Source of the DNA: an uncultured Blastococcus sp.
Lineage (GTDB): Bacteria > Actinomycetota > Actinomycetes > Mycobacteriales > Geodermatophilaceae
Length of the DNA stretch: 35,421 bases
NCBI GenBank assembly: GCA_902805535.1
Contig: CADCTN010000162.1
Location: 1 to 35,421 of the forward strand
Reading direction: 5' to 3'
Positions 1 through 35,421 of the stretch are shown here, one piece after another; position 1 is the first letter of the stretch; each line of letters begins with the position of its first letter. Under the pieces are notes generated by a model. That model worked only from the letters and a program-made list of their open reading frames with translations, was not told where the DNA came from and did not search any database. The translations under genes were made by a program, and so were the position numbers.

Positions 1-1372
<1,372 letters not shown>

Positions 1373-1381
1373 CGTGGCTCC

Positions 1382-1735
1382 TCAGTTGCTGGCCGCGGCG
1401 GGGAGGCTGTCGTCGATCGAGACATCGACGTACACGTCCTCCCCCTCCACGCGGACCGGGTAGACGGACACCGGCTCGGTGGCCGGCAGGTTGGTGGGTT
1501 CGCCGGTGCGCAGGTCGAAGCACGACCCGTGCAGCCAGCACTCGATGGTGGGGGCGCCCTTGAACTCCTCGACGTCGCCCTCGCTCAGCGGGACCTCGGC
1601 GTGCGAGCAGAGGTCCTCGATCGCGTAGACCTCGCCGTCGTACCGGACGACGGCGATGTCGACATCGCTCAGCTCCACCCGGAGAGCACCGGGCTCCTCG
1701 ACGTCCTTCAGCGCGCAGACCTTCTCGAAGCTCAT
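1382..1735 (-). CDS. Rieske [2Fe-2S] ferredoxin-like protein of the suf operon
   Basis: A small 117-aa Rieske protein of the kind annotated as non-heme iron oxygenase ferredoxin subunit. The two cluster-binding boxes are visible: Cys43-Ser-His45 and Cys66-Trp-Leu-His69, giving the Cys2His2 ligand set of a Rieske [2Fe-2S] centre. There is no signal peptide or membrane anchor, so it should be cytosolic. It sits between sufD and sufC with an ATGA overlap at the sufD stop, an arrangement I recall from other actinomycete suf operons. A role as electron donor or carrier in cluster assembly is inferred from context only. Its exact function is not established by the sequence, and no oxygenase partner is nearby. 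Confidence 0.9.
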   Translation of the reverse strand: MSFEKVCALKDVEEPGALRVELSDVDIAVVRYDGEVYAIEDLCSHAEVPLSEGDVEEFKGAPTIECWLHGSCFDLRTGEPTNLPATEPVSVYPVRVEGEDVYVDVSIDDSLPAAASN

Positions 1736-3078
1736 GCCGGGACGACCTCCTGCTCCTCCAGGCCCGGGAGGGCCCCGAGGCGGGCCTCGATGGTGCCCAT
1801 CAGCCGGTCCTGCAGGGTGTCGATCCCGATGTGCTGGACCACGTCGGCGAAGAAGCCGCGGACCACCAGGCGGCGAGCCGTCTCCGCGTCGATGCCGCGG
1901 GAGCAGAGGTAGAACAGCTGCTCGTCGTCGAACCGGCCGGTGGCGCTGGCGTGGCCGGCGCCGACGATCTCGCCGGTCTCGATCTCCAGGTTCGGCACCG
2001 AGTCGGCGCGGGCGCCGTCGGTGAGCACCAGGTTGCGGTTCAGCTCGTACGTCTCGGTACCGGTCGCCGCGGGGCGGATGCGGACGTCGCCGATCCAGAC
2101 CGTGCGGGCGTCCTCGCCCTGCAGGGCGCCCTTGTAGAGGACGTTGCTCGTGCAGTTCGGCACGGCGTGGTCGACCCAGAGCCGGTGCTCCTGGTGCTGG
2201 GTCTCGTCGGCGAAGTAGACGCCGAAGAGCTCAGCGCTGCCGCCGGGGCCGGCGTACTGCACGTTGCTGACCAGGCGGACGAGGTCGCCGCCGAGGGTGA
2301 CCACGACCTGCTTGAACGTCGCGTCGCGGCCGACGACGGCGTCGTACTGACCGCCGTGGACGGCCCCGGGCGCCCAGTCCTGCACGGAGACGAGCTGCAC
2401 CTGCGCGCCGTCGCCCACCAGCACGGAGACGCCGCCGGAGTACTTCGCGAGCCCGGAGTGGTCCAGGACGACGGTCGCCTTGGCGAACGCGCCGACCTCC
2501 ACGACGAGCTGGCCCCACACGACCGCGTCGTCGAGGCCGCCGGAACCGGTGCCGGCGAGGGCGAGGACGACCGGCCGGTCCAGCTGCGCCTCCTGCGCGA
2601 CGCGGACGACGGCGGCGCCGCCGCTGCGCTGCCGGGTCAGCGCGGCGAGGCGGTCGACCGGCTCGGGCAGGCCCTTGAGCAGCGGGTCGTCGGCCTCGAC
2701 GCTGGTCAGCTCGACGCCCTCGGGGAGGTCGGTCGTCCAGGTCAGCGACGCGTCGGACGGCGCACCGTCGAGCAGCGCGCGGACGCGCTTCATCGGCGTG
2801 AAGCGCCACGTCTCCTCGCGGCCCGTGGGCACGCCGAAGGCGTCCGGGTCGGTGGAGGTGAACCGCTCGGCCGGCGAACCGGTCGGGGCCGGGCCGCCGT
2901 GCGAGTGCGCACCCGGGGTCACGTCACCGGCGGTGCCGGTGTCGGACGCCGGGGTGGTCGGCGGGCCGGCCTGCGCACCCACGCCCGGAGCGAAGAGCTC
3001 CGAGGCGAGGGTGGCCGGCTGGGTGGTGAGGTCGGTCGTACCCGTGTTGACGGCCGTACCGGTGTTCGGGTCGGTCAT
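1732..3078 (-). CDS. sufD: Fe-S cluster assembly protein SufD
   Basis: SufD partners SufB and SufC in the SufBC2D scaffold. The 448-aa product ends with the SufB/SufD core: a right-handed beta-helix-like stretch, then DEQLFYLCSRGIDAETARRLVVRGFFADVV near the C-terminus, which mirrors the corresponding part of SufB. I start it at the ATG 3076-3078, which overlaps the sufB stop in TGATG form; the reading frame stays open further upstream inside sufB, but that part is a shadow. The first 75 or so residues are low complexity, rich in Thr, Gly and Pro, before the GREETWRFTP motif that opens the conserved domain. The linker looks disordered and longer than in homologues I remember. Confidence 0.94.
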   Translation of the reverse strand: MTDPNTGTAVNTGTTDLTTQPATLASELFAPGVGAQAGPPTTPASDTGTAGDVTPGAHSHGGPAPTGSPAERFTSTDPDAFGVPTGREETWRFTPMKRVRALLDGAPSDASLTWTTDLPEGVELTSVEADDPLLKGLPEPVDRLAALTRQRSGGAAVVRVAQEAQLDRPVVLALAGTGSGGLDDAVVWGQLVVEVGAFAKATVVLDHSGLAKYSGGVSVLVGDGAQVQLVSVQDWAPGAVHGGQYDAVVGRDATFKQVVVTLGGDLVRLVSNVQYAGPGGSAELFGVYFADETQHQEHRLWVDHAVPNCTSNVLYKGALQGEDARTVWIGDVRIRPAATGTETYELNRNLVLTDGARADSVPNLEIETGEIVGAGHASATGRFDDEQLFYLCSRGIDAETARRLVVRGFFADVVQHIGIDTLQDRLMGTIEARLGALPGLEEQEVVPA

Positions 3079-4532
3079 CAGCCGACGGCACCTTCCATCT
3101 GCAGCTCGATGAGCCGGTTGAGCTCGAGGGCGTACTCCATGGGCAGCTCGCGGGCGATCGGCTCGACGAACCCGCGCACCACCATCGCCATGGCCTCGTC
3201 CTCGGACAGGCCGCGGCTCATCAGGTAGAAGAGCTGGTCGTCGCTGACGCGGGAGACCGTCGCCTCGTGGCCCATGGAGACGTCGTCCTCGCGGACGTCG
3301 ACGTAGGGGTAGGTGTCCGACCGGCTGATCGTGTCGACCAGCAGGGCGTCGCACTTGACCGTGGACTTGGAGCCGTAGGCGCCCTCGTCGATCTGCACGA
3401 GACCGCGGTAGGAGGTGCGGCCACCGCCACGGGCCACCGACTTCGACACGATGGTCGAGGAGGTGTGCGGGGCGGCGTGCACCATCTTGGCGCCGGCGTC
3501 CTGGTGCTGGCCCTCGCCCGCGAAGGCGATGGAGAGGACCTCGCCCTTGGCGTGCTCGCCGGTCATCCACACGGCCGGGTACTTCATCGTCACCTTGGAG
3601 CCGAGGTTGCCGTCGACCCACTCCATGGTCGCGCCCTCGTGGGCCACGGCCCGCTTGGTGACCAGGTTGTAGACGTTGTTCGACCAGTTCTGGATGGTCG
3701 TGTACCGGCAGCGCGCGTTCTTCTTGACGATGATCTCGACGACCGCGGAGTGCAGCGAGTCGCTCTTGTAGATCGGCGCGGTGCAGCCCTCGACGTAGTG
3801 CACGTAGGCGCCCTCGTCGACGATGATCAGCGTCCGCTCGAACTGGCCCATGTTCTCGGTGTTGATCCGGAAGTAGGCCTGCAGCGGGATCTCGACGTGC
3901 ACGCCCGGCGGCACGTAGATGAACGAGCCGCCGGACCAGACGGCGGTGTTCAGCGCGGCGAACTTGTTGTCGCCGGACGGGATCACCGAACCGAAGTACT
4001 CCTGGAAGAGCTCCGGGTGCTCCTTGAGAGCCGAGTCGGTGTCCAGGAAGATGACCCCCTGGTCCTCGAGCTCCTTCTGGATCTGGTGGTAGACGACCTC
4101 GGACTCGTACTGCGCCGCGACACCGGAGACGAGGCGCTGCTTCTCCGCCTCGGGGATGCCGAGCTTGTCGTAGGTGTTCTTGATGTCGTCGGGCAGGTCC
4201 TCCCACGAGGCGGCCTGGGCCTCGGTGGAGCGCACGAAGTACTTGATGTTCTGGAAGTCGATGCCGGAGAGGTCCGAGCCCCAGTCGGGCATGGGCTTGC
4301 GGCCGAAGAGCTTGAGGGCCTTGAGGCGGCGCTCGAGCATCCACTCGGGCTCGCTCTTGCGGGCGGAGATGTCGCGGACGACGTCCTCGTCGATCCCGCG
4401 GCGGGCGGAGGCCCCGGCGACGTCGGCGTCGGCCCAGCCGTACTCGTAGCGGCCGAGCTGGTCGATCTGCTCGTCCTGGGACAAGGGGGCGGCCTTCGGT
4501 GCGCTGGTCACCGGCTGCTGGGTGCTGGTCAT
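3078..4532 (-). CDS. sufB: Fe-S cluster assembly protein SufB
   Basis: SufB is the main scaffold subunit on which the nascent Fe-S cluster is built. The 484-aa length is normal. Family landmarks include [12 protein letters not shown] near the N-terminus, [15 protein letters not shown], the [18 protein letters not shown] strand region, [13 protein letters not shown] and the C-terminal [29 protein letters not shown]. The start ATG at 4530-4532 overlaps the sufR stop by ATGA, and the stop overlaps the sufD start. It is the first structural gene after the regulator and should be co-transcribed with it. Confidence 0.97.
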
Positions 4533-5410
4533 GCGGGCGTCCTCTCCCGGTCGTTCGTGAGGGCGTTGCTGGTCGAATCCGTGCTGGTCGAATCCGTGCT
4601 GGTGGACTGGCTGGTGCGCGCGCGGTGGGGGGCTGCTCGCTCACCTGGTACAGGGCGTCCGGGGACCGTTCTGTTCCCCGGACGCTGTGACCCGGGCTGC
4701 ACCGGCCCCGGGATGTGCGTGGTGCAGATCCCGTCGCCGTGGGCGATCGTGGCCAGCCGCTGGACGTGGGTCCCGACGAGCCGGCCGATCACCGCGGTCT
4801 CGGCCTCGCACAGCTGGGGAAACTCCGCGGCCACGTGCGCCACCGGGCAGTGGTGCTGGCAGAGCTGCCCCCCGCCGGAAATAGCCGAGGCCGTGGCAGC
4901 GTAGCCCTCGGCGGTGAGCGCGACCGCGAGTGCCTGGGCCCGGTCGACCGGCGCTCCGCCGGCGGCCCGCACGACGCTCTCGACGGCGCTCGAGGCGCGG
5001 GACTCCAGCCCGGACAGCTGCTGCTCGGCGACGGCACGGACGGCCTCCGGGCCACCGGAGGCGGCCACGTACCGCAGCGCGGTCAGCGCCAGGTCGTCGT
5101 AGGCGTGCGGGAAGGCCGAACGTCCGGCGTCGGTCAGGTGGAACCGGCGGGCCGGGCGGCCCCGGCCGCGGTGCGCCGCGTCGCTCCCCCACCCACCCGG
5201 CCGCTCCTCGAGCCGGCCGGCGGCGACGAGGGAGTCCAGATGCCGGCGGACGGCGGCCGGGGAGATGCCCAGCCGGGTCGCCAGTTCGGTGGCCGTCTGC
5301 GGACCGTGCTCGAGCAGCAGGGCGCTGACGCGGTCGCGGGTCCGCCCGTCGTCGGCGGTCGCCGACGAACGCGGCTGTGCCCGTTCCTCGACCGGCCCGA
5401 CGCTTTCCAC
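4529..5410 (-). CDS. sufR: Fe-S sensing transcriptional repressor SufR
   Basis: A DeoR/ArsR-like winged-helix regulator that in other bacteria holds a [4Fe-4S] cluster and represses the suf operon when clusters are plentiful. The 293-aa product has a helix-turn-helix at about residues 38-62 ([21 protein letters not shown]). The cysteines Cys184, Cys188 and Cys201 give a CxxxC-x12-C pattern typical of SufR, with a further Cys229. The start is GTG at 5408-5410; a candidate operator overlaps it. The C-terminal 60 residues are Ser/Thr/Pro rich and include a perfect 15-bp duplication. The stop overlaps the sufB ATG, so the repressor is the leader gene of its own operon and autoregulation is likely. 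Confidence 0.9.
4571..4600 (-). repeat. Perfect 15-bp tandem duplication in the 3' end of sufR
   Basis: Two adjacent identical 15-base units (4571-4585 and 4586-4600, plus strand GGTCGAATCCGTGCT) encode two copies of a Ser-Thr-Asp-Ser-Thr type pentapeptide in the SufR tail. The unit length is a multiple of three, so the frame is kept. It is likely a replication-slippage expansion in a tolerant, disordered region. Confidence 0.85.
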
Positions 5411-5421
5411 AACACGAGTGT
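5407..5421 (-). promoter_or_regulatory. Candidate SufR operator overlapping the sufR start
   Basis: On the minus strand this reads ACACT-CGTGT-TGTGG, containing the inverted repeat ACAC-TC-GTGT, and its last bases include the sufR GTG. From memory, a site of the form ACACT-N5-TGTGA has been reported for mycobacterial SufR; this match is 9 of 10 defined bases, but I could not check the literature. Just upstream are TTGCTT (5444-5449) and a -10-like TAGGAC (5423-5428) spaced 15 nt. The site would therefore cover the transcription start region and block initiation. Confidence 0.5.
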
Positions 5422-5471
5422 GTCCTATTTCCGGGGAGTGGCAAGCAAGGCCGGCCTAACTTCCCGGCGGG

Positions 5472-5520
5472 CCGGCACGCCCCCGTGACCAGCGTCACCG
5501 CCGGTCGGGGGGCGTGCCGG
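5472..5520 (-). terminator. Hairpin terminator after the clp gene
   Basis: A perfect 13-bp GC stem (5472-5484 with 5508-5520) stands 2 nt beyond the clp stop codon. Its loop carries a second small stem (5485-5489 with 5494-5498). No T-tract follows, which is common for actinobacterial terminators. It separates the clp transcript from the sufR promoter. Confidence 0.65.
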
Positions 5521-5522
5521 GC

Positions 5523-8039
5523 TCAGGCCTGCCCGGCGGGCGCCCGGTCGCCGGCCACCTCGAAGTCCAGCCGCTCGTCCCGGACGACGACGCGGACCGT
5601 GTCCCCGCGCTGCAGGCCGCCCTGCAGGAGCAGCCGGGACAGGGGTGTCTCCAGCTCCCGCTGGATGACCCGGCGCAGCGGGCGGGCGCCGAAGTCCGGC
5701 TGGTGGCCGTGGTCGGCCAGCCACATCACCGCCTCCGGGGCGACGTCGAGGGTGATCCCCTGGGCGTCCGTCCGTCGACGGGTGTCCTCCAGCAGCAGGT
5801 CGGTGATCTGCCGCAGCTGGTCGGCCTCCAGCCGCTGGAAGACGACCACCTCGTCGACCCGGTTGAGGAACTCCGGCCGGAAGGACTCGCGCAGGCGGCG
5901 CATGATCCGGTCCCGGAGGTCGGCGGCCGACCCGCCGTCGGACGAGCCGAAGCCCAGCGGCGTGCCCCGGCCGACGATGAGCTCGGAGCCGAGGTTGCTC
6001 GTCATGATCAGCACCGTGTTGGTGAAGTCGACGGTTCGCCCCTGGCTGTCGGTCAGCCGCCCGTCGTCCAGCACCTGCAGCAGGGTGTTGAAGACGTCGG
6101 GGTGCGCCTTCTCGATCTCGTCGAGCAGCACCACCGAGTAGGGCCGGCGGCGGACGGCCTCGGTGAGCTGCCCGGCGTCCTCGTAGCCGACGTAGCCCGG
6201 CGGCGAGCCGACCAGCCGGCTGACCGTGTGCCGCTCCTGGAACTCGCTCATGTCCAGCCGGACCATCCGGTCCTCCTCGCCGAACAGGGCGGTGGCCAGC
6301 GCCTTGGCCAGCTCGGTCTTCCCCACGCCCGTCGGGCCGAGGAAGAGGAAGCTGCCGATCGGGCGGTCCGGGTCGCCCAGCCCGGCACGCGACCTGCGCA
6401 CCGCCTCCGCGACGACGGAGACGGCCTCGTCCTGGCCGATCACCCGCTCGTGCAGGCGGTCCTCCAGCTCCAGCAGCCGCTGCATCTCCTCCTGGGTCAG
6501 CTGGCTGACCGGGATGCCGGTGCTACGGGACACGACCTCCGCGATGTCCTGCACCTGCACGCACGGGATGCCCGTGTCGCCGCCGCCGCGCGCCTGCTCC
6601 AGCTGCTGCTCCGCCTCGCGCACCTGGTCCCGCAGCTCCGAGGCCCGCTCGTACTGCTCGGCCGCCACCGCCTGGTCCTTCTCCCGCTGGAGCCGGGAGA
6701 GCGCCTGCTCGAGTCCGCGCAGATCGGTCGGCGGCGTCTTCACCCGCCGACGCACCCGCGCGCCGGACTGGTCGATGAGGTCGATCGCCTTGTCCGGCAG
6801 GTGCCGGTCGGGGATGTAGCGGTCGGAGAGCTCCACGGCGGCCACCAGCGCCTCGTCGGTGAACCGGACCTGGTGGTGGGCCTCGTACCGGTCACGCAGA
6901 CCGCGGAGGATCTCGACGCTGTCGGCCACGCTCGGCTCGGAGACGAGGACCGGCTGGAACCGGCGTTCCAGGGCGGCGTCCTTCTCGATGTTGCGCCGGT
7001 ACTCCTCCAGGGTGGTCGCGCCGATGATGTGCAGCTCCCCGCGGGCCAGCGCGGGCTTGAGCATGTTGCCCGCGCCGCCCGACCCCTCCGACGCGCCGGC
7101 TCCGACCACCGTGTGCAGCTCGTCGATGAAGACGATCAGCTCGTCGCTGTGGTCGCGGATCTCGTCCATGATCTTCTTCAGGCGTTCCTCGAAGTCGCCG
7201 CGGTAGCGGGTGCCGGCGACCAGCCCGGTGAGGTCCAGCTCCACCACCCGGCGACCGCGCAGCGTCTCCGGCACGTCGTCGTCGGCGATCTGGGCGGCGA
7301 TGCCCTCGACGATGGCCGTCTTCCCCACGCCGGCCTCGCCGATGAGCACGGGGTTGTTCTTGCGCCGCCGCGCGAGCACTTCCAGCGTCTGGTCGATCTC
7401 CTCGTCGCGCCCGATGACCGGGTCGATCCGCCCGTCCCGCGCCAGCTCGGTGAGGTCGCGGCCGAACTCGTCGAGGGTGGGCGTGCTGGACGGCGGCTTG
7501 CCCGCGCTGCCCGGCGAACCTCCGCCACCGCTCGCCGCCTGCTGCAGCGCCTCCGGTGTCACGCCCGCCGAACGCAGCACCTGGCCGCCCGGGGAGTCCG
7601 GGTTCACCGCGAGCGCGAAGAGCAGGTGCTCGGGGCCGATGTAGGTCGATCCCAGCGCACGTGAGATCTGGTGGGCGTCGAGCAGTGCCCGCTTGGCGGC
7701 CGGCGTCAGCGTGAGGGGGCCGGTGACCTGCCGCGCGCCCTCGTGCGGGCCGGCCACCTGGTCGTGCAGCGTGCCGGGGGCGACGCCGGCGCGGCCGAGC
7801 AGCTGCCGGACCGACTCCTCCTCCGTCAGCGCCGCGAGCAGGTGCTGGGTGTCCACGTCGCTGGACCCGGCCTCGACGGCGTGCCGCGCGGCCGAGTTGA
7901 CCACCTCACGGCTGCGCTCGCTCAGGAACTGCGTGATGTCGATGCGCTGGCGCGGCTGACGTCCACCACCCCCGAGGTACCGCGCGAAGAACTCGTCGAA
8001 AGGGCCGCCGTCACCGCCGGGGAAAAAGCCGCTCGTCAT
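5523..8039 (-). CDS. ClpA/ClpC-type ATP-dependent unfoldase (two AAA+ modules)
   Basis: A Hsp100 protein that unfolds substrates for degradation or remodelling. The 838-aa product has a Gly-rich start ([19 protein letters not shown]), a Clp N-terminal repeat domain (about 25-170), a first AAA+ module with Walker [11 protein letters not shown] (about 232) and [12 protein letters not shown], a UVR-like coiled-coil (about 440-475), and a second module with [14 protein letters not shown] (about 565) and [14 protein letters not shown] loop near residue 690 reads GTPLGFGSS. Its LGF resembles the IGF/VGF tripeptide that docks ClpP, favouring a ClpC-like role over a ClpB disaggregase, but no clpP is adjacent. 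The ATG at 8037-8039 is chosen over an upstream in-frame extension because a -10 hexamer ends 8 nt before it. Confidence 0.85.
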
Positions 8040-8047
8040 GCCGAGCG

Positions 8048-8077
8048 ATTCTGTCCTGGTGCCGTGCTCACGGCCAA
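8048..8077 (-). promoter_or_regulatory. Probable leaderless promoter of the clp gene
   Basis: On the minus strand TTGGCC (8072-8077) is followed after 18 nt by CAGAAT (8048-8053), and the clp ATG begins 8 nt later. This spacing would place the transcription start at or next to the initiation codon. It is by eye only. Confidence 0.45.
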
Positions 8078-8123
8078 GGGATGGGCCCCACGGACTTTGC
8101 GATGCCCGGCCGGGACCACCGCC

Positions 8124-8129
8124 TAGCAT
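8124..8129 (+). promoter_or_regulatory. ctaA: Probable -10 element of ctaA (leaderless)
   Basis: TAGCAT lies 8 nt before the GTG at 8138-8140, the geometry of a leaderless actinobacterial transcript. A TTGCGA at 8097-8102 is too far (21 nt) to be a good -35. The clp and ctaA promoters are divergent within about 100 bp. Confidence 0.5.
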
Positions 8130-8137
8130 CGGGAGCC

Positions 8138-9082
8138 GTGCCGGTCCTGCCCACGTCCTTCCCACCCGCGACGGTCTCCCGCGTCGCGCTGGCCAACGCG
8201 GTCGCCAACGGCCTCATCGTCGTGACCGGCGGCCTGGTCCGCCTGACCGGCTCCGGGCTGGGCTGCCCGACCTGGCCGCGCTGCACCGACGAGAGCTTCG
8301 TGGCGACGCCGGAGCTCGCCGGCCACGGGGCCATCGAGTTCGGCAACCGGCTGCTCACCTTCGTCCTCACCGCGGTGGCGATCGCGACCGTGGTGGCCGT
8401 CTGGCGCTCCCCCCGCCGCGACCTGCGGCTGCTGGCGGCGCTGGCCTTCCTCGGGATCCCCGTCCAGGCCGCGCTCGGCGGGGTCACCGTGCTCACCGGG
8501 CTCAACCCGTGGACGGTCGCGGCACACTTCCTGGTGTCGGCGGTCCTGGTGGCCCTGGCGACGACGCTGTGGCTCCGCTCCCGCGAGCCGGGGGTGGGGC
8601 AGCCGCTGCTGCGCCGTCCCTTCGTGCTGCTCGTCGCCGGCATCGCGGCGGTCACCGCTGTGGTGCTGGTCCTCGGCACCGTCGTCACGGGGAGCGGCCC
8701 GCACAGCGGCGACGTGCCCGACGATCCCGACGCGGCACCGGTGCGCATGGGGTTCGACCCGGAGCTGGTCAGCCAGTTGCACGCCGACGTCGTCTTCCTG
8801 CTCCTCGGGCTGACCGTCGCCGTGCTGGTGGCGCTCTACGCGACGGACTCCCCCGGCCGGGTCCGCCGGGCGGCGCGCGACCTGCTGGTCGTGCAGCTGG
8901 CGCAGGGCGTCGTCGGCTACGTCCAGTACGTCACCGACCTGCCGATCGCCCTGGTGCTGCTGCACATGCTGGGCGCGGTGCTCGTCACGGCGTACACCGC
9001 GCGGCTGGTCTGGTCGGTCCGCGGCCCCGCGGCCGAGCTGCCCCTCGGCACACCGTCCGAGCCCGCCACCGCCACCCGCTGA
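8138..9082 (+). CDS. ctaA: Heme A synthase CtaA
   Basis: CtaA converts heme O to heme A, the cofactor of aa3-type cytochrome c oxidase, in the cytoplasmic membrane. The 314-aa product has about eight hydrophobic segments. Conserved histidines appear in HGAIEFGNR (His63), AAHFLVSAV, QLHADVVFLL and LLHMLGAVL, the usual four heme-ligand positions. A cysteine pair lies in LGCPTWPRC (Cys43, Cys49), as in the CtaA class with a periplasmic disulfide loop. The GTG start is preferred over an ATG at 8081 because it follows a -10 hexamer at leaderless distance and gives the normal N-terminus. Its partner ctaB lies on the opposite strand nearby. Confidence 0.93.
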   Translation: MPVLPTSFPPATVSRVALANAVANGLIVVTGGLVRLTGSGLGCPTWPRCTDESFVATPELAGHGAIEFGNRLLTFVLTAVAIATVVAVWRSPRRDLRLLAALAFLGIPVQAALGGVTVLTGLNPWTVAAHFLVSAVLVALATTLWLRSREPGVGQPLLRRPFVLLVAGIAAVTAVVLVLGTVVTGSGPHSGDVPDDPDAAPVRMGFDPELVSQLHADVVFLLLGLTVAVLVALYATDSPGRVRRAARDLLVVQLAQGVVGYVQYVTDLPIALVLLHMLGAVLVTAYTARLVWSVRGPAAELPLGTPSEPATATR

Positions 9083-9107
9083 GCCCTGCGGCCGCCGCCG
9101 ACCACGA

Positions 9108-9171
9108 CACCGAGATGCGGTTCACACCGGTCTCCACACCCGTCGATGCCGGCCTGTCGCCGATCTCGGTG
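9108..9171. terminator. Inverted repeat between ctaA and the convergent small ORF
   Basis: A perfect 9-bp inverted repeat (9108-9116 with 9163-9171) encloses 46 nt, and a 10-bp palindrome GCACCGGTGC follows at 9171-9180. It stands between convergent genes, so it may act as a bidirectional terminator. The long loop makes this uncertain. Confidence 0.35.
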
Positions 9172-9184
9172 CACCGGTGCAGCG

Positions 9185-9355
9185 TCAGTCGTGCCAGACG
9201 AGCCGCCCGCCCGCGAGGTAGCTGACCACCGGCCACCCCGCCTCGATCAGCGCCTCCACCTCGGCGGGCGCGATGCGCGGCCGACGGATCGAGTAGGTAC
9301 GGCCGTCGGCACCGACCAGCTGACCCATCCGGGCGTTGGCGAGGTCGCGCCGCAC
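9185..9355 (-). CDS. Small hypothetical protein downstream of ctaB (56 aa)
   Basis: A short reading frame begins 2 nt after the ctaB stop with a GTG at 9353-9355 (or an internal ATG at 9326-9328 giving 47 aa). The product is hydrophilic, with a basic middle (YSIRRPRIAPAEVEALIEAGWPVV) and the C-terminus LAGGRLVWHD. I do not recognise the family. Codon use looks like real actinobacterial coding DNA (G or C at third positions) and the frame follows ctaB directly, so translational coupling is possible. No ribosome site is obvious. It could be a small accessory gene conserved next to ctaB or a chance frame. Confidence 0.45.
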   Translation of the reverse strand: MRRDLANARMGQLVGADGRTYSIRRPRIAPAEVEALIEAGWPVVSYLAGGRLVWHD

Positions 9356-9357
9356 GT

Positions 9358-10290
9358 TCAGACGATGGCGTCGACGACGATCGCGACCATCAGCAGCGCC
9401 AGGTACGAGATCGAGACGTGGAACAGCTGCATCGGCCTGGTCTCGCCACCCCGCTTGATCCGGGCGAGCAGGCGGTGGGACTCCACGACGAACCAGCCGC
9501 CGAGGAGCACCGCCGGGATCGTGTAGCCCAGGCCGATGCCGTAGTCGACGGCCACCGGCCACAGCGCCAGGGAGACGGCGACGGTGACCCACGCCCAGGC
9601 GACGGTCTGCCGGCCGACCGACAGCGCGGTGCTCACCACCGGCAGCATCGGGACGTCGGCTCGCGCGTAGTCGTCCTTGAACCGCATGGCCAGCGCCCAG
9701 AAGTGCGGCATCTGCCAGCAGAAGACGACGCCGAACACGACGACCGCCGGCCAGTCGAGCGACCCGGTGACCGCGGCCCAGCCGATCAGCACCGGCGCGG
9801 CCCCCGGGACCCCGCCGAACTCGGTGCTGCGCCGGGTGTGCCGCTTGAACACCATGGTGTAGAGGACCGCGTAGTAGAAGATCGCGCCCGCGGCCAGCGC
9901 CGCCGCCAGCAGGGTCGTGGTCAGCGCCAGCAGCAGGACGGAGCTGACCGTCAGGACCGCCCCGAAGACCAGCGCCGCCCGCGGCGTCACCAGCCCGGTC
10001 ACCAGCGGCCGGTTCTGCGTGCGGTGCATCAACCGGTCGATGTCCCGGTCGAAGTAGCAGTTGAAGACGTTGGCCGCGCCCGCGGCGAGCGTTCCGCCGA
10101 CCAGGGTGGCCAGCAGCAGCGCCAGCGACGGCCAGCCGCGCGCGGCCAGCATCATGGCCGGCACCGTCGTCACCAGGAGCAGCTCGATGATCCGCGGCTT
10201 CGTCAGCGCGACGTAGGCCCCCACGCGGACCCGAGCGGCGCTGGGCGGACGGCGTTCGGGATCGGTGCGGCGCGTGGAGAGCGCCGTCAC
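9358..10290 (-). CDS. ctaB: Protoheme IX farnesyltransferase (heme O synthase) CtaB
   Basis: CtaB attaches a farnesyl group to protoheme to make heme O, the step before CtaA. The 310-aa polytopic membrane protein shows the UbiA-family diphosphate-binding motif N77-xxx-D81-xxx-D85 (NCYFDRDIDRLMHRTQNRP) and the KPRIIELLLVTTVPAM start of the first membrane helix. The second conserved loop is near YTMVFKRHTRRSTEFGG. The GTG at 10288-10290 is chosen because GAGGG stands upstream at the right distance; the frame stays open 39 codons further up, but that part lies in the promoter region. Confidence 0.93.
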   Translation of the reverse strand: MTALSTRRTDPERRPPSAARVRVGAYVALTKPRIIELLLVTTVPAMMLAARGWPSLALLLATLVGGTLAAGAANVFNCYFDRDIDRLMHRTQNRPLVTGLVTPRAALVFGAVLTVSSVLLLALTTTLLAAALAAGAIFYYAVLYTMVFKRHTRRSTEFGGVPGAAPVLIGWAAVTGSLDWPAVVVFGVVFCWQMPHFWALAMRFKDDYARADVPMLPVVSTALSVGRQTVAWAWVTVAVSLALWPVAVDYGIGLGYTIPAVLLGGWFVVESHRLLARIKRGGETRPMQLFHVSISYLALLMVAIVVDAIV

Positions 10291-10608
10291 CGGGTGCCCT
10301 CGTGCGCGGAAGCGCGCGGGCAGCAGGGCACCGGAGGGTCCCTTCGAACCGAGGACGGGGTACGCGGGCCACTGTAGCCGGGGGCGCACCGCGCGGTGTC
10401 GCGACATGGGCCCGGACGACTAGGGTTGATCACGTTGTTGCTGCGGATCCAGCGGGTAGGGACGACGTCGACGACGACCACGACGCGACCCCCCGGTCCA
10501 GCGGGGGACCAGGACGTATGCCGGCCCTATGACACGTACACCGGTCGCTACGACACGTATACCGGTCGCACGAGACCGCGCGCCACACCTCGAGGGAGCA
10601 CCCAGTAC
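10291..10608. promoter_or_regulatory. Divergent ctaB/tkt intergenic region
   Basis: This 318-nt stretch holds no convincing gene. For ctaB (minus) a -10 TACAGT lies at 10371-10376, giving a leader of about 70 nt. For tkt (plus) a -10 TAGGGT lies at 10421-10426, giving a leader of about 175 nt, long for this organism. That leader contains a 21-bp tandem repeat at 10528-10569 and the tkt ribosome site GAGGGAG near 10592. Confidence 0.5.
10528..10569 (+). repeat. 21-bp tandem repeat in the tkt leader
   Basis: Two adjacent 21-nt units (10528-10548 and 10549-10569) differ at two positions only; the shared core is GACACGTA-Y-ACCGGTCGC. They lie 40-80 nt before the tkt start. Each unit contains ACACGT and ACCGGT, so a dimeric regulator site or an RNA element are possible explanations, as is simple slippage. 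Confidence 0.85.
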
Positions 10609-12819
10609 ATGACGCAGAGCACCCGGGCCGAAGCCCCGGCAGAAGCCGCCACCGACAGCCCGACCGGCAGCCCGCACCAGCCGCAGCCCACCCTCCCCGA
10701 CGGTTTCGGGGACCTGGACCGCCGCGCGATCGACACCGCGCGCGTGCTGGCGATGGACGCCGTCCAGAAGGTCGGCAACGGCCACCCCGGCACCGCCATG
10801 AGCCTGGCGCCGACGGCCTACCTGCTCTTCCAGAAGTGGCTGCGGCACGACCCCAGCGATCCGAACTGGGTCGGCCGCGACCGGTTCGTGCTCTCCATGG
10901 GCCACTCGAGCCTGACGCTCTACGTCCAGCTCTACCTCTCCGGCTACGGCATGGAGCTGGAGGATCTGCGCGCTCTGCGTACGTGGGGATCGCAGACGCC
11001 GGGCCACCCCGAGGTCAACCACACCCCGGGCGTCGAGACGACGACCGGGCCGCTCGGCCAGGGCGTCGGCAACGCCGTCGGCATGGCGATGGCCGCCCGC
11101 CGCGAGCGCGGCCTGTTCGACCCGGGCGCCGCCGAGGGCGAGAGCCCCTTCGACCACACCATCTGGGCACTGGCTTCCGACGGTGACCTCGAGGAGGGGG
11201 TCAGCGGCGAGGCGTCGTCCCTGGCCGGCACCCAGCAGCTGGGCAACCTGGTCCTCGTCTACGACGACAACGACATCTCCATCGAGGACCACACCGACGT
11301 CGCCTTCACCGAGGACGTCGGCATGCGCTACGAGGCCTACGGCTGGCACGTCCAGCGCGTGGACGACGGCGAGGATCTCGCCGCGGTGGACGCCGCCTTC
11401 GCCGCCGCCAAGGCCGAGACCACCCGGCCCTCGATCATCGTGCTCAGGACGGTCATCGGCTGGCCCGCGCCGAACAAGCAGAACACCGGCGCCGCGCACG
11501 GCTCGGCGCTCGGGGACGACGAGGTGCGGGCCACCAAGGAGGTGCTCGGCTTCGACCCGGAGCAGACCTTCGAGGTCGCGCCCGAGGTCATCGCGCACGC
11601 CCGCAAGGTGCGCGACCGCGGCCGGGAGGCGCACGCTGCCTGGCAGGGGGGCTTCGACGCCTGGCAGCAGGGCACCCCGGACGGGGCCGCCCTGCTCGAG
11701 CGGATGCGCACCCGGACGCTGCCCGAGGGCTGGGCCGAGAAGCTCCCCAGCTGGGACGCCGACCCCAAGGGCGTCGCCACGCGGAAGGCCTCCGGCGAGG
11801 TGCTCGCCGCCCTCTACCCGGGGCTCCCCGAGCTGTGGGGCGGCTCGGCCGACCTCGCGGAGAGCAACAACACCGCCGTCAAGGGCGAACCGTCGTTCCT
11901 CCCCGCCAACCGGCAGACCAAGATGTGGAGCGGTGGCCCCTACGGCCGGACGCTGCACTTCGGGGTCCGCGAGCACGCCATGGGCGCGGTCATGAACGGG
12001 ATCGCGCTGCACGGCGGCACCCGGGTCTACGGCGGCACGTTCCTCACCTTCTCCGACTACATGCGCGGTGCGGTGCGGCTGGCCGCGCTCATGCAGCTGC
12101 CGGTGATCTACGTGTGGACCCACGACTCGATCGGCCTCGGCGAGGACGGCCCGACCCACCAGCCGATCGAGCACTTCGCCGCGCTGCGCGCCATCCCCGG
12201 CCTGGACGTCGTCCGTCCGGCCGACGCCAACGAGGTGGCGGTCGCCTGGCGGACGATCCTGGAGAACAACGACCGCCCCGCCGGCCTGCTGCTGGCGCGC
12301 CAGAACATGCCGGTGTTCGACCGCGGCGGCTCCGGCTCGGCCGAGGGCACGGCCCGCGGTGCCTACGTGCTGGCCGAGGCCTCGGGCGGCACGCCGGAGG
12401 TGATCCTCATGGGCACCGGCTCCGAGGTGCAGATCGCCGTGGCGGCGCGGGAGCGGCTGGAGGCGGACGGCGTCCCCACCCGGGTGGTCTCCGTGCCGTG
12501 CGTCGAGTGGTTCGCCGATCAGGACGACGCCTACAAGAACGAGGTGTTCCCGCCGACGGTCCGCGCCCGGGTCAGCGTGGAGGCCGGCGTGCCGCTGGGC
12601 TGGCGCGAGTTCGTGGGCGACGCCGGCCGGATCGTCGGCCTCACGCACTACGGGGCCAGCGCCGCCTACACCGTGCTCTACGAGAAGTTCGGGCTCACCG
12701 AGGAGGCCGTCGTGGCCGCCGCCCGGGAGAGCATCGAGGCCGCCGCGTCCGGTCCTGGCGTCCCGGCGGGCCCCGCGCGGGCCACCGGCGGCCTCCCCCA
12801 CCCCACCGGCGACCGCTGA
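10609..12819 (+). CDS. tkt: Transketolase
   Basis: Transketolase moves two-carbon units between sugar phosphates in the non-oxidative pentose phosphate pathway, using thiamine diphosphate and a divalent metal. The 736-aa product shows GNGHPGTAMSLAP near the N-terminus, the TPP/metal segment SDGDLEEGVSGEASSLAG with DDNDISIED following, and the central HDSIGLGEDGPTHQPIEH motif. The ATG at 10609 follows GAGGGAG by about 11 nt. The frame is open upstream into the leader, but the conserved domain starts only at about residue 35, so the short form is kept; residues 1-30 are a Pro/Ala/Ser-rich extension. It heads the tkt-tal-pgi-zwf-opcA-pgl cluster. Confidence 0.96.
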   Translation: MTQSTRAEAPAEAATDSPTGSPHQPQPTLPDGFGDLDRRAIDTARVLAMDAVQKVGNGHPGTAMSLAPTAYLLFQKWLRHDPSDPNWVGRDRFVLSMGHSSLTLYVQLYLSGYGMELEDLRALRTWGSQTPGHPEVNHTPGVETTTGPLGQGVGNAVGMAMAARRERGLFDPGAAEGESPFDHTIWALASDGDLEEGVSGEASSLAGTQQLGNLVLVYDDNDISIEDHTDVAFTEDVGMRYEAYGWHVQRVDDGEDLAAVDAAFAAAKAETTRPSIIVLRTVIGWPAPNKQNTGAAHGSALGDDEVRATKEVLGFDPEQTFEVAPEVIAHARKVRDRGREAHAAWQGGFDAWQQGTPDGAALLERMRTRTLPEGWAEKLPSWDADPKGVATRKASGEVLAALYPGLPELWGGSADLAESNNTAVKGEPSFLPANRQTKMWSGGPYGRTLHFGVREHAMGAVMNGIALHGGTRVYGGTFLTFSDYMRGAVRLAALMQLPVIYVWTHDSIGLGEDGPTHQPIEHFAALRAIPGLDVVRPADANEVAVAWRTILENNDRPAGLLLARQNMPVFDRGGSGSAEGTARGAYVLAEASGGTPEVILMGTGSEVQIAVAARERLEADGVPTRVVSVPCVEWFADQDDAYKNEVFPPTVRARVSVEAGVPLGWREFVGDAGRIVGLTHYGASAAYTVLYEKFGLTEEAVVAAARESIEAAASGPGVPAGPARATGGLPHPTGDR

Positions 12820-12820
12820 A

Positions 12821-12870
12821 GGACCCCGCTGCACCTCGCGCGCTCGCGGCGGGAGTGCAGCGGGGCGTCC
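12821..12870 (+). terminator. Strong hairpin between tkt and tal
   Basis: An 11-bp perfect stem (12824-12834 with 12855-12865), extendable by GGAC/GTCC (12821-12824, 12867-12870) with a small bulge, begins just after the tkt stop. There is no T-tract. It could be a partial terminator that lowers tal and downstream expression, or an mRNA-stabilising processing site. Confidence 0.55.
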
Positions 12871-12909
12871 GACACAACATCAGAGACACACAGCCCGAAA
12901 GGCAGTGAC

Positions 12910-14022
12910 ATGGCGCAGAACGCACATCTGGCCGAGCTCTCCGAGGCAGGGGTCGCCGTCTGGCTGGACGACCTCTCCCGTGACCGCATCCGCAGCGGCA
13001 ACCTGCAGTCCCTCGTCGACGGCCACTCCGTCGTCGGCGTCACCACCAACCCGACGATCTTCGCCGCGGCGATCAGCGGGTCGGACTCCTACGACGACCA
13101 GCTGCACGCCCTCGCCGTCCGCAGGGTGAGCGTCGAGGAGGCGCTGCGGACCGTCACCGCGGCCGACGTCCGCGACGCCTGCGATCTGCTGGCACCCGTG
13201 GCCCAGGCCTCACCCGGTGACGGGCGGGTGTCCCTGGAGGTCGCCCCGGGCCTGGCGCACGACACCGACGCGACCGCGGCCGAGGCCGGCCATCTGTGGT
13301 GGCTGGTCGACCGGCCGAACCTGTTCATCAAGATCCCGGCGACCGAGGCGGGGATCCCGGCCATCACCGAGACCATCGCGAACGGCATCAGTGTCAACGT
13401 CACCTTGATCTTCAGTCTCGAGCGCTACCGCGCGGTGATGGACGCCTACCTCTCCGGGCTGGAGAAGCGGGTCGCCGAAGGCGGGTCGCTCGAGGGCATC
13501 GCCTCCGTGGCGTCGTTCTTCGTCTCCCGCGTGGACACCGAGATCGACAAGCGCCTGGACGCATCCGGCGCCGACGCGTCCCTGGTCACCAAGCTCAAGG
13601 GCAAGGCCGGCATCGCCAACGCGCAGCTGGCCTACCAGGCCTACGAGGAGGTCTTCTCCTCCGACCGGTGGCGGGCGCTGGAGGCGCAGGGCGCGGTGGC
13701 CCAGCGGCCGCTGTGGGCGTCGACCGGCGTCAAGAACCCCGAGTACTCCGACACGATGTACATCAGCGAGCTCATCGCGCCGGGCACGGTGAACACGATG
13801 CCCGAGAAGACGATGATGGCCTACGCCGATCACGGCAGCCCGGGCACGCCGATCCAGAAGTCCTACGACGACGCCGCCGCGGTCATGCGGGCGGTCAGCG
13901 ACGCCGGCATCGACCTCGACGACGTGTTCCGGGTCCTCGAGGAGGAGGCCGTGCAGAAGTTCGTCGACTCCTGGGACGAGCTGACCGCGTCGGTGCGCAG
14001 CGAGCTCGAGGACAAGGTATGA
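12910..14022 (+). CDS. tal: Transaldolase
   Basis: Transaldolase exchanges a dihydroxyacetone unit between sedoheptulose-7-phosphate and glyceraldehyde-3-phosphate. The 370-aa product matches the longer actinobacterial/cyanobacterial type. Seen: the N-terminal [13 protein letters not shown] and [11 protein letters not shown] motifs, the Schiff-base lysine in [12 protein letters not shown] (Lys141) and the phosphate-binding region ending in [14 protein letters not shown]. An AAAGG precedes the ATG by about 6 nt. The stop overlaps the pgi start (ATGA), so the two are translationally coupled. Confidence 0.96.
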
Positions 14023-15632
14023 GCCTGAGCGTCACCGTCCACGGAGTGGACATCCCCGACACCGTCCGAGGACCGCTCGCCGAGGACGACGTCGCCGCGC
14101 GCCTCGTCGGCAAGGACCCCACGCTGTGGGGTCCCGACGCCGAGAGCGAGTCGGCGATCCGGCTGGGGTGGCTGGACCTGCCGGCCACCTCCCGCGAGCT
14201 GCTGCCCCGGCTGGCCGACCTGCGCACCGAGCTGACCGGCGAGGGCCTGGACCGGATCGTGCTCTGCGGCATGGGCGGGTCCTCACTGGCTCCGGAGGTC
14301 ATCTGCCGGACGGCGGGGGTGCCCCTCGTCGTGCTCGACACCACCGACCCCGGCCAGGTGTCCGCGGCGATGGCCGACCTCGACCGCACCGTCGTCGTGG
14401 TCAGCTCGAAGTCCGGCGGAACGGTCGAGACCGACAGCCAGCGGCGGGCGTTCATCCAGGCGTTCGCCGACGCCGGGCTGGACGAGAAGGAGATCGGCCG
14501 GCGGTTCGTCGTCGTCACCGACCCCGGATCGCCCCTCTCCGAGACCGCGGCCGCCATGGGCGCCCGTGCCGTCTTCCTGGCCGATCCGAACGTCGGCGGC
14601 CGCTACAGCGCCCTGTCGGCCTTCGGCCTGGTGCCCTCCGCCCTGGCCGGCGCCGACGTCGGCGCCCTGCTCGACGAGGCCGGGGAGCTGGCCGGCCGGC
14701 TGTCGGAGCAGGACAACCCGGCGCTGCAGCTCGGCGTCGCGATGGGCGCGGCCTTCACGGCCGGGCGCGACAAGCTCGCCCTGGCCGGTGGCAGCGGACG
14801 GGGTTCCGGTCCCGAGCTCATCGGTTTCGGCGACTGGGCCGAGCAGCTGATCGCGGAGTCCACCGGCAAGGAGGGTCGCGGGATCCTGCCCGTCGTCGTG
14901 GAGTCGGTCGACGCCCCCGGCGCGTCCGGTCCCGACGTCCTGCTCGCCGTCGTGGGGTCCGACGCCCCCGCGACGGGACCGGCGATCGGTGTCACCGGGC
15001 CGTTGGGCGCGCAGTTCCTCGCGTGGGAGTACGCCACCGCGGTCGCCGGCCGGGTGCTGGGGATCAATCCCTTCGACCAGCCCAACGTGACCGAGAGCAA
15101 GGAGAACACCCAGCGGATCCTGTCCGGGGGGCTCCCGGACGAGCGGCCGGCCGCGACGATCGGCGCGATCGAGATCCGCGGCAGCGGCGGGGTGCTCGAC
15201 GGCGTCGACCTGTCCTCGCACGACGGCGCCGTGCTGGCCGTCGACGCGCTGCTGGCCGCCATCCCCCCGCGTGGATACCTGGCCGTCATGGCCTACCTGG
15301 ACCGGGAGCAGGACGCGAGCGCCGAGAACCTCCGCGCGGCACTCGCCCGCCGGGCGGAGAAGGCGGTCACGTTCGGCTGGGGTCCGCGCTTCCTCCACTC
15401 CACCGGCCAGTACCACAAGGGGGGCCCACAGGTGGGCGCGTTCCTGCAGCTCACCGGCGCGATCGCCGCAGACCTGCCGATCCCCGACCAGCCGTACAGC
15501 TTCGCCACCCTGCAGGCGGCGCAGGCCGGTGGTGACCGCAAGGCCCTGGCCGACCGCGACCGCCCGGTCCTGCACCTGCATCTCACCGACCGCGCCGCCG
15601 GGCTCGGACAGCTCCTGTCGGCGCTGGCCTGA
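14019..15632 (+). CDS. pgi: Glucose-6-phosphate isomerase
   Basis: Interconverts glucose-6-phosphate and fructose-6-phosphate, linking the pentose phosphate products made by tkt/tal back to zwf. The 537-aa product carries the SIS-fold sugar-phosphate motifs [12 protein letters not shown] and [16 protein letters not shown], the catalytic-region motif [16 protein letters not shown], and [18 protein letters not shown] near the C-terminus. These mark the actinobacterial type that I have seen encoded next to tal, and in some organisms fused to it. The start is fixed by the 4-nt overlap with tal. Confidence 0.94.
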
Positions 15633-15656
15633 CCCATCGCACGCACCGCTGATGTG

Positions 15657-15692
15657 CCCGTCGTCCGCTCCCTCGCCGGGCCGGACGACGGG
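15657..15692 (+). terminator. Hairpin between pgi and zwf
   Basis: A perfect 11-bp GC stem (15657-15667 with 15682-15692) with a 14-nt loop stands 24 nt after the pgi stop and about 25 nt before the short upstream ORF of zwf. No T-tract. It may be a partial terminator, an attenuator or a processing site within the operon. Confidence 0.5.
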
Positions 15693-15717
15693 ACACCCTC
15701 CACCTCGAGGACGGACC

Positions 15718-15750
15718 ATGACCCTCCCCCCGCTGCGCGGCCCGCGATGA
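15718..15750 (+). CDS. Possible 10-codon upstream ORF coupled to zwf
   Basis: An ATG preceded by GAGGACGG opens the 10-residue frame MTLPPLRGPR. Its TGA overlaps the zwf ATG in ATGA form. The zwf start itself lacks a clear ribosome site of its own, so ribosomes may load on this mini-ORF and re-initiate. It could also be a chance frame. It is not expected to make a stable protein. Confidence 0.4.
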   Translation: MTLPPLRGPR

Positions 15751-17264
15751 TCCCCAACCCGCTGCGCGATCCACGGGACCGGCGACTTCCCCGGGTGCCC
15801 GAGCCGTGCGCTCTCGTCGTCTTCGGCATCACCGGCGACCTGGCACGCAAGAAGCTGCTGCCCGCGGTCTACGACCTGGCCAACCGCGGCCTGCTGCCCA
15901 CCAACTTCGCCCTGCTCGGCTTCGCCCGCCGCGACTGGGAGGACCAGGACTTCGCGGAGCTGTCCCGCGACGCGGCCCGGCAGCATGCCCGCACGCCGTG
16001 GCGCGAGGAGGTCTGGGACCGGCTGGCCGGCAACGTCCACTTCGTCCAGGGCTCCTTCGACGACGACGACGCCTTCGACCAGCTCGCCGCGACCCTCAAC
16101 GACCTGGAGGGCTCCCACGGCATCGGCGGCAACGCCGCGTTCTACCTCTCGATCCCGCCGGCCATGTTCCCGACCGTGCTCAAGCAGATGGAGCGCACGG
16201 GCATGGCCGAGAGCACCGCCGACCGCTGGCGGAGGGTCGTGGTCGAGAAGCCGTTCGGCGAGGACCTGCCGTCCAGCCGCCAGCTCAACGAGCTGGTCGA
16301 CTCGGTGTTCAGCGCCCAGGACGTGTTCCGCATCGACCACTACCTGGGCAAGGAGACGGTCCAGAACCTGCTGGCGCTGCGGTTCGCCAACAGCCTGTTC
16401 GAGCCGATCTGGAACGCCCAGAACGTCGACTCGGTGCAGATCACCATGGCCGAGGACGTCGGCATCGGTGGCCGCGCCCAGTTCTACGAGAAGACCGGCG
16501 CCGCCCGCGACGTGCTGCAGAACCACCTCCTCCAGCTGCTCGCGCTCACCGCGATGGAGGAGCCGGTCGAGTTCTCCGCCGAGGAGATCCGCACCGAGAA
16601 GCTGAAGGTCCTCCGGGCGATCTCCGTGCCCGAGGACATGCAGACCTACGCGATCCGCGGCCAGTACGAGCAGGGCTGGCTGGCGGGCCAGCGGGCCAAC
16701 GGCTACCGGCAGGAGGAGGGCGTCGACCCGGAGTCGACGACGGAGACCTTCGCCGCCGTCCGCCTCGGCGTCGAGACCCGCCGCTGGGCAGGGGTCCCGT
16801 TCTACCTCCGCACCGGGAAGCGCCTCCCCCGCCGCGTCACCGAGATCGCCCTGGTCTTCAAGCGCGCGCCGCACCTGCCCTTCGCCGCCACCGACACCGA
16901 GGAGCTGGGCAACAACCAGCTGGTGATCCGCGTCCAGCCCGACGAAGGGGTGACCCTCAAGTTCGGGTCGAAGGTTCCGGGCAGCGTGATGGAGGTCCGC
17001 GACGTCTCGATGGACTTCCTCTACGGCGAGCAGTTCACCGAGGCCAGCCCCGAGGCCTACGAGCGCCTGCTGCTCGACGTCCTGCTCGGCGACGCGACCC
17101 TCTTCCCGCGCAACGCGGAGGTGGAGGCGTCCTGGGCCGTGATCGACCCGCTCGAGGACTTCTGGGCCGGGACGTCCCCGCACCCGTACCGCGCCGGCGA
17201 GTGGGGACCTCGCGCCGCCGAGGAGATGCTCGCCGCGGAGAACCGCCGGTGGCGCCGTCCATGA
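15747..17264 (+). CDS. zwf: Glucose-6-phosphate 1-dehydrogenase
   Basis: First enzyme of the oxidative pentose phosphate branch, making 6-phosphogluconolactone and NADPH. The 505-aa product shows the dinucleotide-binding GITGDLARKKLLPA (residues 27-40), EKPFGEDL, and the active-site RIDHYLGKE (195-203) with Asp197, His198 and Lys202. The ATG at 15747 places the nucleotide fold about 20 residues in, as usual. An earlier in-frame ATG at 15654 would add a stretch overlapping the intercistronic hairpin and is rejected. opcA follows, matching the dependence of actinobacterial G6PDH on OpcA. Confidence 0.96.
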   Translation: MIPNPLRDPRDRRLPRVPEPCALVVFGITGDLARKKLLPAVYDLANRGLLPTNFALLGFARRDWEDQDFAELSRDAARQHARTPWREEVWDRLAGNVHFVQGSFDDDDAFDQLAATLNDLEGSHGIGGNAAFYLSIPPAMFPTVLKQMERTGMAESTADRWRRVVVEKPFGEDLPSSRQLNELVDSVFSAQDVFRIDHYLGKETVQNLLALRFANSLFEPIWNAQNVDSVQITMAEDVGIGGRAQFYEKTGAARDVLQNHLLQLLALTAMEEPVEFSAEEIRTEKLKVLRAISVPEDMQTYAIRGQYEQGWLAGQRANGYRQEEGVDPESTTETFAAVRLGVETRRWAGVPFYLRTGKRLPRRVTEIALVFKRAPHLPFAATDTEELGNNQLVIRVQPDEGVTLKFGSKVPGSVMEVRDVSMDFLYGEQFTEASPEAYERLLLDVLLGDATLFPRNAEVEASWAVIDPLEDFWAGTSPHPYRAGEWGPRAAEEMLAAENRRWRRP

Positions 17265-17310
17265 ACCAGACCTGCGCTCCCCTACCGACCGCCCCCTCCG
17301 AGGAGACGCC

Positions 17311-18354
17311 ATGACGACGCTCTGGGACACCACCGGCTCGGCCGTCGTGAAGGAACTGGCCGCCCAGCGGCGCACCGGCGGCGCGGTGCTCTCCGGCGTG
17401 GCGCTCACCCTGGTCGTCGTCGCCGACGAGAGCCGCGTCGCCGAGGCCGAGGAGGCGGCGACCCACGCCGCCGCCGCGCACCCCAGCCGCATCCTCGTCG
17501 TCGTCCGCCGGCAGCTGGACGCGCCGATGCCGCGGCTGGACGCCGAGGTGCTCATCGGCGGCCGGCTGGGTCCCGGCGAGGCCATCGTCATGCGGATGTA
17601 CGGGCGGCTCGGCCTGCACGCCGAGTCGGTCGTCCTGCCGCTGCTGGCCGCCGACGCGCCGGTCGTCGCGTGGTGGCACGCCGCTCCCCCGGACCGGCTG
17701 TCGACCGACGCGCTGGCGGTGTTCGCCCACCGGCGGATCACCGACAGCTCGATCGCCCCGGACCCGCTCGCGGCCCTCAGGACGCGGGCGGCCGACTACG
17801 CCCCCGGCGACACCGACCTCGCGTGGACCCGCAGCACGGCCTGGCGGTCGATCCTGGCCTCCACCGTCGACGCGGTCTCGGGCCGACGCGGCGAGCCGGT
17901 GGTGGTCCGCGGCGCGCAGATCGCGGGCGACGCCGCGAACCCGACCGCCCAGCTGCTCGCCGGCTGGATCGCCAACCGCTGCGGCTGCCCGGTCGCCGTC
18001 GAGGAGGGCGGCCGCCGGCCCGACTCCAGCGGGGTGGACTCCGTCACCCTCCAGCTCGACCAGGACGAGGAGGTGCACATCCGCGCCGACCGCCGCAACG
18101 GCGCGGTCATCTCCCAGCCCTACCGGCCCGATGCCATCGCGCCCCTGCCCGACCGGCCGCTGGGCGACCTGCTCAGCGAGGAGCTGCGCCGGCTGGACCG
18201 CGACGAGCCCTACAGCGAGGCCCTGGAGGCCGCGAACGGCGTGACCGGGCTCTCGGACCGCTCCCCCGAGCGCGAGCACGTGTGGTTCGACCCCGCGGAG
18301 GGCAACGGCGCCTCCGGCCGGAAGCGCGCGGCGGCGAAGAGCCCCGACGCGTGA
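17311..18354 (+). CDS. opcA: Glucose-6-phosphate dehydrogenase assembly protein OpcA
   Basis: OpcA is an allosteric/assembly partner of G6PDH known in cyanobacteria and actinobacteria. The 347-aa product has family features such as MTTLWDTTGSAVVKELAAQR at the N-terminus, RMYGRLGLHAESVVLPLLAADAPVVAWWH in the middle, and DLAWTRSTAWRSILAS. GAGGAG lies 5 nt before the ATG. It sits between zwf and pgl, with a GTGA overlap to pgl. The last 20 residues are Lys/Arg rich and probably flexible. Confidence 0.95.
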   Translation: MTTLWDTTGSAVVKELAAQRRTGGAVLSGVALTLVVVADESRVAEAEEAATHAAAAHPSRILVVVRRQLDAPMPRLDAEVLIGGRLGPGEAIVMRMYGRLGLHAESVVLPLLAADAPVVAWWHAAPPDRLSTDALAVFAHRRITDSSIAPDPLAALRTRAADYAPGDTDLAWTRSTAWRSILASTVDAVSGRRGEPVVVRGAQIAGDAANPTAQLLAGWIANRCGCPVAVEEGGRRPDSSGVDSVTLQLDQDEEVHIRADRRNGAVISQPYRPDAIAPLPDRPLGDLLSEELRRLDRDEPYSEALEAANGVTGLSDRSPEREHVWFDPAEGNGASGRKRAAAKSPDA

Positions 18355-19121
18355 GCGAGCCCGTGGTGGACGTCGTCGTCGAGGTGGACGCCGAGCACCT
18401 GGCCCGCTCCGTGGCCGAAGCCCTGGTGGCCCGGCTGGCGGCGGCCCAGACCCTGCACGGGACGGCGTCGGTCGGCCTGACCGGCGGCGGCATCGGCACC
18501 GCCGTCCTTCAGCAGGTGGCCGATCTCGCGGCCACACCGACCCGGGAGACCGTGGACTGGACCGCGGTGGACATCTGGTGGGGCGACGAGCGGTTCGTCC
18601 CCGCCGGCGACGACGAGCGCAACGAGAAGGGCGCGCGCCGGGCCCTGCTCGACCGGGTCGGCGTGCCGCCCGAGCGCGTGCACGCCATGCCGCCGTCGGA
18701 CGGGCGGTTCGCCGAGCCGGAGGACGCCGCCGCCTGGTACGCCGCCGAGCTCGCCGCGGCCGCCCCGGAGGGCGCCGATCTGCCGCGGATGGACGTGCTG
18801 CTGCTCGGCATGGGCGCCGAGGGGCACGTCGCGTCGATCTTCCCGGACTCCCCCGCCGTCCGCGACGACCGCCCGGTCGTCGCGGTGCGCGACTGCCCCA
18901 AGCCGCCGCCGACCCGGGTCAGCCTGGGCTTCTCCGCGATCAACGCGGCCGAGGAGGTGTGGCTGCTCGTGTCCGGGGAGGGCAAGGCGGCGGCGGTGGC
19001 CGAGGCGCTCGCCGGGGCGGCCCCGGCGGACCTGCCGGCGGCCGGTGTCCACGCCGTCCGGGCCACGAGGTGGTTGCTCGATCGCGCGGCCGCGAGCAAG
19101 CTGCCGGCACCACCCGGCTAG
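18351..19121 (+). CDS. pgl: 6-phosphogluconolactonase
   Basis: Hydrolyses 6-phosphogluconolactone, the product of Zwf. The 256-aa product is of the DevB/SOL family: VGLTGGGIGTAVLQQ near residue 42, the IWWGDERFVPAGDDERN motif, and LLGMGAEGHVASIFPDSPA, which carries the catalytic-region histidine. The GTG start (18351-18353) overlaps the opcA stop. It closes the pentose phosphate cluster. Confidence 0.94.
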   Translation: MSEPVVDVVVEVDAEHLARSVAEALVARLAAAQTLHGTASVGLTGGGIGTAVLQQVADLAATPTRETVDWTAVDIWWGDERFVPAGDDERNEKGARRALLDRVGVPPERVHAMPPSDGRFAEPEDAAAWYAAELAAAAPEGADLPRMDVLLLGMGAEGHVASIFPDSPAVRDDRPVVAVRDCPKPPPTRVSLGFSAINAAEEVWLLVSGEGKAAAVAEALAGAAPADLPAAGVHAVRATRWLLDRAAASKLPAPPG

Positions 19122-19159
19122 CCGCCCGGCGGGCCGGCGTCCGGACGATGGATGGACAC

Positions 19160-19942
19160 ATGACCGACACCCCCCGAGACCCGTTGCTCGACGTCCGGCC
19201 CGGCGACCGCTGGCTGGTCGCGGTCGCCCATCCCGACGACGAGACCTTCGGCTGCGGCTCGGCCATCGCCCGTGCCGCCGGGCAGGGTGCGGAGGTCACC
19301 GTCGTCTGCGCCACCCGCGGCGAGGCCGGTGAGTCCGTTCCCGGCTCCGTCGACGGGGTCGACCTCGGGACGGTCCGGGAGGGCGAACTGCGCCGGGCCG
19401 CCGAACGGCTCGGCGTCGGCAGCGTGGAGCTGCTCGGCTACCGCGACTCCGGGTTCGACGGCGACCTGCCGGAGGGTTCGCTGTGCGCTGCGCCGCTCGA
19501 CGAGGTGGCCGGCACCCTCGGCCTGCTGCTCGGGCGACTGAGGCCGCAGGTGCTGCTCACCCTGGACGGCAGCGACGGGCACCGCGACCACCTGCGCATC
19601 GGCGCGGCGGTCCGCCAGGCCGTCGTCTCCGCGGACGGCCCGGCACCCCTGCTGGTCGAGCAGTGCATTCCGAACAGCCTGCTGCGCCGGTGGCTGGACG
19701 AGATGCGCGCCGTCCGGCCTGACACCGCGTACCACTCCCTCGACCCCGCGACGCTCGGGCGGAGCGACGCCGACATCACCGACGTCCTCGACACCTCGGG
19801 TGTGCTCGACCGGCGGGAGGCCGCCATCGCCGAGCACCGCTCCCAGGTCTCCCCGTTCGACGGGCTCAGCGACGACCTCCGCCGCGCGTTCCTGACCACC
19901 GACCACCTCGCCCGGGTCGAGCCGGTCCGTCGCGGCGGCTAG
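19160..19942 (+). CDS. PIG-L/LmbE family zinc-dependent deacetylase
   Basis: A metallo-deacetylase of the family that includes MshB, Mca and LmbE, which remove acyl groups from N-acetylglucosaminyl substrates or conjugates. The 260-aa product has the zinc motif AHPDDE (residues 23-28) and the second histidine motif in DGSDGHRDHLRI. An alternative ATG at 19148 would add four residues (MDGH). It lies 38 nt downstream of pgl in the same direction and may be co-transcribed. The substrate cannot be told from sequence; a mycothiol-related role is possible in an actinomycete but not shown. Confidence 0.85.
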   Translation: MTDTPRDPLLDVRPGDRWLVAVAHPDDETFGCGSAIARAAGQGAEVTVVCATRGEAGESVPGSVDGVDLGTVREGELRRAAERLGVGSVELLGYRDSGFDGDLPEGSLCAAPLDEVAGTLGLLLGRLRPQVLLTLDGSDGHRDHLRIGAAVRQAVVSADGPAPLLVEQCIPNSLLRRWLDEMRAVRPDTAYHSLDPATLGRSDADITDVLDTSGVLDRREAAIAEHRSQVSPFDGLSDDLRRAFLTTDHLARVEPVRRGG

Positions 19943-19966
19943 ACACGGGCGGGTGCCGCCGGAGGG

Positions 19967-20308
19967 TCAGGCCCCGCGGCGCCGGTGCAGCCGGGTGAGG
20001 GCCTCCTGGAGGAGAGCGTCGCCGTCGGCGTCGCTGCGCCGCTCGCGGACGTAGGCCAGGTGGGTCTTGTACGGCTCCGTGCGGGGTGCCGGCGGCGGGT
20101 TCCGCTCGTCCTGCCCGGCCGGGAGTCCGCAGCGCGGGCAGTCCCAGAGCTCGGGCACGTCGGCGTCGGAGGCGAAGGCCACCCGCGTCTCGTGCCGGTT
20201 CGCGCACCAGAAGGCGATCCGGTTGCGCGGAGCCGCGTCGCCGCGCTCCGCCTCGCCCATCGGACCTGCCCCGACCCGGCTGCCCCGGATCGCGTTTCCA
20301 CCTGCCAC
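19967..20308 (-). CDS. rbpA: RNA polymerase-binding protein RbpA
   Basis: RbpA is an actinobacterial factor that binds RNA polymerase and the principal sigma factor and stabilises open complexes. The product shows GNAIRGSRVGAGPMGEAERG, a small zinc-ribbon-like core (FWCANRHE, then WDCPRCGLPAGQ) and the C-terminal sigma-contact helix region RTEPYKTHLAYVRERRSDADGDALLQEAL. I prefer the GTG at 20306-20308 (113 aa), because it follows a GGGGG and gives the usual N-terminus; an ATG at 20342-20344 would add 12 residues. It converges with the PIG-L gene across 24 nt. Confidence 0.85.
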   Translation of the reverse strand: MAGGNAIRGSRVGAGPMGEAERGDAAPRNRIAFWCANRHETRVAFASDADVPELWDCPRCGLPAGQDERNPPPAPRTEPYKTHLAYVRERRSDADGDALLQEALTRLHRRRGA

Positions 20309-20359
20309 GAGCGCCCCCAACGTGTTCGGGTCGGTGCGGCGCATCAGGGCCGCGCGGGC

Positions 20360-20365
20360 AGTTTA
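20360..20365 (-). promoter_or_regulatory. rbpA: Probable -10 element of rbpA
   Basis: TAAACT on the minus strand lies about 50 nt before the preferred GTG. A GTGACC at 20387-20392 is a weak -35 at 21 nt. A GGAAT at 20380-20384 recalls a SigR-type -35, but no matching GTT follows at 18-19 nt, so SigR control is not supported. Confidence 0.4.
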
Positions 20366-20402
20366 GGGCCTGGAGGGGCGGATTCCGGTCACGTTTTCGC
20401 TC

Positions 20403-20420
20403 CGGATCGGCACAGATCCG
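20403..20420 (-). terminator. Small hairpin after secG
   Basis: A 6-bp stem (20403-20408 with 20415-20420) with a 6-nt loop lies 28 nt beyond the secG stop. It is short and lacks a T-tract, so this is only a weak terminator candidate. Confidence 0.3.
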
Positions 20421-20447
20421 CAAGTGGTGCGGGAACCGGGTCCTTCG

Positions 20448-20681
20448 TCAGCCGACCTTGAGCAGGATCCCCAGGCCGACGATGCAGACGCTCCAGATGA
20501 GCGCGCAGAAGACGGTCAGCCGGTTGAGGTTCTTCTCCACGACCGAGGACCCGCTCAGCGACGAGGACACCGCGCCGCCGAACATGGAGGACAGACCGCC
20601 GCCCTTGCCCCGGTGCAGCAGGATCAGCACCACGAGGATCGTGCTGGTGAGGACCAGCAGCACGTTGAGGACCAGCTCCAT
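20448..20681 (-). CDS. secG: Protein translocase subunit SecG
   Basis: SecG is the small membrane subunit of the SecYEG export channel. The 77-aa product has two hydrophobic helices (about residues 3-20 and 55-75) and the family loop LLHRGKGGGLSSMFGG between them. GGAGAA precedes the ATG by about 6 nt. A -10-like TAGGCT lies at 20735-20740, overlapping the stop of the upstream lipoprotein gene, so secG may have its own promoter as well as read-through. The secG position next to tpiA-pgk-gap is a common bacterial arrangement. Confidence 0.95.
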   Translation of the reverse strand: MELVLNVLLVLTSTILVVLILLHRGKGGGLSSMFGGAVSSSLSGSSVVEKNLNRLTVFCALIWSVCIVGLGILLKVG

Positions 20682-20737
20682 GACGACTTCTCCAGGCTAG
20701 GCGGCCGGCTGACGACACCGGGCTCTGGACTACGAGC

Positions 20738-22519
20738 CTAACGGACGCCGGCAGTGGCCAGGTCGTAGCCGCTGTAGGGCTGCATCACCACGGCGTTGCG
20801 CAGCCGCTGCCCGGCGAGCAGCTGGACCCGCGTCTCGGCCAGCGGCACGTACACCGCGCTCGCGTCCACCGCGGTCAGCACCTCCTGCCAGGCGGCGCTG
20901 TCCCCGGACGCGCGAGCCGCATCGACCAGGCCGTTCACGGCGGGGTCGTCGAACCGGGCGTAGTTCGTGTTGCCCACCGACCTGATGCTGCGGCCGTCGA
21001 CGAGCGGGGCCAGGAACGACGCCGGTGTGGGGAAGTCCGCCGTCCAGGTGGCGAGGATGACGCCGTAGCCGTTGGCATCCACGCTGGCGGGGTCGCCGAC
21101 GTCGGTCGCGTAGAAGCTGGTCGCGCTCAGCGGTCGGACCTCGACCGCGATGCCGACCTCCCCGAGCTGCGCGGCAACCTCCTCGGCCACCTGGACGCCG
21201 GTCTGCGTGTCGGCGACGGCGAGGACCGTGCTGAACCCTTCGGGCATGCCGCAGGCCTCGAGCGAGGCCCGCGCGGCAGCGGCGTCGGCACCGGGGTCGG
21301 TGTCCTCGGGACCGCCGCCGAGACCGCGCGGCCAGAGCACGGAGCGGCGGACGGCGTTCTCGCCACCGCCGAGCTGCTCCTGCACCGCGGCCCGGTCGAC
21401 CGCCGCCGCGACCGCCGCCCGGCAGTGCGGGTTGTCCATCGGCGCGACATCGGTCGGCAGGGCCAGCAGCCGCAGGGAGCCGGTCGTGGTGTCGTCCACC
21501 CGGTTGCGCAGCGGGTCGTCCTCGTCGGCGTCGAGCCGGGCGGTGGTCGCGGCCTGGACGCCGGTCCCGGTGATGTCGAGGTCGGCGGACCCGGCGAGCA
21601 GGGCCTGGTCCCGCTCGACCCCGTTGAGGCCGGTCCGGACGACGACGCGGTCGGGCAGGGCGGTGCGGACGTCGTCGGTGGTCGGGTCCCACGCCGGGTT
21701 GCGCTCGAGCAGGATGCCGGCGGCCTGGTCGACCGAGGTGATGGCGTACGGACCGGAGGAGACGGGGTCGCCGCCGTAGCCGGCGCCGGTGTCGGACTCG
21801 ATGGGCACCGGGCTGCTGGAGGGCAGCGCCATGACGAACGGGAGGTCGGGCTGCGGCGCGCGGAGCCGGAAGACGATCGTCCGGTCGTCGGGGGTCTCGA
21901 TGGTCGGCAGACCCAGCTTGTCCGGCGTCTCCTCCTGGTAGGGACCGGCGTACTCGTTGCCGGGGACGTCGAGCAGGTCCACGACGTAGGTGGGGCCGCC
22001 GACGATGACGTCGGAGGCGAAGGACCGCTCGATGCCGTACTTCACGTCGCGGCTGGTGATCGGCCGACCGGTCTCGAACAGCACCCCCTCGCGGAGGGTG
22101 AACGTCCAGCTCAACCCGTCCTCCGACGGCGTGCCGAGATCGGTGGCCAGGTCCGGCACGAGCTCACCGGTGCGCCCGGGCTCGGAGGAGTAGGTGACCA
22201 GGGTGCGGGTGTAGAGCCGCATGAGGTTCCACACGCCGGGCAGGTAGGACCGCTGCGGGTCGAGGCTGTCGATCTCGGCCGACACGACGCGCAGCGTCTC
22301 CCCGGTCGCCGTCGACGGCGCGCGGACACCGGTCACGCCGGCGTCCGGCGTCCCCTCGACGACCGGGACGTCCGCCCGGCCGCCCGCGCCTCCTCCGCAG
22401 CTGACCGCGATGACGACGACCAGCACGACGACGGCCACGGCGGCCAGGATCCGGCGGCGGGGCGGCTTCTGGGCCCACGCGGGAAGGCGGTCGCCCTGCC
22501 GCTCCTCGGTCTTGTCCAC
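20738..22519 (-). CDS. Family-5 extracellular solute-binding lipoprotein (oligopeptide type), orphan
   Basis: A 593-aa ABC-transporter substrate-binding protein of the peptide/nickel/oligopeptide class. The N-terminus has a 23-residue charged cytoplasmic lead, a hydrophobic segment (about 24-38) and a lipobox-like IAVSC with the lipid-modified cysteine at about residue 41. The mature protein has the family opening LRVVSAEIDSLDPQRSYLPG, then WTFTLREGVLFETGRPITSRDVKYGIERSF. No permease or ATPase genes are adjacent; it lies alone between tpiA and secG. It could share a transporter encoded elsewhere or act as a sensor or chaperone-like lipoprotein. The GTG start at 22517-22519 has only a weak G-rich ribosome site. 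Confidence 0.88.
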   Translation of the reverse strand: MDKTEERQGDRLPAWAQKPPRRRILAAVAVVVLVVVIAVSCGGGAGGRADVPVVEGTPDAGVTGVRAPSTATGETLRVVSAEIDSLDPQRSYLPGVWNLMRLYTRTLVTYSSEPGRTGELVPDLATDLGTPSEDGLSWTFTLREGVLFETGRPITSRDVKYGIERSFASDVIVGGPTYVVDLLDVPGNEYAGPYQEETPDKLGLPTIETPDDRTIVFRLRAPQPDLPFVMALPSSSPVPIESDTGAGYGGDPVSSGPYAITSVDQAAGILLERNPAWDPTTDDVRTALPDRVVVRTGLNGVERDQALLAGSADLDITGTGVQAATTARLDADEDDPLRNRVDDTTTGSLRLLALPTDVAPMDNPHCRAAVAAAVDRAAVQEQLGGGENAVRRSVLWPRGLGGGPEDTDPGADAAAARASLEACGMPEGFSTVLAVADTQTGVQVAEEVAAQLGEVGIAVEVRPLSATSFYATDVGDPASVDANGYGVILATWTADFPTPASFLAPLVDGRSIRSVGNTNYARFDDPAVNGLVDAARASGDSAAWQEVLTAVDASAVYVPLAETRVQLLAGQRLRNAVVMQPYSGYDLATAGVR

Positions 22520-22524
22520 TGGCT

Positions 22525-22561
22525 GCTGCCGCCCCCACCCCGTGCGGCCGGCGGCGGCAGC
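22525..22561 (-). terminator. Hairpin between tpiA and the solute-binding protein gene
   Basis: A perfect 9-bp stem (22525-22533 with 22553-22561) with a 19-nt loop fills the gap between the tpiA stop and the next start. It may attenuate transcription past tpiA, and its 3' arm on the minus strand includes the G-rich sequence just before the next start codon, so it could also limit translation. Confidence 0.4.
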
Positions 22562-22566
22562 GGGGC

Positions 22567-23391
22567 TCAGCTGCCGTCGGCGGCGATCCGACAGATCTGC
22601 GCGAACTCGTCGGAGTCCAGGCTCGCGCCCCCGACAAGTGCACCGTCGATGTCCGGCCCGGCCAGGATCCCGGCCGTGCTCGCGGCCTTCACCGACCCGC
22701 CGTAGAGGATACGGACGGCGCCGGCCGTCTCCGGGCCGAACCGCCCGGCGAGCCGCGACCGGAGTGCCCCGCAGACCTCCTGGGCGAGCTCCGGCGTCGC
22801 GACCTCGCCGGTGCCGATCGCCCAGACCGGCTCGTAGGCGATGACCAGCCCGGCTGCCTGCTCGGCGGACACCCCCTCGAGCGAGGCGTCCAGCTGGGCG
22901 TCGCAGAAGCCGACGTGCTCACCGGCCTTGCGGATGTCGAGCCCCTCCCCCACGCACACGATCGGGACGACGCCGTGCCGGAGGGCCGCCCGCTCCTTGG
23001 CCGCGACGACCGCGTCGTCCTCGGCGTGCAGGGCCCGCCGCTCGGAGTGGCCGACGGTGACGTACTGGCAGGCCAGCGCGGCCAGCATGGCGCCGCTGAC
23101 CTCGCCGGTGTAGGCCCCGGAGTCGTGCGCGGACAGGTCCTGCGCGCCGAAGCCGACGGAGAGCTTGTCGCCGGTCACCAGGGTCTGCACGCTGCGCAGC
23201 GCGGTGAACGGGGGCAGGACGACGGCCTCGACGGTGTCGAGCACCGACCCGGACACCGTGAAGGCCAGCTTCTGCACCAGGCCGATGGCGTCCAGATGCG
23301 TCATGTGCATCTTCCAGTTGCCGGCGATCAGCGTGCGCCGGTCACCGCCCTGGAAGGCGCCCCGCCTGGGGGTGGAGTCCCGCCGCGCCAT
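22567..23391 (-). CDS. tpiA: Triosephosphate isomerase
   Basis: Interconverts dihydroxyacetone phosphate and glyceraldehyde-3-phosphate. The 274-aa product has the catalytic residues in their motifs: Asn25 and Lys27 in GNWKMHM, His115 in VTVGHSERR and Glu187 in [11 protein letters not shown], with the phosphate loop ILYGGSVKA near the end. The first 20 residues are a basic extension ([18 protein letters not shown]), slightly longer than usual. The ATG at 23389-23391 overlaps the pgk stop by one base (TGATG). Confidence 0.96.
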
Positions 23392-24616
23392 CACTGCCCC
23401 GATCCGCCGGCCAGCACCTCGAGGCCGGGCAGCTCCCGGCCCTCCAGGTACTCCAGCGACGCGCCGCCGCCGGTGCTGATGTGCCCGTAGCTGTCCTCGT
23501 CGAGCCCGAGCCGGCGGACCGCGGCCGCGGAGTCCCCGCCGCCGACCACCGAGAGCCCGGCGACGGCGCCCACGGCCTGGGCGACCCCGCGGGTGCCGGC
23601 CTGGAAGGGTGCCAGCTCGAAGACGCCCATCGGCCCGTTCCAGAACACGGTGCGGGCGTCGCCCAGCGTCGTCCCGAACAGCTCGACCGTGCGCGGGCCG
23701 ACGTCCAGGCCCAGCTGGTCGTCCGGGATCGCGCCGACCGGGACGACCGTGGTCCCGGCCTCGGCGCTGAACTCCGGAGAGCAGACGACGTCGACCGGCA
23801 GCACGATGCGGTTCCCGGCCTCGGCCAGCAGCCGGCGGCAGGTGTCGACCTGGTCGGCCTCCAGCAGCGACTTGCCGACGCCGTGACCCTGCGCGGCGAG
23901 GAACGTGAAGCACATGCCGCCGCCGACCAGCAGCCGGTCGACCTTGGGCAGCAGCGCCTCGATGACGGCCAGCTTGTCGCTGACCTTGGAGCCGCCGAGG
24001 ACGACCACGTAGGGCCGCTCGGGGTCGGTGACCAACCGGGTCAGCACCTCGAGCTCACGGGCGACGAGCCGGCCGGCCGCGTGCGGCAGCCGCTCGGCGA
24101 CGTCGAACACCGAGGCGTGCCTGCGGTGCACCGCTCCGAAGGCGTCGTCGACGTAGACGTCGGCCAGGGCGGCCAGCCGGTCGGCCAGCGCTCCCCGCTC
24201 GGCGTCGTCCTTCGACGTCTCGGCGGCCTCGAACCGGACGTTCTCCAGCAGCAGCACGTCGCCGTCGGCAAGGGCGGCCGCCTTCGCCCGCGCGTCCTCG
24301 CCGGCGACGTCGCCGGCCAGCGGCACCGTCGTCCCCAGGAGCTCGCCCAGGCGCGCAGCGACCGGCGCGAGGGAGAACTGCGGGTCGGGCGTGCCCTTGG
24401 GCCGGCCGAGGTGGGCCGCCACGATCACGCGGGCGCCCGCGTCGCGCAGCGCCCGCAGGGTGGGGAGGCTGGCACGGATGCGGCCGTCGTCGGTGATCGC
24501 CCCGGTCTGCTTGTCCAGCGGGACGTTGAGGTCGGCGCGCAGCAGCACGCGCCGACCGGCGACGCCCTCGCCGATGAGGTCGTCGACACTCCGGAAGGAG
24601 CCGTCAGCGGGGTGCA

Positions 24617-24617
<1 letters not shown>
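23391..24617 (-). CDS. pgk: Phosphoglycerate kinase
   Basis: Catalyses ATP formation from 1,3-bisphosphoglycerate. The 408-aa product shows the N-domain motif [13 protein letters not shown], the substrate-binding histidine and arginine region [12 protein letters not shown], the [11 protein letters not shown] strand, [19 protein letters not shown], and the nucleotide-binding C-terminal segment [15 protein letters not shown] followed by [13 protein letters not shown]. The ATG at 24615-24617 overlaps the gap stop in TGATG form; the frame continues upstream only as a shadow of gap. Confidence 0.97.
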
Positions 24618-25687
<1,070 letters not shown>

Positions 25688-25701
25688 TCGGTCCCGGACG
25701 A

Positions 25702-25742
25702 CTCCGGCTCCCGCCGCCCGGACGGGCGGGCGGGAGCCGGAG
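25702..25742 (-). terminator. Long GC hairpin terminator after whiA
   Basis: An 18-bp stem with a single bulged G (25702-25719 with 25724-25742) and a GGAC loop lies 19 nt beyond the whiA stop. It is the strongest hairpin in the window and lacks a T-tract. It separates the uvrC-rapZ-yvcK-whiA transcript from gap. Confidence 0.75.
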
Positions 25743-25761
25743 GTGATGCCGTTCGCTCCTG

Positions 25762-26742
25762 CTACTGCGCGAGCATGTCGTCGGTGACCACGGACTCGGT
25801 GTCCGGGATGCCGAGGTCCTTGGCCCGCTTGTCGGCCATCGCCAGCAGACGCCGTATGCGGCCGGCGACGGCGTCCTTGGTCATCGGCGGATCGGCCCGC
25901 TGGCCGAGCTCCTCCAGCGACGCCTGGCCGAACTCCAGGCGCAGCCGCCCGGCGACGAGCAGGTGCTCGGGGGCGTCGTTGGCCAGGATCTCCAGCGCGC
26001 GCTCCACGCGGGCACTGGCGGCGACGGCCGCGCGGGCCGACCGGCGCAGGTTGGCGTCGTCGAAGTTGGCCAGCCGGTTGGCCGTCGCCCGCACCTCGCG
26101 GCGCATCCGACGCTCCTCCCAGGCCAGGACGGCGTCGTGCGCGCCCATGCGGGTGAGCAGCGCGCTGATGCCGTCGCCGTCGCGGATGACGACCCGGTCG
26201 GCGCCGCGGACCTCGCGCGCCTTCGCCGGGATGCCCAGCCGGCGCGCGGCGCCCACGAGCGCCATGGCCGCCTCGGGCCCGGGGCAGGTCACTTCCAGCG
26301 AGGAGGACCGGCCGGGCTCGGTGAGTGAGCCGTGGGCGAGGAACGCACCTCGCCAGGCCGCCTCTGCGTCGTTGATGCCGCCCGACACGACCGAGGGCGG
26401 CAGCCCGCGGACCGGCCGCCCGCGCTGGTCCACCAGCCCGGTCTGCCGGGCCAGTCCTTCACCGTGCTTCGCGATCCGGACCAGGTAACGCACGCCGCGG
26501 CGGATGTTGCCGCCCGCCAGCACGCTCACCCCGCTCGTGTAGCCGTACACCTCGCTGATGTCGCGGCGCAGGCGCCGGGCGACCGAGCCCGTGTCCAGCT
26601 CGGCCTCGATGACCACTCGTCCGCCCACGATGTGCAGGCCGCCCGAGAAGCGCAGCAGCGCGGTGACCTCTGCCTTGCGCTCCGAGGTCTTCGTGCACTC
26701 GACCCGTGAGAGCTCGTCCTTGACCATTGCGGTCATCGCCAT
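25762..26742 (-). CDS. whiA: Sporulation/cell-division regulator WhiA
   Basis: WhiA is a DNA-binding protein with a degenerate LAGLIDADG homing-endonuclease fold plus a C-terminal helix-turn-helix; in Streptomyces it controls sporulation septation with WhiB. The 326-aa product begins [15 protein letters not shown] and has [43 protein letters not shown], and a C-terminal HTH region [34 protein letters not shown]. The ATG at 26740-26742 follows AAGGGGA; a second ATG at 26734-26736 is possible. It lies downstream of yvcK as in most Gram-positives. Confidence 0.96.
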
Positions 26743-26822
26743 GTGCGGCGTCCCCTTCCCCCTTGTTCCGACCGCCCAGGACCGACAGCTCTCGCCATCC
26801 CTCCCGATTCCTGATCAGACAT
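26733..26822 (-). CDS. Possible 29-aa ORF between yvcK and whiA
   Basis: An ATG at 26820-26822, preceded by AAGGGA at about 5 nt, opens a 29-residue frame ([20 protein letters not shown], then a basic Gly/Arg tail). Its TGA overlaps the third codon (ATG) of whiA. The ribosome site is better than average, so this may be a leader ORF that couples translation to whiA. It may equally be chance. I do not recognise the peptide. Confidence 0.35.
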
Positions 26823-26833
26823 CCGTATCCCTT

Positions 26834-27787
26834 TCAGCGCGCACCGGCCACGGAGGCCAGCGCGGCGGACAGGCGCACGGGATCGTGCCGTGGTGCGCCG
26901 TCGAGCTCGGCGACCGGAGCCAGGACCAGCTCGGCGCCGCACTCGCGTACCGCAGACAGCAGACCACGACGGTCAACCACCGAACCAGCATCGGCGATCA
27001 CCGTGTGCAACGCCACCCCGCCCAAGTGTGCCTGCAGGACGCTCAAATGCTTCTCCGGGGAGAAGCCGTCGGTCTCCCCGGGCTGCGGCACGAGGTTCAG
27101 GACGACCACCACCTTGGCCCGCGTTTCCGCCAGCGCCGTCCGCAATCGGGGCACGAGCAGATGCGGCAGGACGGAGGTGTACCAGGACCCGGGTCCGAGC
27201 GAGATGACGTCGGCCGCGGCGATCGCCTCGAGCACGGCCGGGTGCACGGGTGGGTCCGCGGGAGAGACGAGGATCTCGCGGACGTGCCCGGGGGTGGCCG
27301 CGATCGCCACCTGCCCGCGGATCGTGCGACGGCGCTCGGGGTCGTCCGGGTCGGTGGTGTCCACCTGCGCCACGAGGTCCAGTGGCACGTCGGCCATCGG
27401 CAGCACGCGGCCGCAGCAGCCGAGCAGGCCGGCGAGGTCGTCGAGCGCCCGGGTGGTGTCGCCGCCGTGCATCTCGGTCAGGCCGGTCAGCATCAGGTTG
27501 CCGACCGGGTGCCCGGCGAGGACGCCGGAGCCGCCGAGCCGATGCTGCAGGAGCGCCGCCAACTCCTGCCCACGGACGTCGTCGCCGGCGAGGGCGGCCA
27601 GGGCCATCCGGAGGTCGCCGGGGGGCAGGACGGGCATCTCACGGCGGATGCGGCCCGAGGAGCCGCCGTCGTCGGCGACGGTGACGACCGCCGTCAGCTC
27701 CGGGGTGATCCGCCGCCACGCGACCAGCGCGGCGGCCAGCCCGTGCCCCCCGCCGAAGGCCACGACCCGGGGATGCTGGCTGCCCAC
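26834..27787 (-). CDS. yvcK: YvcK/CofD-like protein (gluconeogenesis factor)
   Basis: YvcK proteins bind UDP-sugars and are needed for normal growth on gluconeogenic carbon and for cell shape in Bacillus and mycobacteria (where the homologue is called CuvA). The 317-aa product has the nucleotide-binding VVAFGGGHGLAAAL (residues 8-21), VTVADDGGSSGRIR, PPGDLRMALAALA, and VISLGPGSWYTSVLPHLLV, all standard for the family. The GTG start at 27785-27787 shares one base with the rapZ TAG stop. Confidence 0.93.
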   Translation of the reverse strand: MGSQHPRVVAFGGGHGLAAALVAWRRITPELTAVVTVADDGGSSGRIRREMPVLPPGDLRMALAALAGDDVRGQELAALLQHRLGGSGVLAGHPVGNLMLTGLTEMHGGDTTRALDDLAGLLGCCGRVLPMADVPLDLVAQVDTTDPDDPERRRTIRGQVAIAATPGHVREILVSPADPPVHPAVLEAIAAADVISLGPGSWYTSVLPHLLVPRLRTALAETRAKVVVVLNLVPQPGETDGFSPEKHLSVLQAHLGGVALHTVIADAGSVVDRRGLLSAVRECGAELVLAPVAELDGAPRHDPVRLSAALASVAGAR

Positions 27788-28764
27788 TACTCGCGGCCGA
27801 GGTCGCGGTGCCGGGCCGCGGCCGTCAGCCCCTCGTCCGTGAGCCGGCGGGCGAACTCCTCGGCGATCGCCACGCTGCGGTGCTTGCCGCCGGTGCAGCC
27901 CACCGCGAGCGTCAGGTAGCGCTTGCCCTCCCGGCGGTAGCCGGGGATCAGCAGGCGCAGCACGTCGGTGTAGCGGTCCAGGAACTCCCCCGCGTCGTCC
28001 TGGCCGAGGACGTAGGCGCTCACGTCGGGGTCCTGCCCGGTCTTGGCGCGCAACTCCGGGATCCAGTGCGGGTTGGGCAGGAACCGAGCGTCGATGACCA
28101 GGTCGGCGTCCAGCGGCAGCCCGTACTTGAAGCCGAAACTCATGACCGTCGCGGTGAGCGGTTGGGTACGGCCCTCGCGGGCGAAGGCGTTCTCCAGCGT
28201 CGCGCGGAGCTGGTGGACGTTGAGGTCACTGGTGTCGACCCAGAGGTCGGCCTCCCCCGCGATCCCGGTGAGCAACGCCCGCTCGGCCGAGATGCCGTCG
28301 CTCAGCGTGCCGTTGCCCTGCAGCGGGTGCTCGCGGCGCACCGACTCGTACCGTCGGACCAGCACGTCGTCGCGGGCGTGGACGTAGATGACGCGGGGGC
28401 GGTTGCCCGCGTCGGCCAGCACCCGGAGGGCCTCCTGCAGATCGCTGGAAAAGGCCCGGCTGCGCACGTCGACGACGGCGGCGAAGCGGCGGAGGTCGCC
28501 CCGGGCACCCAGCTCCACCATGGGCTGCAGGAGCGCCGGGGGCAGGTTGTCGACGACGAACCAGCCCAGGTCCTCCAGGACCCGGCCCGCGCTGAGCTTG
28601 CCCGCCCCCGAGAGCCCCGTGACGACGACGATCTCCAGAGGCGCGACCTCGGTGGACGCGGGGTCCAGCGCCGGCTCGACCTCGCTCTGCGGACCCACCG
28701 GGCCGTCGTGGGCACCCGCCGGCGGGCCCTTCCCGTCCAACCCCTCGGACGTCCCGGTGGTCAC
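27787..28764 (-). CDS. rapZ: RapZ/YvcJ family nucleotide-binding protein
   Basis: RapZ-like proteins bind nucleotides and, in enterobacteria, guide RNase E to small RNAs; the actinobacterial role is less clear. The 325-aa product has the P-loop region [21 protein letters not shown] (about residues 48-67), [11 protein letters not shown], and a C-terminal domain with [25 protein letters not shown] and [19 protein letters not shown]. In the P-loop the lysine is followed by Leu, not the usual Ser or Thr. The first 40 residues are a poorly conserved acidic extension. The GTG start overlaps the uvrC stop (GTGA). Confidence 0.92.
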
Positions 28765-30809
28765 GAGGCCACCCGGCCGATCTCGGCGGTCTCCCCGGAC
28801 CCGTCGCGCGGGGTTCCGCGCTGGGCCGGGCCCTGCGGCGCGATCGTCGACTCGACCACGACCTCCTGCCCGGACGTCCCGTCCTCCGCGCCCTCGACGG
28901 CCGGCAGCGCGATCGCCGCCTGCACCGCCTCAGCGGTCCGCCGGCCGATGCCCGGAACGGTGGTGAGCTCCTCGATGGAGGCGGCACGCAGCCGCTTGAG
29001 CGATCCGAACTGCTTCATCAGCGCCTTTCGTCGCGAGTCCCCGAGGCCGGGGACGTCGTCCAGCATCGACACCAGCATGCTGGTGGACCGCTTCTGCCGG
29101 TGGTAGGTGATCGCGAACCGGTGGGCCTCGTCACGCACCCGCTGCAGGAGGTAGAGCGCCTCGGAGGTGCGGGGCAGGATCACCGGGTCGCTGTCCTCGG
29201 GCAGCCACACCTCCTCCATGCGCTTGGCCAGGCCGCAGACCGCGATGTCGACGATGCCCAGTTCCGTCAGTGACCGGCTGGCGGCGGCCACCTGGGGTGC
29301 ACCGCCATCCACCACGAGAAGATTCGGCGGGTAGGCGAACCGGCGCGGGCGCCCCTCCTCGGCGGCGACCCCCTGCTCGTCGCGGCGGTCGGCCTCGTCC
29401 TTGAGGTGCCGGGCGAAGCGCCGGCGGACGACCTCGGCCATGGCGGCGGTGTCGTCGGTGCCCTGCGCGACGGAGAACCGCCGGTAGTCGGACTTCTTGG
29501 CCAGGCCGTCCTCGAACACGACCATGCTGGCCACCACGTTGGTGCCCTGGACGTGCGAGATGTCGATGCACTCGATCCGCAGCGGTGCGTCGGACAGCTC
29601 GAGCGCCTCCTGCAGCTCCGAGAGCGCCAGGGAGCGGGCGGTGAGGTCGCTGGCCCGCTTCACCCGGTGCCGGGCGAACGCCTCCTTGGCGTTGCGCTCG
29701 ACGGTCTCGAGCAGGCTGCGCTTGTCGCCGCGCTGGGGCACCCGCAGGGAGACCTTCCCGCCCCGCAGCTCCTCGAGCAGCTCGGTGTAGACGTCGGCGT
29801 CCTCCGGCAGCTCGGGCACGAGTACCTCGCGCGGAACGTCCTCGCCGGCCTCCCCCACGCCGGTCTGCTCGTCGATGCCGCCGTAGACCTGGAGCAGGAA
29901 CTGCTCGACCAGCTCGCCGGTGGTGACGGCCTCGACCTTGTCGACGATCCAGCCGCGCTGGCCGCGCACCCGACCACCGCGCACGTGGAAGACCTGGACC
30001 GCGGCCTCCAGCTCGTCCTGGGCGAAGGCGACGACGTCGGCGTCGGTGCCGTCGCCCAGGACGACGGCCTGCTTCTCCATCGCCCGGTTGAGCGCGCCGA
30101 GGTCGTCGCGCAGGCGGGCGGCCTTCTCGAACTCCAGGGCCTCCGATGCGGCCGCCATCTCGCGCTGCAGCCGCTTCATCATCGCCTCGGTCCGGCCGGC
30201 CATGAAGTCGCAGAAGTCGTCGACGATCCCGCGATGCTCCTCGGCGCTCACCCGGCCGACGCAGGGAGCCGCGCACTTGCCGATGTAGCCGAGCAGGCAG
30301 GGTCGGCCGATCTGGCCGGCCCGCTTGAACACGCCGTTGGAGCAGGTCCGTGCCGGGAAGACCCGCGTCAGCGTGTCCAGCGTCTCGCGGATGGCCCAGG
30401 CGTGGGCGTAGGGGCCGAAGTAGCGGACGCCCTTGCGCTTGGGGCCCCGCATGACCTGCAGCCGCGGGTACTCCTCGTTCAGGGTGACCGCGAGGCTCGG
30501 GTAGCTCTTGTCGTCCCGGTACCGGACGTTGAACCGGGGATCGAACTCCTTGATCCAGTTGTACTCGAGCTGCAGCGCCTCGACCTCGGTGCCGACGACG
30601 GTCCAGTCCACGCTCGCCGCCGTCGTCACCATCTGGCGGGTGCGCGGGTGGAGGCCGGCGACGTCGGCGAAGTAGCTGCTCAGCCGCTGCCGGAGGCTCT
30701 TGGCCTTGCCGACGTAGATGACGCGGCCGCCGGGGTCGCGGAAGCGGTAGACCCCGGGCGACTCGGGGATGCTGCCGGCCGCCGGGCGGTACGTGGACGG
30801 ATCGGCCAT
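28761..30809 (-). CDS. uvrC: Excinuclease ABC subunit C
   Basis: UvrC makes both incisions around a DNA lesion in nucleotide excision repair. The 682-aa product has an N-terminal GIY-YIG nuclease domain ([24 protein letters not shown] at 17-40), four cysteines (156, 171, 179, 183) at the place where a [4Fe-4S] cluster is known in some UvrC proteins, a UVR motif for UvrB contact (about 215-250), an RNase H-like nuclease domain ([34 protein letters not shown]) and a C-terminal helix-hairpin-helix ([17 protein letters not shown]). A ragged Pro/Gly/Thr tail follows. It starts a unit with rapZ, yvcK and whiA. Confidence 0.97.
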
Positions 30810-30815
30810 GCCCCC

Positions 30816-30821
30816 ACATTA
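30816..30821 (-). promoter_or_regulatory. uvrC: Probable -10 element of uvrC (leaderless)
   Basis: TAATGT on the minus strand ends 6 nt before the uvrC ATG, so the transcript probably begins at or very near the start codon. No clear -35 was found. Confidence 0.5.
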
Positions 30822-31011
30822 GGTCGCTGCACCGACAGACCGCCGGGTGCCGGATCCGCCCGCCCCTCGCGTCACAGCGACGGGCGTGGAATCGGCCGCG
30901 GGTCGGGGCACCGCGGTGGGCAGTGGACGGCGACGAGGACGGCGACGCCGACGAGCGCCAGCCGACCGGCGACCCACGGTGCTGCGGTCACAGCGACCAC
31001 TCCCGACCACC

Positions 31012-31017
31012 TACGGT
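31012..31017 (+). promoter_or_regulatory. Probable -10 element of the retron RNA
   Basis: TACGGT would start transcription at about 31022-31025, which coincides with the first base of the outer stem of the predicted retron RNA. This agreement of two independent signals is the reason for calling it. The -35 region reads CACAGC (30989-30994) and is not canonical. Confidence 0.5.
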
Positions 31018-31021
31018 GGCC

Positions 31022-31185
31022 GGGTGCGCGACGGGGCGGGCAGGACGACCGGTGGAGACCGGTTCACCCGGGGCAACCCCGGGGATCGCACTGTTCCCGA
31101 GCATCTCGTCAACCGCCAGGCCGTGCGCTCCGCGCACCTGATGGCGCCTCGATCAGGGGCTGGCTGCCCGCTCCGCCGCGCACTC
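31022..31185 (+). ncRNA. Predicted retron msr-msd non-coding RNA
   Basis: The outer arms 31022-31043 (a1) and 31164-31185 (a2) pair over 22 positions: 19 Watson-Crick, two G-U, one A-C mismatch. Immediately inside a1 are two adjacent short hairpins: 31047-31053 with 31058-31064 (7 bp, loop GGAG) and 31067-31073 with 31077-31083 (7 bp, loop CAA). These fit the msr part. The remaining 31084-31163 fits an msd of about 80 nt; it holds a GTGCGC/GCGCAC stem with a 3-nt loop (31123-31128, 31132-31137) and a CTGAT/ATCAG stem (31138-31142, 31152-31156), with alternative longer pairings. The branching guanosine would be expected near the inner end of a1 (G31043 or G31044). The RNA ends 5 nt before the reverse transcriptase start, the order a1-msr-msd-a2-RT known for retrons. 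Confidence 0.72.
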
Positions 31186-31190
31186 CCCCG

Positions 31191-32546
31191 GTGACCGCCC
31201 CTACCGAGCGCCGGGCGGCCGGAACGGCGGCGGGCATCGCCACCGCCCTGCTCGCGGGCCGCTGGCGACGGCCGGAGATGGTCCGACGCACGGCGGTCGC
31301 CCTCGGGCTGCCCCGGGCGCCCCGTTGGGTGGGGGCGCTGGTCGGCGAGGTCCTGGCCGCCTACCGGGACCCACCGGTGGACCGGCCCCGGGAACTGGCC
31401 GGGTTCGTCCGGACGACCGAGGGCTGGGCGCGCGGGTGGACCGTCGACCCGCAGCCCCGGATCGCCCGCTGGCAGCCGACGGCCACCGCTCCCGGCCGGC
31501 GCCCGTACGGGGTCGCCGAGCTCCCGGACCTGACGGCGCTGGCCCGGCTGCTGGACCTGGACTCCGGTGAGCTGGCCTGGTTCGCCGACACCCACCGGCT
31601 CGAACGCACGGTGCAAGAGCCGCTGCGGCACTACCGGTGGACGGCGGTCGGCGGCCGGCTGCTCGCGGCGCCCAAGCCGCGGCTCAAGGAGGCGCAGCGG
31701 CGACTGCTCCGGCACGTGGTCGGGCCGCTGCGGGTGCACCCGGCGGCGCACGGTTCCGTGCCCGGGCGCTCGGTGCGCACCGCGGCGACCCCGCACGCCG
31801 GAGCCGCCCGGGTGCTGCAGCTGGACCTGGAGTCGTTCTTCGCGAGCATCGCCGCCGAACGGGTGTACGGCCTGCTGCGGTCGGTGGGCGGGCTCCCCGA
31901 GCCGGTGGCACGCGCGGTGACCGGGCTGGTGACCACCGTGGTGCCGCATCCGGTCTGGCGGCGGGTGCCGGTGCCGGACGACGCCGACCGGCACCACCGC
32001 CTGGGCCGGCGTCTGGCGGTGCCGCACCTGCCGCAGGGGGCGCCGACCTCACCGGCGCTGGCGAACCTGGTGTGCTTCCGGCTGGACCGCCGCCTCGACG
32101 GCCTGGCGGCCTCGTTCGGAGCCGCCTACACCCGCTACGTCGACGACCTGACCTTCAGCGGCGACCCGGGGATCGACCGAGGCGACCTGGAACGGCTGGC
32201 CGGTGAGATCGTCGTCGACGAGGGCTTCCGGGTGAACCGACCCAAGACCCGGTCGACGTCGTCGGCCCGGCGCCAGTCCGTGCTCGGGACGGTGGTGAAC
32301 GTCCGGCCGACCCTGCCGCGCACCGAGCGGGACGCCCTGCGGGCGCTGCTGCACAACTGCGCGACCCACGGCTGGACGACGCAGGTCCGCGACCGCGACC
32401 GCGCGACCTTCCGCGACCACGTGCTCGGCCGGGTCGCCTGGGCTGCCTCGATCGACCCGGTCCTCGGTGGGCGCCTGCGGGCACAGGCGGACCGGATCGA
32501 CTGGTCCACCGACGGCGACGGGTCGGCCCCACGTCCCTCGCCCTGA
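31191..32546 (+). CDS. Retron-type reverse transcriptase
   Basis: An RNA-directed DNA polymerase of 451 aa. RT motifs in order: the fingers region RLLAAPKPRLKEAQRRLL (about 156-173), HPAAHGSVPGRS (183-194), motif A LQLDLESFFASI with catalytic Asp212, LPQGAPTSPALANLVC (280-295), the active site YVDD (316-319) in YTRYVDDLTFSGD, and RVNRPKTRS then VLGTVVNV (364-371). LPQGAPTSP and the VVN strand place it with retron RTs, not group II introns or DGR enzymes. I recall myxobacterial retron RTs as similar. About 140 residues precede the RT core; they look helical and include RWVGALVGEVLAAYRD. No second protein is encoded in the unit. The GTG at 31191 is the only in-frame start directly after the RNA; no ribosome site is evident. 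Confidence 0.88.
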   Translation: MTAPTERRAAGTAAGIATALLAGRWRRPEMVRRTAVALGLPRAPRWVGALVGEVLAAYRDPPVDRPRELAGFVRTTEGWARGWTVDPQPRIARWQPTATAPGRRPYGVAELPDLTALARLLDLDSGELAWFADTHRLERTVQEPLRHYRWTAVGGRLLAAPKPRLKEAQRRLLRHVVGPLRVHPAAHGSVPGRSVRTAATPHAGAARVLQLDLESFFASIAAERVYGLLRSVGGLPEPVARAVTGLVTTVVPHPVWRRVPVPDDADRHHRLGRRLAVPHLPQGAPTSPALANLVCFRLDRRLDGLAASFGAAYTRYVDDLTFSGDPGIDRGDLERLAGEIVVDEGFRVNRPKTRSTSSARRQSVLGTVVNVRPTLPRTERDALRALLHNCATHGWTTQVRDRDRATFRDHVLGRVAWAASIDPVLGGRLRAQADRIDWSTDGDGSAPRPSP

Positions 32547-32552
32547 GGCCCG

Positions 32553-32586
32553 CGGTCGAGGGGCGGACGACGCCAGCCCTCGACCG
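32553..32586. terminator. Bidirectional hairpin terminator between the retron RT and uvrA
   Basis: A perfect 10-bp stem (32553-32562 with 32577-32586) with a 14-nt loop fills the 41-nt gap between the convergent stops of the reverse transcriptase and uvrA. It can serve both strands. No T-tract is seen on either side. Confidence 0.65.
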
Positions 32587-32587
32587 A

Positions 32588-35421
32588 TCAGCTGGCCTTC
32601 TTGCGGGTCCGCTTCTTCGGCGCCGCAGCCGCCGCGACCGCCTCCTGGTCGAGGATGGCGGCCAGGTAGCGGCCGGTGTGGCTCTCCGGCACCGAGGCGA
32701 GGAACTCCGGCGGCCCCTCGGCCACCACCGTCCCGCCCCGGAAGCCGCCCTCGGGCCCCATGTCGATCAGCCAGTCGGCGCTCTTGATCACGTCGAGGTT
32801 GTGCTCGATGACGATCACCGAGTTGCCCTTGTCGACGAGGCCCTGGAGGACGAGGAGGAGCTTGCGGATGTCCTCGAAGTGCAGCCCGGTGGTCGGCTCG
32901 TCGAGCACGTAGATGCTGCGCCCGTTGGACCGCTTCTGCAGCTCGCTGGCCAGCTTCACCCGCTGCGCCTCACCGCCGGAGAGCGTCGTGGCCGGCTGGC
33001 CGAGCCGGACGTAGCCGAGCCCGACCTCGGTGAGGGTGCGCAGGTATCGGGCGATCGCCGGGATCGCGGCGAAGAAGTCCGCGGCCTCCTCGATCGGCAT
33101 GTCGAGGACCTCGGCCACCGTCCTGCCCTTGTAGTGCACCTCGAGGGTCTCCCGGTTGAAGCGGGCGCCCTTGCACACCTCGCAGGGGACGTAGACGTCG
33201 GGCAGGAAGTTCATCTCGATCTTCAGCGTGCCGTCGCCGGAGCACGCCTCGCACCGGCCGCCCTTCACGTTGAAGGAGAAGCGGCCGGGCAGGTACCCGC
33301 GCATCTTCGCCTCCGTGGTGCTGGCGAACAGCTTGCGGACGTGGTCCCACACCCCGGTGTAGGTGGCCGGGTTGGACCGCGGCGTGCGGCCGATCGGCGA
33401 CTGGTCGACGTGCACGACCTTGTCCAGGTGCTCCAGGCCGGTGATCGTGCGGTGCCGGCCGGGCACCATGCGGGCGCGGTTGAGCTGGTTGGCCAGGGTC
33501 GTGTAGAGGATGTCGTTGACCAGGCTGGACTTGCCCGATCCGGACACCCCGGTGACCGCCACCAGGCACCCCAGCGGGAACGTGACGTCGACGCCCTTGA
33601 GGTTGTGCTCCCGGGCTCCCTTGACCACGAGCTCACGGCCCGGAGTGATCTCGCGTCGCTTCTCCGGGATCTCGATGGACCGGCGCCCGGACAGGTATGC
33701 GCCGGTCAGCGAGCGCTCGCTGGCCATCAGGTCCTCGAGGCTGCCGCTGACGACGACCTCACCACCGTGCTCGCCCGCGCCGGGGCCGATGTCCACGATC
33801 CAGTCGGCCACCTTGATCGTGTCCTCGTCGTGCTCGACCACGATGAGCGTGTTGCCCATGTCGCGGAGCCGGACGAGCGTCTCGATCAGTCGTGCGTTGT
33901 CCCGCTGGTGCAGCCCGATCGACGGCTCGTCGAGCACGTAGAGGACGCCGACCAGGCCGGAGCCGATCTGGGTGGCGAGCCGGATGCGCTGCGCCTCGCC
34001 ACCGGCGAGGGTGGCCGCCGGCCGGTCGAGGGAGAGGTAGTCGAGGCCGACGTCGACCAGGAAGGAGAGCCGGGCCTGGATCTCCCTGAGCACCCGGTCG
34101 GCGATGGCGCGCTCCCGCTCACCGAGCTCGAGGCCGTTCAGCCACTCCGAGGCGTCGCCGATGGACAGGTTGGTGACCTCGGCGATGGAGCGGCTGTTGA
34201 GCTTGACGGCCAGGATCTCGGGCTTGAGGCGGGTGCCGTGGCAGACGGGACAGGGCACGTCGCGCATGTAGCCCTCGTACTTGTCCCGCATGTACTCGCT
34301 GTCGGTGTCCTCGTGGCGCCGCTCGAGGAACGGCAGCACGCCCTCGAACGCGGCGTAGTAGCTGCGCTCGCGCCCGTACCGGTTCTTGTAGCGGACGTGC
34401 ACCTGGTCCGGGGACCCGTGCAGGACCGCCTTCTGGACCTTGGCCGGCAGGTCCCCCCACGGGGTGTCCATCGAGAAGCCGAGCATCTGCGACAGGCCGG
34501 TGAGCAGCCGGGTGAAGTACTCGTTGCTCATCGAACCGGCCCAGGGCGCCACCGCCCCGTCCCCGAGGCTCTTCTCCGGGTCGGGGATGACCAGGTCCGG
34601 GTCGACCTCCTTGCGGGTGCCGATGCCGGTGCACTCGGGGCAGGCCCCGAACGGGGAGTTGAACGAGAAGGACCGCGGCTCGAGCGCCTCGAACGAGAGC
34701 CCGTCGTCGACGCAGGCGAGGTGCTCGGAGAAGGTGCGCTCGCGCTGCGGGTCGTTCTCGGCCAGGTCGACGAAGTCGAGCACCACGAGACCGCCGGCCA
34801 GGCCGAGGGCGGTCTCCACCGAATCGGTCAGCCGGCGCTTGGCGCTCTCCTTGACCGTGAGGCGGTCCACGATCACCTCGATCGTGTGCTTCTCCTGCTT
34901 CTTGAGCGTCGGCGGCTCGGTCAGCGGGTGGACGACGCCGTCGACCCGGACGCGGGAGAAGCCCTGGGTCTGCAGCGAGCTGAAGAGGTCGACGTACTCG
35001 CCTTTGCGGGCGCGGACCACCGGCGCCAGCACCTGGAAGCGGGTGCCTTCCTCCATGCCGAGCACCTGGTCGACGATCTGCTGCGGTGTCTGGCGGGAGA
35101 TCGGCTTGCCGCAGTTGGGGCAGTGCGGCTGGCCGGCCCGCGCGTAGAGCAGGCGCAGGTAGTCGTAGACCTCGGTGATGGTGCCCACCGTCGACCGCGG
35201 GTTGCGGTTGGTGGACTTCTGGTCGATCGAGACCGCCGGGGACAGGCCCTCGATGAAGTCGACGTCGGGCTTGTCCATCTGGCCGAGGAACTGACGGGCG
35301 TAGGCCGACAGCGACTCGACGTACCGGCGCTGGCCCTCGGCGAAGATCGTGTCGAAGGCGAGGCTGGACTTGCCCGAGCCGGAGAGCCCCGTGAAGACGA
35401 TCAGCGCGTCACGGGGCAGGT
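32588..35421 (-). CDS. uvrA: Excinuclease ABC subunit A (partial, N-terminus beyond right edge)
   Basis: UvrA is the damage-sensing ABC ATPase dimer of nucleotide excision repair. The visible 944 codons start just before the first Walker A ([17 protein letters not shown]) and run to the stop. Seen: the following [21 protein letters not shown], cysteine pairs of zinc modules ([17 protein letters not shown], and [11 protein letters not shown] with CEVCKGARF), first ABC signature [19 protein letters not shown], second Walker [17 protein letters not shown] and second signature [16 protein letters not shown]. The tail is Ala/Lys rich ([10 protein letters not shown]). Only the first 20-30 residues should be missing. 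It lies in the same direction as uvrC, with the oppositely oriented retron unit between them. Confidence 0.97.

Follow-up and report, generated by a model that had tools for sequence, protein, structure and literature searches.

In the parts of the retron literature consulted here, retrons are now described as three-part systems. The consulted portions of Simon et al. 2019 (PMC6868368) give TAGC, CAGA, CAGC, GAGC and ACGC as priming contexts of known retrons, describe the reverse transcriptases (RTs) of Mx162, Mx65, Sa163 and Ne144 as having an extended N-terminus, present Mx162 and Sa163 as clustered in related species and vertically inherited, and state that surveys found putative retrons in Actinobacteria. 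In the consulted portion of PMC4244168, the VTG motif is present in 47% of the retron RTs surveyed.

Here we analysed a 35,421-nucleotide stretch of DNA from an uncultured Blastococcus sp. (contig CADCTN010000162.1; hereafter the window), in which a plus-strand retron unit lies between the uvrC and uvrA genes, both on the minus strand and named by Pfam (Table 1). We consider it very probable that this unit is a genuine chromosomal retron, composed of an msr-msd RNA and an RT, with no dedicated effector encoded beside it. The retron reading had been proposed in a first-pass annotation of the sequence, and it is supported by covariation in the arms of the RNA and by the kinship of the RT in profile, tree and fold.

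Table 1 Features of the retron unit and its flanking genes in the window (position 1 is its first nucleotide)
Feature	Position	Strand	Basis
uvrC	28761-30809	minus	Pfam
-10-like promoter hexamer TACGGT, 4 nt 5' of arm 1	31012-31017	+	sequence; motif frequency in relatives
Arm 1 (a1) of the long inverted repeat, msr 5' end	31022-31043	+	pairs with 31164-31185; covariation
Candidate priming (branch) guanosine, first unpaired base 3' of a1	31044	+	G in 54/55 loci
msr hairpin 1, 7 bp, 4-nt loop	31047-31064	+	fold; covariation
msr hairpin 2, 7 bp, CAA loop	31067-31083	+	fold; pairing over 55 loci
msd template region, predicted RT-DNA at most ~79 nt	31085-31163	+	inferred from position
Main msd hairpin: outer GCCA/TGGC, inner GTGCGC/GCGCAC	31115-31145	+	both modelled helices: pairs changed on both sides
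Second, smaller msd hairpin	31146-31160	+	window's own fold; weaker comparative support
Arm 2 (a2) of the inverted repeat	31164-31185	+	as arm 1
Retron RT, 451 aa, GTG start	31191-32546	+	profiles, tree, fold, dN/dS
RT residues 1 to ~110, N-terminal extension, predicted helical; ~111-440, RT domain			
Catalytic YVDD motif, residues 316-319	32136-32147	+	YxDD kept in relatives
uvrA	stop at 32588	minus	Pfam

The upstream RNA and its conservation

The two arms of the inverted repeat are 22 nt each and stand 120 nt apart, with 21 of the 22 positions pairable, two of them as G-U by hand count. A repeat search returned the inner 20 nt of the arms as 90% complementary, and the predicted fold pairs all but one arm position. 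The RT start codon follows 5 nt 3' of arm 2. The arm length, the spacing, the 21 pairable positions and the gene start match those given in the first-pass annotation, as do the two 7-bp hairpins after arm 1, which reappeared in the fold, and the -10 hexamer in front of it. The msd template was placed as in Table 1 because this region is flanked by msr hairpin 2 and arm 2, and the msd hairpins fall within it.

Folding of 31022-31194 yielded -100.6 kcal/mol, compared with -86.1 +/- 4.4 kcal/mol for 200 dinucleotide shuffles (z -3.3), none of which was as low; the native RNA is thus more stable than its shuffled controls, the comparison for which the first-pass annotation had called. The predicted RT-DNA folded alone showed no excess stability (z -0.2). 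Taken by itself, the inverted repeat appears only moderately unusual for a single sequence, its pairing score being attained in 0.7% of 408 windows drawn at random from the loci of the relatives. This score lends some room to the alternative that the locus is not a retron, the RT belonging to another class and the repeat being a leader, an attenuator or a chance product of GC-rich DNA. It is the comparative evidence, namely covariation and conservation of the promoter motif, that places the RNA structure far beyond chance.

When 31 upstream regions (the window and 30 relatives) were aligned with plain MAFFT, 96.2% of cells were paired and 18 of 45 pairs had changed on both sides, including 11 of the 18 arm pairs. 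None of 500 shuffles attained any of these measures, and sliding the alignment by 1-3 columns lowered the pairing to 42-46%. A second alignment of 55 loci, which takes in Tsukamurella, Dietzia, three Burkholderia and one Hyphomonadaceae metagenome-assembled genome (MAG), was fitted to a covariance model and is therefore biased towards it; here 95.5% of cells were paired and 38 of 45 pairs, including all 18 arm pairs, had changed on both sides. These loci were picked after earlier searches, so that matches in all 55 should not be read as a detection rate. Arm covariation, which the first-pass annotation had expected of a retron, was thus found in both alignments.

All six modelled pairs of msr hairpin 1 had changed on both sides among the 55 loci. 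Hairpin 2, whose stem reads GGGG/CCCC in most of the lineage's loci, was paired in 98.9% of cells over the same set, Burkholderia and the Hyphomonadaceae MAG included. Both modelled helices of the main msd hairpin had some pairs changed on both sides in either alignment, and the aligned helix of the second msd hairpin was paired in 72.8% of cells (55 loci). Judged from these sequence comparisons, selection acts on the structure of the RNA.

A covariance model built from the 31 aligned regions found 45 matches in 298 genomes of the order, 17 in training genomes and 28 outside the training set. Forty of them sit -6 to 301 nt ahead of an RT match, and one (G276) reaches into the start of an RT match that is fragmented; the other four carry no check of RT position. 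At E 0.01 the model matched neither three loci without a retron (L088, L089 and L095) nor two other retron types (L333 and L335). At the same threshold it also gave no match in L031, a member of the focal clade, which counts against the retron reading, and none in L007, L008 and L332, which we list on the same side. For the promoter count, 52 upstream regions were scanned and 45 used; L007, L008, L030, L031, L036, L037 and L056 were left out, as no arm pair in them was conspicuous and plausible at the expected place. The RNA model later picked up three of these (L030, L036 and L056), and two loci lay near its threshold (L037, E 0.008; L076, E 0.014). The RNA has no match in Rfam 15.

A -10-like motif, TANNNT, occurs 8-16 nt 5' of arm 1 in 36 of the 45 loci (window included), compared with 0.4% of 5,285 background 25-nt windows. 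It is absent in the other nine loci, which counts against the retron reading. Directly 3' of arm 1, 54 of the 55 loci in the model-fitted alignment carry a G, a figure that concerns base identity only; in the 55th (L034) the alignment is apparently shifted by one base at this position. By analogy with known retrons, G31044 would be the 2'-5' branch point. The priming context in the window is CAG followed by GAC (CAGG), which is not among the contexts given for known retrons and likewise counts against the retron reading.

The reverse transcriptase and its N-terminal extension

The window RT was best matched by the PADLOC profiles RT_other (3.1e-155) and RT_outgroup (1e-146), followed by RT_XIII (1.4e-79), and it matched Pfam RVT_1 at 2e-13. 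The best NCBIfam model was that of retron St85, with 146 bits, below its cut-off of 235. The NCBIfam models for group II maturase (5e-7, 29 bits against a cut-off of 300) and DRT2 (2e-7, 30 bits against 390) fell far under theirs. Sequence comparison with the PDB gave 14 matches at E up to 0.001, of which 12 are named retron and the remaining two (9kjx and 9n69) are titled retron complexes.

In a tree of 46 RT rows, the 25 focal rows formed one clade (support 100/100) among retron-labelled and a few unlabelled RTs, with eight group II intron RTs set apart (100/99). The sister of the focal clade was L332 plus L007, for both of which RT_XIII is the best profile (95/89); two further rows with the same best profile, L188 and L190, were placed elsewhere, and a single DRT2 row, long-branched, was placed apart from the retron set. 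The tree is to be read with three unlabelled rows, some partial matches and flagged long branches (L127, L194 and L193) in mind. As a side observation, L332 is a Methylobacterium plasmid RT of 602 aa with no RNA-model match upstream. Assignment of the window RT to group II introns or to the DRT class was ruled out by the bit scores below cut-off together with the placement in the tree. Type XIII was rejected as well, since RT_XIII scored 266 bits against 516 bits for RT_other and the focal RTs form a separate clade.

An AlphaFold2 model of the RT, built on an 18-row alignment that holds ten other RTs (nine of them from viral contigs), reached a mean pLDDT of 79.5, with most blocks of the RT core above 90; it replaced a model from an 8-row alignment that was too weak (pLDDT 56.6). 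In a Foldseek search of the PDB with the later model, the 18 best chains were all retron structures, and group II-like enzymes came next. The catalytic motif is YVDD in 32 and YADD in 17 of 49 relatives, that is, YxDD in all. Eleven pairs gave dN/dS values of 0.17-0.32, indicative of purifying selection on the RT.

Two motifs are less well kept. At the VTG position (region Y) the window has VLG, and the 49 relatives have VTG in 13 cases, VLG in 31 and another residue or a gap in five. Within NAxxH (region X), the N is kept in none of the 49 relatives and the H in 48. As read from the sequences, these degenerate motifs would count against the retron reading, and together with the unremarkable single-sequence score of the repeat they are what speaks for an RT of another class beside a fortuitous or regulatory repeat. 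That alternative is contradicted by profiles, tree and fold on the protein side and by covariation and the conserved position of the RNA beside the RT on the other, and we regard it as highly improbable. On sequence and model evidence, we therefore take the window RT to be a retron RT. Both the profile search and the phylogeny suggested in the first-pass annotation led to this placement, among retron RTs and with RT_other and RT_outgroup as best profiles.

Residues 1-110 of the RT match no Pfam family. Helices are predicted in this extension at residues 4-21, 27-37, 45-57 and 66-80 of the AlphaFold2 model, with low to middling confidence (pLDDT blocks 32-75). A self-contained retron, in which this helical extension is itself the effector, would fit the predicted helices and would recall the N-terminally extended RTs of Mx162, Mx65, Sa163 and Ne144, as described in the consulted portion of PMC6868368. 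It is hard to reconcile with four genomes of one genus (G069, G076, G090 and G097), in which the RNA-model match ends 28-51 nt before the RT match and the RT matches begin at residue 107-114: the extension is absent there, hence dispensable in that genus and not a universal effector. The modest pLDDT and the lack of a Pfam family weigh on the same side, as does the start codon in L075, which directly follows arm 2, and we consider an effector role of the extension unlikely. The L075 locus (6913-7078) is of some interest in its own right, combining a perfect 16-bp arm pair, an ATG directly after arm 2 and an RT without extension in what appears to be a natural minimal form.

With the retron reading as the working model, transcription would start at arm 1 or right beside it, driven by the -10-like element immediately 5' of this arm, and the RNA would fold with a1 and a2 paired. 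The RT, encoded on the same strand directly after a2, would recognise the folded RNA, and the 2'-OH of G31044 would prime copying of the template 5' of a2, giving a branched msDNA predicted to be at most ~79 nt long.

Distribution, neighbourhoods and the effector question

Relatives of the RT turned up in 54 of 200 genomes from the order and in 52 of 112 from the family, the window's own included. By hand count, 34 of the 52 matching family genomes contain a single match of 400 residues or more, and the other 18 only partial or fragmented matches, some perhaps cut by contig ends. The RNA-RT unit also occurs in distant lineages, namely Burkholderia and one alphaproteobacterial (Hyphomonadaceae) MAG.

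To compare insertion contexts we grouped the flanks of 30 loci at the protein level, which gave seven groups when at least one gene had to be shared and nine when at least two had to be; within the family (28 loci) the numbers were six and seven, hence at least six neighbourhoods. Grouping by blastn had given ten upstream and nine downstream groups, of which the protein-level recount merged two; a tblastx comparison joined all loci and was discarded. The lower number of sites means that more of the spread is vertical, which makes both a selfish element and a mobile bare cassette slightly less likely.

The clearest comparison comes from two genomes of the Modestobacter genus (G182 and G266), in which the bare unit separates two convergent genes that lie directly side by side in G048, G039, G265, G267 and G277. 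About 30 nt ahead of arm 1 come with the unit, and its RT stop codon overlaps that of the neighbouring gene; neither a target duplication nor a terminal repeat was seen at the unit ends in this one clear case. Such a pattern is compatible with movement of a bare cassette, local rearrangement, or lateral transfer followed by recombination. In G048, G092, G039, G099 and G265 the retron lies one gene further on than in G182 and G266, and two positions one gene apart in one genus suggest a local hop or rearrangement. Separately, a copy in the Modestobacter-like genus g4 (L041, in G267) encodes an RT 79% identical to that of the window in a different neighbourhood; in the tree it groups with the window RT and not with the other g4 row, which makes lateral transfer likely for this copy.

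Partial copies in 18 of the 52 matching genomes, at least six neighbourhoods among the 28 family loci and the bare unit of G182 and G266 would all suit a largely selfish retroelement, in which promoter, RNA and RT spread as a bare cassette with little benefit to the host. The missing target duplication and terminal repeat speak against it, as do the lack of an endonuclease or integrase in the unit and the reduced number of sites; dN/dS cannot separate selfish from host selection. We therefore find a largely selfish element doubtful.

Within the genus, the RT is present in three of 16 genomes, in all three beside uvrC and uvrA. A retron remnant occupies the uvrC-uvrA position in one genome of another genus (G202), and other neighbours were found in the other genera examined. 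A link to UV or nucleotide excision repair was rejected on account of these other neighbours and of the three in 16 genomes of the genus, and the uvrC-uvrA position is incidental. The uvrC-uvrA interval varies in the genus, with different sequences in L088, L089, L095, L058 and L001; by eye, a small minus-strand ORF seems present in L001, L058 and L089 and looks deleted in the window. L089 is a Blastococcus empty site, too diverged to fix the exact ends of the unit.

We searched for an effector by clustering the neighbours of 22 loci (20 genome stretches plus L006 and, from the sister group, L007) with a crude ORF caller. No gene family was an immediate RT neighbour twice among these loci; families common to up to five loci exist, never as a constant neighbour. 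The script made no RT call in the window, and its neighbours were read from the sequence and named by Pfam. Annotated plasmid copies in Tsukamurella, Burkholderia pyrrocinia and Dietzia likewise have ordinary neighbours and no evident toxin. The one exception is a HAD-like gene directly 3' of the RT on the same strand in L328 (Tsukamurella; 4947-5555) and L077 (6132-6731), 88% identical between the two; a search of 46 loci found it in L077 only, besides L328. It may represent shared synteny of close relatives or a lineage-specific partner; we prefer the former, unproven as it is. Apart from this exception, no linked effector or accessory protein of the kind that marks a tripartite defence retron was found at the loci examined. 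This result counts against the retron reading, as do the merely partial or fragmented RT matches in 18 of the 52 matching family genomes. The first-pass description of the retron as complete is thus borne out for the msr-msd and the RT, but not for an effector, as no conserved effector gene lies beside them in the 22 loci and the three plasmid copies.

Since no dedicated effector is encoded beside it, the RT-msDNA complex would rely on the N-terminal extension of the RT, on a protein whose gene lies elsewhere, or on no effector at all. The RNA-RT unit could be the sensing half of a system whose toxin lies elsewhere in the chromosome, as selection acts on both RNA and RT, yet the search for a conserved neighbour found none; for comparison, HNH and ATPase genes are annotated next to a conventional retron RT in Priestia. 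A fixed partner in trans would hinder passage into lineages as distant as Burkholderia and an alphaproteobacterial MAG, and no candidate emerged from the loci examined, so that we regard an effector in trans as rather unlikely. As to function, our guess would be an accessory role in stress or phage defence rather than housekeeping, since the unit is patchy in the family, sits in several neighbourhoods and often occurs as partial copies.

A broader proposal, which we put forward tentatively and hold to be rather unlikely, is that an effector-less lineage has dispersed among replicons of actinomycetes and proteobacteria as a bare cassette of promoter, RNA and RT, 1.5 kb long, with the msDNA as its working product. 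If true, the msDNA, with the RT or a host protein, would form a minimal unit of immunity or regulation, or else an autonomous retroelement. Retrons are mainly read as triads of RNA, RT and toxin, whereas here RNA and RT appear to be selected without a conserved linked toxin, in a lineage that spans several actinomycete families and some proteobacteria. What msDNA does alone becomes testable in culturable relatives, for example Blastococcus and Modestobacter. In addition, the RNA family described by the covariance model is not in Rfam 15, and the GC-rich pair of RNA and RT may lend itself to making DNA in actinomycetes.

Comparison with known retrons

No paper on this retron lineage was among the open-licence literature matches listed. 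The earlier suggestion that the retron could be undescribed is borne out in part only: Rfam 15 gave no match to the RNA, but the RT family is in PADLOC, and surveys had turned up putative retrons in Actinobacteria according to the consulted portion of PMC6868368.

The solved retron closest in fold is Ec86 (Eco1), the best PDB match of the window RT (7v9x, TM 0.77 on the target), and Ec86 entries are also the three best PDB matches by sequence. The two RTs share 26% identity in the fold alignment. The Ec86 RT is shorter (~320 aa), and an effector is present in the solved complex 7v9x.

The myxobacterial retrons Mx162 and Sa163 resemble the window in the extended N-terminus of the RT, a likeness drawn by description from the consulted portion of PMC6868368. 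In the same source their priming context is CAGC, in contrast to CAGG in the window, and the Mx162 msd is 162 nt long, in contrast to the at most ~79 nt predicted here.

Type XIII retrons (RT_XIII, PDLC02956) are akin in that L332 and L007 are sister to the focal clade; they differ in that the RNA model, at E 0.01, matched neither of these two loci, for which RT_XIII is the best profile. The two best profiles of the window RT, PADLOC RT_other (PDLC02949) and RT_outgroup (PDLC03740), are also the best for its relatives in Tsukamurella, Dietzia, Burkholderia cenocepacia and Hyphomonadaceae. These profiles name the RT only (with the word "retron" for RT_outgroup), without RNA, effector or function. 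The lineage is already represented by PADLOC RT profiles, and its RNA model is given here.
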